NCBI RefSeq assembly: GCF_040362765.1
Contig: NZ_BAABWK010000001.1
Coordinates: 248,001 to 312,000, forward strand
Reading direction: 5' to 3'
Source: Pyruvatibacter sp. HU-CL02332
GTDB taxonomy: Bacteria; Pseudomonadota; Alphaproteobacteria; CGMCC-115125
DNA length: 64,000 bases
Shown one piece after another: positions 1 through 64,000 of the stretch. The notes under the pieces are model-generated. The model was not told the DNA's origin and did no database searches. It saw nothing but the letters and a program-made list of their open reading frames with translations. The position numbers and the translations under genes were made by a program. The stretch's first letter is position 1; each line of letters starts with the position of its first letter.

Positions 1-312
1 GCCAAGCAGAACCTTGTCGCCCGGCTTGATGTCGCACAGCATGGATGTCAGCGGACCGTCGGGCACCTTGATGGAGAAGAACTCCAGCGTGTCGTCCCAG
101 GACGGGCTGGCAATGGAGTAAGCGCGCAGGATTGGTTTGCCCTTGGGTCCGGGCAGCCCGATCATCACAAACTCGCCGGACCGGAACCGGAATGCCGGTG
201 GGCGGGTGATGCGGAACTTGAACAGCCGATCGGTGTAGTGCTGGACCGAAAGAACTTCTTCTTCGGTGGGCGCGTTCGGATTCACTTTTACGGCTGCCTC
301 GGACATCGGCAT
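1..312 (-). CDS. fpr: Ferredoxin--NADP+ reductase, N-terminal part (cut by window edge)
   Basis: The first 104 codons of a minus-strand gene that runs off the left edge. Translation starts MPMSEAAVKVNPNAP and contains RFRSGEFVMIGLPG followed by ILRAYSIASPSW, the FAD-binding RxYS motif of the bacterial ferredoxin/flavodoxin-NADP+ reductase family. The C-terminal NADP-binding half is outside the window. The enzyme moves electrons between NADPH and ferredoxin or flavodoxin in the cytoplasm. The start at 312 has an AAGGA ribosome site about five bases upstream; ATG at 306 is the alternative. It is divergent from the chorismate mutase gene across an AT-rich intergenic region. Confidence 0.88.
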   Translation of the reverse strand, partial: MPMSEAAVKVNPNAPTEEEVLSVQHYTDRLFKFRITRPPAFRFRSGEFVMIGLPGPKGKPILRAYSIASPSWDDTLEFFSIKVPDGPLTSMLCDIKPGDKVLLG

Positions 313-699
313 GTCTTCCTTCGTAAAATATTGCAGCGCGATATATATCGATATCCCGCAATATATGTGGCGCTGCACATAGCCTATTGAGTACAGCGCG
401 GTCAAAGTGCCCGGACGCCGCATCCGTCGTGTTTCGCGACATTATTCACAATAAAATAGAGTGAATAATTTTATTTACCAAGCACGCAGTGTCATATAGG
501 GAGCTCGAGCAGGATTCAACACCCTAAGTTCTTTTTTAGCACTGACCGGGATTTTGCCCTGATATTTCGCGCCCCGCCCGGGACAGTCAAAGTGTCGCGT
601 GCGAAACCCTTTAGACCTTTGCACCTAGACGCCATATAAGTCCTGAGCCTTTGTTGAGGCCTGTTTTCCTAGCGTCTTCCTAATGACCGGCACACAGAC
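313..699. other. Intergenic region between divergent fpr and chorismate mutase genes
   Basis: 387 bases without a credible reading frame. It is much richer in A and T than its surroundings, with GATATATATCGATATC around 339-355 and a clear inverted repeat at 441-469. It must carry the promoters of both divergent genes, but I cannot assign -35/-10 boxes with confidence. Confidence 0.6.
441..469. promoter_or_regulatory. Perfect 9-bp inverted repeat, operator candidate
   Basis: ATTATTCAC at 441-449 is repeated in inverse orientation as GTGAATAAT at 461-469, separated by 11 AT-rich bases. The perfect 9-bp arms and 20-bp centre-to-centre spacing (about two helical turns) are typical of a dimeric regulator site. 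It lies between the divergent fpr and chorismate mutase genes. There is no T-tract directly after it to suggest a strong terminator. The regulator is unknown. Confidence 0.45.
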
Positions 700-1026
700 A
701 TGACCAGCACTCCAGCCCGCCCAACCGCCAAAAAATGCGAGACAATGGCCGACGTCCGCCGCGAAATTGACCGGCTGGACCGCGAACTGGTGCTGCTGAT
801 GGCAGAACGCCTGCGCTACATCGAAGAAGCCGCAAAAGTGAAGCAGGACCGCAACCGCGTCCGCGATGAAGACCGCATCGAGGATGTGGTCGCCAAGGTC
901 CTGGCAGAATCAGACAAGGTCGGCCTCGCCCGCGAAGTCGCAGAGCCCGTCTGGCGGCTCCTCATCGAGCGCTCAATTGCGCATGAGTATGTAAGGTTCG
1001 ACGCTGAAAAGTCCGCCGCCGAATAA
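700..1026 (+). CDS. Chorismate mutase, AroQ class
   Basis: A 108-residue all-helical chorismate mutase, which converts chorismate to prephenate for phenylalanine and tyrosine synthesis. The AroQ pattern is clear: MADVRREIDRLDRELVLLM in helix 1, AERLRYIEEAAKVKQ with the conserved Arg and Lys, and VRDEDRIEDVV with the Arg/Asp/Glu of the active site. The final active-site position appears to be Glu (LIERSIAHE) rather than the E. coli Gln, a substitution known elsewhere in the family. The protein is free-standing, without a fused dehydratase. Its stop lies two bases from the stop of the convergent CMAH-like gene. Confidence 0.9.
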   Translation: MTSTPARPTAKKCETMADVRREIDRLDRELVLLMAERLRYIEEAAKVKQDRNRVRDEDRIEDVVAKVLAESDKVGLAREVAEPVWRLLIERSIAHEYVRFDAEKSAAE

Positions 1027-1028
1027 TC

Positions 1029-2741
1029 CTACTCGCCCGCCGCGCGATGGTGTCGCGGCAAGGCACCGGCTTTGACCGCATCCCCAATATGCACATTGGT
1101 GAAATGGAACCAGAAGTCTGAGTTGTAGACGTCCGGTGACCGATCCACACGGCACTGGAAGCCGATGGACAGATCCTCCCATGGCAGACCGTTGGCGATC
1201 ACGTGCCACAGGCTATCCTTCCGAACACGGATGAGAAGCCGACGCGGCCCCGCCTTTCCACGCCCCATCTCGAAAGCATGCGCCACCGCATCCGCTGCCA
1301 TGATACTGGCCTGGGGCGAGTGGCCGGTGAAATCCACAATGGCGCCGGCGACATCCACGCCACCGAAGTTACGCGCCGTGGGCACCACATAGACAATCAG
1401 ATCATCCTGAAACACAGAAGCTTCAAAGTACGCCTTGAGCGCGGCGGCATCATACGCCTCGCCTTCATGGCTCATGGCCGAGATGTAGCCCTGACAATAG
1501 GCCGGCGTCACATCATAGAGCCGTCCCCCCTCATAGGATGACGCTGTCACCTCGTCCCCATCGAACACCACAATGTCCGTTTCCAGCGGATCAAAGAACA
1601 GCACATCCTCCATCCGTCCTTCGAGATAGCGGCAGATGTCAGCACTCGTGTTCTTGGCATTCAACGCTTTGGTCGGCGCGTCCTCGGGTGCTGCCTCGGT
1701 GAAGTACCCGGCATAAGGCATCACTGCAGTTGGTCCGGCCGCGTCCACATAGCGTTCTGCCATGTCGCGAACAGCCACCCGGTTTCGGGCAGCGATCCGC
1801 ACCTTCTCATCGTCGCTGACAGTATCAAACGTCACCGGGTACCCGCTGGCGCCACCGGCAAAAGCCGTCAGCAGAATGTCCGGGCTTTCAGGCAGCACAA
1901 AATTGTTCAGCTTGTTGCTGTCCACACTGAGCAAAGCGGAGTGGCCGCCACCTTCAACCCAGATACCGCTGTCGTCGCGAAAATCACCGGCCTGCAGAAC
2001 GGACACACGTGCCCCCGTGTCTCCCGCCTCATACACATGGTTGAACTGCGCCGCGTGCACAGTATCGAAACCAAGCTCGCGCAATGGTCCGACCGTCGAA
2101 CCGGAATCAAAATCCGGGGCGATGATCGGCATGTCCCGGCGCAGCTTTTCCAGCGTCTCGCGGTGCAGATGGTCAGGATGGTTGTGCGAGATGTAAACCA
2201 GATCCGCAGAGTTCAGGATCTCAAGGGCATCCTCTGGCGGTGTGACCGCATGCCACCAGCCGGTGACAAAACACGGCCCCATCAGCCAGGGGTCAGTGAC
2301 AATGCGCAGGCCTGCCACATCAATGGCAATACACGCATGCGCCAGAAACCGGACCGTCATCGGCGCAGGGTCTGTCGAAACCGTCCGCGCAGGTGCCTCA
2401 AGCACATAGCGCGTGCGCTCATATTCAAGCGCCCCGTTCTTCACTTCAAATTCAAGAGCGTGCTTCGAGGTCTGCGCGTTGACGTAACTGCGCGTCTCAA
2501 GATTGAGCTTCCAGCCATGCAGCGGACAAGTGGCGGACGCACCGGACTTGTCCAGAACCAGTTTGCCCGACGCATGGTCACACACCCGGTCAATGGCCCA
2601 AAGTACATCGCCAGACGCGTTCAGATGAAAAATGATGTCATCCGTCTGGTGTGTGCCCTCACCGCGTCCGTCCAGTTCCACACGACAAACATCTGTCGCC
2701 TGAGCCTTCCGGCTAAACACGCCCTGGTCGATCAGCTGCAT
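1029..2741 (-). CDS. cmah: CMP-N-acetylneuraminate hydroxylase (CMAH) homologue, Rieske + metallo-beta-lactamase fold
   Basis: A 570-residue protein, close to the ~577 residues of mammalian CMAH, which turns CMP-Neu5Ac into CMP-Neu5Gc by hydroxylating the N-acetyl group. An N-terminal Rieske domain has Cys54-x-His56 and Cys72-Pro-Leu-His75. A UlaG-like metallo-beta-lactamase domain follows, with VTDPWLMGP near 148-156 and SHNHPDH at 185-191. The blocks ADLVYISH, AFAGGASGYPVTF and WEDLSIGFQ match my recollection of animal CMAH almost block for block, so the homology seems to cover the full length. It is the last gene of the nonulosonic acid operon, 24 bases after the CMP-sugar synthetase gene. 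The actual substrate is inferred to be a CMP-nonulosonate made by this operon. The electron donor is unknown; animals use cytochrome b5. Confidence 0.88.
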   Translation of the reverse strand: MQLIDQGVFSRKAQATDVCRVELDGRGEGTHQTDDIIFHLNASGDVLWAIDRVCDHASGKLVLDKSGASATCPLHGWKLNLETRSYVNAQTSKHALEFEVKNGALEYERTRYVLEAPARTVSTDPAPMTVRFLAHACIAIDVAGLRIVTDPWLMGPCFVTGWWHAVTPPEDALEILNSADLVYISHNHPDHLHRETLEKLRRDMPIIAPDFDSGSTVGPLRELGFDTVHAAQFNHVYEAGDTGARVSVLQAGDFRDDSGIWVEGGGHSALLSVDSNKLNNFVLPESPDILLTAFAGGASGYPVTFDTVSDDEKVRIAARNRVAVRDMAERYVDAAGPTAVMPYAGYFTEAAPEDAPTKALNAKNTSADICRYLEGRMEDVLFFDPLETDIVVFDGDEVTASSYEGGRLYDVTPAYCQGYISAMSHEGEAYDAAALKAYFEASVFQDDLIVYVVPTARNFGGVDVAGAIVDFTGHSPQASIMAADAVAHAFEMGRGKAGPRRLLIRVRKDSLWHVIANGLPWEDLSIGFQCRVDRSPDVYNSDFWFHFTNVHIGDAVKAGALPRHHRAAGE

Positions 2742-2765
2742 ATCAACAAGCCCCCTACTCGGCCT

Positions 2766-3479
2766 CTACTCTGCCGCGCGCACCAGCCCTCGCTGCGACA
2801 TCAAAAAATCGGCAAATGCAAAATCTGTTTCCGTATCAATATCGACGGAGCGCTCTGCAGGCATTTCAAACAGATGCGTATCCGCGAACCACAAACCGTC
2901 TCCGTCCATCAGCGCATCGCGCCGCCAGACATAGATGGATCCATTGAGATCAAAGCAGCGCGGCGCGTCCTGACGGCGCACAACGTCATCCGTCGGTGGC
3001 TTGGACAGCGCCACGGCGCCATCGCTCTGCTCTTCAACGAGATTGAAATAGGGAGACGACTTGGCTTCCGTCCCTGAAATGACATTGGACACCCCAAGCC
3101 GGGCCTGCAGGGCAATAGCACCTGCAATATCATCAGCAACCCGGGTCGGTGAGGTCGGCTGCAGGTCGGTGATCGTGTCAAACGTCAGACCCAGCCGCGC
3201 TTCAATCTCAGCAACACAGTGGCGCAGTCCCGGCAACTTGCCAGCTTCGTCACTGGCCATGTCGTCCGGACGCCGTACAAGATGGGTCGCCCCCGCAGCC
3301 TTGCCCGCCTCCAGAATGTCGTCGGCATCGCTGGAGACAACAACCGCATCAAACAGGTTCGCTTCCAGCGCGTGCGCAACCGTATGGGCAATCAGCGGAC
3401 GCCCGGCGATCATCCGGATGTTCTTGCCAGGCACGCCTTTGGAGCCGCCCCGCGCCAATATGGTCGCCAGCCGCGCCAT
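2766..3479 (-). CDS. legF: CMP-nonulosonate (acylneuraminate/legionaminate) cytidylyltransferase
   Basis: A 237-residue NeuA/LegF-type enzyme that activates a nonulosonic acid with CTP. The signature ARGGSKGVPGKN sits at residues 9-20, DLQPTSPTR in the middle and SVDIDTETDF near the C-terminus, all typical of CMP-sialic acid synthetases without a fused esterase. Its start codon overlaps the stop codon of the PtmE-like gene by one base, so the two are probably translationally coupled. Its product would be the direct substrate of the CMAH-like enzyme encoded next. I name it LegF rather than NeuA because of the LegC and PtmE homologues in the same operon. Confidence 0.87.
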   Translation of the reverse strand: MARLATILARGGSKGVPGKNIRMIAGRPLIAHTVAHALEANLFDAVVVSSDADDILEAGKAAGATHLVRRPDDMASDEAGKLPGLRHCVAEIEARLGLTFDTITDLQPTSPTRVADDIAGAIALQARLGVSNVISGTEAKSSPYFNLVEEQSDGAVALSKPPTDDVVRRQDAPRCFDLNGSIYVWRRDALMDGDGLWFADTHLFEMPAERSVDIDTETDFAFADFLMSQRGLVRAAE

Positions 3480-4552
3480 CAGGCTCGCTTGCCTTTGGGA
3501 GTGAACACGTTGGAAAAATCCGTCCGCGCGCGCTCGAGATCATCAAACTGGCCGATGTCGATCCAGTATTCGTGCACCGGGAAAACGACCCCGTGTCCCT
3601 CACGCGCCAGCAAGTCATCAAACAGCGTGGTCATGTCATAGAAGTGCCCGTCCGGCACCAGGTCCAGCACGTCCGGCTCCAACGCATAGATACCGGAATT
3701 CACAAAGTAGCTGTGCTGCGGCTTTTCGGTGAGCTGCGTAATGCGGTTGCCCTGCGTTTCCACAACGCCGTAAGGCACCTGAAACTTGTACTCGCGCACA
3801 CACATGGTGGCATCCGCCGTCTGGTCGCCGTGGAAATTCAGCAGGCGCCGGAAATCGATGTCGGTCACAAGGTCCGCATTCATCACGAGGAAGGGCGCCG
3901 GCGGCCTGTGTGGCAGCAAGGTCAGCGCGCCGGCCGTGCCCAGACGTGTTTCTTCTTCCAGATAGTCAATCTGCACGTCCCAGCGAGAGCCATCACCAAA
4001 GTGATCCCGCACCTGCTCAGCCAGATAATTAACCGCCAGAAAAATGCGGGTGAACCCCTGCCCGGCCAACTGCTCAATGATGGTTTCCAGAACAGGACGA
4101 CCGCCAACAGGCACCAGCGGCTTTGGAATATCTTCTGTAATCGGACGAAGCCGTGTACCAAGCCCGCCCGCCATGATGACGATCCAGTTATCCGCGTCAG
4201 GCGCAGACAGCATGTCATCCAGTAGCTCAAGCCCCACCAGAAAACCCTGCGCATCAACAATCGGCAACTGCTTGACCCGACCGTCACGCATGTATCCCAG
4301 CAACACATCGCGGGCGAGGTCCGGCCCGGCCACGATGGGGTTTTCCTTCATGATCTCTCGCGCGGGCGTATCCAGTGACAGACCACGCAAGATACCGCGA
4401 CGAATGTCACCATCCGTAATGGTGCCCAGCAGCTTGTGGTCATCACCGGCGACCAGCGCAATCTGCTTGGCCGTCTCGGTGATCCGTCGAATGACGTCCT
4501 CAAGCGGTGTATCGGGATCAAGACAGACATCCCGCCAGTTCGCGCGCGTCAT
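3479..4552 (-). CDS. ptmE: CBS-domain sugar-1-phosphate nucleotidyltransferase, PtmE-like
   Basis: A 357-residue protein with two CBS motifs at about residues 10-118 (including GTITDGDIRRGIL) and a nucleotidyltransferase domain from about 124 with IVIMAGGLGTRLRPIT and KPLVPVGGRP. The same architecture is found in Campylobacter PtmE, which makes GDP-glucosamine and opens the GDP-linked legionaminic acid route. The late ...EYWIDIGQFDDLERA block is usual for the hexose-1-phosphate family. It overlaps the upstream acetyltransferase gene by four bases. Its presence argues for a legionaminic-type product rather than plain sialic acid. The nucleotide used (GTP or UTP) cannot be read from the sequence. 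Confidence 0.85.
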   Translation of the reverse strand: MTRANWRDVCLDPDTPLEDVIRRITETAKQIALVAGDDHKLLGTITDGDIRRGILRGLSLDTPAREIMKENPIVAGPDLARDVLLGYMRDGRVKQLPIVDAQGFLVGLELLDDMLSAPDADNWIVIMAGGLGTRLRPITEDIPKPLVPVGGRPVLETIIEQLAGQGFTRIFLAVNYLAEQVRDHFGDGSRWDVQIDYLEEETRLGTAGALTLLPHRPPAPFLVMNADLVTDIDFRRLLNFHGDQTADATMCVREYKFQVPYGVVETQGNRITQLTEKPQHSYFVNSGIYALEPDVLDLVPDGHFYDMTTLFDDLLAREGHGVVFPVHEYWIDIGQFDDLERARTDFSNVFTPKGKRA

Positions 4553-5229
4553 GCCGATGTCTCCCGTTTCATGTCTTTTGCCGGAACGCCGGCCACACGG
4601 CCATTGGCCGGCACATCAGCGATCACAACGGCCCCTGCGGCCACCAACGCACCTGCGCCAATGGTCAGTCCCTGAATGATCCGCGCGCCCGCGCCCACAT
4701 GTGCGCCGTCACCAATCGTCACGTCGCCACACAACACGGCCCCTGGTGCCACATGGGCATGGTCACCAATGCGGCAGTCATGATCCACAATCGCGCCTGT
4801 GTTGATGATCGTGTTGACGCCAATCACCGCGCCAGCCTGAATTGCAGCACCCAGCAGCACCTGCGCCGCATCGCCCAGCCGAACACTGGATGCAAGGCTG
4901 GCTGTTGGGTGGACAAGAATGGGCAGCCCGTGACCGTGCTCCTTGAATTTTCGATAGAGGCTGCGCCGCAAGGACGCGTCGCCCGTTGAGCCAACGCCCA
5001 GCGCCAGATCAGCAGACCCCGGCGTGATGTCATCAAGCACCGCATCGCTGCCCAGCCAGTCGACGCCTTCAAGAACTGTCTTGCAGCTCGGCGCAACAAA
5101 TCCGCGGACCGGACGGCCAAGCGCCGACAGTACATCCGCCACCACATGTGCATGTCCACCGCCACCAATCAGAATGGTATCGCGTGGCACAGCGTCAGTG
5201 GCCGTCTGTGATGTGGCAGAGGCACTCAT
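4549..5229 (-). CDS. NeuD/LegH-like sugar O- or N-acetyltransferase
   Basis: A 226-residue protein with an N-terminal PglD/NeuD nucleotide-binding-like module (ILIGGGGHAHVVADVL) and a C-terminal left-handed beta-helix of hexapeptide repeats (GDHAHVAPGAVLCGDV, GDGAHVGAGARI). Relatives acetylate the 4-amino group of UDP- or GDP-sugars (PglD, LegH) or the hydroxyls of sialic acid (NeuD). Given the aminotransferase in the operon, N-acetylation of the C4 amine is the likely role, supplying the second acyl group of a diacylated nonulosonate. It overlaps both neighbours by four bases (ATGA). Confidence 0.82.
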   Translation of the reverse strand: MSASATSQTATDAVPRDTILIGGGGHAHVVADVLSALGRPVRGFVAPSCKTVLEGVDWLGSDAVLDDITPGSADLALGVGSTGDASLRRSLYRKFKEHGHGLPILVHPTASLASSVRLGDAAQVLLGAAIQAGAVIGVNTIINTGAIVDHDCRIGDHAHVAPGAVLCGDVTIGDGAHVGAGARIIQGLTIGAGALVAAGAVVIADVPANGRVAGVPAKDMKRETSA

Positions 5230-6302
5230 TCAACGGCCTCGTCAATGTCATAGGCACGACCTGCCGGTGTTCCCAGCAGCGACCAGAAATCCATCGGCGC
5301 ACGCCCTTTGCCCGGTCGTTTCACTGTGAGATTGTCTTCCGTGAAAACATCACCTGCTGCGATCGGCTGCGCTGCCACCAGCGACTTGCGCGCGACGATG
5401 ATGTTCTTGCGTTCCGCCTCGCCCGGCGCTTTGACGCTTGAACCCAGCGCCACCTGCGCTTCGCGGATCATGGCAATCATCGACGCCAGATCGTCAGGCT
5501 CAAGGGACGCCTTGTGGTCCGGCCCCGGCATCCCGCGATCAAGGGTGAAGTGCTTTTCAATCAGCGTGGCGCCCTGCCCGACTGCAAGAACCGGAATAGC
5601 CAGTCCTGCGGTGTGGTCGGAATAGCCCGTCTGCACACCAAACGCCCGCCCCATGGTCGCCATGGCATTCATGTTCACCGCTTCAGGCGGCGTTGGATAA
5701 TCGGTGGTGCAATGAAGGACGGTCACCCGGTCCCGCAAGGCATCGCGCCCCTGCTGGCTGGCATAGGCTGCTTCAAACGCTGCCGCACACGGCGCTTCGT
5801 TTCCGCCGGTCATGCCAAAAGCCACAACCCCAAGCGCTGCTTCCACGTCACCCAGCGTCGCCATGCCGGTAGACAGGATCATGGGCAGGCCGCTGCGCGC
5901 CGCCTCAAGAACCAAAGGTGCATTGGTCAGTTCGCCGGAGGGTATCTTGATCCGTTTGATGCCCATCTCGCCCACAAGAAATTTCAGGCTCTCGGTGTCA
6001 AACGCGGTCGACAGAAATTCGATGCCCGTTGTCTCGCAGGCACGGGCCAGTTCGTGGTGATGGTCTGCGGGCAGTTCCAGCGCACGCAACATATCAAGCT
6101 GCGATTGCTCGCTGCCGGTCTCGCGCGCCTGATAGACAGCCTTGGGCGCAGTAGCTGCTGCCAGGGCATCCGCCTTGAATGTCTGAAATTTGACGATGTC
6201 TGCACCGGCCACAGCCGCCGCATCCACAAGCGCCAGCGCTGTTTCCAGCGACCCGTTGTGGTTCACGCCCGCTTCAGCAATGACAGTGACATGCTGGCTC
6301 AC
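5226..6302 (-). CDS. legI: N-acetylneuraminate / legionaminate synthase
   Basis: A 358-residue NeuB family enzyme that condenses phosphoenolpyruvate with a 2-acetamido hexose to form a nonulosonic acid. The TIM barrel carries VIAEAGVNHNGSLE, KFQTFKADAL, STGMATLGD, HCTTDYPTP and YSDHTAG, with LIEKHFTLDR and GPDHKASLEP near its end. A C-terminal SAF (antifreeze-like) domain starts around RKSLVAAQPIAAGD. The length and order are standard for NeuB/LegI. It overlaps the epimerase and acetyltransferase genes by four bases each. LegI is preferred over NeuB from context only. Confidence 0.92.
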   Translation of the reverse strand: MSQHVTVIAEAGVNHNGSLETALALVDAAAVAGADIVKFQTFKADALAAATAPKAVYQARETGSEQSQLDMLRALELPADHHHELARACETTGIEFLSTAFDTESLKFLVGEMGIKRIKIPSGELTNAPLVLEAARSGLPMILSTGMATLGDVEAALGVVAFGMTGGNEAPCAAAFEAAYASQQGRDALRDRVTVLHCTTDYPTPPEAVNMNAMATMGRAFGVQTGYSDHTAGLAIPVLAVGQGATLIEKHFTLDRGMPGPDHKASLEPDDLASMIAMIREAQVALGSSVKAPGEAERKNIIVARKSLVAAQPIAAGDVFTEDNLTVKRPGKGRAPMDFWSLLGTPAGRAYDIDEAVE

Positions 6303-7522
6303 CGCACCACCTCCAGCGCTGTGGTGCCCGCGCGCATGTCATCCACGCTGCGCTCGGCGCCAGAAAAATGCATGTGCTTGATCAAGAGACCATCAAGCGG
6401 AACCGTCTTGAGAGCTGTCACCATCTCCCGGCACGTGTCGTCCGCCCCATAGGGCGTGTCACACCGTGCCGCAATGGCCTGCGAAGCAGGCGACAACGCC
6501 TGCGTCAACGCACCGGCAATGGCGTTAGGTGTTTCCGCGCAATCAATCACGCTGGGTGCCCGAAGCCGCCCGTCCTGACGCGGACCGATATTGACCGTCG
6601 GTGTGCCAAGCGCAGGCGCTTCAATGATGCCGCTGGACGAGTTTCCAACCACGGCCCGCGCCGCTTTGACCAGCGACAGATATCGTGCATGTCCGAGCGA
6701 CGGCACAACCACCGCTGCCGGGTGCGCGTCGGCAATACGCTGCATGCCGTCAGCCACAGCGCTGCTGCCCGGGTCCGCGTTCACCCCAGTGATGACGACC
6801 TGCATGTCGTCAAACAAGGACAGCGCCTCTCCCAGCGCCAGCACCGGCCCAACCCCGTGATCATCCGCCAGAGTGACGGGGTGATAGGTCACCGCCAATA
6901 CGCTGATGTCCGGATCAAGCCCCAGGTCTGATGCAATAGGTGCCCAATCCATGACCGGCTGCGTCCGAATGGTTTCAACGGCCAGTGATCCGACGCAGAA
7001 CACCCGCGCCGGGTCCTCCCCCATGGACATGATGCGGTCCGCATAGGCCTGCGCCGCAGGGAAATGCAGATGCGCCATCTTGGTCACCGCATGGCGCACT
7101 TGTTCGTCGATCTGCCCTTCGCTCGCTTCGCCGCCATGCACATGTGCAAGCGGCACACGTGCCATCAAGGCCGCAGACGCGGCACCGAGAATTTCAAACC
7201 GGTCTCCAAGCACAATCGCCAGATCAGGCTTCAGGTCAGCAAAGGCATCCGCAAATCCGCCACAGGCCGCGCCCAGCGCATGGCCTGCGCCGCGTGCGCT
7301 ATCGTCTTCAAGCGGCATGGTCACACGGGCAGCAATCTCGAAACCTGCCGCCTCGATTTCAGCCACGGTCATGCCGTGCTGCTCGGACAGATGGGCGCCA
7401 CCTGCGATGACCGACAGACGAACATCCGCATCATCGCGCAACGCTGTTGCCAGCGGCTGCAAGATGCCCCAGTCGGCCCGGGTGGTTGTCACCAGCGCAA
7501 TATGACGCGAGACCTCAATCAT
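6299..7522 (-). CDS. legG: Hydrolysing UDP/GDP-N-acetyl-sugar 2-epimerase, NeuC/LegG type
   Basis: A 407-residue protein of the UDP-GlcNAc 2-epimerase fold. LVTTTRADWGILQPL at the N-terminus, VLGDRFEILGAASAAL, AHVHGGEASEGQIDEQVRHA and VVGNSSSGIIEAPALGTPT are characteristic of the hydrolysing branch that releases free ManNAc or the 2,4-diacetamido hexose. It supplies the sugar condensed by the synthase encoded next. It overlaps the aminotransferase gene by eight bases and the synthase gene by four, which suggests coupled translation. Confidence 0.92.
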   Translation of the reverse strand: MIEVSRHIALVTTTRADWGILQPLATALRDDADVRLSVIAGGAHLSEQHGMTVAEIEAAGFEIAARVTMPLEDDSARGAGHALGAACGGFADAFADLKPDLAIVLGDRFEILGAASAALMARVPLAHVHGGEASEGQIDEQVRHAVTKMAHLHFPAAQAYADRIMSMGEDPARVFCVGSLAVETIRTQPVMDWAPIASDLGLDPDISVLAVTYHPVTLADDHGVGPVLALGEALSLFDDMQVVITGVNADPGSSAVADGMQRIADAHPAAVVVPSLGHARYLSLVKAARAVVGNSSSGIIEAPALGTPTVNIGPRQDGRLRAPSVIDCAETPNAIAGALTQALSPASQAIAARCDTPYGADDTCREMVTALKTVPLDGLLIKHMHFSGAERSVDDMRAGTTALEVVR

Positions 7523-8756
7523 GCATGAGGTCCTGCAGTTTGGCGCTGGAGGGCAGATTGATGAGTTGTCCGGCCAGGCGTTCTGTCATCGACAGATCAG
7601 CCTTCGGACAATGCTCGTACATGGGCAAACGATGCAGCGGCTCCCACACGGGCCGCGCCAGAATGCCGTCATCGATCAGGGCTGACAGAACCGCATCGCG
7701 GTCCGCCTGCGAGGCAACAGCAAGTCGAATGGTGTTGAGCCAATAGTTGGAGCGTGCGCCAGGAGGCTGCCCCATGAAATCAGCGCCCTGCACAGAACAG
7801 AAGGTGGCAGCATAGCGCGCCGCCAGTCGCCGTTTGCGTTTGATGAAATCAGGCAGCCGCTCAACCTGCGCCAGAAGCAGCGCCGCATTGAGACTGGGCA
7901 TCCGATAGTTGAAGCCCGTCTCGTCGTGGACATATTCCCATTTGTGCGGCTGCTTGGCCGTCGAGCCAAGATATCTCACCCGCTCCGCAAGCGCTGCATC
8001 ATTGGTCAGCACCGCACCACCGCCGCCTGCGGTCGCAATCTTGTTGCCATTGAACGACAGTGCCGCAATGCGAGATAGCGAGCCCGCAGGCTTGCCTTCG
8101 TAAGATGACCCAAGTGCCTCGGCGGCATCTTCGATCAGCGGCACATCCCATTCGTCGGCGACTGCCTGAAGCGCATCCATTTCAGCTGGATGACCAAAGG
8201 CATGCATGACGATGATTGCCGCAATTCGACGGCCGGACGCCTTGGCACGGCACTCGCCGCCCACCATGACGCAGGCCTCGGCCATGTGTTTTTTGAGCGC
8301 CCGCGGGTCAAGCCCCAGCGTCCACTCATCAGCATCTGCAAAATGCGGAACAGCACCTGTGTAGGACACAGCATTGGCCGTCGCCACAAAGGAGAGCGAC
8401 GGCACAATGACTTCATCACCCTCACCCACCCCAAGCGCTGCCAGCGCCAGATGCAAGGCAGCAGTTCCAGAGGACGTCGCAAAGACATGGGAGACACCGC
8501 ACGTCTCGCCAAGAGCCGCCTCCAGCCGATCCACAAACGGACCAACCGTCGACACCCAGCCGGACGTGACACAGTCATTTACGTATTGTGCTTCAAGCGC
8601 GCCGATCTCAGGCTCATGCAGCGGAAAAGGCCCGCCCCCGTCACCAAGGACGGATCGCACGGCAGACACAACGCGCGTCGGCAGGTCAGCATCGTGCGGC
8701 ACATGCAGCGAAACCGATGCGTTATCGGCACGATCTTCAATCACGGCAGCGCTCAT
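7515..8756 (-). CDS. legC: LegC-type PLP sugar aminotransferase
   Basis: A DegT/DnrJ/EryC1 family aminotransferase of about 413 residues. The PLP lysine lies in LSFNGNKIATAGGGG (about residue 239), and IEDAAEALGSSY contains the cofactor-binding Asp. The NGNKIAT form of the motif is usual in LegC, which aminates C4 of a 4-keto-6-deoxy sugar nucleotide. The start at ATG 8756 has GGGAG eight bases upstream; a TTG two codons earlier is less likely. It implies a 4-keto substrate and so a 4,6-dehydratase somewhere. Confidence 0.88.
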   Translation of the reverse strand: MSAAVIEDRADNASVSLHVPHDADLPTRVVSAVRSVLGDGGGPFPLHEPEIGALEAQYVNDCVTSGWVSTVGPFVDRLEAALGETCGVSHVFATSSGTAALHLALAALGVGEGDEVIVPSLSFVATANAVSYTGAVPHFADADEWTLGLDPRALKKHMAEACVMVGGECRAKASGRRIAAIIVMHAFGHPAEMDALQAVADEWDVPLIEDAAEALGSSYEGKPAGSLSRIAALSFNGNKIATAGGGGAVLTNDAALAERVRYLGSTAKQPHKWEYVHDETGFNYRMPSLNAALLLAQVERLPDFIKRKRRLAARYAATFCSVQGADFMGQPPGARSNYWLNTIRLAVASQADRDAVLSALIDDGILARPVWEPLHRLPMYEHCPKADLSMTERLAGQLINLPSSAKLQDLMHD

Positions 8757-8768
8757 GCCCAATACTCC

Positions 8769-9854
8769 CTATACGGACATGCCTTCAGGCACGCCATTGC
8801 GCACCTGATAGTTGCCGTAATACCCGTTGATTTCTTCAACACGGCCAAACAGACCGTCATTCACCGCGCTGATCAGCTGCGGCACGAACGCGGCAACCGA
8901 GTGCTGCGCCTCAAAGCCAAGCTGCGTGCGGATCTTCGAGAAGGAGACGCGGTAGTTGCGCGCATCAATTCCCTTTTCGACGAAAGTCACCGGCGCATCC
9001 ACATGGCGGGCAAACTCCTCCACCAGCATGGCCTTGGTGTAGTTGTTGGCGTCCGATCCAACATTGAACACTTCGCCAGCAACCTTCTTGGCCGGCGCTT
9101 CAATCACCTTGAGGATTGCAGCTGAGATATCGCGCACATGGGCGTAGGGCCGCCACGTGTCCTTGTCGTACACATCCAGCGGCGTCTTCATGGCCATGGC
9201 GCGGCCAAACTCATTGACCGTCAGGTCAAAACGCATGCGTGGGCTCAGACCAAACGCCGTCGCAATGCGCAGCAGTGTCGGTGTCACCTGCTGCTCATGC
9301 AGGCGTGACAAGACAAAACGTTCAAACCCGACCTTGGTTTCCGCATAAAGCGACAGCGGGTTCAGCTCGGAGCTTTCATCTGCCAGCGAGTCATCCTCGC
9401 GCAGGCCGTAATTGGAACAGGTGGACGTGAACACAAACCGGTCGATCCCGTGCGAGTCCAGTGCGTCATACAACGCCTGACTGCCATCAAGGTTCACTGA
9501 CCGTGTGAGGTCGGGATATTTCTTGGAAATCGGATCACCCACAAGCGATGCCAGCAGCACCACATGGTCAACGCCTTCCAGCGCGCGCGCCACAACATCC
9601 TTGTCGCGCAAGTCGCCCTTGACCAGCCGATAGCCCGGCTCGTCATACACGCCTTCAACCGAGAAACCATGGTCGTAGAGGAAGGTGTCGAGCACTGTCA
9701 CGCCGTAGCCGCGCGCTAGCAAAACCCGTGTCAGCACCGAGCCCACATAGCCCGCACCACCGACAACACATATCCGTGCCGGTCCGCCGGTCTTGCCAGT
9801 GGGAATTGCCGTCTTTGCCGCTGCCTGGGGCAGCCCCGCATCCTGAAGTGTCAT
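8769..9854 (-). CDS. Extended SDR NAD-dependent sugar-nucleotide epimerase/dehydratase
   Basis: About 361 residues. A Rossmann motif ICVVGGAGYVGSVL follows a ~30-residue N-terminal extension that is unusual for the family. The catalytic region shows FTSTCSNYG and the YAETK form of YxxxK. As first gene of the nonulosonate operon it could be the 4,6-dehydratase needed before LegC (LegB role), but the sequence looks more like the general epimerase group found in O-antigen clusters, so this is unproved. The start is ambiguous: ATG 9854, or an in-frame GTG at 9863. About 200 bases separate it from the next gene upstream, so the operon promoter should lie there. Confidence 0.78.
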   Translation of the reverse strand: MTLQDAGLPQAAAKTAIPTGKTGGPARICVVGGAGYVGSVLTRVLLARGYGVTVLDTFLYDHGFSVEGVYDEPGYRLVKGDLRDKDVVARALEGVDHVVLLASLVGDPISKKYPDLTRSVNLDGSQALYDALDSHGIDRFVFTSTCSNYGLREDDSLADESSELNPLSLYAETKVGFERFVLSRLHEQQVTPTLLRIATAFGLSPRMRFDLTVNEFGRAMAMKTPLDVYDKDTWRPYAHVRDISAAILKVIEAPAKKVAGEVFNVGSDANNYTKAMLVEEFARHVDAPVTFVEKGIDARNYRVSFSKIRTQLGFEAQHSVAAFVPQLISAVNDGLFGRVEEINGYYGNYQVRNGVPEGMSV

Positions 9855-10052
9855 GGCTCTCACGCATCAAGGACGAGGCCCCCGATATGCGCCAATACGC
9901 AAACCGGGCAGCCTGTCATTTACCTGTGCGTAAGATTCTGCGCTCGAATGGTTAATGAAGGCTCAACGCCGCCGTTACCAAGGGGTCACCGGCACGTCAC
10001 GAAAATGTCGAAAAAACGAGGAAAAGCAGGGCTTTAGTTCCGTCGACTGAGC

Positions 10053-10655
10053 CTAGCCGGCGTGTTTACCTGCGTCCCAGCCATGCTCTGCCATATGCGC
10101 CTTGGCATGGGCGGTCGGATCGGCCTCCAGCTGCGTCGCAAAGGTGTCGTTCCACCGGTTCAGGAACCCGAACATCGAGATGACGGCCACCAGATCCACA
10201 ATCTGCTCATCCGTGAAATGCTGTTTCAGCGCCGCCATGTCGTCGGCGGTCACAGCATTTGGCGCCTGCCCCGCTCCCTGCGCCACCCGCAGAGCCGCAC
10301 GTTCGCCCTCGGAAAACAGGTCAGACGTCTCATAGGCCCAGATGGCATCAAGCTTCTCCGCGCCGATGCCCGCATTGGCCGCCTGATGATGGGTGTGGGT
10401 CTGACAATAAACGCAGCCGGCAGCGCGACTGGCCATGAAAGCCACCATGCGCTTGATCTCATCCGGCAGCGACGATGGCCCCTGAATAAGCGCGCCAAGC
10501 CCGGCAAAGGCTTCCACCAGTCCTGGCTTGCGCGCCATGATCAGCATGGAGTTGGGCAAAAACCCCATGGCGCCTTCAACGAGTTGAAAAACCCCTTCAA
10601 GGTCCGGCAGGTCTTCCCGCTTGAGCCCCTGTACGCTCGATGCTGCGTCAGCCAT
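10053..10655 (-). CDS. AhpD-like / carboxymuconolactone decarboxylase family protein
   Basis: 200 residues, all-helical, with the AhpD-type redox motif CVYCQTHTHH around residues 95-104 in the CMD fold. Members reduce peroxides or act as general thiol-disulfide proteins, and many are annotated peroxidase-related. No partner peroxiredoxin is adjacent. It is transcribed on the minus strand, apart from the nonulosonate operon. The precise substrate cannot be assigned. Confidence 0.82.
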   Translation of the reverse strand: MADAASSVQGLKREDLPDLEGVFQLVEGAMGFLPNSMLIMARKPGLVEAFAGLGALIQGPSSLPDEIKRMVAFMASRAAGCVYCQTHTHHQAANAGIGAEKLDAIWAYETSDLFSEGERAALRVAQGAGQAPNAVTADDMAALKQHFTDEQIVDLVAVISMFGFLNRWNDTFATQLEADPTAHAKAHMAEHGWDAGKHAG

Positions 10656-10775
10656 GTGTCATCGCCTCCCAAATGCGTGCCGCTGTCGGCATGTGTTTGG
10701 AGGCGAGGCTACGCGCTGAGGGCACTTTTACAAAGCGCCCCCATAGCGGGTTCAATCGAAAGTGAAGATAAGAGC

Positions 10776-11186
10776 CTAGCTCTGCCAGTCTTCCAGCAGG
10801 TCATCGATGAAGCTCGTGGCAGCTCCCACCAGCACATCAAGGCCAGCAATGACAGCAACCCGGTCAGGGCCGGATGTCAGAAGCTCTGCATCAGCTGTTG
10901 CGTCTGCAAGGGCCCACGCACCAACACCGCGGGCAGAGCCCTTGAGCGTATGTGCAGCTTCCTTCCAGGCTTTGTCGTCACCGGCCATGTCGGCGGCAGC
11001 GGCAAGCTTGTCCAGGCTGACAGCAAGTTGCTGTCGGAAAAGGCCGAGAATTTCAGCCTCAAGGTCGCGGCGCCCCATGGTGAACTTTGACAGATGCACC
11101 AGGTCGATGGGCCGGCTATCCGTAGCAGCAGTCCCTTCAGGACCAGCCGTACGGCTCTCAGAGATATGCGCAGTCGCGGGCTGCAT
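10776..11186 (-). CDS. Hpt (histidine phosphotransfer) domain protein
   Basis: 136 residues ending in a four-helix Hpt domain with the phospho-acceptor His79 in AAHTLKGSARGVGA. A ~30-residue flexible N-terminus comes first. Such proteins shuttle phosphate between hybrid kinases and response regulators. ATG 11186 is chosen because AAGGA sits six to seven bases upstream; a start 15 codons earlier lacks a ribosome site. No kinase or regulator gene is adjacent. Confidence 0.85.
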   Translation of the reverse strand: MQPATAHISESRTAGPEGTAATDSRPIDLVHLSKFTMGRRDLEAEILGLFRQQLAVSLDKLAAAADMAGDDKAWKEAAHTLKGSARGVGAWALADATADAELLTSGPDRVAVIAGLDVLVGAATSFIDDLLEDWQS

Positions 11187-11307
11187 ACGGTTTCCTTCCG
11201 AATAAAAACAGCTCGGAAAGCCTACGAACAAAGAACGTAGGAAATGTTAAACCGCCGCAGCCACCGCCCGTCTGCTCACCGCAAAACCGGAGAGCATGCG
11301 CTTATGC

Positions 11308-12018
11308 CTAACGAACCGGTAACGCGCTGACGCTGAACAGCCACTCATGCCCGTAGACTAGCGCAAAATAGAGCGCGACACCCACAAGCGGCCACACAAT
11401 GCCGATCTCGCCAAGCTTCAATGAGTTGCGTCCGGTCAGGATCGCGCCAAACGGCACATTGGACGTGCGGGCCGCATAGCCGTCCCACCGCTCGCCCAGC
11501 GCCCGTGCCCGTTTGGCATCAATCGTCGGCGGGCCAATGAGGGCCAGGACGGCGAACGTCCCGAAGAAAATGAGCGATGACAGATCACCGTTCATGGCGA
11601 TATGCGCCAGCGCCCAAAGCTGAACGCCCCACAGAAACGGATGCCGCGTAATCCGCAAAATACCCTTGGCCGCATCGGGATCATCCACAAGATCACCACT
11701 GCCCGCCGCCGTCGGGCTCTTGGTGACATTGCCGAGCACTACCAGAATGGCCGCCAGCAAAATCGCTGTCATTGCCGCATGGTGCCACCAGGGTTCAGGG
11801 ATCCAAAGCAACGTAAAGGTGTCGGCGCTGGCCCGGTTGAAGGCCATGGCCATCCAGACAATCGCTGCCAGCGACATCACCGCGAACAGCCCCATATAGG
11901 GCCCCTCCCCGATCCGGCTGGTCAGGACGTCCCGCAGCCGGGTGCCGGAGATGAAAATGTGGATACCCAGAAAGACCGCGCAGGCAGCCACCAGGTTCAA
12001 TGTTGGATCTGCAATCAT
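11308..12018 (-). CDS. NnrU family membrane protein
   Basis: About 236 residues and some six hydrophobic segments, with ITRHPFLWGVQLWALAH, the conserved RHP motif of NnrU and related isoprenylcysteine-methyltransferase-like membrane proteins. NnrU was named from denitrification loci, but no nitrogen-oxide genes are nearby, so its role here is unknown. ATG 12018 has GGGG six bases upstream; ATG 12030 is four codons longer with a poorly spaced site. Confidence 0.83.
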   Translation of the reverse strand: MIADPTLNLVAACAVFLGIHIFISGTRLRDVLTSRIGEGPYMGLFAVMSLAAIVWMAMAFNRASADTFTLLWIPEPWWHHAAMTAILLAAILVVLGNVTKSPTAAGSGDLVDDPDAAKGILRITRHPFLWGVQLWALAHIAMNGDLSSLIFFGTFAVLALIGPPTIDAKRARALGERWDGYAARTSNVPFGAILTGRNSLKLGEIGIVWPLVGVALYFALVYGHEWLFSVSALPVR

Positions 12019-12225
12019 GTTGTGCCCCATCTCGCCACAGTGTGTGTGGCGTTCCTAAGACGGCCAGCATGGCGCGACCGTCAGCTCTCCCCAGCAGTTT
12101 TCGGCATAAAACCGATCCCCACGGCCCTGCTTCTCTGGTTGGCAGCGTCCGTGCAGCCACGCTAGAGTAAACAAATGGTTACCGTGCCTGCACCCTAAAA
12201 CCCCCAAAATCGAAGGAACGGACCT

Positions 12226-14499
12226 TTGCCGGACCGCCCCCTTAAACGTCCCCTCCTCGCAAGACCGCTCAACGGCCCGCAGGATGGCGAAAAATCAGAC
12301 GCCACATCTCAAAACCGCGATCCACAGACAGCAGGATTGCGGCCAACCGTCAGTGATTTTGGAGACCCAAAAAAGTCGGCCACGCCGCCAAAACAGCAGG
12401 TGAACGAGCCTGCAGCACCTCCGGCATCGCCAAAGCCCGCAGCAAAACCGACCGGGCAGACCGAGAACCAGCCTGACGACACAGATGAAGAGCTGTTTGA
12501 ACGGCGAATCGTTCCAGAGCCCGCAACACGCCAGCGCAAGGCGCCGGTGCGGATGCGTGGCCCGCGCAAGCCGTCCCCCATGCCGCTTTATCTGGGCGCC
12601 ATTGCGAGTGCGTTTTGGACCGGCATCATGTTCGCTTACGCGGTTGGCTATTACGGCCCCGGCGGCCTGTTGATACTGCCGCCCGTAGACGTGGCACTGC
12701 TTGCTGCCGCCCTCTTCGCCCCCCTCGCCATCATCTGGGGATTTGCCAGCATCATGTGGTGGGGCGCCCAGATGCGGTCCAGTGCGGAACACATGGCGGA
12801 AGCCTCCCGTGCCCTTCTTTCACCTGTTGAAACCTCTGCCGCAGCCACCGCCAGCGTCGGCCATGCCGTGTCCACGGAGATGCGCCGCATGGAACGCACG
12901 CTCAAGCAGGCTGAAGTCCGCGCGATGGAGCTGCGCAAGACCATCAATGGCGAACTCAACGGCCTTGAGGCGGCCAGTGCCCGCGCTGAAATGCGCGCGC
13001 GCACACTGCGTGACCTGATCGGCACCGAACGCAAGGCCCTGATTGAAACCGGCAAGGCACTGGAGCAGGAATCCGCCAGCGTTGTGGAAGCCACCCGCTC
13101 CCAGGTGGAGCTTGTATCAGGTGTCACCGGCCGCGCCGCCGAACAAATGACCGAAGCACAGGCTGGCATGGGCCGTGCCGGTGACTACCTCTCCAAGACC
13201 CTTGAAGCTGTCGCCCGCTCCGCCAAGGCTGTGCGCGAAAATGTTGAATCCCAGGCAGATCGTCTCGACGCCACCGCCGAACACGCGGTTGTGCGCGCCG
13301 GCGAATTGGCCATCAGCTTTGCAGATCAAAGCGAGGCCCTGAACCAGTCCGCCCGCACCCTGGCGGATGACAATGAGCGTGCTGTCCGCTCCTTCGCCGA
13401 GCAGCGCGAGACCCTGGACGCGCTGGCAGCCGACCTGCGCGAACGCGCCACCCAGATTGAAACAGCAATTGCCAGTCACTCCGACACAATCAATGAAGCC
13501 CTCGATACCGCTGACGCCAAAGCCATGGGGCTCGGCCCGCGGGTCACCCGTGAAGCTGAGAAACTGACCGCCGCCGCACGGGATGCCGCCAGCCAGATCG
13601 AACAGACAACCGGCCTGATGGAAAGTCGTGCCGTCGATATGCAGGCCCGCGTCGCTGATGCCACCGGACACCTGTCACAGGCCATCGACTTCTCAACCAA
13701 GAACGTGGATGCCAGCGGCGAACGTCTGCAGGCCCTGCTCAGCAATATCGGTTCCAGCGCCCAGAACGCCGCCAAGGACATGACCAGCGCCAGTGACGAA
13801 CTTGGCCATCGTCTCGAGCAGCTTCCAGACGAAGCCAGCGCTCAGGCAGAACGTCTGCGCGCTGTGATGGGCGAACAGATTGGCGCCATTGCCGCTGTTG
13901 CTGAATCTGTCGCCAATGCCCTTGAGCGCATGGGCCCGGGACCTGTTTCCGGCTCATGGCCACCGGCAGACCCGTTGGCTCAGCCATCGCCGACAGCCTT
14001 TGCGCCTGCCGCGTCCAGCGACGCATCCCCAGCTACGCCGACCAAGACAGAGACACCCACCCCCAATTCAGATGCCAAGTGGCGCCTCGGTGATGTTCTG
14101 TCCGCAGCGCGCGCCCGCGAAGACCGGGCAACCAATGTGCCCCGTGCAGCCCACCACATCATCGAAACGCTTCAATCCCTGTCCATCGACATTGATCGGG
14201 CATTGGAGGAGGAACCACAGGTCGAACTGTGGAAGCGCTATCGCGACGGCGAGCGCAATGTCTTCACCAAGCGGCTTGCAAGCCTCAAGGGCAAGGAACC
14301 GCATTCACTCATCGCAGAGCGCTATCAGAACAATGCAGAGTTTCGCGGAGATGCGGACCGGTACATGGCGCAGTTTGAGACCCTTCTTGCGGACGCCGCC
14401 GACAAGAACCCGGACGGTTTGCTGGCCGAGACATATATGTCGTCAGACATCGGCAAGGTCTATGCCCTGCTCGCAGAAGCGACAGGTCACGTCGGATAG
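12226..14499 (+). CDS. Two-TM, coiled-coil membrane protein, TipN-like architecture
   Basis: 757 residues in four parts: a Pro/Ala/Lys-rich cytoplasmic N-terminus (1-117), two membrane spans (about 121-142 and 155-179), a long Ala/Glu/Arg-rich coiled coil (about 185-580) and a linker leading to a conserved globular tail (about 620-757, AAHHIIETLQSLSIDIDRAL). The order resembles Caulobacter TipN, a polarity marker, and similar alphaproteobacterial proteins. This is architectural likeness, not proven orthology. It starts with TTG at 12226 behind AAGGA. It stands alone, convergent with the lipid-transport operon. Confidence 0.7.
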   Translation: MPDRPLKRPLLARPLNGPQDGEKSDATSQNRDPQTAGLRPTVSDFGDPKKSATPPKQQVNEPAAPPASPKPAAKPTGQTENQPDDTDEELFERRIVPEPATRQRKAPVRMRGPRKPSPMPLYLGAIASAFWTGIMFAYAVGYYGPGGLLILPPVDVALLAAALFAPLAIIWGFASIMWWGAQMRSSAEHMAEASRALLSPVETSAAATASVGHAVSTEMRRMERTLKQAEVRAMELRKTINGELNGLEAASARAEMRARTLRDLIGTERKALIETGKALEQESASVVEATRSQVELVSGVTGRAAEQMTEAQAGMGRAGDYLSKTLEAVARSAKAVRENVESQADRLDATAEHAVVRAGELAISFADQSEALNQSARTLADDNERAVRSFAEQRETLDALAADLRERATQIETAIASHSDTINEALDTADAKAMGLGPRVTREAEKLTAAARDAASQIEQTTGLMESRAVDMQARVADATGHLSQAIDFSTKNVDASGERLQALLSNIGSSAQNAAKDMTSASDELGHRLEQLPDEASAQAERLRAVMGEQIGAIAAVAESVANALERMGPGPVSGSWPPADPLAQPSPTAFAPAASSDASPATPTKTETPTPNSDAKWRLGDVLSAARAREDRATNVPRAAHHIIETLQSLSIDIDRALEEEPQVELWKRYRDGERNVFTKRLASLKGKEPHSLIAERYQNNAEFRGDADRYMAQFETLLADAADKNPDGLLAETYMSSDIGKVYALLAEATGHVG

Positions 14500-14515
14500 A
14501 TCGTGAAAAGCTGGC

Positions 14516-15178
14516 CTAGCTTGCCGGCATAGCCTGATTGCTTGTTTCAGTAGCCCACACAACAACGTCACGTACGACGCTTTGCGCTGCCACATTCATA
14601 GCGGCCACCACATCGGCAACCGTGTCTGACCCAGCGGCCTGACGGGCCTCGAATGTGCGTCCGTCCAGGACTTTGCGCCCATCAAGCCAAATGACTTTCG
14701 CACTGAGACGCACCACGACCATGGCTGTCGCTGCGCCGTCGCCAGCAGGCGTCACCCGCGCTTCAAAATCGCGTAGATCGCTCACAAGCGCCACATTGGG
14801 CCGGACCGCCACAGATTGCCGCGACGCAGACATTTGCAATCCGGCGTGCTCAAAGCTTTCGACAATCAGGTCCTGCATCATGCGTGGCGCACGATCCGTC
14901 CAGCGTGCACCAGTGAAGTATTGCAGCGCATGCGGACCTGAATAGACCGCGATCCGGTCCGTATCCAGGGCACGCTCGGCAACCGGTTCTTCCACCATCA
15001 GCTGCCAGCCCGACGCGGACATGGCTGATGTGTAATTAGACGGTGCTGTTAGTCCATACAGTGTGCTCGCCGTATCTCCGCCGGGCAGAATAGTGGAACA
15101 CCCGACGGTCAAAACCGCCAAGGTCCCTGCCGTCAGCCCCACCTTGAGCAAAGACTTCACTCGTCGCGCCATCGTCAA
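14516..15178 (-). CDS. ABC-type transport auxiliary lipoprotein (PqiC/DUF330-like)
   Basis: 220 residues with a lipoprotein signal: basic n-region, hydrophobic stretch and lipobox LTVGC with the modified Cys27. The mature part fits the PqiC-like auxiliary lipoprotein family found with MCE transport systems. It would sit in the periplasm on the outer membrane and help an MCE protein hand over lipid. It is the last gene of the operon and overlaps the MCE gene by four bases. Confidence 0.82.
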   Translation of the reverse strand: MTMARRVKSLLKVGLTAGTLAVLTVGCSTILPGGDTASTLYGLTAPSNYTSAMSASGWQLMVEEPVAERALDTDRIAVYSGPHALQYFTGARWTDRAPRMMQDLIVESFEHAGLQMSASRQSVAVRPNVALVSDLRDFEARVTPAGDGAATAMVVVRLSAKVIWLDGRKVLDGRTFEARQAAGSDTVADVVAAMNVAAQSVVRDVVVWATETSNQAMPAS

Positions 15179-16065
15179 TTGCCATACTCCGCAGGCTCGT
15201 TGCCGAGCAAAAATTCAGTTGGGTTGCGTTCCAGTTCAACGACCAGCCGGTCAACAGATCCGATCATCCGCCGCGTATCGCGCAACAGCCGGTCCACCTC
15301 GGGAACGCTGCTGTTGGACAACTGGTCAAGGGCCGGACGCGTTTCTGCCACAAGCACGCGCGCATCTTCTGCGAGCGCCCCATAGGAGCCTGCCGCCTGC
15401 TCGATCTCGCCAACGGCACCATTCATCTTTTCAGTGATCTCGGCGATCTGCTCAGACGCCCGCGCCAGATTTTTGACGATCTGGTCGATCTCTTCGTGAT
15501 TGGACGCGATCGTCCCTGTCACGGTCTCAACATCGCGGACGGTTGCCGACAGCTGGCCTTCATTTTCACCCAGCAGTCGGTCAACACGCACCAGCAGGTC
15601 ATTGGCTGCGGTGAGGATCAAAGGCGCTGAAGTAATAAGCTGCTGCACAGCGGACCGGTCAGCAATGATGATGGGATAGTCGTTGTCGCCTTCCGCTTCC
15701 AGCAGCGCGCTGGTGGGGGTGCCACCGGTGATCTCGATGAAAGCCACACCGGTAATCCCCTGAAACTCAAGGCGGGCCTGACTGTCCACCTTGACCGGCG
15801 TTCGGCCATCCACATTGATGCGGACATTCACAAGACGCGGGTCAGCACCAAGGGCAATCTCGGTCACCTCGCCCACCTTGATGCCGTTGTATCGAACGTC
15901 ACCGCCTTCGGAGAGACCGGCGACAGACCCGTCAAAGATCACGTCATAGGCCTGTAGCTCCGCATCGCCTTCAAACCCGGTCAGCCAGACCAGAAACAGG
16001 AATGCAGCCACAACCGTGGCCGCCGAGAAGGCGCCAATCAGTATGTAATTTGCCCGTGTTTCCAC
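15175..16065 (-). CDS. mlaD: MCE family (MlaD-like) lipid-binding protein
   Basis: 296 residues with an N-terminal membrane anchor (METRANYILIGAFSAATV...) and a single MCE domain containing GGDVRYNGIKVGEV and GVAFIEITGG. A helical/coiled-coil C-terminus (about 150-275) is longer than in E. coli MlaD and closer to alphaproteobacterial forms. It should form a periplasmic hexameric ring carrying phospholipid between the permease complex and the outer membrane. It sits 24 bases after the ATPase gene. Confidence 0.9.
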   Translation of the reverse strand: METRANYILIGAFSAATVVAAFLFLVWLTGFEGDAELQAYDVIFDGSVAGLSEGGDVRYNGIKVGEVTEIALGADPRLVNVRINVDGRTPVKVDSQARLEFQGITGVAFIEITGGTPTSALLEAEGDNDYPIIIADRSAVQQLITSAPLILTAANDLLVRVDRLLGENEGQLSATVRDVETVTGTIASNHEEIDQIVKNLARASEQIAEITEKMNGAVGEIEQAAGSYGALAEDARVLVAETRPALDQLSNSSVPEVDRLLRDTRRMIGSVDRLVVELERNPTEFLLGNEPAEYGN

Positions 16066-16089
16066 GTTTTATCCGTCCTCTGACTTCCG

Positions 16090-16881
16090 CTAAGACGTTG
16101 CTCTGGCCACAGCACCAGCTGCCGCCCGGGACCTGGGCCCCTGAAAATACTCCTGTATCCACGCATCTGAATGCGTTGATACCTCACTTATGGGGCCGAT
16201 CACCATAACACGCCGTTCCGCCAGCACCGCCACACGGTCACAAATAGCGTAAAGACTGTCCAGATCATGGGTTACCATGAAGACCGTCAGCCCCAGCGCA
16301 TCCTTCAGTTGGCGGATCAACCCGTCGTAGTCCGCGGCACCAATGGGGTCGAGGCCTGCCGTCGGCTCATCCAGAAACACAATCTCCGGATCTAGCGCCA
16401 GCGCCCGTGCCAGCGCCGCGCGCTTGCGCATGCCCCCTGACAGTTCACTGGGGTGCTTTGGCCCTGCAGACGGGGGCAACCCCACCATGGCTATCTTCTC
16501 AGCCGCCAGTTCATCCATCAGCTTCTGCGGCAAATCGAGATGCTCGCGCATGGGCACCTGAACGTTCTGCGCCACTGTCAGCGCGGAAAACAGGGCACCA
16601 TCCTGAAACGCGACGCCCCAGCGCTGCTCAACCGCTTTACGTGCGTCACCCTCAAGCGATGCCACATCCTGACCAAACACCCGCACCGTGCCGGCATCAG
16701 GTCGTTTGAGACCCACAATCGTCCGCAGCAGGACGGATTTACCCGTACCTGATCCGCCCACAACTCCCAGTACTTCGCCCCTGCGCACATCCAAAGCGAG
16801 CTGGTCATGAATGACCTGGCTGCCGAACTGATTGCGCAGATTGCGGACCTGAATGATGTTTTCATGCTCCGCCATGCTCAA
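16090..16881 (-). CDS. mlaF: ABC transporter ATP-binding protein, MlaF-like
   Basis: 263 residues with Walker A GGSGTGKS, signature LSGGMRKRAALARAL, Walker B VFLDEPTAGLDP and the switch His in MVTHDLDSL. The GMRKR signature is typical of the Mla/MCE ATPase subfamily. It powers the lipid transporter from the cytoplasmic face. Its ATG overlaps the permease stop by four bases. The second methionine (MAEHENI) could equally be the start. Confidence 0.92.
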   Translation of the reverse strand: MSMAEHENIIQVRNLRNQFGSQVIHDQLALDVRRGEVLGVVGGSGTGKSVLLRTIVGLKRPDAGTVRVFGQDVASLEGDARKAVEQRWGVAFQDGALFSALTVAQNVQVPMREHLDLPQKLMDELAAEKIAMVGLPPSAGPKHPSELSGGMRKRAALARALALDPEIVFLDEPTAGLDPIGAADYDGLIRQLKDALGLTVFMVTHDLDSLYAICDRVAVLAERRVMVIGPISEVSTHSDAWIQEYFQGPRSRAAAGAVARATS

Positions 16882-18032
16882 TACCCAACCGCTGTAAAGA
16901 AGATGGCGAACAGGGCGTTGAGCACGATGACCGTAAAGATCGCTTTCACCACGGAAGATGTCGTCCGCTCACCCACGGATTCAGCACTGCCCGTTACCCG
17001 CATACCTTCAAGGCAGCCGATGACAGCAATGGCAATGGCCAGGAATGGTGCCTTGATGAGACCAACAAAAAACGTGTTCGAGGCCACGGCCACATCAACG
17101 CGCTGCAGATAGATCTGCGGCGAGATATCAAGCGCAAAATAGGTCACCACTCCGCCTCCAAGGAGACCCATGATGTCAGCGATAAAGGTGAGCACCGGCA
17201 GCATCAGCACCAGTGCAATCACCCTGGGCGCAACCAGAACAGCAATCGGATCCATGCCCAGCGTTCGCATGGCATCAATCTCTTCTCGCACCTTCATCGA
17301 GCCGATTTCAGCAGTGAAGGCACTGCCCGACCGACCGGCAACAATGATGGCGGTGATCAGCACAGCCAGTTCACGCAGCATCGAGATGGCGACCAGATTG
17401 ACCGTATAGACCTCGGCACCAAACAGTTTCAGCTGCGATGCCCCCTGCTGCGCAAGGACCGCTCCGATTAGGAAGGTCAGCAGCGCCACAATCGGAACAG
17501 CGTCGAGCCCCACACGCTCCATCTGGCTTACAACTGAGGTGAGCCGCAGCGTCCGTGGTCGGACGATGATCCGTCCGATGACAGCCATCACCAGACCCAC
17601 CATGTTGAGCATTGCCAAAAATTCGCTGACAAGCATTACAACGGCACGGCCCATGCGCTCTGCAATGGCTTCCAAAACCGTTCCGCGATCAGGCTCCACA
17701 TCGCAAGGCTGGTCGCTTTCTCGCGCCAGCTCAATCAGGCCCGATTGAGTGGCATTGGCCCCGCTGATCTGCACGTCAGCTCCAGCGTCAGTCAGATCGC
17801 GCTGGGTACGATGAACGATCCAGGCGCCGGCGGTATCAAGGGTGGTGACCTCGGAAAGATCGATCACCACACGTCCCTGCATATGACGCGGTGTATTGGA
17901 AACGGAGCTGGCAATCGCGCGCAGCGCCGCATCGTGCTCACCGACATTGCGCACGGTCCATGGACCGGACAGGTTTATCTGTCCGCCATCGGCAGTTTCC
18001 TGCGTTTCAAACCGCGCAAGCCCGCTGGTCAA
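16878..18032 (-). CDS. mlaE: MlaE-type permease with N-terminal STAS domain
   Basis: About 384 residues. The first ~110 form a STAS-like domain (VVIDLSEVTTLDTAGAWIV), and the rest is the MlaE permease with RELAVLITAIIVAGRSGSAF and EEIDAMRTLGMDP. In E. coli the STAS protein MlaB is separate; here it is fused. I chose TTG 18032 (MTSGLARFETQ) because GGGGG lies five bases upstream. A GTG at 18104 gives 24 more residues without a good ribosome site. It is the first gene of the operon mlaE-mlaF-mlaD-lipoprotein. Confidence 0.88.
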   Translation of the reverse strand: MTSGLARFETQETADGGQINLSGPWTVRNVGEHDAALRAIASSVSNTPRHMQGRVVIDLSEVTTLDTAGAWIVHRTQRDLTDAGADVQISGANATQSGLIELARESDQPCDVEPDRGTVLEAIAERMGRAVVMLVSEFLAMLNMVGLVMAVIGRIIVRPRTLRLTSVVSQMERVGLDAVPIVALLTFLIGAVLAQQGASQLKLFGAEVYTVNLVAISMLRELAVLITAIIVAGRSGSAFTAEIGSMKVREEIDAMRTLGMDPIAVLVAPRVIALVLMLPVLTFIADIMGLLGGGVVTYFALDISPQIYLQRVDVAVASNTFFVGLIKAPFLAIAIAVIGCLEGMRVTGSAESVGERTTSSVVKAIFTVIVLNALFAIFFTAVGY

Positions 18033-18229
18033 TGTAGCCCCCGAAATGACATGCCGGAGTGTGCCCGAAAGCGCAGTGAATAGGCAATCAACGCGCTGAA
18101 GCACCTGAACATATGATTACCGGCCCCCAAGCGTGCGCGGCATCGCAACGCATGGCCAGGGTCCCGACAGATGATTAAGGTCTTTGCAGTTCACGTGCTG
18201 CCCATGGTTTGCGACCCTTGGAGAAATCG

Positions 18230-18709
18230 ATGCTGAAATCCACCAAAACACTCGCCGCAGTTGCTGCTTTTGCCTTCACAGCAGCCATTGCAACCACCGC
18301 TCAGATTGCACCGGCAACGGCCGAAGATGCCGCTGCTGCGGACACGCAGATCGTCGGAGATCCCAAAAAAGGCAAGCGCGTGTTCAATCGCTGCAAGGCC
18401 TGCCACACCGTTGAAGAAGGCGGCCCAAACCGGGTTGGCCCGAACCTGTACGGCATTGTCGGCGCGGAATTTGGTCACCTTGAAGGCTACAATTACTCAC
18501 CAAATCTGCTGGAATTGAAGGCTGAAGGCAAAATCTGGGACGAAGCCACGCTTAGTGCCTACCTCAAGCAGCCAAAAGACGTCATTCCCAAGGGAACCAT
18601 GTCATTTGTAGGCCTGCCAAAGGAAAAAGACCGCGCCCATGTCATCGCCTATCTGGCGACATTCGGCGGTCCCGAAGCAGCACCTGAGGCAGCCGACCCT
18701 GCTCCATAA
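18230..18709 (+). CDS. Periplasmic cytochrome c (class I, c2/c550 type)
   Basis: 159 residues with a Sec signal peptide ([20 protein letters not shown]...), a haem site Cys55-Lys-Ala-Cys58-His59 and the probable axial Met124 in KGTMSFVGL. Pattern and size fit a class I soluble cytochrome c that shuttles electrons in the periplasm. It starts at ATG 18230 behind GGAGAAATCG. An Ala/Pro/Glu tail follows the haem domain. It is monocistronic as far as can be seen. Confidence 0.92.
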
Positions 18710-18920
18710 GGTAGCAGCATCTTAACCTCCCTGAACTACTGTTCATGAAGTGGGATGCCGTAGACCGCCCGCTCTGCAAAACGTCATCTTTGGGCCATTC
18801 TTTAAGCCCTTGCTAGGTGATGTTCAGGCAGACTGTGGCTGAATACGGACGAACGCACACCAATGAGCAGATACGGGCGGTCGCGCGGGGTACTTCGCGG
18901 CACCGGTGTCAGGGGTAGAC

Positions 18921-21260
18921 ATGAAGACGATACAGCTATTGCGACGCCTGGCGGCGGCGTTGGCGGGGCTTGCCCTCGCCGGCTGGCTTGTGCTCATGCA
19001 ATACGACCCGGCCAGCATCGCCACATCGGTTCGTCTGTCCGTCTTTGACTACTATCAAAATGCGGCCCCACGCGCCTATCGCGATCCGTCCATCTCGAGC
19101 GGTACCGGCGTCATCTATGTTGATGTGGACCGCGCCAGCCTGCAGCTCATCGGCCCCTGGCCCTGGCCGCGGACGCGCTTTGCAACGCTGACGGACAAGG
19201 CCTTTTCCCTTGGCGCACGCGCTGTTGTGTTCGAGCCCCCATTTGAGTGGCCGGACGCAACCTCTCCCGCAGAAGCAGTCCAGGAGTGGCTGGCCAATCC
19301 GGAACTGGACATGGATCAGATCGCCCGTCTGCAGGAAGCAGCAGGCGGCCTGCCCGACAATGACAGCGTTTTGGCCAATGCCATTTCCCGCGGCCCCGTC
19401 GTCACGGCATTCTCCTTGACCGACGAATCCAATTCTCTGGTTCCCGTGCGCAAGGCGCCCGTATCAGCCCGTGGCGGAGACATCGCTCAGTTCATTCCAG
19501 AGCGCGCCGGCATGTCCCCCAGCCTCAAATCGCTGGAGGATGTGGCATCAGGCAATGGTGCGCGCACGCTCTCCTCGGGCCCGGGCAATGACGGCGTCAT
19601 CCGTCAGGTGCCGCTTTTGCAGCGCGTCTCAGGGAACATCGTCCCAAGCCTTTCGGTTGAAGCTGTTCGTGTCGCCGAGGGCGCACGCGGCATCCTGAGC
19701 TTTGTCACCAAACCAGATGCAAATCTTGAATTTGGCCGTCGCCCCGGCGTGCAGCGCATTGTCGTCGGCAACAAGGAATTTCCAACCGATCCCGATGGCG
19801 GTCTGTGGCTGCACTACACAAAGGACGAACCGACCCGACACCTGCCCGCATGGAAGGTCCTTGGGGATCACCCAGACTCTGATCGCCTCAAGGGGGCCAT
19901 CGTCTTTGTCAGCGCCACCGTGCAGGGTGCGGAAGCCTTTGTAGAAACCCCCATTGGCAAAATGCCCCGCGTCGAAGCCCATGTGCAGATGCTGGAGCAG
20001 ATGCTGCTGGGTCACTATCTCTGGCGGCCTGACTGGGCACTGCCCGCTGAACAGGTTTATCTGCTGGTAACAGGCGTTGCTCTGCTTGCGCTGCTCATAA
20101 CCGCAGGCACAATCTGGGCAGCCCTCTTTGGCGTATTGGCGATAGGCAGCGTGCTGTGGGGCGGCTGGTTCGCCTTCACCTCCAAGCTTTGGCTGATTGA
20201 TCCAGCACTGCCGGTGACCGGCCTCATCATCGTGTTCCTGATCGGCTCAACGATGAACCTCATGCGCCGCAACGCCACCGAGCGTTTCATCCGCAGCCAG
20301 TTTTCAGACCGCCTGTCCCCCAAACACATCAACACGCTGGTCCGCAATCCAGAGGCTGCCGCTCCCAGTGGCCGCGGCTCCATGGTCACGGCTCTGTCAG
20401 CCGATGTGCGGGCCTTCCACCGCGTGGCTGAACCTTTCGGAGAAGACGCAAAGTCTCTTGCAAGCCTTGTGAACAACATTCACGAGCCGCTGACCCGCTG
20501 CGTGCTGCGTCACGACGGGATGGTGGACCGGTTTGTTGGCGGCGGCATAAACGCACTTTGGAATGCACCGCTAGAACGCACAGACCACACCATTCAGGCA
20601 GGCCACGCAGCCCTGCGCATGGTCGCAGAACTTGAGCCGGTCAATCGCGATCTGGAGCGTGAAGCCCAGCGCGCCCACCGCCCATTCATTCCCGTTTCCA
20701 TGAGCATCGGCATTGAGCGCGGCATGGCTGTTGTCGGCAATCTTGGCGCTGAAAAAGTCTATGACTTCTCAGGCATTGGCGGTGCGGTAAATGAAGCTCA
20801 GCTACTGCAGCGTCTGTCTCGCCAATATGGCCCGGCCATCATTGTCGGCGCCGACGCCCGTGACGAAATCAAAGACAAGTTTGCACTGCTTGAAATCGAC
20901 CAGCTGCGTCTGGACGGACGCATAGGCCCTTGGCGCGTTTACGCGCTGCTTGGCGATCCCATCATGGGAGCCAGCCCGAAGTTCAAGGCTCTGGACGAAG
21001 CCCACAACGCCCTCTTCAAGGCCTATCGCGCACGAGAGTGGAACACCGCTCGTCAGATATCAGCCCAATGCCGGAAACTCTCCGGTGCCATTCCAACGCT
21101 GTATGACCTCTATGACGAGCGCATCAAACGGCTGGAAACCAATCCGCCTGCGGATGATTGGGATGGCGTGCACGAAATTGCAGATCTGCTGTCGCCAGCA
21201 AAGTCGAAAGTCTCCATCGGCAAGCCGGAACCTGCCGAGCTCGGCGAAGCGCAGGTCTAG
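18921..21260 (+). CDS. CHASE2-domain class III nucleotidyl cyclase homologue with lost catalytic residues
   Basis: 779 residues: an N-terminal membrane span, an extracytoplasmic CHASE2 sensor domain (about 25-370), three further spans (about 375-450) and a class III cyclase domain (about 490-675). The first metal Asp is kept (D495 in LSADVRAF). The second is Gly541 in RFVGGGINALW, where active enzymes have GD. The base-selecting Asp is Gly621 and the transition-state Arg is Leu628 in GIGGAVNEAQLLQ, while Asn624 remains. It is therefore probably inactive, or an allosteric partner. ATG 18921 has AGGGG five to six bases upstream. Confidence 0.85.
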   Translation: MKTIQLLRRLAAALAGLALAGWLVLMQYDPASIATSVRLSVFDYYQNAAPRAYRDPSISSGTGVIYVDVDRASLQLIGPWPWPRTRFATLTDKAFSLGARAVVFEPPFEWPDATSPAEAVQEWLANPELDMDQIARLQEAAGGLPDNDSVLANAISRGPVVTAFSLTDESNSLVPVRKAPVSARGGDIAQFIPERAGMSPSLKSLEDVASGNGARTLSSGPGNDGVIRQVPLLQRVSGNIVPSLSVEAVRVAEGARGILSFVTKPDANLEFGRRPGVQRIVVGNKEFPTDPDGGLWLHYTKDEPTRHLPAWKVLGDHPDSDRLKGAIVFVSATVQGAEAFVETPIGKMPRVEAHVQMLEQMLLGHYLWRPDWALPAEQVYLLVTGVALLALLITAGTIWAALFGVLAIGSVLWGGWFAFTSKLWLIDPALPVTGLIIVFLIGSTMNLMRRNATERFIRSQFSDRLSPKHINTLVRNPEAAAPSGRGSMVTALSADVRAFHRVAEPFGEDAKSLASLVNNIHEPLTRCVLRHDGMVDRFVGGGINALWNAPLERTDHTIQAGHAALRMVAELEPVNRDLEREAQRAHRPFIPVSMSIGIERGMAVVGNLGAEKVYDFSGIGGAVNEAQLLQRLSRQYGPAIIVGADARDEIKDKFALLEIDQLRLDGRIGPWRVYALLGDPIMGASPKFKALDEAHNALFKAYRAREWNTARQISAQCRKLSGAIPTLYDLYDERIKRLETNPPADDWDGVHEIADLLSPAKSKVSIGKPEPAELGEAQV

Positions 21261-21281
21261 CGCTCCGCCGCCACTCTCGGC

Positions 21282-21303
21282 CTAGGTCTCTCGGCCGACC
21301 TAG
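21282..21303. terminator. Hairpin between convergent genes
   Basis: CTAGGTC at 21282-21288 and GACCTAG at 21297-21303 form a perfect 7-bp stem with an 8-base loop, in the short gap between the cyclase homologue and the oppositely oriented dehydrogenase gene. It even includes the latter's stop codon. There is no T-run, so a bidirectional terminator is only possible. Confidence 0.3.
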
Positions 21304-22313
21304 CTGGCAATCTCAATGCCGATCTTCCCGAAATGAGCGCCCGAGCCCATGTGCTCGAGGCCTGCCTTGAGATCTTCCAGCGCAAAGGTCTTGTCGATGA
21401 CAGGATGTATTTCATGCAGGGCCATGGCCTTGAGCATGTCTTCAAACTGCGTGCGATTGCCAACCGTAATCCCGTGAATGCGCGCATTCTGGGAGAACAT
21501 CGTCGCCACATTCATGTCTTTCATCATGCCCGACAAAAGACCGATCACCGCCACATGACCACCAACGCGAATGGCACTCAGTGACTGGGTGAATGTTTCA
21601 GCACCGCCGACTTCCACCACGTGGTCAACGCCAACACCATCCGTAAACCCGCGTGCTGCAACGCCCCAGTCAGGTGTGGATTTGTAGTTGATGACATCAT
21701 CCGCCCCCAGCGCCTTTGCGCGCTCGAGTTTTTCGTCGGAGGACGACGTGGCAATCACGCGCGCGCCTGCCGCTTTGGCAAACTGAAGGGCAAACATGGA
21801 TACGCCACCGGTCCCCTGCACCAGCACCGTGTCGCCCGCCTTGAGGTTGCCTTCAACCATCAAAGCCCGCCACGCGGTCAGCGCCGCACACGGAAGCATC
21901 GCAGCTTCCATGTCGGTCATGTACTCAGGCACTTTGACCACGCCATCTTCGCCGATCAGCAGATAGTCCTGCGCGCAGCCATCAAGCGATCCGCCCAGCG
22001 CCTTGGACAGACCTTCAATGGTGGGACCACCCGCATGCCAGGTTGGAAAGAATGTCGGGCACACACGGTCACCCGCTGCAACCCGCGTCACGCCCTCACC
22101 TACTTCGCTCACCGTGCCGACAGAGTCAGAAAGCGGCACAAGCGGCAATGGGTACTGGCCACCCAGGCCAAGCACCGTCGCAAAGTCGCGGAAGTTGAGG
22201 CAGGCCGCTTTCAGCCGCACCACGATCTGTCCGGGACCCGCCTTGGGAACGTCCCGCTCCACCAGCGCCAGATTATCGAGCCCGAAAGCGCCTTGAATTT
22301 CAATTGCCCGCAT
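21300..22313 (-). CDS. Zinc-independent MDR family NAD(P)-dependent alcohol dehydrogenase / quinone oxidoreductase
   Basis: 337 residues of the medium-chain dehydrogenase/reductase fold. The GroES-like part has CLNFRDFATVLG. The nucleotide-binding part has VLVQGTGGVSMFALQFAKAAGARVIATSSS. The usual catalytic zinc ligands (GHE motif) are not evident, which favours the quinone-reductase-like branch. Substrate unknown. It is on the same strand as, and 73 bases downstream of, the TauD-like gene, so it may be the last gene of that unit. Confidence 0.82.
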   Translation of the reverse strand: MRAIEIQGAFGLDNLALVERDVPKAGPGQIVVRLKAACLNFRDFATVLGLGGQYPLPLVPLSDSVGTVSEVGEGVTRVAAGDRVCPTFFPTWHAGGPTIEGLSKALGGSLDGCAQDYLLIGEDGVVKVPEYMTDMEAAMLPCAALTAWRALMVEGNLKAGDTVLVQGTGGVSMFALQFAKAAGARVIATSSSDEKLERAKALGADDVINYKSTPDWGVAARGFTDGVGVDHVVEVGGAETFTQSLSAIRVGGHVAVIGLLSGMMKDMNVATMFSQNARIHGITVGNRTQFEDMLKAMALHEIHPVIDKTFALEDLKAGLEHMGSGAHFGKIGIEIAS

Positions 22314-22386
22314 GATGCGTGCCTCCCATTTTGAGTTTTGGTTTTTTCAAACTTGGTCGCCCGCGCCCCCGCCGTAGCAGGAGGCT

Positions 22387-23268
22387 CTAGCGTGGCGTGT
22401 CACCCTTGATCTGGCAGCGATGCATCACGCGCCGGGACATCGGGTCAAAAGCTTCACGCTTGTGATTGAGGGACCGGTTGTCCCAAATCAGCAAGTCGCC
22501 CTTGCGCCACTGATGGGACCATGAAAAGCGCGGATCCGCGCAATGCGCCCAAAGGGCATCGAGCAGGGTCTCGTTCTCGGCGCTGTCCATATCCACGATC
22601 CAGCCATTGCTGCGACGCCCAAGATAAAGTGCCTTCTCACCACTCTCAGGATGCGTGCGGATGATCGGATGCCGGGCACCCGGTGCCTTGGTTACATCCG
22701 TCACAGGCTCAGCACCCACGCGCAATTCACCTACACTGGTATAGCTGGAGTCATGATTGGCAACACGGCCTTCGATCTTTGCCCGAAGGTCATCAGGAAG
22801 CGCTTCAAGCGCCGTTACCATGTTGGCAAAACTGGTGTCACCGCCGCTTGGCGGGATCTCCAGTGAGTACAGAACGCTCGCCATAGGCGGCTCATCCACA
22901 TAGGACATGTCCGTGTGCCATTCAGCCTCATCCGAGCCCAACGCGCCGATGGGTTTTCCATCTTCAACAACGTTGGAAATAATCCAGATATCGGGCCGGG
23001 ATTTTTCCTGAGAGCCCACATTGTCTGTTGCGCTGGCCGGTGCCAGATCAAGCGGTCCAAAGCGTTTGGCAAATGCAACCAGATCATCGTCGCTCATCGA
23101 CTGACCACGGAACAGCAGCACCTTGTGGGTAAGCCACTCCTGACGCAGCGCCAAAAACGTAGCGTCATCCAGCGTCCGCACATCAAGTCCGCGAATTTCA
23201 GCACCAACAGCTGCACCCGTAGGCACAACTTCAAAAGGCGCGTCACTCTTCGTTGCAGGATCACCCAT
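22387..23268 (-). CDS. TauD/TfdA family Fe(II)/2-oxoglutarate dioxygenase
   Basis: 293 residues. The iron-binding facial triad is visible: His118-x-Asp120 in EWHTDMSY and a distal His in DNRSLNHKREAF, with the 2-oxoglutarate Arg in SRRVMHRC. The family hydroxylates sulfonates, aryloxyalkanoates or alkylsulfates, often releasing sulfite or sulfate. ATG 23268 is preferred because GGAGG lies eight bases upstream. It overlaps the MFS gene by eight bases, so the two are co-translated and a transported organic acid or organosulfur substrate is plausible. Confidence 0.87.
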   Translation of the reverse strand: MGDPATKSDAPFEVVPTGAAVGAEIRGLDVRTLDDATFLALRQEWLTHKVLLFRGQSMSDDDLVAFAKRFGPLDLAPASATDNVGSQEKSRPDIWIISNVVEDGKPIGALGSDEAEWHTDMSYVDEPPMASVLYSLEIPPSGGDTSFANMVTALEALPDDLRAKIEGRVANHDSSYTSVGELRVGAEPVTDVTKAPGARHPIIRTHPESGEKALYLGRRSNGWIVDMDSAENETLLDALWAHCADPRFSWSHQWRKGDLLIWDNRSLNHKREAFDPMSRRVMHRCQIKGDTPR

Positions 23269-24433
23269 CGATCCGGCCTCCATTCCAAATACGGTGGCCC
23301 AAAAAGGCCGCGCCGCAAGCAAGCACAGCTAGGGCGGTCATCGCAAGGTAGGTCAGCCCGCCAAAGTCCTCATAAAACCGCCCGGACGCATAGGTCGCCC
23401 CGGCCATGACAATGCCGCTGGCCAGAGCCGAGTAAACGCTTTGTGCGGTTGATGCGAGCTGCGGCGGCACCCCACGCACCAGAAACTGCATGATCCCAAG
23501 ATGCGCCAGAGCAAACGTCATGGCGTGCAGACACTGCAACAAAGGCAAGGACCAGAACGGTGGATCAAATGCCATGATGGTCCACCGCACGATACCACCA
23601 CACGCCGCAAGCCCGATCAGCATCGCAGGACCAAACCGCGCCACGATCGGCGCTGCCTTCCAGAGCAGCACAACTTCCACAACCACCGCCCACGCCCACA
23701 ACGCGCCAATGACGCCATCGCTGAGACCAAGCGACTGCCAGTGCAGGGTGCCAAAGGCATAATACACCGCATGGGTCGCCTGCACGCTCGCCGCGGCAAA
23801 CGCAAAGACCAGAAACACAGGTGATCGAACCAGCCGCAACGCGCTGGCGATATCCACCCGCCCCACACCGCTGATGTCAGCGTCCCCGTCGGGTTTGTCG
23901 GTCAGCAGCAGATAGGCGGCAAAGTTGAGCGCCCCGCCAAACACGATCACCCAGATCACGAGATCAGGACCAAGGCTGCCAAGCGCAACGCCGACGCTCA
24001 GATTGGCAACAATGAAAGCGACAGACCCCCACGCCCGCGCCCGTCCATACACGAGCCTGCCTGCTTCGCTGTCCCGCATGGCAAGCGCGTCTGTAAGCGG
24101 CATGATCGGCGGCCCGAACACAGTCATCACCATCAGCACGGCAAGGATCGGCCAGAAGCTGCCGGTGGCGAGATAGACGACATTGGCCACCAGCGTGACC
24201 GCGGTCAGCACACGCAACACCCGCACCGGCGCACCGGCCCGATCCGCCAGATAGGCGATCACCGGCATCGTTCCCATGCGGACAACACCGGATATCGCAA
24301 ACAGCAACCCTATGTCGTACGGCGACAGTCCGCGGGACTCGAGCCACACGGGGAAATAGGGAAGGAACGTCCCCATGGCGAGGAAGATCGCCCCATAGGC
24401 AAACGCATATCGGTGTTCCAGCGACATAGTCAT
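23261..24433 (-). CDS. MFS transporter, HcaT/LacY-like (MFS_1_like)
   Basis: 390 residues with about twelve transmembrane segments. The N-terminal FLPYFPVWLESRGLSPYDIGLL and a VYGRARAWGSVAFI block resemble the HcaT (3-phenylpropionate) and nucleoside/sugar permease branch. It probably imports the compound oxidised by the overlapping dioxygenase. The gene is divergent from the sulfatase gene with 56 bases between starts. Confidence 0.83.
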   Translation of the reverse strand: MTMSLEHRYAFAYGAIFLAMGTFLPYFPVWLESRGLSPYDIGLLFAISGVVRMGTMPVIAYLADRAGAPVRVLRVLTAVTLVANVVYLATGSFWPILAVLMVMTVFGPPIMPLTDALAMRDSEAGRLVYGRARAWGSVAFIVANLSVGVALGSLGPDLVIWVIVFGGALNFAAYLLLTDKPDGDADISGVGRVDIASALRLVRSPVFLVFAFAAASVQATHAVYYAFGTLHWQSLGLSDGVIGALWAWAVVVEVVLLWKAAPIVARFGPAMLIGLAACGGIVRWTIMAFDPPFWSLPLLQCLHAMTFALAHLGIMQFLVRGVPPQLASTAQSVYSALASGIVMAGATYASGRFYEDFGGLTYLAMTALAVLACGAAFLGHRIWNGGRIDG

Positions 24434-24489
24434 CGCTCGCGCCCTCCCCTAAGGTTGGCGCAACACGACCGGTAAGGGGAGACACGGGT

Positions 24490-26022
24490 TTGGACCGTAC
24501 CAAGACAAAGAACGTCATCGTCCTTTTGTTCGACAGCCTGAACAGGCACATGCTGGGCAGCTATGGAGGCGACGAGTTCGAGACCCCCAATTTTGACGCC
24601 TTCGCCAAACACGCCCTCAAGTTCAATCGCCACTTCACCGGCTCCCTGCCCTGCATGCCCGCCCGGCACGATATTCTGGTCGGCGCCATGGACTTTCTCT
24701 GGCGCCCCTGGGGCTCCATCGAAATCTGGGAAGACGCCATCACCTACGCCATGCGGCGCAAGGGCGTCACCACCATGCTGGTTGCCGACCACCCGCACCT
24801 GTTCGAAACGGGGGGCGAGAACTACCACACTGACTTCAAGGCGTGGGATTATTTGCGCGGCCATGAAAGCGATCCGTGGAAGACCAGGCCCGACCCCAGC
24901 TGGCAGGGCACACCGCATTTCATTCCCCGCGAGATGCCCTACGACAATTCACGCGGCTATTTTGGCGGGGAGGAAGATTTTCCCGGCCCGCGCACCATGC
25001 GCGCCACCGCCGACTGGCTGCGCGACCATGCCCCCCACCACGACAATTTCTTTTTGTTCGTGGATGAGTTTGACCCCCATGAGCCGTTCGATACGCCGGA
25101 CAAATGGTCGAAGATGTATGATGAGGACTGGGACAAGGACCCGCTCATCTGGCCGCCCTATGCGGTGGGTGCCGTGGAACAGGGCTTGATCTCCGAACGC
25201 GAAGGCAAGCAGATCCGCGCTCAATATGGCGCCAAGCTCTCCATGATTGACCACTGGTTCGGCAAGGTGATGCAAACACTTGAGGAGACCGGCCGCCTCG
25301 ACGACACCATGATCATCCTAACCACCGACCACGGCCACTATCTCGGCGAGAAGGACATATGGGGCAAACCGGGCACGCCGGTTCAAAAGACCCTGGGCCA
25401 CATCCCGCTCTACATTGGCGGGCCCGGCATCACGCCCGGCGAGACCGATGCCCTGACCACCAGCGTCGACATTTTCGCGACACTGGCAAACCTCTATGAC
25501 CTCGACGTGCGCCAGCGCACCCACGGCAAGTCACTGCTGCCTGTCCTTTCTGACACATCAACGGGTGTCCGCGACTATGTGCTGACCGGCGTGTGGGGCC
25601 GCGAGGTTCAGGTGACAGATGGCAAGCATCTATTTGCCCGCGCACCGTCCGAGGAAAACACGCCGCTGGCCATGTATTCCAACCGCTGGTCCACCATGCC
25701 GATCCACGTCAACGGACCCGACGGCAAGGAAATCCATACACAGGATATCTTCCCGCTGCCCGATGACCGGGCGGAGTTGCGCAAGGTGCCCGGCTCAAAT
25801 GTGCCTGTAATCCGTCAGCCCTTCGTACCTGGCGACATGCTGCCCTTCTGGGCCGGGCGCAAATTTACCGGTGACCATCTCTACGACCTGTCAGCCCCCG
25901 TGGGAGAAGAGCCTGATCGTGCGGACAGCAGTGACACCAAGACGTACAAAGACCTCCTGCGCCACGCGCTGGATGATGTAGAGGCTCCGCAGGAGCAGTA
26001 TGAGCGGCTAGGCGTCAGCTAG
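24490..26022 (+). CDS. Sulfatase (formylglycine type)
   Basis: 510 residues of the alkaline phosphatase/sulfatase superfamily. The formylglycine motif is C55-M-P-A-R59 in GSLPCMPARHDIL. Metal ligands are Asp15 in LLFDSLNRHMLG and TTDHGHYLGE. No signal peptide is seen, so the enzyme looks cytoplasmic. Activation needs a sulfatase-modifying enzyme not encoded in this window. It starts with TTG at 24490 after AGGGGA. The stop overlaps the convergent small gene by four bases. The substrate sulfate ester is unknown. Confidence 0.88.
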   Translation: MDRTKTKNVIVLLFDSLNRHMLGSYGGDEFETPNFDAFAKHALKFNRHFTGSLPCMPARHDILVGAMDFLWRPWGSIEIWEDAITYAMRRKGVTTMLVADHPHLFETGGENYHTDFKAWDYLRGHESDPWKTRPDPSWQGTPHFIPREMPYDNSRGYFGGEEDFPGPRTMRATADWLRDHAPHHDNFFLFVDEFDPHEPFDTPDKWSKMYDEDWDKDPLIWPPYAVGAVEQGLISEREGKQIRAQYGAKLSMIDHWFGKVMQTLEETGRLDDTMIILTTDHGHYLGEKDIWGKPGTPVQKTLGHIPLYIGGPGITPGETDALTTSVDIFATLANLYDLDVRQRTHGKSLLPVLSDTSTGVRDYVLTGVWGREVQVTDGKHLFARAPSEENTPLAMYSNRWSTMPIHVNGPDGKEIHTQDIFPLPDDRAELRKVPGSNVPVIRQPFVPGDMLPFWAGRKFTGDHLYDLSAPVGEEPDRADSSDTKTYKDLLRHALDDVEAPQEQYERLGVS

Positions 26023-26462
26023 AGCGCAGGCAGCTCGATCTTGCGCATCTGACCGGAGTCGTTCAGCGCCTTGAGGATGGCGTGCTCAATGTCTCGCGCC
26101 CAGCTGTCTTCCACTTCTTCGACATGGGCGTGCAGTTCAATCAGCAACTCGCGCAAGCCATCATTGGTGACGTTGAGCGCACTTATGGTGAGCACGTCAT
26201 CCGTCCCGTGCCCTGCCGACCCAATGCGGTTCTGCAGATCGCCTGTGAGGTTGGGTGTGGCATCGCGGAAGATGGCGCGAAAGGCTTCGTTCTCTTTCAC
26301 CCGCACATCCGCACCGCGCTCATACTCAATGCCTGCGCAATACATCAGCAGGCCAACCACGGACGCACTGCCCGTTGAGTAGGTGGCATTGAGATTGGGC
26401 GCGATCTCCATGAGCATCGTGCCGAACCCGCCATTCAAAAGATCATTTGCTTCAGGCCGCAT
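26019..26462 (-). CDS. Conserved hypothetical protein, partner of APH-like kinase
   Basis: 147 residues, no signal or membrane span, mostly helical by eye, with EDSWARDIEHAILKALND near the end. I do not recognise a family with certainty. Similar small proteins accompany acyl-CoA-linked phosphotransferase genes. Its start shares a base with the stop of the phosphotransferase gene (TGATG), so the two are coupled. Confidence 0.6.
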   Translation of the reverse strand: MRPEANDLLNGGFGTMLMEIAPNLNATYSTGSASVVGLLMYCAGIEYERGADVRVKENEAFRAIFRDATPNLTGDLQNRIGSAGHGTDDVLTISALNVTNDGLRELLIELHAHVEEVEDSWARDIEHAILKALNDSGQMRKIELPAL

Positions 26463-27535
26463 CAGTGCGCCTCCTCAAAACTCTTGAGCAGCTTGGCCGC
26501 CACAATCTCATTGTGTTTGGCCGTGCAGAACAGGCCGGAGAACGCGAGGATCGGGTCCTTATTGTCGCCGGTCGCATATTCGTGGCTCGACGATATCCAG
26601 ATACCCAGACCTTTGACGTTGGAGAACAACTCCCACCACGCCAGCGCTGCCGGGTCCGCCTTGAGACCGGAGGATTTTTCCCAAAGGGCAATACCTTCGT
26701 CCCGGTTGATCAGGGACGCAGGCACATTGGGGTCCGTCGCTGCCCAGATCGGATCAAGCGCCCAGGCCAGATCCTCAAGCGGATCACCCAGATGGCACAT
26801 CTCCCAGTCGAGCACGGCCGTAAAGTCGCCCTGCTCGTCACTCATGAAGTTGCCGATGCGATAATCGCCATGGATGACCGACAGCTTTTGTGCAGGCGGC
26901 GGCGGGGACCGGCGCAGCTTGCGGATGGCAGCCCTTGCTATCGGGTGTGGTTCGAGCTGATCGCCGTCAATCACGCCTTCCCAGTAGGCGAGTTCCTTCT
27001 GCCAGCACGCATCCAGCGCCGGGGCCTCCATCTTCTCGGCAAGACCGTTTGCGTGTGGGTCCGCCCCGGAGATCGTCCCCAGATGGCGCCAGAACTGTTC
27101 ACCCAGCTTGGGCGCCAGTTCTCCATAGGGGTCCGGCGCAAAGGGAGACTGCGCTTCGCCGGTCGGGATCTCCGACATCACGAAGAACGGCCGATCCAGC
27201 CACTTGGTGTCCATTTCCAGAAACAGCGCTTCGGGAACCGGCACAGTCGTATCGAAGAACGCGCGATAGGCGTTGAACTCCACATCGCGGTCCGTGTCGA
27301 TCAGGCTGCCCACCGGGTCCCGCCGCAGGATCAGTCCGCGGTGTTCGCCAGGCTTCGTCGGGTCCGTACGCAGATGCACCTTGACCCGGAACGTCTCACG
27401 CGATGCCCCACCATGAATGCGCTCCATGGCTTCCACATCCGCTGTCGTCACATCCGGCATATGCGCTTCAAGGTAATCACCAAAGCGGGCGGCAAGATCG
27501 ACGAGCGCCGGCTCCAGAGGTTGCGTCTCACTCAT
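26462..27535 (-). CDS. Phosphotransferase of the APH/ACAD10-like family
   Basis: 357 residues with the aminoglycoside-phosphotransferase fold: a catalytic loop VIHGDYRIGNFM, a metal site AVLDWEMCHLGDPLEDLAW and an N-terminal nucleotide region with GGASRETFRVKV. Related proteins are fused to or encoded beside acyl-CoA dehydrogenases and are thought to phosphorylate hydroxyacyl-CoAs. Antibiotic resistance is unlikely from this motif form. Middle gene of a three-gene unit with four-base and one-base overlaps. Confidence 0.83.
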   Translation of the reverse strand: MSETQPLEPALVDLAARFGDYLEAHMPDVTTADVEAMERIHGGASRETFRVKVHLRTDPTKPGEHRGLILRRDPVGSLIDTDRDVEFNAYRAFFDTTVPVPEALFLEMDTKWLDRPFFVMSEIPTGEAQSPFAPDPYGELAPKLGEQFWRHLGTISGADPHANGLAEKMEAPALDACWQKELAYWEGVIDGDQLEPHPIARAAIRKLRRSPPPPAQKLSVIHGDYRIGNFMSDEQGDFTAVLDWEMCHLGDPLEDLAWALDPIWAATDPNVPASLINRDEGIALWEKSSGLKADPAALAWWELFSNVKGLGIWISSSHEYATGDNKDPILAFSGLFCTAKHNEIVAAKLLKSFEEAH

Positions 27536-28653
27536 TTGGCACCGTCCAGCATGTCTGCAAATCCGGATGGGTCATGAGCACCGATAATCAGCTGTTCAAA
27601 CACGCCCTGTCCCTTGCGCACCTTGCCGTCCGGCGTTGTCATGGTCGCGGAGGAAAACGCCTGAATATGCAGATGCTCAAACGACAATGCCGGCGCATCC
27701 GCCAGAACAATCTCGTCATATCCAAGGGCATTCTCGCCCTTGAAGTGACCATGCCCCCAGTCAGAGCCCACATAGCCAAGTCCCTGCATGTAGAAAGTGT
27801 AGTGCGGCTCCAGCGTGATCGTGGTGTCACCGTCTTCGCCGTTGAGTGTCAGCGTCGCCCCGGCAGCATGGCGCGTGCCCGGCTTGAACGTCACGTCAGA
27901 TGAACACTGCGCATACTCCACCGGCTCACCGCCGACAGGACACACGACACCATTGGTGTTCCATGCGTGCCCCTGCCGGTCAGAATTGATGTGATAGAGC
28001 GAAATCCGGTCATCGAAATTGAGCGGACACCACAGCCAGTAGAATTGCGGCTCCGGTGGCGGTGCAACAGGCTGGCTGTCTGCAGCGCCCACAGGCCGAA
28101 TACCCCAGGAGCGATCGCGCGTACCGCGATAGCGTGGGCTCGTCACCTCAATGCGTTTGCCCTGAACTTCAATCCAGCCTTCCCACTCACCGTTCTGCGT
28201 CAGGCGGGTGTAGTCCAGCACAGTGCGCGGGCCGACCCGTGAAATGAACCGTGGCTCTTCAAGGGCCTGCGTACGGCCCGTAAAGGTCAGATTGGCGCTG
28301 ATGCCATGCTCGTTGTCTTCCACAACAACGCGCAGCACCTGCAACGGTTCCACAATCTCAACGCGGATTGGCCCCACCTGCGTGTCCATCCGCTCCATAT
28401 GCATCACCTTTGAGGCATGCACATTCTTCTGCACCCCATCCACGATGACGCAGAACGCCGCATCCATGATGTTGTGACCGGGATAAACCCCAAACGCGCA
28501 CGCAAAGTGCCCGTCGCCACCTACCTCTGCTGCATCCTGCGGATAGCCATTGAAGAAATAGCGGTCATAGAAATTGCGGTCGGTGGTTGCATAGGCAATC
28601 GGCACCGGCGCCTGATGGATCGGATAATCATCGGCCTTGGTAAGCATGGCCAC
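27532..28653 (-). CDS. Conserved hypothetical protein, possibly AttH/lipocalin-like beta-barrel
   Basis: 373 residues, beta-rich, no signal peptide. Repeated patterns such as RYRGTRDRSWGIRPVG and QFYWLWCPLNFDD recall the hydroxyneurosporene synthase/AttH-like double beta-barrel family, in which a conserved RSWG segment lines a lipid pocket. I am not certain of the family. It is first in the operon with the phosphotransferase, suggesting a role in a hydrophobic substrate pathway. ATG 28653 has GGGAG five bases upstream. Confidence 0.6.
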   Translation of the reverse strand: MAMLTKADDYPIHQAPVPIAYATTDRNFYDRYFFNGYPQDAAEVGGDGHFACAFGVYPGHNIMDAAFCVIVDGVQKNVHASKVMHMERMDTQVGPIRVEIVEPLQVLRVVVEDNEHGISANLTFTGRTQALEEPRFISRVGPRTVLDYTRLTQNGEWEGWIEVQGKRIEVTSPRYRGTRDRSWGIRPVGAADSQPVAPPPEPQFYWLWCPLNFDDRISLYHINSDRQGHAWNTNGVVCPVGGEPVEYAQCSSDVTFKPGTRHAAGATLTLNGEDGDTTITLEPHYTFYMQGLGYVGSDWGHGHFKGENALGYDEIVLADAPALSFEHLHIQAFSSATMTTPDGKVRKGQGVFEQLIIGAHDPSGFADMLDGAK

Positions 28654-28747
28654 TCCCTGAGGTATTGTGTTTTTAATTGGGTCGAATGAGAACCGCCCCC
28701 GCCCGACGGGTCAAGCATATGCGCCCGCCAAAACAAGGAATTTGCAG

Positions 28748-29131
28748 ATGAAACTCTGGCTGACCCTCGCCGCCTTGAACGGATTCATCGCAGTTGCCGC
28801 AGGGGCATTCGGGGCTCACGGGCTTCAGGGACGTGTCGGCGAGCGCGCATTGGCAGCATTTGAAACCGGCGCGCAATATCACATGTATCACGCCCTGGCT
28901 TTGATTGGCGTTGCCTGGCTCGCCAGCATCAGCACACAAACCGGAATCACAGCCACGGGAACACATATTGCGGGGTGGGCGTTCCTGACCGGTATCATCC
29001 TGTTCTCAGGATCGCTGTATTTCTACGGCCTGACAGAAAGCCGCGCGCTGGTGCTCATTACACCGCTGGGCGGCCTTGCCTTCCTTGTAGGCTGGGGAAC
29101 CCTTTTGTACGCCGCGATCAAAAGCACCTAG
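28748..29131 (+). CDS. DUF423 family small membrane protein
   Basis: 127 residues with four hydrophobic helices and the family pattern AGAFGAHGL near residue 21 and GAQYHMYHALAL. DUF423 (YgdD-type) inner-membrane proteins are widespread and have no settled function. Start ATG 28748 follows AAGGA. It is divergent from the preceding operon and 169 bases before the acyl-CoA ligase gene. Confidence 0.88.
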   Translation: MKLWLTLAALNGFIAVAAGAFGAHGLQGRVGERALAAFETGAQYHMYHALALIGVAWLASISTQTGITATGTHIAGWAFLTGIILFSGSLYFYGLTESRALVLITPLGGLAFLVGWGTLLYAAIKST

Positions 29132-29300
29132 GGCGCCAGACCACGCTTTCTTCTGTCAAAAATATTCGACGCAATAGGATGTCTACATCCCCATGACTCT
29201 CGCCTCCCCATCCTGTATGGTCCCGCGCAAAATCAGGCACACCGCACCTTAGCGGACAGAAAAGTGCCGAAATTCAGCGTTTTTCAGGGAGATACACGGC

Positions 29301-31058
29301 ATGAGTGAAGCCGCAGCTACGTCCACACCCGAGATTCCGTCCGAACCGATCATGAGCGTCGCAGACGCCCACGCCCTCATGACCTCACCGGGCACGCCAT
29401 TCGAAGTGACCGAAGCAGAAGTGCGCGGTTTGAAGATGCGCGTGTGGAAGGAAGCCAAAAACAGCCTGCGCGAACTGTTTGCCATGGCCAAGGAACACGG
29501 CGACCACGAATTCGTGGTGTTCGAAGACGACCGCCTGTCCTATCGCGAGTTCCACAAGGCCGCGTCCGCCCTCGCCCACAAGCTCAAGGATGAGTATGGT
29601 GTCAAGAAGGGTGACCGCGTCGCCATCGCCATGCGCAACTACCCGGAATGGCCAATCGCATTTTTCGCAGGCGCGTCCATTGGCGCCATCATGGTTCCGC
29701 TTAACTCATGGTGGACCGGCGAAGAGCTGGAATACGGCCTTGAAGATTCCGGCACATCTCTCGTCTTTGCCGATGAAGAACGCGCCCATGCAATTTCTGC
29801 CTTTGCAAACCGCCTTGGCATCAAGTCTGTGATCGCTGCACGCGCGACTAAGCTGCCCGACAGCGACGCGAAGGTTGAACACTTCGCCGACGTCCTGTGC
29901 AAGCACGAAGACTATGCGTCCCTGCCGGATCAAGAACCACCTGTTGTTGAGCTGGTGCCCGAAGACGACGCCACCATCATGTACACGTCAGGCACCACAG
30001 GCCGCCCGAAAGGCGCCCTGGGCACCCAGCGCAACATCTGCGGCAACGTTGTTGGTCTCGGCATCGCGCCGGTGCGTCAGCTTCTGCGCTACGGCCAGCC
30101 TTTGCCGGATGTCGCCAACATGCCCAAGAAGTGCATGCTGATTTCCGTCCCGCTGTTCCACGCAACAGGCCTGCACGCCATCCTGTGCGGTACACTCAAC
30201 GCCGGCAACAAGCTGGTCATGATGTTCAAATGGGACCCGACCCGTGCGCTGGAACTCATCGAGCGCGAAAAGATCAACAGCTTCGGCGGTGTGCCCGCCA
30301 TGGTATGGCAGGTCGTTGAGCATCCTGAGTTCGACACCTACGACACCTCAAGTGTTGAAGGCATCGGCTATGGCGGTGCTCCTGCAGCACCTGAGCTTGT
30401 TGAAAAGATCAAAAAGCTCTTCCCGGCCTCATCAGCCGCAAATGGCTACGGCCTGACCGAAACATCTGCCGCCTCGAGCCAGAATGCAGGCCTTGAATAC
30501 ATCGCCAAGCCTGAAAGCTGCGGTCCGGCCATTCCCGTATGCGACGTAAAAGTCGTTGATGAGAAGGGCAACACGCTGCCAACCGGCGAAGTCGGCGAAC
30601 TTTGGATCTTTGGTCCAAACGTCGTGAAGGAATACTGGAACAAGCCAGAAGCCACAGCTGAAACATTCACGGATGGCTGGCTTCACTCCGGTGACCTTGC
30701 TCGGATTGATGAAGAAGGCTTCATCTACATCCTCGACCGCGCCAAGGACATGCTCATCCGTGGCGGTGAAAACGTATACTGCGTTGAAGTGGAAGATGCG
30801 CTCTACAGCCACGACGATGTCATGGATGCCGCTGTCATCGGTATCCCGCACAAGGTTCTTGGCGAAGAAGTTGGCGCCGTCATTCAGGTAACACCTGGTT
30901 CAAGCGTCACCGAAGGTGATCTGCAGACATTCGTGCGTCAGCATCTCGCCGCATTCAAAGTGCCGGTGAAGATTGAACTGCGCACCGATCCGCTTCCACG
31001 AAATGCGAATGGTAAAATCCTCAAGCGTCAGCTGCGTGAGGAATGGGGCCTCATCTAA
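29301..31058 (+). CDS. Acyl-CoA synthetase / AMP-dependent ligase
   Basis: 585 residues of the ANL adenylating superfamily. Motifs in order: TIMYTSGTTGRPKG (P-loop), NGYGLTETS, HSGDLARIDEEGF, DRAKDMLIRGGENVY and the catalytic Lys in RNANGKILKR. It should activate a fatty, branched or aromatic acid to its CoA ester; chain length cannot be read from sequence. GGGAG lies nine bases before the ATG. The gene ends at a strong terminator and appears monocistronic. Confidence 0.9.
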   Translation: MSEAAATSTPEIPSEPIMSVADAHALMTSPGTPFEVTEAEVRGLKMRVWKEAKNSLRELFAMAKEHGDHEFVVFEDDRLSYREFHKAASALAHKLKDEYGVKKGDRVAIAMRNYPEWPIAFFAGASIGAIMVPLNSWWTGEELEYGLEDSGTSLVFADEERAHAISAFANRLGIKSVIAARATKLPDSDAKVEHFADVLCKHEDYASLPDQEPPVVELVPEDDATIMYTSGTTGRPKGALGTQRNICGNVVGLGIAPVRQLLRYGQPLPDVANMPKKCMLISVPLFHATGLHAILCGTLNAGNKLVMMFKWDPTRALELIEREKINSFGGVPAMVWQVVEHPEFDTYDTSSVEGIGYGGAPAAPELVEKIKKLFPASSAANGYGLTETSAASSQNAGLEYIAKPESCGPAIPVCDVKVVDEKGNTLPTGEVGELWIFGPNVVKEYWNKPEATAETFTDGWLHSGDLARIDEEGFIYILDRAKDMLIRGGENVYCVEVEDALYSHDDVMDAAVIGIPHKVLGEEVGAVIQVTPGSSVTEGDLQTFVRQHLAAFKVPVKIELRTDPLPRNANGKILKRQLREEWGLI

Positions 31059-31083
31059 CGTCCCTTCAAACAACAAGCACAAC

Positions 31084-31118
31084 AAAACGGCGCAGCAAAA
31101 ACTTGCTGCGCCGTTTTT
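31084..31118 (+). terminator. Rho-independent terminator of the acyl-CoA ligase gene
   Basis: AAAACGGCGCAGCAA at 31084-31098 and TTGCTGCGCCGTTTT at 31103-31117 pair perfectly over 15 bp around a four-base loop, with the T-tract at 31114-31118. It begins 26 bases after the stop codon. Confidence 0.93.
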
Positions 31119-31758
31119 GTTTGCAGTGCGCGCAGAGCGTTTTGATGTGTGTGTTGGAGTCCGTTGTGTGTTTTACAAACGAATCAATACGCACCAAAAA
31201 TGCAAAAAACGCGCACTCGACACCTTTTGCACGCAACCAAAAAAATCAATCCCGCGACAAGTGATGCATCTGCGCAACACGCCTGTGCATAGCTTTGCAA
31301 AGCCGCAACGGAACAAACAACTTAGCAGCGTTGCATACATCTCATGCTGCACTGAGGAGTCGGCCGCCTGCCACAGGCATACCCAAAAAAGCAAGTGTTT
31401 GACTGCGTTTCAGCGTTTTTAGTCAGTATACGGATAAGCGCCAAACAAACGCTGCGAAGTGAAAGCACCACATCAAACATGTCAGCACCCACCGCATGCA
31501 ACACTGCGCTCGATATCTTGCTGAAGAGTCCGTTGCGCCAATGAACACGCGCAAACACTTGCAGCAGCGCCCAATCGAATAACACTCTGTTAACCACAAG
31601 AACGTAACCGTCCTTGTGCGTAATTAGCTCAAGCCGGCGTGCGTCTTCGTTTGAAGGGTGTCGGCCATTGGCCGGACTTACCGGTGACGGCACCACTAAA
31701 GACACACGATCAGTGATGTTGACCTGGTGTGACATGAGAAAGATTGGGAGAGGACCAC
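31119..31758. other. 640-base region without a gene, upstream of the histone-like gene
   Basis: No reading frame with family likeness or a normal codon pattern. The plus strand is rich in A and C with many short words such as CAAAAAA, GCAAC and CAAACAAAC, unlike the coding DNA around it. It holds an imperfect inverted repeat at 31595-31618 and a CGGCCA/TGGCCG repeat at 31662-31674. It lies between a strong terminator and the start of the H1-like gene. It may hold a long leader or a small RNA, but I cannot define ends. Confidence 0.5.
31595..31618. repeat. Imperfect inverted repeat in the long intergenic region
   Basis: CACAAGAACG at 31595-31604 and CGTCCTTGTG at 31609-31618 pair at nine of ten positions with a TAAC loop. 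It could be an RNA hairpin or an operator. No T-tract follows. Confidence 0.35.
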
Positions 31759-32223
31759 ATGGCTGCTAAAAAGAAAGCCGCTACGAAGAAGAAATCCGCC
31801 GCTAAAAAGAAAGCGGCACCTAAGCGGAAAGTTGCCGCGAAAAAGAAAACAGTGAAGAAGGCTGCTCCTAAGCGGAAAGCCGCAGCGAAGAAGAAAACTG
31901 CTGCTAAGAAGCGCCCCGCCGCTAAGAAGAAAGCAGCAACGAAGAAAAAGGCCGCTGCTAAGAAGCGCCCTGCTGCGAAGAAGAAAGCAGCAACGAAGAA
32001 GAAGGCTACTGCCAAGAAGCGCCCCGCCGCTAAGAAGAAGGCAGCAGCCAAGAAGAAGTCAGCTGCTAAGAAGCGGCCTGCTGCGAAGAAGAAGGCCGCT
32101 GCTAAGAAGCGTCCTGCTGCCAAGAAGAAAGCTGCCGCTAAGAAGCGCCCTGCAGCTAAGCGGAAAGCAGCGCCTAAGCGTAAAGCAGCTCCAAAGCGTA
32201 AGGCTGCGAAACGTCGCGGCTGA
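31759..32223 (+). CDS. Histone H1-like lysine/alanine-rich repeat protein
   Basis: 154 residues made almost only of Lys, Ala, Arg and Pro. A short unit of the form AAKKRPAAKKKAA repeats along the chain, with APKRK units at both ends. Such proteins bind DNA without sequence specificity and compact the nucleoid (H1-like, AlgP/Hc1-like). The reading frame is supported by ATG 31759 with GAGAGGA four bases upstream and by the terminator behind it. The repeats make the length prone to change by slippage. Confidence 0.85.
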   Translation: MAAKKKAATKKKSAAKKKAAPKRKVAAKKKTVKKAAPKRKAAAKKKTAAKKRPAAKKKAATKKKAAAKKRPAAKKKAATKKKATAKKRPAAKKKAAAKKKSAAKKRPAAKKKAAAKKRPAAKKKAAAKKRPAAKRKAAPKRKAAPKRKAAKRRG

Positions 32224-32231
32224 AAGGACCT

Positions 32232-32253
32232 CTTGGCACCCATAAGTGCCAAG
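32232..32253 (+). other. Hairpin just after the histone-like gene
   Basis: CTTGGCAC at 32232-32239 and GTGCCAAG at 32246-32253 form a perfect 8-bp stem with a six-base loop, eight bases after the stop codon and without a T-tract. It may protect the mRNA 3' end or bind a protein. The proper terminator follows 28 bases later. Confidence 0.5.
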
Positions 32254-32280
32254 TCCAGATAGGCTGACGAAGCACTGGAC

Positions 32281-32316
32281 AAACCGGCGGCACCCTTTGG
32301 GGAGCCGCCGGTTTTT
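32281..32316 (+). terminator. Rho-independent terminator of the histone-like gene
   Basis: AAACCGGCGGC at 32281-32291 pairs with GCCGCCGGTTT at 32304-32314 (11 bp, 12-base loop), and five T end the structure at 32312-32316. Confidence 0.9.
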
Positions 32317-32381
32317 CCTTATCTGGGCCTTCGTTTTTGACGGATGGCCCAAAAGGCTAACGGCCGGTTCTCTTTGACGTG

Positions 32382-33980
32382 ATGAACGACACGGCTAGAG
32401 TCGCAGCGAACTCTTTATCGCTCGGATCTAACAACGTGACCCAGACCACCCACACAGCCACGCCAACACCTACCGTCCCCGGCACGCAGCAATCCATCAT
32501 CGTGCTTGGGTCAGGCATTGCCGGCCTAGCCTCATCGCTTGCCCTAAGCCGCGACGGCCACACCGTCACTGTGCTGGACCGTGATGCGCCCCCGCCCGCC
32601 ACATCTGCAGATGAAGCCTTCACCCAATGGAACCGCAAAGGCGTTGGCCATGTGCGTCACAGCCATGCGTTCCTTGCGGTTCTCTATCAACTGCTGCGCG
32701 ACAGTTACCCGGACCTGCTGCAGCGCCTGCTTGATGCCGGCTGCCGCGAACTGACATTTGAAGATGGTCTGCCAGCGACCCTGCGCGATACCTATCAGCC
32801 ATCGCCAGATGATCTGGACCTGACGATCCTCACCTCCCGCCGCACAACGCTGGAGTTTGTCATTCGCGGCTATGTCGCAGAACTTCCCAATGTGACGCTG
32901 GAAACCGGCGTGCGCGTGCGTGACCTCGTCGTCGATACAATGACCACACCGCCGACAGTCACAGGTGTGATGGCGGAAACAGACACAAAACCCTTAAGCC
33001 CCCGCCACGCCGACATTGTGATTGATGCAACCGGCCGAACGTCACAGGTGCCGACGTGGCTGGCCAAGGAAGGTATCGTTCCAACCGAAGAGACCGAACC
33101 CTGCGGCATCCTCTACTTCACCCGCCACTACCGGCTGAAACCCGGCTGCGACGAGCCGTCCCGTGGCATTGTCCCCGGCGCCGGTGATCTGGGATATCTC
33201 AAATACGGCGTCTTTCCCGCGGACAATGGCTGCTTTTCCATCACCCTCGCCGTCCCTGAGATAGAAACCGGCCTGCGCATGGCCATGGTGGACCCGGCAA
33301 AGTTCGACGCCGCCTGCCTATCCCTGCCCGGCATTGCCGATTGGGTATCACCAGACCGGTCCGACCCCGCAAGCAAGGTGCTTGGCATGGGCAAACTTGC
33401 CAGTCGCTGGCGGTCTTTCATCGCCACGGATGATGAGGGCAAGCAACGTGCACTGGTGACCAACTTCTTTGCCATTGGTGACGCAGCCATCCGCACAAAC
33501 CCGCTTTATGGCCGCGGCTGCTCCTGCGCCTTTGTGGAAGCCCATGCGCTTGCAGAAACCTTGCAGGCCAATAGTGACCCCCAACAACGCGCCATCATCT
33601 ATGCCGACAGGCTGGAGCAGGCCATTCGCCCCTACTACGACAGCATGGTGAAGCAGGACAAAAGCTCCATGCGTCAGGCCGAGCGAGGCGTCAGCGGCAT
33701 AAAGAGCACAAGCCTGAAAGGTCGGTTGATGGCCAGTTTTGCTGAAGACGCCATCACACCTGCGGTGCGTGGCAGCACGCCCCTGCTGCGCGAAGCCATG
33801 AAAGGCTTTCACATGCTGGAGCCGCCCATGGACTGGCTGCAACGCCCGGCAAACATCCTGCGGATCCTGTGGATGTGGGTGCGCCCCAAGGCCACAAAGA
33901 AACACCTCTATCCGCCAAAGCTAGGGCCCGAGCGCGATGAAATGCATCTGCGCCTCAACGCGAATCCCGCCACCGCTTAG
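32382..33980 (+). CDS. FAD-dependent oxidoreductase
   Basis: 532 residues. A dinucleotide-binding motif IIVLGSGIAGLASSLAL with the acidic end VTVLDRD lies about 40 residues in. The second FAD contact is FFAIGDAAIRTNPLYGRGCS. The layout fits the p-hydroxybenzoate hydroxylase/geranylgeranyl reductase-like superfamily. The C-terminal ~100 residues are not recognised. The start is uncertain: ATG 32382 directly follows an in-frame GTG and neither has a clear ribosome site. It is the first of four same-strand genes ending at 35832. Confidence 0.8.
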   Translation: MNDTARVAANSLSLGSNNVTQTTHTATPTPTVPGTQQSIIVLGSGIAGLASSLALSRDGHTVTVLDRDAPPPATSADEAFTQWNRKGVGHVRHSHAFLAVLYQLLRDSYPDLLQRLLDAGCRELTFEDGLPATLRDTYQPSPDDLDLTILTSRRTTLEFVIRGYVAELPNVTLETGVRVRDLVVDTMTTPPTVTGVMAETDTKPLSPRHADIVIDATGRTSQVPTWLAKEGIVPTEETEPCGILYFTRHYRLKPGCDEPSRGIVPGAGDLGYLKYGVFPADNGCFSITLAVPEIETGLRMAMVDPAKFDAACLSLPGIADWVSPDRSDPASKVLGMGKLASRWRSFIATDDEGKQRALVTNFFAIGDAAIRTNPLYGRGCSCAFVEAHALAETLQANSDPQQRAIIYADRLEQAIRPYYDSMVKQDKSSMRQAERGVSGIKSTSLKGRLMASFAEDAITPAVRGSTPLLREAMKGFHMLEPPMDWLQRPANILRILWMWVRPKATKKHLYPPKLGPERDEMHLRLNANPATA

Positions 33981-34013
33981 CGATACAATTAAAAATCAGA
34001 AAAGAGCTGCTCC

Positions 34014-34991
34014 ATGTCGTTTCCAGAGCCCAAATTCATCGAGGCCAATGGTCTCAAACTTGCCGTCTATGAGCAGGGCACAGGTGTGCCTGTCGTCATG
34101 TGCCACGGCTTCCCGGAACTGGCTTTTTCGTGGCGTCACCAGATACCCGCCGTCGCTGACGCAGGCTTCCGCGCCATAGCAGCGGACCAGCGCGGATATG
34201 GGCGCACGGTAGATGCCACAACCGGCAAAATCCCCGCCGCCATTGAAGACTACGATATGGAACATCTGACCGGCGACATGGTGGCGATGCTCGATGAACT
34301 GGGCATCGACAAAGCCATCTTCTGTGGACATGACTGGGGTGGATTCGTTGTGTGGCAGATGCCCCTGCGCCATCCAGATCGCGTCGCCGGCGTCATCGGC
34401 GTCAACACGCCTTACATCGCACGCGGACCGATTGATCCGATCGAAGCCATGCGCGCCACAATGGGCGAAGACATGTACATCGTGTTTTTCCAGAAGCCAG
34501 GCGCTGCAGACGAGCTATTCGGCAAGGACATCGCAAAGTCCCTGCGCTTTTGGTACCGCAAGAGCGCCGTCACCCTCGAAGACTTCGACAATGCCGCCCC
34601 TGACGCAGCCAAGAACCTGGCCCTCGCCAAACTGTTTGAAGTCCCCGAAGAAGAATGGGGCGGCGACCCACTGCTGACCGCTGAAGAAGCGGCGTACTAC
34701 CACCAAGCATTCACCAGCACCGGCTTCACCGGCGGCCTCAACTGGTACCGCAACTTCACCCGCAACTGGGAGCGCTCCGCAGACCTTCCAGATCAGGTGA
34801 ATGTCCCCTGCCTGATGATCTCGGCAGCCAACGACGTTGTCCTGCGCCCGGAACTCACCGAAGGCATGGAGCAGTTCTGCCCCGACCTTGAGAAACATAT
34901 CATCCCTGATTGTGGCCACTGGACTCAGGCTGAAAAGCCGGATGAACTGAACGCTCTCATCACGGACTGGCTGAAACGCCGCTTCGCTTGA
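34014..34991 (+). CDS. Alpha/beta hydrolase, epoxide hydrolase-like
   Basis: 325 residues with the epoxide hydrolase pattern: oxyanion motif HGFPE at 31-35, nucleophile Asp107 in CGHDWGG, a Tyr in the lid segment LNWYRNF, and the acid/base pair in AANDVVL and DCGHWTQ. This supports hydrolysis of an epoxide to a diol, although haloalkane-like activity cannot be excluded. It starts 33 bases after the FAD oxidoreductase, whose product could be its substrate. Confidence 0.87.
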   Translation: MSFPEPKFIEANGLKLAVYEQGTGVPVVMCHGFPELAFSWRHQIPAVADAGFRAIAADQRGYGRTVDATTGKIPAAIEDYDMEHLTGDMVAMLDELGIDKAIFCGHDWGGFVVWQMPLRHPDRVAGVIGVNTPYIARGPIDPIEAMRATMGEDMYIVFFQKPGAADELFGKDIAKSLRFWYRKSAVTLEDFDNAAPDAAKNLALAKLFEVPEEEWGGDPLLTAEEAAYYHQAFTSTGFTGGLNWYRNFTRNWERSADLPDQVNVPCLMISAANDVVLRPELTEGMEQFCPDLEKHIIPDCGHWTQAEKPDELNALITDWLKRRFA

Positions 34992-35018
34992 AGCTCCCAG
35001 GAAGGGTAACAACAGCAA

Positions 35019-35429
35019 ATGAGCGACCGCGCCGCCCTTCTGTTCGCCAATGATGCGTTCTATCAAGCCTTCGCTGATAGCGACATACAGGCCATGGCAT
35101 CCCTGTGGGCAGCGGATGACGCCATTACCTGCCTGCACCCCGGCTGGGCGCCCCTGCGCGGCTTTGAGGATGTGCTGTCATCGTTCCAGAGCATATTCGA
35201 AGGCCCGGCACCGCCCGCCATCACGCCGCTGTCCGCAGACGTGACCATGCACGGCCATGTCGGGATTGTGATTTGCTACGAGTTGATCGGATCGGATTAC
35301 CTGATCGCCACGAACATGTTCCGAAAGGACGCGGAGAATGGCAGCTGGAAACTGATTCATCATCAGGCCGGCCCCGCCAACGAACCGCCGATACAAGAAG
35401 AAGAAACCAAACCGGCAGCTATTAACTAG
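35019..35429 (+). CDS. NTF2/SnoaL-like small protein
   Basis: 136 residues, with an alpha-helical start (LLFANDAFYQAFADSDIQAMASLWA), the segment TCLHPGWAPLRGFEDVLSSF and a C-terminal sheet ending in WKLIHHQAGP. This is the ketosteroid isomerase-like fold of DUF4440/SnoaL-like proteins. Members act as isomerases, cyclases or ligand carriers; no activity can be assigned. It lies 27 bases after the hydrolase gene. Confidence 0.8.
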   Translation: MSDRAALLFANDAFYQAFADSDIQAMASLWAADDAITCLHPGWAPLRGFEDVLSSFQSIFEGPAPPAITPLSADVTMHGHVGIVICYELIGSDYLIATNMFRKDAENGSWKLIHHQAGPANEPPIQEEETKPAAIN

Positions 35430-35454
35430 CGCCGACCATCAAGAGGGGACAAAA

Positions 35455-35832
35455 ATGGACATGATGGCCGACATCGCCCGCGAAGGACTGCTCATCCAAG
35501 GCTGGGTCTACTGGATGATAGCCCTGAACACCGCGGCTATTCTCTTTGTGTTTCACCGCGTTGAAGCCCGGTGGATCCTGGGAGCCTGGATCGCCAACCT
35601 CTTCCTTATGGGCTTCCTCTACGACACCTATGGCTACACCCGAATTCTGGGCCTGTCGCACATCATCTTGTGGACCCCGCTGCTTGTTTATCTGTGGCGT
35701 CGGCGCAGCTCGTTCGATGCCTCAACCTGGGGCGGTCGGTATCTGTGGGTGGTCTCGATCACCATTTTTGTGTCGCTGATCTTCGATTACGTAGATCTGG
35801 TACGCTATTTTATGGGTGATCAGGCCGCATAA
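35455..35832 (+). CDS. Small integral membrane protein of unknown function
   Basis: 125 residues with about four hydrophobic segments (VYWMIALNTAAILFVFH, WILGAWIANLFLMGFLY, ILGLSHIILWTPLLVYLW, YLWVVSITIFVSLIF). I do not recognise a family. It is 25 bases after the NTF2-like gene, with GAGGGG nine bases before the ATG. It is likely the last gene of the four-gene run, since 223 bases without a gene follow. Confidence 0.7.
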   Translation: MDMMADIAREGLLIQGWVYWMIALNTAAILFVFHRVEARWILGAWIANLFLMGFLYDTYGYTRILGLSHIILWTPLLVYLWRRRSSFDASTWGGRYLWVVSITIFVSLIFDYVDLVRYFMGDQAA

Positions 35833-36055
35833 TTCCTTGTCAGGCCTTGAATTTTCGCCTTCCTGACTAATTTGTAAGCTCCCTTGGCGTGTGCGGTGCA
35901 CATCGTTATGATCGCGCCGCAACATGCCTGGCGGGAGCCGCAGCCTCATGCGCGGTGGCCATCGCCGATTTCAAAGGCGTGTTTTCTTTTTTGTGGGATT
36001 TCCCGCCATTTATAAGCAGGCGCGCCGCAATGTGCGTTTGCAGGAGTAAGGCTAT

Positions 36056-37393
36056 ATGAGCCAGGCGCTATCACGCGCTGACGTGCCGGACTTTGAGCCG
36101 CGCGAGCCCATCGACACTCGCGCCCGCCCCGGCATTGACCGCCCCCTTCGCATGCTGATGCCCAGCTACCGCTCCAACCCCACAACCGGTGGCCAGGGCG
36201 TGTATATGCGCCTTATCACCAAGGCCCTGGCAGACCGCGGCCATGAGATCGACGTTGTATCCGGCCAGCCCTACCCGGTGCTGGACCCACGCTGCCGCCT
36301 CATCAAGCTGCCGTCACTCGACCTGTATGCAAACCCACACCCCATCAAGGCATTGTGGTCAGGCGAAATTCGCGACTGGCTCGATGTAAAAGAATGGTGG
36401 TGGCACAACTCAGGCGGCTTCCCGGAGCCTTTTACCTTCGGCGAACGCATGGCCAAATGGGCGGAGACCCGTGTCAATGATTACGACATCGTCCACGACA
36501 ACCAGACCCTGTGCTGGGGTCTCCTCAAAATGCGCGACATGGGAATGCCGGTGCTGGGAACCATCCACCACCCCATCACCCGCGACCGCCGCATCGACAT
36601 CAAGCACTCACCCAACCCGTTCTTCGCCTTCCTGAAGTGGCGTTGGTATTCATTCCTCAACATGCAGATCAAAGTGGCGCGCGAACTTGAAGACCTGATC
36701 GTGGTCTCAAAATCAACGCTGCGCGATGTATCGAAGGACTTCGGTCTCGACCCCAACCGTCTGGAGCTTTGCTATCACGGCATTGATACCGAGCAGTGGC
36801 GGCCGATGCCTGAGATTGAGCGCAAGACCAACCGCCTCATTGCCTGCGCCAGTGCAGATGTGCCCCTCAAGGGTCTCATCTACCTGATCCGCGCCTACGA
36901 CCAGCTGCTGCCAAAATATCCGGATCTTGAACTGGTCGTGATCGGTTCCCTGCGTGAGGGCAACACGTCCAAGGAACTTGAGCGTCGCGGCATCAAGGAC
37001 AAGGTGAAGTTTGTATCCGGTGGTCTGACCGACGAAGACATCACCAAGATGTACGCGGAAGCCACCATTGCCATCTCACCGTCCGTCTATGAAGGCTTCG
37101 GCTTCCCCTGCGGTGAAGCCATGGCATGCGGCGCGCCTGTGATTGCAACAGACGGCGGCTCCCTTCCCGAAGTGGCGGGCGACGCGGCACCGGTTGTGCC
37201 CAACTCCAACCCTGAAGCGTTGGCAGCGGAAATTTCGCGTCTGCTCGACGACAAGAGCCTGCGCGACAGCATCGGTGCTGCAGGCCGTGAGCGTATGCTC
37301 AAGGAATTCCAGTGGAGCCGCACTGCCGAGAACCTCGAAAAAATTTATCTGGAGACTATCGGACGTGCGCACGGTCGACTTCGCCAAGCTTAA
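36056..37393 (+). CDS. Glycosyltransferase family 4 (GT-B)
   Basis: 445 residues. The N-terminal half has RMLMPSYRSNPTTGGQGVYMRLI, and the C-terminal half carries the nucleotide-sugar site SPSVYEGFGFPCGEAMACGAPVIATDGGSLPEV typical of GT4. No membrane span is seen, so the enzyme is cytoplasmic or peripheral. AGGAGTAAGG precedes the ATG. The gene overlaps the following methyltransferase by 29 bases. Donor and acceptor are unknown. Confidence 0.88.
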   Translation: MSQALSRADVPDFEPREPIDTRARPGIDRPLRMLMPSYRSNPTTGGQGVYMRLITKALADRGHEIDVVSGQPYPVLDPRCRLIKLPSLDLYANPHPIKALWSGEIRDWLDVKEWWWHNSGGFPEPFTFGERMAKWAETRVNDYDIVHDNQTLCWGLLKMRDMGMPVLGTIHHPITRDRRIDIKHSPNPFFAFLKWRWYSFLNMQIKVARELEDLIVVSKSTLRDVSKDFGLDPNRLELCYHGIDTEQWRPMPEIERKTNRLIACASADVPLKGLIYLIRAYDQLLPKYPDLELVVIGSLREGNTSKELERRGIKDKVKFVSGGLTDEDITKMYAEATIAISPSVYEGFGFPCGEAMACGAPVIATDGGSLPEVAGDAAPVVPNSNPEALAAEISRLLDDKSLRDSIGAAGRERMLKEFQWSRTAENLEKIYLETIGRAHGRLRQA

Positions 37394-38096
37394 CCTTCAG
37401 GAAGGCGACCGGGTTCTGGACCTTGGCTGCGGCGAAGGGCGGCATATGCATGCTGTCTACTTTGCCAAGGACGAGATTCAGGCCGTTGGTGTCGACCTGT
37501 TGCTCGAGGATGTTCAAAAGGCCCGCAAGGGCTTTCTGGATTTTCCAGACCTTGACCCGACAAGCCCGCGCAGCTTCGGCTTTTCGGTGGGCAATGCGCT
37601 CAAGCTACCCTTTGCCGACAACACCTTCGACAAGATCATCTGCTCGGAAGTGCTGGAGCACATCCCGGACTATCTGGGTGCTGTGAAAGAGATCAACCGC
37701 GTGCTCAAGCCCGGCGGCAGGTTCGGTGTATCTGTTCCCCGCTACTGGCCGGAGCGCATCTGCTGGGCCCTGTCAGAGGACTATCACAACACACCGGGCG
37801 GCCATGTGCGCATCTTCAGCGAGGGTCAGCTACGCGGCGCTGTTGAAGCGCAGGGTCTCTCCTTCCTTCAACGGCACTGGGCGCATGGTCTGCATTCCCC
37901 CTACTGGTGGATTCGCTGTGCCGTGGGTGTCCGCGATGACGAGAACTTCTTCGTCCGCACCTATCACCGCTTTCTGGCATGGGACATCGTCAAGCGACCC
38001 TGGCTGACGCGGATGCTTGAAAAGATCGCAGATCCCCTCATGGGCAAAAGCGTTGTGATGTATTTCAGCAAGGCCACCCGAAGCGGGAGCGCATAA
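37365..38096 (+). CDS. Class I SAM-dependent methyltransferase
   Basis: 243 residues. SAM motif I is RVLDLGCGEGRHM, motif II ends the VGVDLLLED strand, and FDKIICSEVLEHIPDY with RVLKPGGRFGVSVP completes the Methyltransf_11 pattern. GTG 37365 is chosen because the frame upstream is covered by the glycosyltransferase and GGAG lies ten bases before it. Only three bases separate its stop from the toroid protein start, so the three genes form one unit. Confidence 0.85.
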   Translation: MRTVDFAKLNLQEGDRVLDLGCGEGRHMHAVYFAKDEIQAVGVDLLLEDVQKARKGFLDFPDLDPTSPRSFGFSVGNALKLPFADNTFDKIICSEVLEHIPDYLGAVKEINRVLKPGGRFGVSVPRYWPERICWALSEDYHNTPGGHVRIFSEGQLRGAVEAQGLSFLQRHWAHGLHSPYWWIRCAVGVRDDENFFVRTYHRFLAWDIVKRPWLTRMLEKIADPLMGKSVVMYFSKATRSGSA

Positions 38097-38099
38097 GCG

Positions 38100-39233
38100 G
38101 TGAGCACTCTCCACCTCACCAAGGGATCGAAAATCCACGACGGCCTGTTCGACGGTGCCGTTGCGCGCATTCTTGAACTGCAGCGCGAAGACGGCTCCAT
38201 CCCTTGGTACGATGGCGGCGTCTTTGACCCGTGGAACCATATCGAAGCAGCCATGGCCCTTGATGTCATGGGAGAGCGCAACGCCGCTGTGCGGGCCTAC
38301 CAGCACCTTGTGGACATCCAGCTCGAAGATGGGTCGTGGTGGATGGAAATGGGCTCTGCCGTCCCTCTAGACGAGGATGAGCAGCGCTACACCGGCGAAA
38401 ACGAGCAAGACAAGAAATACGAGCGCGACACCAACAGCGCCGCCTACATCGCAACCGGTATCTGGCATCACTATCTGCTGACACAGGACACAGACTTCCT
38501 GCAGCACTTCTGGCCGACCGTCAAAAAAGCCTTTGCCTTTGTTGTCAGCCACCAGTCAGAGCACGGCGAAATCCGTTGGGCCTCCCGCGACACCGATGCA
38601 CCTGATGACGCACTCATCACCGCAAGCTCCTCCATCCACAAGAGCCTTGAGCACGCAGCGCACATTGCTGCCACCCTCGGCCACACTGACCTTGCCGGTG
38701 AATGGATTGCGTCACGCGACGCCCTTGGAGACGCCCTGCGCCACAAACCACACCGGTTTGACCGCACCTGGGAGCCGAAAGACACCTTCTCCATGGACTG
38801 GTATTACCCCGTCCTCGGTGGTGCGCTCACCGGCGAAGCTGCCTACGCAAAAATCGCCTCACGCTGGGACGAATTCGTGCAGGACGGTGTCGGCTGCCGC
38901 TGCGTGGTTCACGAGCCATGGGTAACGGTGGCAGAGTCCGCGGAGCTCTGCCTTGCCCTGATGGGCATGGGTGACCGTAAACGCGCCGAAAAAATGCTGT
39001 CATGGCAGCATCAGCATGCCGATGACGATGGGGCCTACTGGATGGGGATTCAGACTGAGGTCGGCAAACCCTGGCCTGCCGAGAAGCCGGCATGGACAGC
39101 AGGTGCTGTCATTCTTGCGGCAGACGCCGTGACGCAATCAACGGCCGCTTGCAATGCCCTCATTGACCACACCCTTCCCGACATTGACGGTTTAGATGCG
39201 GCGCAGGATCGCCAGCGTCTCAATAAGCGCTAG
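38100..39233 (+). CDS. Alpha/alpha-toroid (prenyltransferase/squalene-cyclase-like) protein
   Basis: 377 residues beginning with GTG. Repeating helix pairs such as LQREDGSIPWYDGGVFDPWNHIEAAMAL and QLEDGSWWMEMG resemble the terpenoid cyclase/prenyltransferase toroid. A glycoside-hydrolase-type six-hairpin barrel is the alternative reading. No DxDD or DDxxD cyclase motif stands out. Linked to a glycosyltransferase and a methyltransferase, it probably handles a glycolipid or polysaccharide. Its last 42 bases overlap the convergent methyltransferase gene. Confidence 0.72.
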   Translation: MSTLHLTKGSKIHDGLFDGAVARILELQREDGSIPWYDGGVFDPWNHIEAAMALDVMGERNAAVRAYQHLVDIQLEDGSWWMEMGSAVPLDEDEQRYTGENEQDKKYERDTNSAAYIATGIWHHYLLTQDTDFLQHFWPTVKKAFAFVVSHQSEHGEIRWASRDTDAPDDALITASSSIHKSLEHAAHIAATLGHTDLAGEWIASRDALGDALRHKPHRFDRTWEPKDTFSMDWYYPVLGGALTGEAAYAKIASRWDEFVQDGVGCRCVVHEPWVTVAESAELCLALMGMGDRKRAEKMLSWQHQHADDDGAYWMGIQTEVGKPWPAEKPAWTAGAVILAADAVTQSTAACNALIDHTLPDIDGLDAAQDRQRLNKR

Positions 39234-39818
39234 GCCGCGAAACAAGCCTGACGCCAGCGCCAGCTCATATACTTCATAAGGTGGCCGCCCCCCCGTCTCA
39301 GGGTCCGGGTGCACATCGTGAATGGCCAGAATGCCGCCCGGTGCCACTTTCGGTGCAAACAACCGATAGTCCGTGAGTGCTGCGTCCAGCGTATGCCCGC
39401 CATCAATGAAGACCATGCCCAGGGGCTGTTGCCAGACCCGTGCAAAATGCGCCGCTGATGTCGCCACCGGGATCACCACATCTTCCAGATCCGCATCCCG
39501 AATGGTCTTGCGAAAAAGTGGCAAAGTATCAATTCCACCATGGCCGTCGGCCAGATCCGGGTCATGAAACATCTGATCCGGCTGATTTTCTTCAGACCCA
39601 CGATGATGATCGACGGCCAGAACCTGCCCGCCTCCAGCCCGCGCGCCCATGCCAAGGTAAACGGTTGATTTACCACAATAACTGCCGATTTCCAGCACAG
39701 GACCGAGGCTGGCGCATGCTTGGGCATGCTCCCGCAAGGCCTGCCCTTCTTCAGGTGCGAGGAAGCCTTTTACAGTTTCAATATCAATCGGGAGGGCAGA
39801 AGTACTCATCTCAACCAT
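39192..39818 (-). CDS. Class I SAM-dependent methyltransferase (Methyltransf_24 type)
   Basis: 208 residues with PVLEIGSYCGKSTVYLG as SAM motif I, VLAVDHHRGSEE as the acidic end of strand 2 and MVFIDGGHTLDAALTDY in the centre, the family seen in polysaccharide and antibiotic clusters. It runs against the toroid gene, and its stop lies inside that gene's last codons. ATG 39818 or the ATG three codons later may be the start. Confidence 0.83.
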   Translation of the reverse strand: MVEMSTSALPIDIETVKGFLAPEEGQALREHAQACASLGPVLEIGSYCGKSTVYLGMGARAGGGQVLAVDHHRGSEENQPDQMFHDPDLADGHGGIDTLPLFRKTIRDADLEDVVIPVATSAAHFARVWQQPLGMVFIDGGHTLDAALTDYRLFAPKVAPGGILAIHDVHPDPETGGRPPYEVYELALASGLFRGLALIETLAILRRI

Positions 39819-39887
39819 TCAGCAACTTAGGTTTGGGACTATGCAATCAAAGATTGTGACGTCAGACTTTTTGATACAAACCGGGGC

Positions 39888-40415
39888 ATGACTATGGCTG
39901 AAAAACCAGGCACTGCAGAACAGAAGCTTGCAATGATCCGCACGCAGCTTGAAGCAATGAACAATAGCATTGCGGCGACGCGCAAGGAAATCAGTGACAT
40001 TGGTGAGTCCGATACAGCTGGCGATCGTGTAAACGAAGCCACTGGCGAACTTGATGCCATCGTCGAAGCAACTGAGAGTGCCACATCATCCATTCTGGAA
40101 ACGGCAGAAAAACTGGATGACATTGCCACGAACGTCGCCGCCTTGGACAACGGAAGCGACGCCGCTGCAGCGCAGGGCGAAGCCATCGGGGAACTGACAG
40201 CTGAGATCTTCATGGCCTGCTCCTTCCAGGACATCACCGGCCAGCGCATCAGCAAGGTTGTTTCTGTACTGAAGGAACTGGAGCGTCGGACATCTGCCTT
40301 GCTGGGCGACGATGCACCTGAAGTCGATACACGTCCCGACGCCCACCTGCTCAATGGCCCCGCCGCAGAAGGCGAAGGCATCGATCAGGACGCAGTTGAC
40401 GCAATGTTCGCCTAA
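39888..40415 (+). CDS. CheZ-like protein phosphatase
   Basis: 175 residues, long helices. The catalytic motif FMACSFQDITGQRISKV contains Asp115 and Gln119 with the four-residue spacing of E. coli CheZ Asp143/Gln147, which dephosphorylates CheY-P. The last residues, IDQDAVDAMFA (165-175), resemble the CheY-binding peptide of FliM (SQDEIDALL) rather than the usual CheZ tail. No flagellar or che genes are nearby. ATG 39894 has better ribosome spacing than ATG 39888; both are possible. Confidence 0.8.
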   Translation: MTMAEKPGTAEQKLAMIRTQLEAMNNSIAATRKEISDIGESDTAGDRVNEATGELDAIVEATESATSSILETAEKLDDIATNVAALDNGSDAAAAQGEAIGELTAEIFMACSFQDITGQRISKVVSVLKELERRTSALLGDDAPEVDTRPDAHLLNGPAAEGEGIDQDAVDAMFA

Positions 40416-40436
40416 GAAATCCGAACCTGCGCACCG

Positions 40437-41423
40437 CTATATTTTTTCTGCAAGCACATCTGCAAACAATTCAGCATCGGCATTCCCGCCGCTGAGAACG
40501 GCGACGCTGGTCTGCCCTTTGGCATCCACCGAACCATTCAGCAGTGCTGCAAGGGCGACAGCGCCGCCTGGCTCCAGCACCAGTTTCAACTGGTGAAAAG
40601 CAAAACGCATGGCGTGGGCAACCTCGGCATCACTGACAGCCACACCTTCGCAGATGTTTTTTCTGTTCACTTCAAACGTCAACTCTCCAGGCCTGGGTGC
40701 CAGCAATGCATCGCAGATTGAGCCGGTTGTGGACGGGTTCTGGCATCGATGACCTGCAGCAAGTGATCTGCGCGTATCGTCAAACCCGTCAGGTTCAACC
40801 GTGATGATGCGGGTTTCTGCCGACAGCGCCTTCATTGCAGTCGAAAGCCCTGCGGTCAGCCCGCCCCCACCACATGGCACAAGCACCTGATCGGCCACAT
40901 GGCCTGCTGCACCCAGCTGTTGGACGATCTCCATGCCCACGGTGCCTTGCCCGGACATGACATCAATATCATCGTAGGGCGCAATTTTGACCTGCCCGCC
41001 TTCTTTCGAGATGGCCGTCGCAATCTCCTGACGGTTTTCAGAAGCGCGGTCGAAGCCGACGACATCTGCGCCAAGCGCGATTGTCCGTTCACGCTTTGCA
41101 GCCGGCGCATCATGAGGCATTACAATCGTTGCACGTACGCCAAACGCACGAGCCGCCATCGCAACTCCCTGCGCATGATTGCCGCTGGACCAAGCCACCA
41201 CACCCTTGGCACGCACGTCCTCTTCAAGCCTGGAAAGCGCTGTGTAAGCCCCGCGAAATTTGAAGGCCCCGATGTGCTGCAGATTTTCGGCCTTGAGGAA
41301 AACGCGTCCGCCGACACGTTTATCAAGCACATCATTGCGCAGCAGCGGCGTTACAACAGATTGGCCATGAAGACGCGCAGCAGCATCTTCAATCAACTCA
41401 AGGCTTAAAACCGCGTGGCGCAT
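40437..41423 (-). CDS. Threonine/serine dehydratase family PLP enzyme
   Basis: 328 residues of PLP fold type II. The cofactor Lys55 is in HIGAFKFRGAY, the substrate loop is WSSGNHAQGVA, and the glycine-rich phosphate site is VPCGGGGLTAG. There is no C-terminal ACT regulatory domain, so it resembles catabolic threonine dehydratase, serine racemase or hydroxyaspartate ammonia-lyase more than biosynthetic IlvA. Convergent with the CheZ-like gene across 21 bases. Confidence 0.87.
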   Translation of the reverse strand: MRHAVLSLELIEDAAARLHGQSVVTPLLRNDVLDKRVGGRVFLKAENLQHIGAFKFRGAYTALSRLEEDVRAKGVVAWSSGNHAQGVAMAARAFGVRATIVMPHDAPAAKRERTIALGADVVGFDRASENRQEIATAISKEGGQVKIAPYDDIDVMSGQGTVGMEIVQQLGAAGHVADQVLVPCGGGGLTAGLSTAMKALSAETRIITVEPDGFDDTRRSLAAGHRCQNPSTTGSICDALLAPRPGELTFEVNRKNICEGVAVSDAEVAHAMRFAFHQLKLVLEPGGAVALAALLNGSVDAKGQTSVAVLSGGNADAELFADVLAEKI

Positions 41424-41589
41424 GGGACCTTGTTACCGCACTCGGTTCGCCGGGAAAAGTACCCATAGGTCGTGGTTCAAGCCATTGATATCCCTAACAA
41501 AATCCTAACGCTGGGCGAAACGCTCGTTAACTCGACATTTGACTATTTCTGCGATCCTGAAACCTCAATTGGCTCAAGGGATTGCCTCA

Positions 41590-42744
41590 ATGCAAAGTCA
41601 GCAGCTCAAACTTCACGACGCAGCAACATGGCGGCCTGAACATCAAGACACGCCACTATCGCGCGCACAGATCGTCCTGGCCTTCATGGACCCGGGACTT
41701 GGTGATGCAACGGCCCCCATTCGCGCCCTGCAGGCTGACTTTCCCGATGCTGACATTGTCGCTTGCAGCACCGGCGGAGAAATACTTGGTGACGAGGTGA
41801 TCGAAGGATCTGCAGTGGCGACAGCACTCGCCTTCGACAACACGCCCACGCGTCTGGCCACGGCAGAGGTACAAACGTCGGCAGACAGTTTTGCGGCAGG
41901 CCAGTCCCTGGGCGCGCAACTGGCTGATGAAGACCTCGCTGGCGTTTTTGTCATCTCTGAGGGTCTGCAGGTCAACGGCAGTGAACTGGTCCGCGGCCTT
42001 CGTGAGAAAATATGTTCATCCGCCGCCATCACCGGTGGCCTCGCCGGAGACGGTGCGGACTTTGGCGTCACCCGCGTAGGGGCCAATGAAAGCCTTCGCG
42101 CTGGCCGCATTGCCGCTGTCGGTTTTTATGGCGACGCCATTCGCATGTCTCACGGCAATGCCGGCGGATGGGAAGAATTCGGCCCTCAGCGCCGCATTAC
42201 CCGAGCACAGGACAATGTTCTTTATGAGCTGGACGGCAAACCGGCGCTGGACCTCTACAAGAAGTATCTCGGCGACGCGGCAAGCGAACTCCCCTCCAGC
42301 GGTCTCCTGTTTCCCTTGAAGATTTGTCGTACCAACAACGAGGAAACCGCAGACGATCATGATGCGGTGAGAACAATTCTCGGCATCAATGAAGAAGATC
42401 AAAGCCTGACATTCGCCGGCGACATCCCTGAAGGGGAAAACGCTCAGCTGATGATGGGCAATTTCGAGAACCTGATTTCCGGCGCGGGCGATGCTGCAGC
42501 CAATGCGTCTCCCCGATGGGACTGCGACAGCAAGGGCAGCATCGGCATTCTTGTCAGCTGCATTGGACGCAAACTCCTTTTGGGCCAGCGCACCGCTGAA
42601 GAACTGGAAGCGGTGAGCGACAAACTCAATGGCATGCCGACAATTGGCTTCTACTCCTACGGCGAGCTTTCGCCCCATGCCGCATCCGGCATCTGTGAGC
42701 TGCACAACCAGACCATGACAATCACTTTGCTGGGTGAAGCATGA
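41590..42744 (+). CDS. FIST domain sensor protein
   Basis: 384 residues containing the FIST N-domain (IVACSTGGEILGDEV, ITGGLAGDGADF) and FIST C-domain (GFYSYGELSP). FIST proteins are predicted small-molecule, probably amino-acid, sensors that work with kinases or chemoreceptors. ATG 41590 is chosen for its AAGGGA nine bases upstream; an earlier in-frame TTG at 41539 has no such site. Its stop overlaps the histidine kinase start by four bases. Confidence 0.87.
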   Translation: MQSQQLKLHDAATWRPEHQDTPLSRAQIVLAFMDPGLGDATAPIRALQADFPDADIVACSTGGEILGDEVIEGSAVATALAFDNTPTRLATAEVQTSADSFAAGQSLGAQLADEDLAGVFVISEGLQVNGSELVRGLREKICSSAAITGGLAGDGADFGVTRVGANESLRAGRIAAVGFYGDAIRMSHGNAGGWEEFGPQRRITRAQDNVLYELDGKPALDLYKKYLGDAASELPSSGLLFPLKICRTNNEETADDHDAVRTILGINEEDQSLTFAGDIPEGENAQLMMGNFENLISGAGDAAANASPRWDCDSKGSIGILVSCIGRKLLLGQRTAEELEAVSDKLNGMPTIGFYSYGELSPHAASGICELHNQTMTITLLGEA

Positions 42745-44426
42745 GCGAGGTTCCAACCTCGAAAAAGCCTCAAACGCTCCACCCATTGCTGGAGCGGCAG
42801 CTTCGTCGTGCCCAGAATGCGGATGGAACGATCGATCACTCAGAACTGGTGAAACTGGTTGATGGTGCCTATCGCGAGAGCGACGCCAACTCAGCGCGCA
42901 GCCGACATGCCACCAAACTGATGTCTGAAGAGATGCTCGATCTTAATCGCGCACTCGAGGAAGAGGCGGAAGAGACGTTCCGGGCCATCCTTTCCGGCAT
43001 CGATGAGGGTGTCATCCTGGCCACGCCAGACCTGCAGGTAGAGTTTGCCAATATCGCGGCAGAGAAAATTCTCGGTTACGCATCCAGCCAGATGGCCGAC
43101 AAGACCCTGGAGCACTTCCTGCCCGCTCTTGAGCAGCATTCTGGTGAGCAGAACATCACCGCCACGCACAGCAGTGGCAAAGAACTGGTCCTACTGCTGA
43201 CTTTAAGCCCGATCAGCCGCAGCACGAAGCCGCACGTCATCTGTATCCTCAAGGACATGACCGATCGCAACATGCGAGAGCGGCAACTCAAGGCAACCGG
43301 CGACAGATTGCGCGCGGTTCTCGACAATGTCAGCCATGGCATCATGATGGTTGACCATGCGGGCGAAATCACCGCCTGGAACAAACGCATCTGCGACGTG
43401 CTCCATCTGGACCCCGAGTTCATGGAGCAACACCAGACGCTTGAGGCAGCGCTGCAACATGGCGTGGCACCACAGCTTGAAAACAGTGCAGCCCGCAAGG
43501 AACTGATCGACTACTGGCGCGAGCGACTGTCTGCGACGGAACCCCAGTCTTTCGAGCAACACACCAGTGAAGGCCGCACGCTGGATGTCCGCACGCAGCC
43601 GCTCGCCACTGGCGGGTTTGTCGCGAGTTTTGCGGATATCTCAGACCGCATGGAAATTGAAAGCGAACTGCGGGCTGCCAAGGAGGCTGCTGAGGCCGCA
43701 AGCCATATGAAGTCAGAGTTTCTGGCCAACATGAGCCATGAATTGCGGACGCCACTCAACGCGGTCATTGGCTTCTCGGAGGCCATCGAGCAACAAATCA
43801 TGGGTGAAGTACCAAGCGTCTATCGCGGCTATGCCAGCGACATCCGCACGTCCGGCCATCACTTGTTGAGCCTCATCAATGATCTTCTTGATCTGTCCAA
43901 GATCGAGGCCGGCAAATTCGACCTTGAAGAAGAACAGATCAATCTGGGCAACATCATCAGCGTTTGCCGCCGCCTAGTTGAGCCGACAGCGCAGGCCAAG
44001 AACATCACAATTACCAAGGACGCTGCCTATCTACCGCCGGTCTGGGTGGATGAACGCGCCATGCGCCAGGTGTTCTTGAACGTGCTGTCCAACGCCGTGA
44101 AGTTCACCGAGCCTGGCGGAGAAATCGCCATTACGTCGAGCCTGTCAGATGCTGGCGAAATCACCGTGTCGATTTCCGACAACGGCATAGGCATGGCACC
44201 GGAAGACATTCCCCGCGCGCTGCAGCCATTCGAACAGGTGAGCAGTGCCCTCACCCGCGGACATGCAGGAACAGGCCTTGGCTTGCCCATGGTTGCGTCA
44301 TTGCTGCACCTCCATGGTGGAGATGTCAGGGTTGAAAGCGAGCTGGGCAAGGGAACATCCGTTCACCTTGAGTTGCCCGCATCGCGGTCCATGCCCGGCT
44401 ATGTTCAGGTCGCGATGCTCGACTGA
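42741..44426 (+). CDS. PAS-PAS sensor histidine kinase
   Basis: 561 residues without membrane spans. Two PAS domains (about 80-185 and 195-305) lead to HisKA with the phospho-acceptor His333 in [16 protein letters not shown], then a HATPase domain with NVLSNAVKF (N box), SDNGIGMAP (G1) and GTGLGLPM (G2). There is no receiver domain. It is coupled to the FIST gene by an ATGA overlap, so FIST is the likely signal input. No response regulator is adjacent. Confidence 0.92.
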
Positions 44427-44431
44427 TCAGT

Positions 44432-47101
44432 CTAGTAGGCCAGATTTGGCTGCAACCACCGCTCTATCACCGACAGCTCCATACCCTTGCGCTTGGCATA
44501 GTCCTCGACCTGATCCTTGTGGATGCGGCCGACACCAAAGTAGGCCGCGTCAGGGTGTGCGAAGTAATACCCGGACACAGCAGCTGCCGGGAACATCGCA
44601 AAGCTCTCGGTCAGTTCCAGACCTGTATTTGCCTCAGCTTCCAGAATATCGAAAAGCGTGCGCTTCTCCGTATGGTCCGGACAGGCCGGGTAACCCGGTG
44701 CCGGACGGATGCCACGATATTTTTCCGAAACCAGGTCTTCGTTCGACAGATCTTCGTCGGGCTCAAAGCCCCAGAACTCTTTGCGGACCCGCTCATGCAT
44801 CCGTTCTGCAAAGGCTTCCGCCAGCCTGTCGCCCATGGCTTTGACCATGATGGACGAATAGTCGTCGTGGTCTTTTTCAAACTCTTTTGCCCGCTGCTCG
44901 ACCTCATCACCGGTCGTTACGGCAAAGCCACCGAAATAGTCAGCAAGTCCTGTGTCCTTTGGCGCGATGTAATCCGCCAGAGCAAAGTTCGGCCGGGCAT
45001 TGGCGCCCTTGCGCTCCATCTGCTGACGCAACGTATGCACCGTCGCCTTGACCGTGCTTCGGCTGTCATCGGTATAGAGTTCTATATCGTCGCCCACGGC
45101 ATTGGCCGGCCAGAAGCCGATTACACCGCGCGGCTTGAACCACCCTTCCCCCACAATCCGCTGCAACATCGCCTGCGCGTCATTGAAGAGGCTTGTTGCC
45201 GTTTCACCCACAACCTTGTCTTCCAGAATGGCCGGGTAAGCCCCTGCCAGATCCCAGGTACGGAAGAACGGCGTCCAGTCAATCCGGCTCACCAGTTCAC
45301 CCAGATCATAGTCTTCAAAGACCTTGAGACCGAGGAACTCCGGCTTGGGCGGCTCATAGCCCTGCCAATCAACCGGTACCTTGTTGGCACGCGCCTTTTC
45401 GATCGGGAACACAACAGCATCCTTGCGGCCTGCTGCGTGCTTCTCCGCCATCTGCTTGTAGTCGTCAGCAATTTCCTTGACGTACTCTTCCTTGCCCGTG
45501 TCAGACAAAAGAGCGGACGCCACGCCAACAGCGCGGCTGGCATCCGTCACATAGATGGCAGGGTTTTCATAGTTCGGGGCAATCTTGACCGCCGTATGCA
45601 CCTTTGAGGTCGTGGCACCACCAATCAGCAGCGGAATCTCAAAACCCTGGCGCTGCATTTCAGCCGCGACGTAGCACATCTCATCCAGCGACGGCGTGAT
45701 CAAGCCGGACAGACCAATGATGTCCACCTTGTGCTTCTTGGCCTCTTCAAGAATGGTTTCAGCGGGCACCATCACACCAAGGTCAACCACATCGTAGTTG
45801 TTGCACTGAAGCACAACGCCCACGATGTTCTTGCCGATGTCATGTACATCGCCTTTCACCGTCGCCATAAGGATCTTGCCCTTGGCACGGGTGTCGCCAC
45901 TGCCCTCTTTTTCCTCTTCGATGAAGGGAATGAGGTGAGCAACGGCCTTCTTCATCACGCGCGCTGATTTCACCACCTGCGGCAGGAACATCTTGCCCGC
46001 ACCAAACAGATCGCCGACGACATTCATGCCGTCCATCAGTGGACCTTCGATCACATGCAAAGGCCGCTCCGCCTCAAGACGGGCTTCTTCTGTGTCTTCC
46101 ACCACGTAGTCGGCAATGCCGTTGACCAGCGCGTGAGACAGCCGGGCACGTACGTCGCCTTCGCGCCAGGTCAGGTCCTTTACCTTCGCCGTCGCGCCGC
46201 CGCCTTTGTATTTGTCTGCAATTTCCAGAAGGCGATCCGTGGCGTCCTCACGCCGATTGAGGATCACGTCCTCAACATGCTCACGCAGCTCCTCAGGGAT
46301 TTCGTCATAGACCGTCAGAGACGCAGGATTGACGATGCCCATATCCATGCCCGCAGGAATGGCGTGATAGAGGAACACAGCATGCATCGCTTCGCGCACG
46401 GCATTGTTGCCGCGGAACGAGAACGAGACGTTGGAGAGGCCGCCTGACACATGGCAGTACGGCAGCTCCGCACGAATGCGCTTTGTCGCCTCAAAAAACT
46501 CAACGGCATAATTGTTGTGTTCTTCGATGCCCGTCGCGACCGCAAAAATGTTCGGGTCAAAGATGATGTCTTCCGGCGGGAAGCCAACTTCATTCACCAG
46601 GATGTCGTAAGAGCGCTTGCAGATTTCAAACTTTCGATCGGCCACATCCGCCTGACCGTCTTCGTCAAACGCCATGACGACAGCAGCAGCACCATAGCGC
46701 CGGATTTTCTTGGCATGCTCGACGAAAGGCTCATGACCTTCCTTGAGCGATATCGAATTCACGATCGCCTTGCCCTGCGTGCACTTAAGCCCGCTTTCGA
46801 TGATGTCCCACTTGGAGGAGTCAATCATCACAGGTACGCGGGCAATATCAGGTTCTGATGCCACAAGGTTCAAGAAGCGCACCATGGCCGCTTCTGAATC
46901 AAGCATGGCTTCGTCCATGTTGATGTCGATGACCTGAGCCCCGCCCTCAACCTGGTCACGTGCCACATCAAGAGCTGCGTCAAAATCCCCATCAATGATG
47001 AGTTTCTTGAACTTGGCAGACCCCGTCACATTCGTCCGTTCACCGATATTGATGAACGAGCCGCCGGCCCGACCTTCGCTTGCTTGTGCTTCTTCAGTCA
47101 T
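44432..47101 (-). CDS. metH: Cobalamin-dependent methionine synthase, C-terminal subunit (folate, B12 and reactivation domains)
   Basis: 889 residues corresponding to MetH without its homocysteine domain. In order: a pterin-binding barrel ([11 protein letters not shown] at 18-28), a cap domain, the B12-binding domain with DVHDIGKN whose His420 ligates cobalt, and the SAM-binding activation domain ([22 protein letters not shown]). It transfers methyl from methyltetrahydrofolate to cob(I)alamin. It overlaps the gene for the homocysteine domain by four bases, so the two halves are made together. Confidence 0.96.
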
Positions 47102-48180
47102 TCGGCTGCAGCCTTTCCGGCAGATGCTGCCGCAGTAAACGGCTCAAGGCCTGACAATCGAATGCGGGTGTCTATGTTCGGAATGGCACGAGGTGCCTTC
47201 CCTTCCACAGCCTGAGCAATGGCACCGATATGGTCCGGCGTCGTGCCACAGCACCCACCTACAATGTTGAACAGACCATCATCTGCCCACTGGCCAAGCG
47301 CTTCAGCCATTTGTTCCGGCGTCTCGTCGTATTCACCAAACTCGTTCGGCAAGCCCGCATTGGGATACACACTGACCGGCACGTCGGCGACGCGGGACAG
47401 CTCGGCCACAAAGGGACGCATCAGGTCCGCACCAAGGGCGCAGTTCAGGCCAACAGAGAGCGGACGCGAATGGCGCACGGAATACCAGAACGCTTCCGTT
47501 GTCTGACCCGACAGGGTGCGACCGGAGCGGTCGGTAATCGTGCCCGAAATCATCACCGGCAGTTTGAAGCCCACCTCTTCAAACACTTCGTCAATGGCAA
47601 AGAGCGCAGCCTTGGCGTTGAGCGTATCGAAGATGGTCTCAACCAGAAGGACGTCCGTGCCACCTTCAATCAGACCCTTGGTTGCTTCCTTGTACGCAAC
47701 ACGAAGCTCGTCATAGGTCACGTTGCGCGCGCCAGGGTCATTCACGTCCGGCGACAGGGATGCAGTCCGGTTGGTTGGCCCAAGGGCGCCTGCAACAAAG
47801 CGCTGCCGATCGGACGTCGCCATGGCATCGCAGGCCTCGCGCGCCAGTTTGGCAGCTGCCACATTCATCTCATACGCCAGATCTTCCATGCCGTAGTCGG
47901 CCTGGGCGATGGTCGTTGATGAAAAGGTGTTGGTTTCCGCAAAGTCGGCACCGGCCTCGAGATATTCCGTATGGATATCGCGAATGGCATCGGGCTGCGT
48001 CAGCACAAGCAGGTCATTGTTGCCCTGAAGCGGACGCTCCCAGTCCTTGAAGCGCTCGCCGCGATACTCTTCCTCACCGAATTTGTGCTTCTGGATCATG
48101 GTGCCCATGGCGCCATCCAGCACCATAATGCGGGACTTCAATGTCTCCTGCAGGGCAGTCTGCCGGTCTTCGCGAGTCAT
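47098..48180 (-). CDS. metH: Methionine synthase, N-terminal subunit (homocysteine S-methyltransferase domain)
   Basis: 360 residues forming the zinc-dependent homocysteine-binding barrel of Met[11 protein letters not shown] lies near the start; VGLNCALGA and [13 protein letters not shown] supply the three zinc cysteines. In E. coli this is fused to the rest of the enzyme, whereas here it is a separate gene, as in several alphaproteobacteria. ATG 48180 is chosen with AAGGA ten bases upstream; a TTG at 48249 would put the leader hairpin inside the coding region. Confidence 0.94.
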
Positions 48181-48211
48181 AAAACCACGGTCCTTCGAGC
48201 CAAAAACGCCG

Positions 48212-48241
48212 AAAAACTGCGAAAAAAACGATTTTTCGCAG
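48212..48241 (-). terminator. Attenuator-like hairpin in the metH leader
   Basis: On the minus strand, CTGCGAAAAA (48241-48232) pairs perfectly with TTTTTCGCAG (48226-48217) around a five-base loop and is followed by five T (48216-48212). It is an intrinsic-terminator shape between the upstream palindrome and the metH start. It could end read-through from the B12 operon or regulate metH. Confidence 0.55.
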
Positions 48242-48257
48242 GTCGGCAAGGCATAAG

Positions 48258-48279
48258 GACATAAAGGTTTCTTTATATC
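48258..48279 (-). promoter_or_regulatory. Palindromic operator upstream of metH (SahR-like site?)
   Basis: On the minus strand GATATAAAG (48279-48271) and CTTTATGTC (48266-48258) form 9-bp arms with one mismatch around AAAC. From memory, SAH-responsive ArsR-type regulators (SahR) of alphaproteobacteria bind a palindrome of ATAAAG/CTTTAT half-sites upstream of metH, so this site fits. The assignment is inferred. Confidence 0.5.
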
Positions 48280-48303
48280 AATTCAAGGCGTCGTTTCAGC
48301 GCC

Positions 48304-48864
48304 CTACTTCGTCGCTCCAGGCACCCACAAAACGTCGCTCTTGCCGCCATCATTGGCGTCACGGCCAAGCACGAACAACAGATCGCTCAGCCGATTGAGA
48401 TAGGTGCCCATGAGCACGTTGATGTCGGCATGTTCCGCCAACGCCCAGACATCACGTTCAGCCCGCCGTGCAATCGTGCGCGCCAGATGCAGATAGGCAG
48501 ATGACGCTGACCCACCCGGCAGAACAAACGACGACAACGGCTCAAGCCGCGCATTCACCGTCTCCACATCGGCCTCAAGAGCCGTCACATGCGCATCTGT
48601 AATCCGTAGCGATGTTTCCGTTTTTACCGTCTCGGGAATGGTGATGTCAGATCCCAGATCAAACAGGTCGTTCTGGATGCGGGTCAGCATGGTACGCACT
48701 TCATCAGTCGCGTGCAGCACGGCAACACCGATCGCCGCATTGAGTTCATCGACGCTGCCCTGCGCCACAATGCGTGGATCAAACTTGGACACGCGGCTCC
48801 CGTCAGCCAGGCTGGTCTGGCCTTTGTCGCCGCCCTTGGTCGTGATTGATGTCAAACGCACCAT
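48304..48864 (-). CDS. PduO-type ATP:cob(I)alamin adenosyltransferase
   Basis: 186 residues beginning MVRLTSITTKGGDKGQTSLADG, the ATP-binding N-terminus of PduO/CobO2 adenosyltransferases. VDELNAAIGVA, the FVLPGG motif and ARTIARRAER and LNRLSDLLF complete the family pattern. It makes adenosylcobalamin, the coenzyme of EutBC encoded nearby. ATG 48864 has GGGAAG seven bases upstream. It lies 16 bases after btuD, so it is probably the last gene of the riboswitch-led operon. Confidence 0.93.
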   Translation of the reverse strand: MVRLTSITTKGGDKGQTSLADGSRVSKFDPRIVAQGSVDELNAAIGVAVLHATDEVRTMLTRIQNDLFDLGSDITIPETVKTETSLRITDAHVTALEADVETVNARLEPLSSFVLPGGSASSAYLHLARTIARRAERDVWALAEHADINVLMGTYLNRLSDLLFVLGRDANDGGKSDVLWVPGATK

Positions 48865-48880
48865 GTATCTGCTTCCCTGT

Positions 48881-49666
48881 TCAAATCTCTGCCCCCGACC
48901 GTGACCCGTCAAATGCCGCAATCAACTGCCCGTCACTTCGGCTAACCCGGCAGGTCGCATCAAAGGCGCGCGACAACACCCCTGCCTCAAGGATAGTGCT
49001 CGGGTGCCCCTGGGCAATGACGCGCCCATGATGAAGCACCACCACCCGGTCGCAATAGCGGTCTGCCAAGGACAGATCATGCAATGCCACAAGCGCCGCG
49101 CGGCCTTTGCGCGTTTCACCCTTGAGAATGTTCATCACATCCACCCGATGGGGCGGATCAAGATCAGAAATGGGCTCGTCGGCAATCAAGACCTCATGCT
49201 GGCCGGCAAGTAACCGCGCCATCATGACCCGCGCGAATTCACCGCCCGACAACGTATCGACTGTGCGCGTTGCAAAGTGAGCCACGTCACACGCTTCCAG
49301 CGCCGCTATAACTTCCGGAGAACTGGCTGTTGCATCAACTCCCTGCCACCACGGCTGGTGTGGCAGGCGCCCAAGAGCCACCACTTCCTCAACGGGCATC
49401 GGCCACTCAACCCGAGGTCGTTGCGGCAGATACCCAACGCGGCGCGCCCGTGCTTCCGGTTTCAGATCTGAATAGTCGTCAGCCCCGATGGCAATCTGCC
49501 CGGCGTTCGGCGTTGCAGCGCCCGCAAGACATCGAAGCAATGTCGACTTGCCCGCGCCATTGGCACCCAGAATGCCGACAAGCTCTCCCCCGGACACGCT
49601 GACCGAAACCTGATCCAGCACGACGTTGGTCCAGTAGCTGACGCAAAGGTCGATTGCGCGCATCAT
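48881..49666 (-). CDS. btuD: Cobalamin ABC transporter ATP-binding protein
   Basis: 261 residues with Walker A GANGAGKSTLLR, signature LSGGEFARVMMARLL, Walker B VLIADEPISDLDP and the switch His in VALHDLSLADRY. It belongs to the FecE/BtuD group that serves FecCD permeases. The riboswitch and flanking B12 genes favour cobalamin over siderophore or haem. It overlaps btuC by four bases. Confidence 0.88.
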   Translation of the reverse strand: MMRAIDLCVSYWTNVVLDQVSVSVSGGELVGILGANGAGKSTLLRCLAGAATPNAGQIAIGADDYSDLKPEARARRVGYLPQRPRVEWPMPVEEVVALGRLPHQPWWQGVDATASSPEVIAALEACDVAHFATRTVDTLSGGEFARVMMARLLAGQHEVLIADEPISDLDPPHRVDVMNILKGETRKGRAALVALHDLSLADRYCDRVVVLHHGRVIAQGHPSTILEAGVLSRAFDATCRVSRSDGQLIAAFDGSRSGAEI

Positions 49667-50658
49667 ATGCCCTGCCCTCCGCCGCTGGCCGCAAAACGCA
49701 CGCGCATCACAAGCCAGAGGAAAACAGGGGCACCAAGAAGGGATGTAAGAACGCCAAGCTGCAATCGCACATCCGACAGACCCACGCGCAACACCAGATC
49801 CGCCGCCAGAGTGAGAATGGCGCCGCCAATCATGGACGGCAGCAGCAAGGCACCTGGCCGCACACCGACCAACGGCCGAAGCGCATGCGGCACCACCAGC
49901 CCCACAAATGCCAACGCTCCTATCACCGCCCCAACAGCGCCACTCCCCGCGGCCACCCCGGCCACGACCAGCAACCGGACCCGCTCAGGTCGTAAGCCAA
50001 GCGTTGTCGCGGTCTCGTCTCCAAGTGCCAGCGCATCAAGGCCACGCGACAGCGGCAAAAGAAACAGGGCCGATACGATGGCGAAAGGGGCTACCAGCCA
50101 GACATCCTGCATGGAGGCTGCGTCCAGCGTGCCCATCAGCCAAGTCAGGGCTTCCGCCGCTGCAAACGGGCTTGGCGCAAGCGCAAGAGCCAACCATGTC
50201 AACGCACCCACAAGCGCATTGATGGCCAGCCCCGCGAGAATGAGCGTTGCAGGAGGCGGCCGTCTGCCAGATAAAAGCAGCAGGCCCATAATGGCCAGAC
50301 TGGCGGAGGCAAGCCCCGCCACGGGCATGGCAAAAACGGAAGCCGACGCAATGCCGAAGTAAAGCGCGCCAACACCGCCAAGCGCCCCTGCCCCCGAAAT
50401 GCCAAGCAAACCCGGGTCGGCAAGCGGATTGCGCAACAGGCCCTGCAAGGCCGCGCCTGCGAGCCCCAATACGCCACCGGCAAGAACCGCCAGAAGCGTG
50501 CGCGGTACCCGTAGTTCCCAGAAAATCAACTGCGCGCCGTCGCTCATCCCATCTTCTGAAAAGAACAGGTTTCCAGCTGGTCCTGCACCAAGAGACGCAA
50601 AGACAAATGCCAGAAGCAACACGAGCATCACAGCCGTTATGAGATGGCGCTGGCTCAC
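49663..50658 (-). CDS. btuC: Cobalamin ABC transporter permease (FecCD family)
   Basis: 331 residues with about ten transmembrane helices. Family blocks include LRVPRTLLAVLAGGVLGLAG, NPLADPGLLGISGAGALG and GALAFVGLVVPHALR. It forms the inner-membrane channel for vitamin B12. The gene overlaps btuF upstream and btuD downstream by four bases each. Confidence 0.9.
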   Translation of the reverse strand: MSQRHLITAVMLVLLLAFVFASLGAGPAGNLFFSEDGMSDGAQLIFWELRVPRTLLAVLAGGVLGLAGAALQGLLRNPLADPGLLGISGAGALGGVGALYFGIASASVFAMPVAGLASASLAIMGLLLLSGRRPPPATLILAGLAINALVGALTWLALALAPSPFAAAEALTWLMGTLDAASMQDVWLVAPFAIVSALFLLPLSRGLDALALGDETATTLGLRPERVRLLVVAGVAAGSGAVGAVIGALAFVGLVVPHALRPLVGVRPGALLLPSMIGGAILTLAADLVLRVGLSDVRLQLGVLTSLLGAPVFLWLVMRVRFAASGGGQGI

Positions 50659-51500
50659 TTGCCGACCTCCTGGCGCAGATCGTCAGCCAGAACAGCAGCC
50701 AACCGTGCCGTCTCAGTGGTGCCACAGATAAGAGCTGATGGCGGCACGCGTTTGATCCGGCTGGCCTGTTGGAGCGCAGGGTGCGCAAACAGTTTGCCTG
50801 CCCGCGATGGTGCAGCATTCGGCCGTTCGGCAATCAGCAGCGCATCCGGCGGAGACAGGGCAAGTTGCTCAAGGGAGAGATAGGTTTGTCCCGATGCATC
50901 ATTTCGATAGCCGGCATGAGCCAGAACCGAACTACCCAGCATGCCATCCGCATGCACGAGCAATCCCGGCGACAGAATGAGCGCGCTGACATCAGTGTCG
51001 CGCGAAGGTGTGCCAAGAACATCATCGATCTCGGCCGCAATTTTTTCCGCAACCTCTGACGCGCCTACACGGGTACCCACATCAAGATAGGTCTGCTGAA
51101 TGTCGGTCAGCGACACCGGGTCAGCGACCCGCAGCACATCAATCCCCAATCGCTCCACATGACCCAGAAGTCTTGAATGTCCGAAGGCACCGGCAATCAC
51201 CAGATCAGGCTTAAGGGTCAAGATGCCCTCAAGCGACGCTTGCGTGATGGGGACATGCTGCGCCTCCCGCCACATGACCGAGAGATCTCGGTCGCGCGCC
51301 AGAAAGGAGACAGCCGCAAGTCGTTCTTTGAGATCAAGAGCCAGCAGCAACTGATCCGTACACAGATTTATGGATACGATACGCTGCGGTACAACCTCCG
51401 CCATGGCACCCTGGGGAACGACAAAAGCCGGGGCGGCGAAAACCGCCCCGGCCATGAGCACATGACGTGCAAGTCGTAGGAATGGCGATCTAGAAATCAA
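50655..51500 (-). CDS. btuF: Cobalamin periplasmic binding protein
   Basis: 281 residues with a Sec signal (MISRSPFLRLARHVLMAGAVFAAPAF, cleavage after AMA) and the BtuF/FhuD-like fold, recognisable at RIVSINLCTDQLLLAL and ILTLKPDLVIAGA. It delivers B12 to BtuCD. I chose TTG 51500: GGAAG lies six bases upstream and it gives a clean signal peptide, whereas longer starts would run into the btuB coding region without one. The start therefore overlaps the btuB stop by 11 bases. Confidence 0.87.
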   Translation of the reverse strand: MISRSPFLRLARHVLMAGAVFAAPAFVVPQGAMAEVVPQRIVSINLCTDQLLLALDLKERLAAVSFLARDRDLSVMWREAQHVPITQASLEGILTLKPDLVIAGAFGHSRLLGHVERLGIDVLRVADPVSLTDIQQTYLDVGTRVGASEVAEKIAAEIDDVLGTPSRDTDVSALILSPGLLVHADGMLGSSVLAHAGYRNDASGQTYLSLEQLALSPPDALLIAERPNAAPSRAGKLFAHPALQQASRIKRVPPSALICGTTETARLAAVLADDLRQEVGK

Positions 51501-53520
51501 CCGATGCTTCCAGGTAGAACGCGCGCCCTGGCTGCGGGAACGCCCCGTAGAGGTTCGCATTGGTGTCCGAACCAACTGAGCTGGAGAAATAGCTCTCATC
51601 AAGCACATTGCGCAGTTCACCACTGATCGACACTTTGCCGATGGTACCACCAGCTGCGATATCCAGCAGGTCATATGATGGTATCTCCGGGAAAAGCTGC
51701 TCCTGATCATTGATCATGCGCTGATCACTGACATACCGCCAGTTGGCATTCGCCCAGATATTGTCTCCCGTCCACGACACCCCAAGGCCCGCGGTCAGGT
51801 TTGGCACGACGGGCACCTGATTGCCATTGAACGGACCTTCCGTAAATTCAGCCCGCAGCCAGTTGACGCGAGGCGTCACGCTGAAACCGGCACCCACGTC
51901 AGCCACAGCTTCTGCCTCAATGCCACGGCGACGCGTCTTGTCGAGATTGGTGTTGAACCCAAACCCGGTAATGGCACCCGGCGTAAACGCAATCTGGTCA
52001 CGCACATTCATCTCGAAAATCGCAACACGTGCATCGACCGGGCCAACAGAGAATTCCGCGCCCGCTTCCATGTCCCAGGACGTCTGTGTCTTGAGGTCAA
52101 ATGTCACCGGCAGGAATGTCAACGGATTCACCTGCGTCCCGACCCGCTCATCAATGGTCGGCACACGAACAGCACGGCCACCACGCACGAAGACCTCAAC
52201 CGAGTCCGTCACGTCAAAGGCAAGGCCGAGATTGGCTGCTAGGTCTGTTTCATTGTTGCGGACACGCGCTTGTGGGTTCTGTGGTGATTCCAGCATCAGA
52301 CCCGTACGAATGGCGCGAACACCCGCATCAAGCGTCAGGGCGTCCGTCAGCTCAACATCGGCCTGACCATAAAGCGAGACGGATGATTGCCAGCCGTCAA
52401 AATCAGCCCCACCCGCAAAACCGATAAACCGGCGTTCCACTTCAGCGGTTGTATGGGATGCATCAATGCCACCAATGAAATTCACGGCATGGCCGCCAAA
52501 CTCACCATTGTAGCTGATGCGCGGACTGATACTTGCGGTCGATAGGGCCCGGTCATCCAGCGTGAACGCGCCGATGAAATCGCTTGAGGTCAGACTGCGA
52601 CGATAGGCGGTATCCACCGTGAGTTTCAGACCGTCATTCAATTGCTGCTCGATGCCAGCTTCAAACCGGACACCGCGTTCTTCCGCAAAATCCAGGGGAT
52701 TCTGGGCGCCACGGGGATTGGACTCAACCAGATTGATTCCCGCCGGCAGGTTGACGATGCGGTTGCCTGGCAGACCCAGCTCTTCCGTGTTGTAGGTCGC
52801 CCCTAGCCGATAGGCCGTATTGCCAATGTCCCCGCTGATGGTTGCGGAATAGATGTGGCGCGTCAGTTGGTTGTTGCGGCGATACCCGTCGCTTTCGGTA
52901 GTGTCGGCAGTAAGCGCGATATGCGCCTGCTCACCACCCCACTGAAAGATGCCCCGCGCACGGCGATAGCCGAAGCTGCCAACTGTCCCGGTCACGGAGA
53001 CACCGGTTTTCTTTGGCCCGCCCTGAGTGACGATATTGATTGCACCGCCCACAGCGCCTTCGCCATACAGAACCGATGCTGCGGCCCCGCGCAGCACTTC
53101 AATGCGCTGAATGGAACTGCGAGACACAAGAGCGAACTGCACACCGGACAGATCAAGATCATTGATCCGCCGGCCATCAACCAAAACAAGCACGTTCTGC
53201 GTCGCCTGTTCGCCAAAGCCCCGAATATCGACAACCGCAGAAGAGTTACCGCTGCCGAAAATATCCCGAACATGCAGGCCCGCTTCTGTCGCAAGAATTT
53301 CGGGAAGCGTTTGGCCTGGATGACGGTCAATTGCCTCACGATCCACAATGGTGACCGATGAGGAAGTCAGACCCGCGCTCAACCGGCTGGCCGTGGAGAC
53401 CACGGGCGGCAATTCGAATGCACTTGTTGCTGTTTCCTGAGCAGCGACAGGCTGCGCGAATGCTGCAGCGCCAAGCGCTACTATTGCTGTGCTTGCACAC
53501 AGATTTCTGGTGAGCTTCAT
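51490..53520 (-). CDS. btuB: TonB-dependent cobalamin receptor
   Basis: 676 residues. A signal peptide (MKLTRNLCASTAIVALGAAAFAQPVAAQ) comes before a probable TonB box (PPVVSTAS), the plug domain (VVDIRGFGEQATQNVLVLVDGRRI, IEVLRGAAASVLYGEGAVGGAINIVT) and a 22-strand barrel ending FYLEASVDF. It imports B12 across the outer membrane. The cobalamin riboswitch about 180 bases upstream supports the substrate. ATG 53520 is used; the in-frame GTG three codons earlier has no advantage. Confidence 0.92.
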   Translation of the reverse strand: MKLTRNLCASTAIVALGAAAFAQPVAAQETATSAFELPPVVSTASRLSAGLTSSSVTIVDREAIDRHPGQTLPEILATEAGLHVRDIFGSGNSSAVVDIRGFGEQATQNVLVLVDGRRINDLDLSGVQFALVSRSSIQRIEVLRGAAASVLYGEGAVGGAINIVTQGGPKKTGVSVTGTVGSFGYRRARGIFQWGGEQAHIALTADTTESDGYRRNNQLTRHIYSATISGDIGNTAYRLGATYNTEELGLPGNRIVNLPAGINLVESNPRGAQNPLDFAEERGVRFEAGIEQQLNDGLKLTVDTAYRRSLTSSDFIGAFTLDDRALSTASISPRISYNGEFGGHAVNFIGGIDASHTTAEVERRFIGFAGGADFDGWQSSVSLYGQADVELTDALTLDAGVRAIRTGLMLESPQNPQARVRNNETDLAANLGLAFDVTDSVEVFVRGGRAVRVPTIDERVGTQVNPLTFLPVTFDLKTQTSWDMEAGAEFSVGPVDARVAIFEMNVRDQIAFTPGAITGFGFNTNLDKTRRRGIEAEAVADVGAGFSVTPRVNWLRAEFTEGPFNGNQVPVVPNLTAGLGVSWTGDNIWANANWRYVSDQRMINDQEQLFPEIPSYDLLDIAAGGTIGKVSISGELRNVLDESYFSSSVGSDTNANLYGAFPQPGRAFYLEASVDF

Positions 53521-53699
53521 ATGCCCCACCCCCTGGTTCAGATCACACGCGAAGCGGGGCTAAACCCGGTGACGCGCATGACGGCAATCTGGAAGGAGGT
53601 ATGTGAGGAGTACATTCCACCAGCCCCAGCGCCACGTTTACAAAAACGCAGTCGCCAAAGCGGTTTCCCGCAAGGATCGCGCCCACCGCACGACGCCTT

Positions 53700-53950
53700 A
53701 AGGCGATGCTCGCATCGGCAGGTCTCCTGGCTCACGGGTCATCGCACTTGCAGCCGCCTTCCCAATGCATATCTGCATCAGTGGCATATTGGCCAAAGCG
53801 CTCACCGCTCACAGTTGCGGGGGCAGCCGCGGATTTGGACTTTGTCTGTCCGCACCACATTCCCTTTTCGTCGCTGTTTCCAGCGAACCGATGGTCGAGC
53901 GGCTTGTAGCGCCACATTGCTGCACCGCGCAAGAAGGAAAACACCAGCCG
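53700..53950 (-). promoter_or_regulatory. Cobalamin (AdoCbl) riboswitch
   Basis: Minus-strand RNA carries the complete core: GGGAA...GGTG, then GCTGCCCCCGCAACTGT (53827-53811), GGGAAGGC, and the B12 box AGCCAGGAGACCTGCC (53732-53717), an exact match to its consensus. A palindrome CGCCTTAAGGCG at 53694-53705 follows and may belong to the expression platform. No T-run terminator is seen, so control may act on translation or RNA stability. It should repress btuB-F-C-D and the adenosyltransferase when B12 is plentiful. The limits are approximate. With its flanks it accounts for most of the 585 bases between btuB and the P450 gene. Confidence 0.96.
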
Positions 53951-54105
53951 CCAGACAAAGGTTGACCCTACGTCAACAGCCTCGCCTGCCGAAAAACAGG
54001 CAGAAACCCCTGAGAAACAGGGGATTCCAGTTGATACCTCACGCTGCCGCCGCCATCATCAGCAAAACAAATTGGACTAGGGTCCAAAAAGGGAGAAGCA
54101 GCCAG

Positions 54106-55401
54106 ATGATCGATCCGAACATCCCAGAAGACATCGCACTCGCCGTCATTGACCCACATGCCTATGCGAACGGTGACAGGATCGACGAGGCATTTGCGAA
54201 ACTGCGTAAAGACATCCCTTTGGGTGTCGCCGGACCACATGGCTTTGAGCCGTTCTGGGTCGTGACGAAACACAAGGACATTGTGGAAGTCGAACGCAAC
54301 GGCGAGGTATTTCACAACGGCGACAAGGCAACGACCCTCGTTGATGCAAGCACTGACACGGCTGTGCGTGAAATGATGGGCGGGTCCCCTCACCTGGTCC
54401 GCTCCCTCGTGCAGATGGACAACCCGGACCACAAAAACTATCGCGGCATTACGGCGGCAAACTTCATGCCGCAGGAGCTCAAGGCCCTGGAAGTCCAGGT
54501 TCGCAAAATCGCGAAGAGCTTTGTGGATCACATGGAAGAGCTGGGCCGCAAGAATGACGGTCGTTGCGACTTCGCAAAGGACGTCGCCTTCCTCTATCCG
54601 CTTCACGTCATCATGGAACTGTTGGGCGTCCCACAGTCCGATGAACCCAAGATGCTGAAATTGACACAGGAACTGTTCGGCGCCGCGGACCCCGACCTGA
54701 ATCGTACAGGAAAGGAACGCAGCGACCCAAAGGAAGCCCTTGCAGCCCTGTCAGGCACAGTAGCTGAATTCATAGAGTACTTCTCGGCAGTAACCGAGGA
54801 CCGCCGCAAGACACCGCGTGCTGACATTGCCAGCGTGATTGCCAACGGCAAGATCGAAGGTGAAGCCCTCGGCGTGCTCGAGGCGATGAGCTACTACATC
54901 ATCGTTGCCACCGCAGGCCACGACACAACGTCCGGCACCACAGCTGGCACCATGTGGGAACTTGCCAAGGACAGGGAAAAATTCCTGCAGGTCAAAGAAG
55001 ATCCCAAGCTCATTCCCCTTCTGGTTGAAGAATCCATTCGCTGGGTGACCCCGGTAAAGCACTTCATGCGCTCCGCCACGCAAGACACAGTCCTGGGTGG
55101 TCAGGAGATCAAGAAGGGTGACTGGATGATGCTTTGCTATCAGTCCGGCAATCGCGACGAAGACATCTTCGACGATCCGTTTGATTTCAAGGTCAACCGT
55201 CAGCCCAACCGCCACATTGCATTTGGCCATGGTGCCCATGTCTGCCTGGGCCAGCATCTGGCCCGTATGGAAATGCGTGCCTTGTGGGAAGAGCTGCTGC
55301 CACGTCTCGACAGCGTTGAACTGGATGGGGAACCCACCCGTATGCTGGCCAACTTCGTGTGTGGACCTAAATCTGTCCCCATCAAGTTCAAGATGAGCTA
55401 A
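54106..55401 (+). CDS. Cytochrome P450 (bacterial class I)
   Basis: 431 residues. The I-helix motif is AGHDTTS at 270-276, the ExxR pair is Glu309/Arg312 in EESIRW, and the haem loop FGHGAHVCLGQ contains the thiolate Cys380. No membrane anchor is present. It needs a ferredoxin and reductase; none is adjacent. The flavour is that of the soluble CYP families acting on fatty acids, terpenes or sterol side chains. The long frame upstream of ATG 54106 crosses the riboswitch antisense and is not coding; GGGAGAAG precedes this ATG. Confidence 0.92.
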   Translation: MIDPNIPEDIALAVIDPHAYANGDRIDEAFAKLRKDIPLGVAGPHGFEPFWVVTKHKDIVEVERNGEVFHNGDKATTLVDASTDTAVREMMGGSPHLVRSLVQMDNPDHKNYRGITAANFMPQELKALEVQVRKIAKSFVDHMEELGRKNDGRCDFAKDVAFLYPLHVIMELLGVPQSDEPKMLKLTQELFGAADPDLNRTGKERSDPKEALAALSGTVAEFIEYFSAVTEDRRKTPRADIASVIANGKIEGEALGVLEAMSYYIIVATAGHDTTSGTTAGTMWELAKDREKFLQVKEDPKLIPLLVEESIRWVTPVKHFMRSATQDTVLGGQEIKKGDWMMLCYQSGNRDEDIFDDPFDFKVNRQPNRHIAFGHGAHVCLGQHLARMEMRALWEELLPRLDSVELDGEPTRMLANFVCGPKSVPIKFKMS

Positions 55402-55460
55402 GTCGGCACAAAGCCGGCACCAACAACACGCCTACCGACGACAGCCAGGGAGCGACCGCC

Positions 55461-57518
55461 ATGTCCGCCGCCACTCAAGCCGCACCAGGCGAGAAGCAGT
55501 TCTCGCGCCTCTTCTCACCCCTTGATCTTGGACACACCAAGATCAAGAACCGCGCCCTCATGGGCTCCATGCACACGGGCCTTGAAGAAGCAGAAGATGG
55601 TTTTGAGCGCATGGCCGCCTACTACGCCGAGCGTGCGGCCGGCGGCGTCGGCATGATCATCACCGGCGGCATCTCTCCCAATGAAGAAGGCGGCCTTGGC
55701 GCCAAGCTTGCGACCTCGGAAGAAGCAGCCCAGCATCGCCTGATCACTGACGCTGTACATACAGCCGACCCGGACGTGAAAATCTGTATGCAGATCCTCC
55801 ACTCCGGGCCTCTCTCGCCCCACGAAGGCTGCGTTGCGCCCTCCCCTGTCCGCTCTCGCATTGCCCGCTTCGTGCCCAATGAACTTGACGACGCAGGCAT
55901 CGAAAAGCAGCTGTCGGATTTCGCCAATTGCGCCGCCCGCGCTCAGGAAGCGGGCTATGACGGTGTGGAAATCATCGGGTCCGCAGGCTACCTGCTCAGC
56001 ACGTTCCTTGTTGAAAAGACAAATTTGCGCACCGACCAGTGGGGCGGCTCCTATGAGAACCGCATGCGCTTCCCGCTCGAGGTTGTTCGCCGCATCCGTG
56101 AAGCGGTTGGCGAAAACTTCATCGTCATCTTCCGCATTGCAGCCATGGACATGCTGCAGGGCGGCATGTCGTGGGACGAGATCGTGACGCTTGCCAAGCG
56201 CCTTGAGGAGTTGGGCGTCAACATCATCAGCACCCATTTCACCTGGCATGAGTCAGCCGTACCGACCATTGCCACCATGGTGCCCCGGGCAGCCTTTGCC
56301 AGTGTCACGGGGCGCCTGCGCAAAGAGGTCAACATCCCCTGCATCACCAGCAACCGCATCAACATGCCGGACGTTGCGGAGCAGGTGCTGGCGGATGGCC
56401 ATGCAGATATCGTTTCCATGGCCCGCCCGATGCTTGCGGACGCCGAACTCGTGCGCAAAGCCCGCGAAGGCCGGGTGGACGAAATCAACACCTGCATTGG
56501 CTGCAATCAGGCCTGCCTCGACCACACATTCGGCGGCAATCAGGAAGTAAGCTGTCTGGTCAATCCGCGTGCCTGCCACGAAACCAAGCTGACTTACCTT
56601 CCCGCCAAAGAAAAAAAGAAGATCGCGGTCATTGGCGCGGGCCCCGCTGGCCTAGCCTATTCAGATGTTGCCGCCCAACGTGGCCATGACGTGACGCTGT
56701 ATGACTCCGCTTCTGAAATCGGCGGCCAGTTCAATCTGGCCAAGCGCATTCCCGGCAAGGAAGAGTTTTACGAAACACTCCGCTACTACAGCCGGATGAT
56801 TGAAAAACACGGCATCGACCTGCGCCTCAACACCCGCGTCTCCGCAGGCATGCTGCAGAACGAAGGCTATGACGAAGTCATCATCGCCACGGGCATCAAA
56901 CCGCGCACCCCGGATATGCCCGGCATCGACCACCCCAAAGCCATCGGCTATATCGACGCCATCACCGGCAAGAAACCTGTGGGCAAGAATGTCGCCATCA
57001 TGGGCGCTGGCGGCATCGGCTTTGACGTCGCCGAACTCATCACACACGAAGGCAAATCATCAGCCCTCGATATTGATCTGTTCGCCAAGGAATGGGGCGT
57101 TGATTTCAAGAACCACCCCCGTGGTGGCGTGACCGGCGTTGAGCCTGTCGTCGCGAAGTCCGACCGCACGGTCTATCTCATGCAGCGTAAGACAACGGGT
57201 GTGGGCAAGGGTCTTGGCAAAACCACCGGCTGGACCCATCGTCTCACTCTGCACCGTCGTGGCGTGCAGATGATGAACGGCGTTGAGTACATCCGTCTTG
57301 ATGATGACGGCCTGCATGTCCTCATCGGCAATGAACCACACTCTTTGGATGTCGACACTGTCATCGTATGCGCAGGCCAGGAGCCGCTGCGTGACCTCTA
57401 TGACGAGTTGAAGGACGCAGGCGTGAATGCATCCCTTGTGGGCGGGGCCTATGAAGCATCCGAACTGGATGCCAAACGCGCCATCAATCAGGCCTGCTAC
57501 CAGGCAGCTGCCGTTTAG
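55461..57518 (+). CDS. fadH: 2,4-dienoyl-CoA reductase (FadH-type) FMN/FAD/4Fe-4S enzyme
   Basis: 685 residues, close to E. coli FadH (672). The N-terminal OYE barrel has HSGPLSPHEG, the probable catalytic Tyr177 in GSAGYLLS and His263 in TWHESAVPTIATMVP. Cys345, Cys348, Cys352 and Cys365 (CIGCNQACLD...C) bind the 4Fe-4S cluster. A FAD/NADPH domain starts at IAVIGAGPAGLAY (388-400). It removes double bonds from unsaturated acyl-CoAs during beta-oxidation. It lies 59 bases after the P450 gene, possibly co-transcribed. Confidence 0.9.
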   Translation: MSAATQAAPGEKQFSRLFSPLDLGHTKIKNRALMGSMHTGLEEAEDGFERMAAYYAERAAGGVGMIITGGISPNEEGGLGAKLATSEEAAQHRLITDAVHTADPDVKICMQILHSGPLSPHEGCVAPSPVRSRIARFVPNELDDAGIEKQLSDFANCAARAQEAGYDGVEIIGSAGYLLSTFLVEKTNLRTDQWGGSYENRMRFPLEVVRRIREAVGENFIVIFRIAAMDMLQGGMSWDEIVTLAKRLEELGVNIISTHFTWHESAVPTIATMVPRAAFASVTGRLRKEVNIPCITSNRINMPDVAEQVLADGHADIVSMARPMLADAELVRKAREGRVDEINTCIGCNQACLDHTFGGNQEVSCLVNPRACHETKLTYLPAKEKKKIAVIGAGPAGLAYSDVAAQRGHDVTLYDSASEIGGQFNLAKRIPGKEEFYETLRYYSRMIEKHGIDLRLNTRVSAGMLQNEGYDEVIIATGIKPRTPDMPGIDHPKAIGYIDAITGKKPVGKNVAIMGAGGIGFDVAELITHEGKSSALDIDLFAKEWGVDFKNHPRGGVTGVEPVVAKSDRTVYLMQRKTTGVGKGLGKTTGWTHRLTLHRRGVQMMNGVEYIRLDDDGLHVLIGNEPHSLDVDTVIVCAGQEPLRDLYDELKDAGVNASLVGGAYEASELDAKRAINQACYQAAAV

Positions 57519-57695
57519 TTTCCCGCTTCTACCGAAAGGGAAAGCCGCACTGACACGATATTGTGAGTGATGGATGGCTGGCCAATAAACGCTGCGCGGT
57601 CCAAAACCAAACCACGGCGTTCTGCCAAAACCATTTGTGATCGCGCACCAGAAACGCCAACTAGGCCATGAACCCCTCAAAAACGGAGTATTCTC

Positions 57696-58349
57696 ATGTC
57701 CCTGCAGACCTTACTGGAAGAAACCCGGGCCGGTGCCTCTAAACGAATTCCTGAAGAAGCCCTGGCCGTCATGCGCGCTGCTGACGAAGAGCTTGTTGCA
57801 AAGGGTGTCGGTCAGGATGCGTTGAAGGTTGGCGACACCCTACCTGACGCGACTTTTACCAGCGCCACTGGCGACACCGTGCAAATGTCGAGCCTCCTCG
57901 CCAACGGCCCACTGATCATCAATTTCTATCGCGGCGGCTGGTGCCCATACTGCAATTTTGAGCTCAAGGCCTATCAGGACCTTCTGGGCGACATCACCGC
58001 CCTGGGCGCACAGCTTGTGGCAGTGACACCGGAGAAGCCCGACAACTCGCTCTCCACCTCCGAGAAGAACGCACTGACATTCCCGGTTCTCACCGACAAT
58101 GAAAATGCATTCGCCAAGGCCCTGGGCATCGCGTTCGAGCTACCTAAGCCGTTGCAGGATCTTTATGGCAAGTTCGGCATGGACCTGCCCGGCCTCAATG
58201 CTGGATCCGGCTGGTCATTGCCCATCCCGGCCACCTTCGTAGTGGATGCCGATGGCAAAATCGTGCTGGCCGATGTGGACGTGAATTACACGCGCCGCCT
58301 TGAACCATCAGATGCGCTCGCAGCCCTCAAGGCCAGTCTCGCAGCCTAG
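57696..58349 (+). CDS. Peroxiredoxin-like (AhpC/TSA family) protein
   Basis: 217 residues with a thioredoxin-like fold. The active-site segment NFYRGGWCPYCNFEL has Cys83 and Cys86, a CxxC arrangement different from the single peroxidatic Cys of standard Prx (VCPTE). This is the family often annotated peroxiredoxin-like/redoxin. It may be a thiol oxidoreductase rather than a classic peroxidase. An ~45-residue helical N-terminus precedes the domain. Convergent with eutC. Confidence 0.83.
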   Translation: MSLQTLLEETRAGASKRIPEEALAVMRAADEELVAKGVGQDALKVGDTLPDATFTSATGDTVQMSSLLANGPLIINFYRGGWCPYCNFELKAYQDLLGDITALGAQLVAVTPEKPDNSLSTSEKNALTFPVLTDNENAFAKALGIAFELPKPLQDLYGKFGMDLPGLNAGSGWSLPIPATFVVDADGKIVLADVDVNYTRRLEPSDALAALKASLAA

Positions 58350-58361
58350 CAGCGTCGCAGC

Positions 58362-59108
58362 CTAACCGTCAGCAGGATGTTCATTCGCGACCTGCAATGG
58401 GGCGTCGTCTTTAAGGGCGACGCCCGTCAGGCTCAATGCCCGAGCCCGCCCCAGCAGATAGGCAATCTTGTGCCCCGCGCCCTCTGGCGTCAGACCTTTG
58501 TCTCGAATGTTGGAGACACAGTTGCGGTCTGCATTCTGTCGCCCCACCCGCGGGCCATAGGTCAGATACGCGCCCAGACTGTCTGCAGCTGAGAGCCCTG
58601 GACGTTCCCCGATCAACATCACCGCAAGTTTAGCGCCCACCGCCTCACCAATCGGGTCTGCCAAGGCCACACGGGCCTGCTGTGCAATAACAACCGGGCC
58701 GACATCCCAACCGTCGAGATGCGCAAGAGTGGCTGCTAGCGTCGCTACACCATTCTCCATCACCGCGCGGGCTGAAAGACCATCCCCAAGGACAAACACA
58801 ACGTCACAGTTGTCACGCGCTGACAGGACTGCATCCAACTGACGGCCAAGGTCCGGTCGCTGTAAGAACGCCTCGCGGTTGTGCGCCCGCGAGGCGACCA
58901 GCTCAACCGGCAGCGAGACACCGGCATCGACCAGTTGCTGTCTCAGAACGTCGACATCCATACTCCCATGAACCGCGTCGCGCGCCTGAGCGTGAGCAAG
59001 CTGAAAAGCCAGCACCTCGTCCGTCGGCAAGGCATTGCCGCTTCGGCCAAGCGCAATCCGCGCATCGGTGTGTTGGCGTAGAAATTGCCAGCGATCAGGA
59101 GCCGTCAT
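58362..59108 (-). CDS. eutC: Ethanolamine ammonia-lyase small subunit
   Basis: 248 residues of EutC. TDARIALGRSG lies at the start, followed by DAVLSARDNCDVVFVLGDGLSA, GEAVGAKLAVMLIGERPGLSAADSLGAYLTYGP and RNCVSNIRDKG. It binds adenosylcobalamin together with EutB. It overlaps eutB by four bases. Confidence 0.95.
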   Translation of the reverse strand: MTAPDRWQFLRQHTDARIALGRSGNALPTDEVLAFQLAHAQARDAVHGSMDVDVLRQQLVDAGVSLPVELVASRAHNREAFLQRPDLGRQLDAVLSARDNCDVVFVLGDGLSARAVMENGVATLAATLAHLDGWDVGPVVIAQQARVALADPIGEAVGAKLAVMLIGERPGLSAADSLGAYLTYGPRVGRQNADRNCVSNIRDKGLTPEGAGHKIAYLLGRARALSLTGVALKDDAPLQVANEHPADG

Positions 59109-60505
59109 CGCGCCTGCTCCTCAAAACCCAGCAATTTGGTGGCGCCGGACCGATCTGTGAGCTGCGGTCGCACGCGACCGAGTTCATCCATGATTTCCAT
59201 GGATCGCAGCCACGCTTCAAATTCAGGTGCCGGCTTGAGACCAAGCACATCGCGCACATACAGCGCATCGTGAAACGAAGTGGATTGATAGCTGAGCATG
59301 ATGTCGTCGGCACCGGGCACACCCATGATGAAGGTGCACCCTGCAACGCCCAGAAGTGTCAGCAAGCCATCCATATCGTTCTGGTCGGCTTCCGCATGGT
59401 TGGTGTAGCAGACGTCCACACCCATGGGCACACCAAGCAGTTTGCCGCAGAAATGGTCTTCCAGACCTGCACGCATGATCTGCTTGCCGTCATACAGGTA
59501 CTCCGGCCCGATGAAGCCCACCACCGTGTTGGTCAAAAACGGCTCGAACTTCCGCGCCACCGCATAGGCGCGCGCCTCAACGGTCTGCTGATCAATGCCG
59601 TGGTGAGCATCGGCTGACAGAGCCGCCCCCTGCCCTGTCTCGAAATACATCACATTGTTGCCCACCGTCCCGCGACCAAGTGATCGCGCCATGGCGTTGG
59701 CTTCAGCGAGCATATCGAGGGTGATGCCGAAACTTTCATTGGCAGCCTGCGTCCCCGCTATCGACTGGAACACCAGGTCGACCGGCGCACCCATCTTCAT
59801 GGCTTCCAAGGCGGTTGTTACATGGGCAAGCACACAGGATTGGGTGGGAATATCAAACCGGGTGCGGACATCATCAATCAGATGCAGAAGACGCACCATG
59901 GCATCCACACTGTCCGTTGCCGGGTTAATGCCGATCAAGGCATCGCCACACCCATACATCAGGCCGTCAAGGATTGAAGCCGCAATCCCCTTGGGATCAT
60001 CCGTGGGGTGATTGGGCTGCAGCCGCACCCCCAGCTGCCCCATGCCCCCCATCGTCGAGCGGAAGCCGGTAATGACACGGCACTTGCGCGCCACTGCAAT
60101 CAGATCCTGGTTGCGCATGAGCTTTGAGACCGCAGCCACCATTTCAGGCATCAGACCCGGCACCAGGGCTGAAAGGGCAGCAGACGTTGCTTCATCACCC
60201 AGCAGCCAGTCCCGGAACCCGCCGACCGTCAGGCTGCGTGCGGGTTCAAACGCACCTGCGTCATGGTCATCCACGATGAGCCGCGTGACATCATCGTCTT
60301 CATAGGAAATCAGGTGATGGTCGAGAAACGCTGCAAGCGGAACATCGGCCAGCGCATAACACGCGGCCGCCCGCTCGGCTTCACTCAAGGCAGCAACACC
60401 CGCCAGCGCATCACCAGACCGGTGCGGACTGGCCTTTGCAAGCAAATCCCGCAGCCCATCAAACTGATAGACCGTGCCGCCGATGGCATGCCGATAAAGT
60501 GTCAA
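59105..60505 (-). CDS. eutB: Ethanolamine ammonia-lyase large subunit
   Basis: 466 residues of EutB, a TIM barrel that cleaves ethanolamine to acetaldehyde and ammonia. SGDALAGVAA, the stretch from CRVITGFRSTMGGMGQ to QPNHPTDDP, LIGINPATDS and PGADDIMLSYQSTSFHD are clear family blocks. TTG 60505 aligns exactly with the E. coli start relative to VYQF and has GGGG six bases upstream; GTG 60541 adds 12 residues that are an internal repeat. No microcompartment, reactivase (eutA) or eut dehydrogenase genes are present. Confidence 0.94.
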   Translation of the reverse strand: MTLYRHAIGGTVYQFDGLRDLLAKASPHRSGDALAGVAALSEAERAAACYALADVPLAAFLDHHLISYEDDDVTRLIVDDHDAGAFEPARSLTVGGFRDWLLGDEATSAALSALVPGLMPEMVAAVSKLMRNQDLIAVARKCRVITGFRSTMGGMGQLGVRLQPNHPTDDPKGIAASILDGLMYGCGDALIGINPATDSVDAMVRLLHLIDDVRTRFDIPTQSCVLAHVTTALEAMKMGAPVDLVFQSIAGTQAANESFGITLDMLAEANAMARSLGRGTVGNNVMYFETGQGAALSADAHHGIDQQTVEARAYAVARKFEPFLTNTVVGFIGPEYLYDGKQIMRAGLEDHFCGKLLGVPMGVDVCYTNHAEADQNDMDGLLTLLGVAGCTFIMGVPGADDIMLSYQSTSFHDALYVRDVLGLKPAPEFEAWLRSMEIMDELGRVRPQLTDRSGATKLLGFEEQAR

Positions 60506-60530
60506 ACCCACCCCCGAAAGTGTCAGACCC
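60496..60530. repeat. 21-bp-period direct repeat over the eutB start
   Basis: AAAGTGTCAAACCC at 60496-60509 recurs as AAAGTGTCAGACCC at 60517-60530, 13 of 14 bases identical. The period of 21 equals seven codons and two helical turns. It duplicates the likely TTG start region and produces the LTLSGVGLTL pattern if translated from further upstream. Confidence 0.6.
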
Positions 60531-60585
60531 GCCAGCAACACCGGCAGTCACACAATCATACAGGGTCTCGTCTCACCTTGGAAAT

Positions 60586-60661
<76 letters not shown>

Positions 60662-60819
60662 CGCCGGGCAGGAGGATCAGCGTCCGGGAAATTCAAGAAT
60701 CTCCGTTGGAAAAGACGCTGCCTGCGCGAACGATGGCGGGTGATAGCAAAGCCCTGCGCCCGCCGCAAGTAGCCAGTGGTGATTTGTCCTGACGGAAAAA
60801 GCCGCGCCAGCCAAATTGG

Positions 60820-61965
60820 CTAGATGATGCCGCCGCCGCGTGGCAATTCCTCGCCTCGATGCACATAGATGCTCATCAAAAGACCGAACCCGGCCAGAAT
60901 GACCAGCATGGCGGACCCGCCATAGGACACCAGCGGCAGAGGCACACCCACGATCGGGATAAGCCCCATCACCATGGCGACATTGATGAAGACATAGAGG
61001 AAGAAGTTGACGGCGAGAGCGGCCACCAGCAGTCGGCCGAATTGATGACGAATGCCGATGGCAACCGTCAATGCAAAGCCAAGCACCGCCGCGTACAGCC
61101 CCATGAGAGCAAGCCCGCCCATCAGGCCCATTTCCTCAGACAGCATCACGAAAATAAAGTCGGTCTGTTTCTCCGGCAGGAAGTTCAGATGGCTTTGGGT
61201 GCCTTCCATGAAGCCCTTGCCCCACACACTGCCTGAGCCCAGCGCAATCTTGGCCTGGGTGGTGTGATAGCCAGCCCCCAGCGGGTCCCTAGATGGATCA
61301 AGGAAGGTGAACACCCGCTCTTTTTGATAGGGGTGCAAGAATTCCCAGACGATGGGAATGGCAGCAAGCGCAGCAGCACCCGCTGCAATAATGTAGCGCC
61401 AGGACAGACCGGCCATGAAGATGATGGAAATGCCCACGACGGACAGCAGCAGCGCCGTACCAAGGTCCGGCTGACGCAGGACCAGGGCCACGGGCAAGGC
61501 GATGAACGCCAGCGCTGGCAAAAGATACAGCGGATGAGAGACCCGGTCCTGTTCCAGCACGTGATAGTAGCGCGCCAGTGCCAGAGCCAGCGTGATCTTC
61601 ATGAGTTCTGAGGGCTGAAGCTGAATGAAGCCAAGATTGATCCAGCGCGTCGCACCCATACCCGTGGTACCCGCAACCTCAACGGCAATCAGCAACAACA
61701 AGGCAAAGGCGTAGGCCGGATAAGCAAGCTGTAGCCATATGCGCGGGTCGATCAGCGCAAACACCAGCAAGATTGCCATACCCATGCCAAAACGGATCAT
61801 CTGCCGCGACGCCCACGGATCAAAACTGCCGTCGGCGGCTGAATACAGCATCGCAAAACCAACCGCAGCGATCGCCGTGATGAGCAGCACAAACACCCAG
61901 TTGATCTCGTAGAGCTTGTCCACAAGGCTCATGCGACCGGAGCGTGAAATGGCCTCCATCACCAT
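60820..61965 (-). CDS. rodA: Rod-shape peptidoglycan glycosyltransferase RodA
   Basis: 381 residues with ten predicted membrane helices of the SEDS family. GATRWINLGFIQLQPSELMKI, FLEP-type loop segments (HLNFLPEKQTDFIFVMLSEEMG) and PLPLVSYGGSAM are diagnostic. It polymerises lipid II during cell elongation with the transpeptidase PBP2 encoded just upstream. Its start overlaps the mrdA stop (TGATG). An internal ATG (MSLVDKLYEINW) could also serve as start. Confidence 0.95.
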   Translation of the reverse strand: MVMEAISRSGRMSLVDKLYEINWVFVLLITAIAAVGFAMLYSAADGSFDPWASRQMIRFGMGMAILLVFALIDPRIWLQLAYPAYAFALLLLIAVEVAGTTGMGATRWINLGFIQLQPSELMKITLALALARYYHVLEQDRVSHPLYLLPALAFIALPVALVLRQPDLGTALLLSVVGISIIFMAGLSWRYIIAAGAAALAAIPIVWEFLHPYQKERVFTFLDPSRDPLGAGYHTTQAKIALGSGSVWGKGFMEGTQSHLNFLPEKQTDFIFVMLSEEMGLMGGLALMGLYAAVLGFALTVAIGIRHQFGRLLVAALAVNFFLYVFINVAMVMGLIPIVGVPLPLVSYGGSAMLVILAGFGLLMSIYVHRGEELPRGGGII

Positions 61966-63881
61966 CAGCCACGACCTCCTGAAGCATCCACAGGGCTCTC
62001 AAGCGACGTCACATCGCTGCCCGGCGTCAACTGTTCATAAGCGGACATCTGCATGGGATCGCGCGTCAGCACGCGGGTCATGATGTCTTTCGCCACCGGC
62101 GCCGCCGCACGACTACCACCGCCGCCGTGATCGACAATGACGGAAATTGAATAGCGTGGATTTTCAACGGGTCCATACCCCACGAACAACGCGTGGTCGC
62201 GGAACTTCCATGGCAGTTCGTTGTTCTTGAGCACACCCCTGGCCCGTTCTTCACGGGAAATGCGGCGCACGAGAGCTGTCCCGGTCTTGCCGGCCATGCT
62301 GGCATTTTCGAGTGGCAGCCGGGAACGGAAGGCTGTGCCGCCGGGAATGTTGACCACCGCGTCCATGCCGTCCTGAATGACTTTCATATGAGCCGGATCA
62401 ATACCCATCGGCACCACCTGAGGCATTTGACGTAGCTGTCCGCCGACGGATCGCACAAGCCACGGCCGAATGCCATTGCCGCCATTGGCGATACGCGCTG
62501 CCATGGTTGCCAGCTGCAGCGGCGTCGTCAGCACATAGCCCTGCCCGATCGATGCATTGAGCGTTTCGCCCTGTTGCCAGGAAATACCCGTCGTGGCCCG
62601 TTTCCACCCCCGCGACGGCACGAGGCCCGATTTCTCGCCTGCCATATCAATCGCCAGCTGGTCACCCAGACCAAAGCGGCGAGACATTTCCTCGATCTTG
62701 TCGATGCCGACGCGCTTGCCGATGTCATAGAAATACACATTGCAGGATTGCTTGATGGCCTCGACCATATTCACCGGACCATGCCCCCCGCGCTTCCAGC
62801 AGTGGAAATCATGATTACCCAGTGTCACCTTGCCCGTGCACGATATCATGCGACGCGGGCTGATGACCCCAGCCTCAAGTGCGGCAAGAGCAACAATCAT
62901 CTTGTAGGTAGACCCCGGCGGGTATTGCCCGGCCAGCGTCTTGTTCACCAAAGGGTTGAGCTCATTGTTCGTCAGCCCGTCCCACTCGGCCTGACTAAGG
63001 CCAACGTTGAACAAGTTGGGGTCAAAGCCCGGCGCTGACACAATCGACACCAGTTCACCGGTCAACACATCCATCACAACGACGGATGCACTCTCCCCGC
63101 GTACGCGCTCGGTCGCATATCGCTGAATGTCCATGTCGAGGGTCAGAACAACTTCATCCCCCGGCGTACCGGGATCCTTGGCCAGTTCGCGGATGACACG
63201 GCCAAACGCATTCACCTCAACGCGGCTGTTGCCGGCGCGACCGCGCAATTCATTTTCCAGCAGCCGCTCAACGCCGGACCGTCCGACGCGGAAGCCCGGC
63301 AGCTGCAAAAGCGGGTCGTTGGCGCCCTCAAGATCCTTGTCCGTTACAGCGGCCACATAGCCCACCACATGGGCCAGGTCTTCCCCATACGGATAGTGCC
63401 GCGTATCGCCCACTTCCGGCTGAAGACCGGGTAGATCAGGCGTGTGGATGTTGATCTCTGCAAAGGATTCCCACTCAAGGTTTTCAGCAACCGTGAGAGG
63501 AACAAAGCCACGCTTCTGCCGCACTTCGCGCAACAGGCGCTTACGGGTCCGGTCAGAAATGGGAATAATCTCGGACAGCTTGTCGAGAGTGGTCTCGACG
63601 TCATCGGTCTGCTCGGGGATCAGCACAACGCGGAAGTTTTGACGGTTGGATGCCAGCTTCTCTCCGAAGCGGTCCAGAATCTCACCCCGCAGGGGAGGCA
63701 ACAGCCGAACATTGACGCGGTTTTCTTCAGCCAGGATTTCATATTCCTGGCTCTCTATCACCTGCAGGTAGTACATCCGTCCGGCAAGCACCGTGAAGAG
63801 CGCGAGCTGTCCGCCACCAAGAATGGCGGCTCGGCGGGAGAACATCTTCTGCTTGTCTGCATCGCGATCATCTAGAGCCAT
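61965..63881 (-). CDS. mrdA: Penicillin-binding protein 2 (elongation transpeptidase)
   Basis: 638 residues: a membrane anchor (about 18-40), a dimerisation/pedestal domain (PPLRGEILDRFG at 62-73), and a transpeptidase domain with Ser324-x-x-Lys327 in PPGSTYKM, Ser379-Cys-Asn381 and Lys532-Thr-Gly. It cross-links peptidoglycan for sidewall growth with RodA. It sits between mreD and rodA in the usual alphaproteobacterial order. Confidence 0.96.
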   Translation of the reverse strand: MALDDRDADKQKMFSRRAAILGGGQLALFTVLAGRMYYLQVIESQEYEILAEENRVNVRLLPPLRGEILDRFGEKLASNRQNFRVVLIPEQTDDVETTLDKLSEIIPISDRTRKRLLREVRQKRGFVPLTVAENLEWESFAEINIHTPDLPGLQPEVGDTRHYPYGEDLAHVVGYVAAVTDKDLEGANDPLLQLPGFRVGRSGVERLLENELRGRAGNSRVEVNAFGRVIRELAKDPGTPGDEVVLTLDMDIQRYATERVRGESASVVVMDVLTGELVSIVSAPGFDPNLFNVGLSQAEWDGLTNNELNPLVNKTLAGQYPPGSTYKMIVALAALEAGVISPRRMISCTGKVTLGNHDFHCWKRGGHGPVNMVEAIKQSCNVYFYDIGKRVGIDKIEEMSRRFGLGDQLAIDMAGEKSGLVPSRGWKRATTGISWQQGETLNASIGQGYVLTTPLQLATMAARIANGGNGIRPWLVRSVGGQLRQMPQVVPMGIDPAHMKVIQDGMDAVVNIPGGTAFRSRLPLENASMAGKTGTALVRRISREERARGVLKNNELPWKFRDHALFVGYGPVENPRYSISVIVDHGGGGSRAAAPVAKDIMTRVLTRDPMQMSAYEQLTPGSDVTSLESPVDASGGRG

Positions 63882-63891
63882 TGGTCCACCC

Positions 63892-64000
63892 TTATGCTGC
63901 CGGTGCCAGGATCGTCATCTGACGATTGATCCGGGTAAGGATGAAAGAAACTGGCGGATAGATAAGCGCCGTAATACCCGCCTGCCATAGCAAGGGCAGC
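63892..64000 (-). CDS. mreD: Rod shape-determining protein MreD, C-terminal end (cut by window edge)
   Basis: The last 36 codons, ending ...LPLLWQAGITALIYPPVSFILTRINRQMTILAPAA. The hydrophobic helix with YPPV and a basic tail is the MreD C-terminus, and its position ten bases before mrdA fits the mreBCD-mrdA-rodA order. The rest is outside the window. Confidence 0.8.
   Translation of the reverse strand, partial: LPLLWQAGITALIYPPVSFILTRINRQMTILAPAA

Follow-up and report, generated by a model that had tools for sequence, protein, structure and literature searches.

Class III adenylate and guanylate cyclases that carry a CHASE2 sensor occur in Alphaproteobacteria, for example in S. meliloti, according to the accessible part of a published account (PMC13001267). 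The protein analysed here, P0001, is encoded in a stretch of 64,000 nucleotides of Pyruvatibacter sp. HU-CL02332 (the window, whose positions are used throughout) and resembles these enzymes in its CHASE2 sensor, its helices, its predicted class III fold and its C-terminal helical tail; full-length CHASE2 cyclases of the same class recovered in the relatives search are 30-39% identical to it. Unlike these cyclases, none of the 64 distinct members examined from the clade to which P0001 is assigned below has the full combination of two metal-binding Asp, catalytic Asn and transition-state Arg (D/D/N/R), and the clade shows a YGPA[IV] and tail signature and often lies beside an mpc/mla operon. 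The solved cyclase CyaC of Spirulina platensis (1wc0, 1wc3 and 1wc4) is alike in fold, matching residues ~480-680 of the P0001 model with Z 21.7 and an rmsd of 2.0-2.2 over 190-194 residues (VIA-align), and differs in that it was solved with ATP analogues bound, whereas P0001 is without one metal ligand and without the transition-state Arg.

The genes next to P0001 also have a described counterpart. The mpcEFDA genes of Brucella abortus form a chimeric Mla-Pqi lipid transport system, and the operon beside P0001 is like it in having a STAS-fused MlaE, an MlaF, an MlaD longer than that of E. coli and a PqiC-like lipoprotein, as far as the accessible part of that source describes them (PMC12436622); the PqiC-like nature of the fourth Brucella gene is taken from the chimeric description and not from an alignment. 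The pseudo-cyclase is an addition at the present locus, the word 'cyclase' being absent from the main text of the Brucella paper. No description of the pseudo-cyclase clade was found in the literature searched, which lay mostly outside subscription journals.

We regard it as reasonably probable that P0001 is an old conserved pseudo-enzyme, that is, a CHASE2 receptor with a folded, selected cyclase domain that has no complete active site and that relays an envelope signal by contact.

Frame, predicted fold and catalytic positions of P0001

The frame of P0001 is open over 779 codons from an ATG at 18921 to a stop ending at 21260, as the preliminary description of this DNA had reported, with a GTG five codons upstream as a possible alternative start (Table 1). 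The AlphaFold2 model, built from 27 clade sequences, has a mean pLDDT of 85.9 and a pTM of 0.67. The Pfam match to Guanylate_cyc (PF00211) covers residues 488-665 with 17.7 bits, below the family cut-off of 21.9. The cyclase fold is nevertheless predicted to be retained: Foldseek agrees with VIA-align on the model, the rows of the latter spanning mainly residues 451-681, which is the cyclase part.

Table 1. Features of P0001 and of the genes adjoining it (positions of the window)
Feature	Position	Strand	Basis
PqiC-like auxiliary lipoprotein (ABC_trans_aux)	14516..15178	-	PF03886
mpcD/mlaD-like MCE protein, 296 aa	15175..16065	-	PF02470
mpcF/mlaF-like ATPase	16090..16881	-	PF00005
mpcE/mlaE-like permease, fused STAS domain	16878..18104	-	PF02405, E 1.6e-75; PF13466, E 1.7e-8
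Class I cytochrome c, between pseudo-cyclase and lipid operon	18209..18709	+	PF00034
CHASE2 pseudo-cyclase P0001	18921..21260	+	Intact frame, 779 aa and stop
CHASE2 sensor domain, residues 24-391	18990..20093	+	Pfam PF05226, E 4.3e-40
Three long helices, residues 373-394, 397-422 and 429-461 (anchor and linker; putative membrane location)	20037..20303	+	AlphaFold2 model, block pLDDT 86-96
Class III cyclase fold (predicted), catalytically degenerate, residues 484-679	20370..20957	+	VIA-align against CyaC; PF00211 below cut-off
D495, first metal Asp, retained	20403..20405	+	Alignment
R537, replacing base-site Lys	20529..20531	+	Non-redundant rows: Arg in 94% of the clade (16 rows), Lys in 100% of the canonical relatives (64 rows)
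G541, replacing second metal Asp	20541..20543	+	Alignment
S617, presumed base-contact position, retained	20769..20771	+	Alignment; role of the position assumed
G621, 'base-selecting Asp' of the preliminary description	20781..20783	+	Differs among solved cyclases
N624, catalytic Asn, retained in the genus	20790..20792	+	Alignment
L628, replacing transition-state Arg	20802..20804	+	Alignment
YGPAII signature (clade motif YGPA[IV]), residues 636-641	20826..20843	+	GPA count in clade and relatives
Helical C-terminal tail (residues 680-751), lying within the region of gained constraint	20958..21173	+	Entropy; AlphaFold2

We take the class III catalytic set to map on P0001 at residues 495 and 541 (metals), 537 and 617 (base site) and 624 and 628 (transition state), and these positions were checked on an alignment to the solved cyclases CyaC (1wc0), CyaB (3r5g) and Cya2 (2w01), all known to be active enzymes. 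The resulting set is D/G for the metals, R/S for the base site and N/L for the transition state, so that the pair of metal-binding Asp, the base-site Lys that accompanies Thr, Ser or Asp, and the Arg that accompanies the transition-state Asn are each incomplete. The identities of residues 495, 541, 621, 624 and 628 given in the preliminary description agree with this alignment. Its reading of G621 as a lost base-selecting Asp is rejected: the position is Pro in CyaC, Arg in CyaB and Ala in Cya2, and because the residue varies among these enzymes a change there says little. The base-contacting residue presumably stands seven positions before the catalytic Asn (D1018 and N1025 in mammalian adenylate cyclase, T1139 and N1146 in CyaC), which points to S617 in P0001, where all 105 distinct relatives of the same class outside the clade have Ser or Thr. 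The claim that most catalytic residues are lost holds as to real loss (541, 537 and 628) and goes too far as to extent, three of six positions being changed; the replacement of Lys537 by Arg had escaped that description. The argument against activity of P0001 lies in the loss of D541 and R628.

The same-genus orthologues are 97, 86 and 77% identical to P0001 (the 86% one being cut by a contig end, at 660 aa), and D541G, K537R and R628L are common to all four genus members examined, which answers the earlier proposal to look at the conservation of the substitutions in orthologues. In the case of the cyclase domain, ω in the genus is about 0.02-0.11, with 0.019, 0.034 and 0.099 for P0001 against G003, G002 and G001, respectively; the sensor half gave 0.036, 0.079 and 0.177 in the same pairs, the cyclase domain being lower in each, and the ratios for G001 and G002 are rough because dS exceeds 1 in both. 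Within the genus, purifying selection acts on the cyclase domain more strongly than on the sensor, in keeping with the suggestion that selection retains the protein.

The clade and its distribution of constraint

Loci were drawn from three sources: 105, mainly the best-scoring, from the relatives search (59 genomes) and the class search (385 genomes, with matches in 156, among those listed); 55 named loci found by a pattern in the tail of degenerate proteins, which therefore bear on the consistency of the clade and not on its frequency; and 29 from a phylum search. After 12 duplicates were dropped, the final set held 178 rows, P0001 included, with 64 in the clade, 105 of the same class outside it and nine of other classes of the same phylum. 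These sets are not random, flanks having been fetched mainly for the best-scoring loci, and the outside relatives were first sorted by the residue pattern itself; L251 and L254, with Thr at N624, stood first with the outgroup and were counted as same-class in the recount.

D495, D541, N624 and R628 occur together in 0 of 64 distinct clade members and in 103 of 105 distinct same-class relatives outside, which have D/D/K/[ST]/N/R; the two exceptions, L251 and L254, depart from this set at N624 alone. Of the 64, 61 lack one or both metal Asps. The catalytic pattern of P0001 is more than chance, because the four genus members share it and no clade member has D/D/N/R. Trees of the sensor half, built on the CHASE2 and membrane part only and blind to the cyclase domain, placed the degenerate rows on one side of a branch both when unrooted (16 rows, 99/99) and with a same-phylum outgroup (19 rows, 100/99). 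In the outgroup-rooted tree the outgroup itself was not one side of a branch, L240 (one of the seven rows there) lying outside the rooting set and L255 among the canonical rows, and L145 was left out as a very long branch, being included in the unrooted tree. P0001 belongs to one old clade characterised by the degenerate state and seen in six family codes, the assignment of all 64 to it resting on the two trees, which include 16 and 19 of them, and on the GPA motif of 63. The preliminary description had named orthologues with intact residues as the sign of a recent decay; the degenerate state marks this old clade instead.

On the rooted tree the states change three times at D495, five at D541, three at N624 and four at R628. 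The losses differ by branch: D541 and R628 in the genus of P0001; D495, R628 and, with the exception of L188, N624 in family f10 (called Parvibaculaceae-type from proteins identical to named records) and the Parvibaculum-like named loci; D495 and, except in L218, N624 in the Rhizomicrobium-type branch; and both Asps in f4. L101, L103 and L197, three distinct members, have lost N624 but retain R628 and the two metal Asps. On these reconstructions catalytic residues were lost several times, in different combinations across branches.

Of the 64 distinct clade members, 63 have GPA at residues 637-639, as against none of the 105 distinct same-class relatives outside. Two changes on the tree fall at P638 and five at A639, the latter counting against a clean signature. 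To compare constraint, 16 clade rows were set against 300 draws of 16 from 64 canonical rows, all 60%-non-redundant and of equal size. Residues 661-751, which include the tail helices of the model (686-703, 707-719 and 725-740), had an entropy of 1.42 in the clade versus 1.71 (sd 0.07) in canonical relatives, none of the 300 draws being as low, whereas the CHASE2, linker and cyclase regions were more variable in the clade (300 of 300 draws lower). Residues conserved at 94-100% in the clade and atypical of relatives in the column comparison include R537, P638, A639, P686, F699 and G722. Constraint has shifted to the C-terminal tail in the clade, and partner binding is favoured for this reason.

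The output of P0001 might instead be the binding of a nucleotide or cyclic nucleotide, as in a sensor of ATP or GTP level, rather than contact with a lipid transporter. The persistence of the cyclase fold and of many non-catalytic core residues fits such a sensor, and seven cNMP-binding-domain matches in the genome of P0001 leave room for cyclic-nucleotide signalling; against it, the residues of the catalytic pocket vary among branches, and of the four regions compared only 661-751 gained overall constraint, so that we consider this output unlikely. Fainter still is the chance that P0001 is an active or weakly active cyclase tolerating its substitutions. D495, N624 and S617 are retained, L101, L103 and L197 could keep some activity with their two Asps and R628, and Arg at 537 is found in seven same-phylum outgroup proteins with D/D/N/R intact; yet P0001 has neither a complete pair of metal ligands nor the transition-state Arg, nearly all clade members share the defect in the metal site, and, if selection maintained activity, one would not expect different catalytic residues to be lost repeatedly.

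Neighbouring lipid-transport genes and other cyclases

The STAS-MlaE, MlaF, long MlaD and PqiC-like lipoprotein genes form one contiguous run on the reverse strand (14516-18104), and the cytochrome c gene adjoins the lipid operon both in the genus of P0001 and in Parvibaculaceae-type loci. Of the 59 clade loci whose upstream flank reaches at least 5.5 kb, 41 have a divergent MlaE no more than 5 kb upstream; once six duplicates are removed by hand the figure is 35 of 53, P0001's own locus, also linked, being outside both counts. The linked loci include family codes f1, f10, f92 and f4, and f137 is linked on a shorter flank; the 18 unlinked loci of the 53 all belong to the Rhizomicrobium-type branch. 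Because this branch is not beside the operon, the lipid transporter cannot be the general partner. Among canonical loci the same arrangement was found in 1 of 73, that one (L108) having a broken or partial cyclase frame, and an MlaE anywhere in the locus in 5 of 90, in each case divergent and upstream, with four at a distance of 6.6-7.2 kb. Since some canonical loci also have a divergent upstream MlaE, the comparison suggests that the active ancestor already stood in the lipid-operon region.

Several further genes were seen around these loci. At the far end of the lipid operon, positions 12226-14499 (+) encode a 757-aa protein without a Pfam family over cut-off, with partial matches of ~30-55% local identity in the corresponding position of f10, f4 and f92 loci; it could be an unrecognised component of the operon. 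In one f10 genome (L034 4738-8343, G012) a TRAP-type DctM protein (with DUF3394) and an NMT1_3 protein stand between cytochrome c and pseudo-cyclase. Two genes recur upstream on the same strand as the pseudo-cyclase in the Rhizomicrobium-type branch: one, common to 8 of 16 loci, is an ABC ATPase in the two loci checked (L213 and L222), and the other, common to 5 of 16, is an ABC-3 permease in the one locus checked (L213); these genes lie just upstream of the pseudo-cyclase at L213 3717-6819 and L222 5049-6074. An apolipoprotein N-acyltransferase-like gene precedes them in 5 of 16 loci (Pfam on L213 only).

The profile search of the genome of P0001 (G000) gave no PF00211 match besides P0001 itself. 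The pseudo-cyclase is likewise the only PF00211 match in G003 of the same genus, in G142 and in the four f10 genomes (G012, G145, G323 and G243), and G001, also of the genus, has none at all at E 0.001; no class I cyclase (PF01295) was found in G000, G001, G003 or the four f10 genomes. Seven other clade genomes (G006, G239, G007, G204, G372, G295 and G139) have a further PF00211 match, and G002, a fragmentary genus genome of 81% completeness, has one further partial match. Two other observations concern G000. A potassium-channel-like protein (by eye) with a C-terminal cNMP-binding domain is encoded at C1:183022-183270 (L039) and persists although the genome yielded neither a class I cyclase nor an intact class III one, and a 586-aa frame at C1:1591181-1591738 (L256) has one CYTH domain, possibly that of a triphosphatase and not of a class IV cyclase.

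The active sites of class III cyclases are built where two subunits meet, and degenerate halves are found in the mammalian enzymes. P0001 might accordingly be a regulatory half that completes the active site of a catalytic partner in a heterodimeric cyclase, a role to which that precedent and the further PF00211 matches in the eight genomes just named would lend themselves. We hold it to be very improbable: a single chain has lost both D541 and R628, and a catalytic partner is unlikely in three genus genomes (G000, G001 and G003) and the four Parvibaculaceae-type ones because no other class III cyclase was found there at the sensitivity of the search, so that a catalytic heterodimer is disfavoured in these and possible in the seven with a further match. 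That P0001 is a decaying gene on its way to loss, as missing active-site residues and a PF00211 score below cut-off might hint, is scarcely credible, given frames open in genus members, a cyclase-domain ω below that of the sensor, and a clade spread over six family codes with a more conserved C-terminus, and recent decay is rejected on the ω values and this spread.

A proposed mode of action

We return to the conserved pseudo-enzyme that relays an envelope signal by contact. The earlier suggestion of a pseudo-cyclase kept by selection is supported by the residues fixed in the genus, the ω values, the age of the clade and the predicted fold; as to its proposed action, P0001 may bind a nucleotide or a partner. 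Signalling is probably by contact and not by chemistry, because catalytic parts are lost, this state is kept across families and the gene often adjoins lipid-transport genes. Judged from its residues, P0001 would lack cyclase activity. The CHASE2 domain would read a periplasmic or envelope condition, the helices would pass the signal to a pseudo-cyclase dimer, and the output would be altered protein binding by the conserved C-terminal tail. The best candidate for the partner would be the divergently encoded Mpc/Mla-type phospholipid transporter, through MpcF or the STAS domain of MpcE. P0001 perhaps acts on this transporter, as genome linkage hints; gene adjacency can be inherited passively, which counts against reading linkage as function.

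A wider proposal, which we put forward tentatively and consider possible rather than probable, is that this CHASE2 clade turned from a second-messenger enzyme into a contact device directly gating the envelope-spanning Mpc/Mla phospholipid transporter. Function would have moved to the tail first, and the active site would have eroded afterwards, in parallel among branches.

If P0001 and its relatives are what we propose, 'adenylate cyclase' is the wrong gene name for the clade. Conserved pseudo-cyclases standing alone in genomes from which no active class III enzyme has been recovered would demonstrate that this widespread receptor architecture can signal without cAMP, and the clade of P0001 is a concrete candidate for regulating outer-membrane lipid transport in Alphaproteobacteria.
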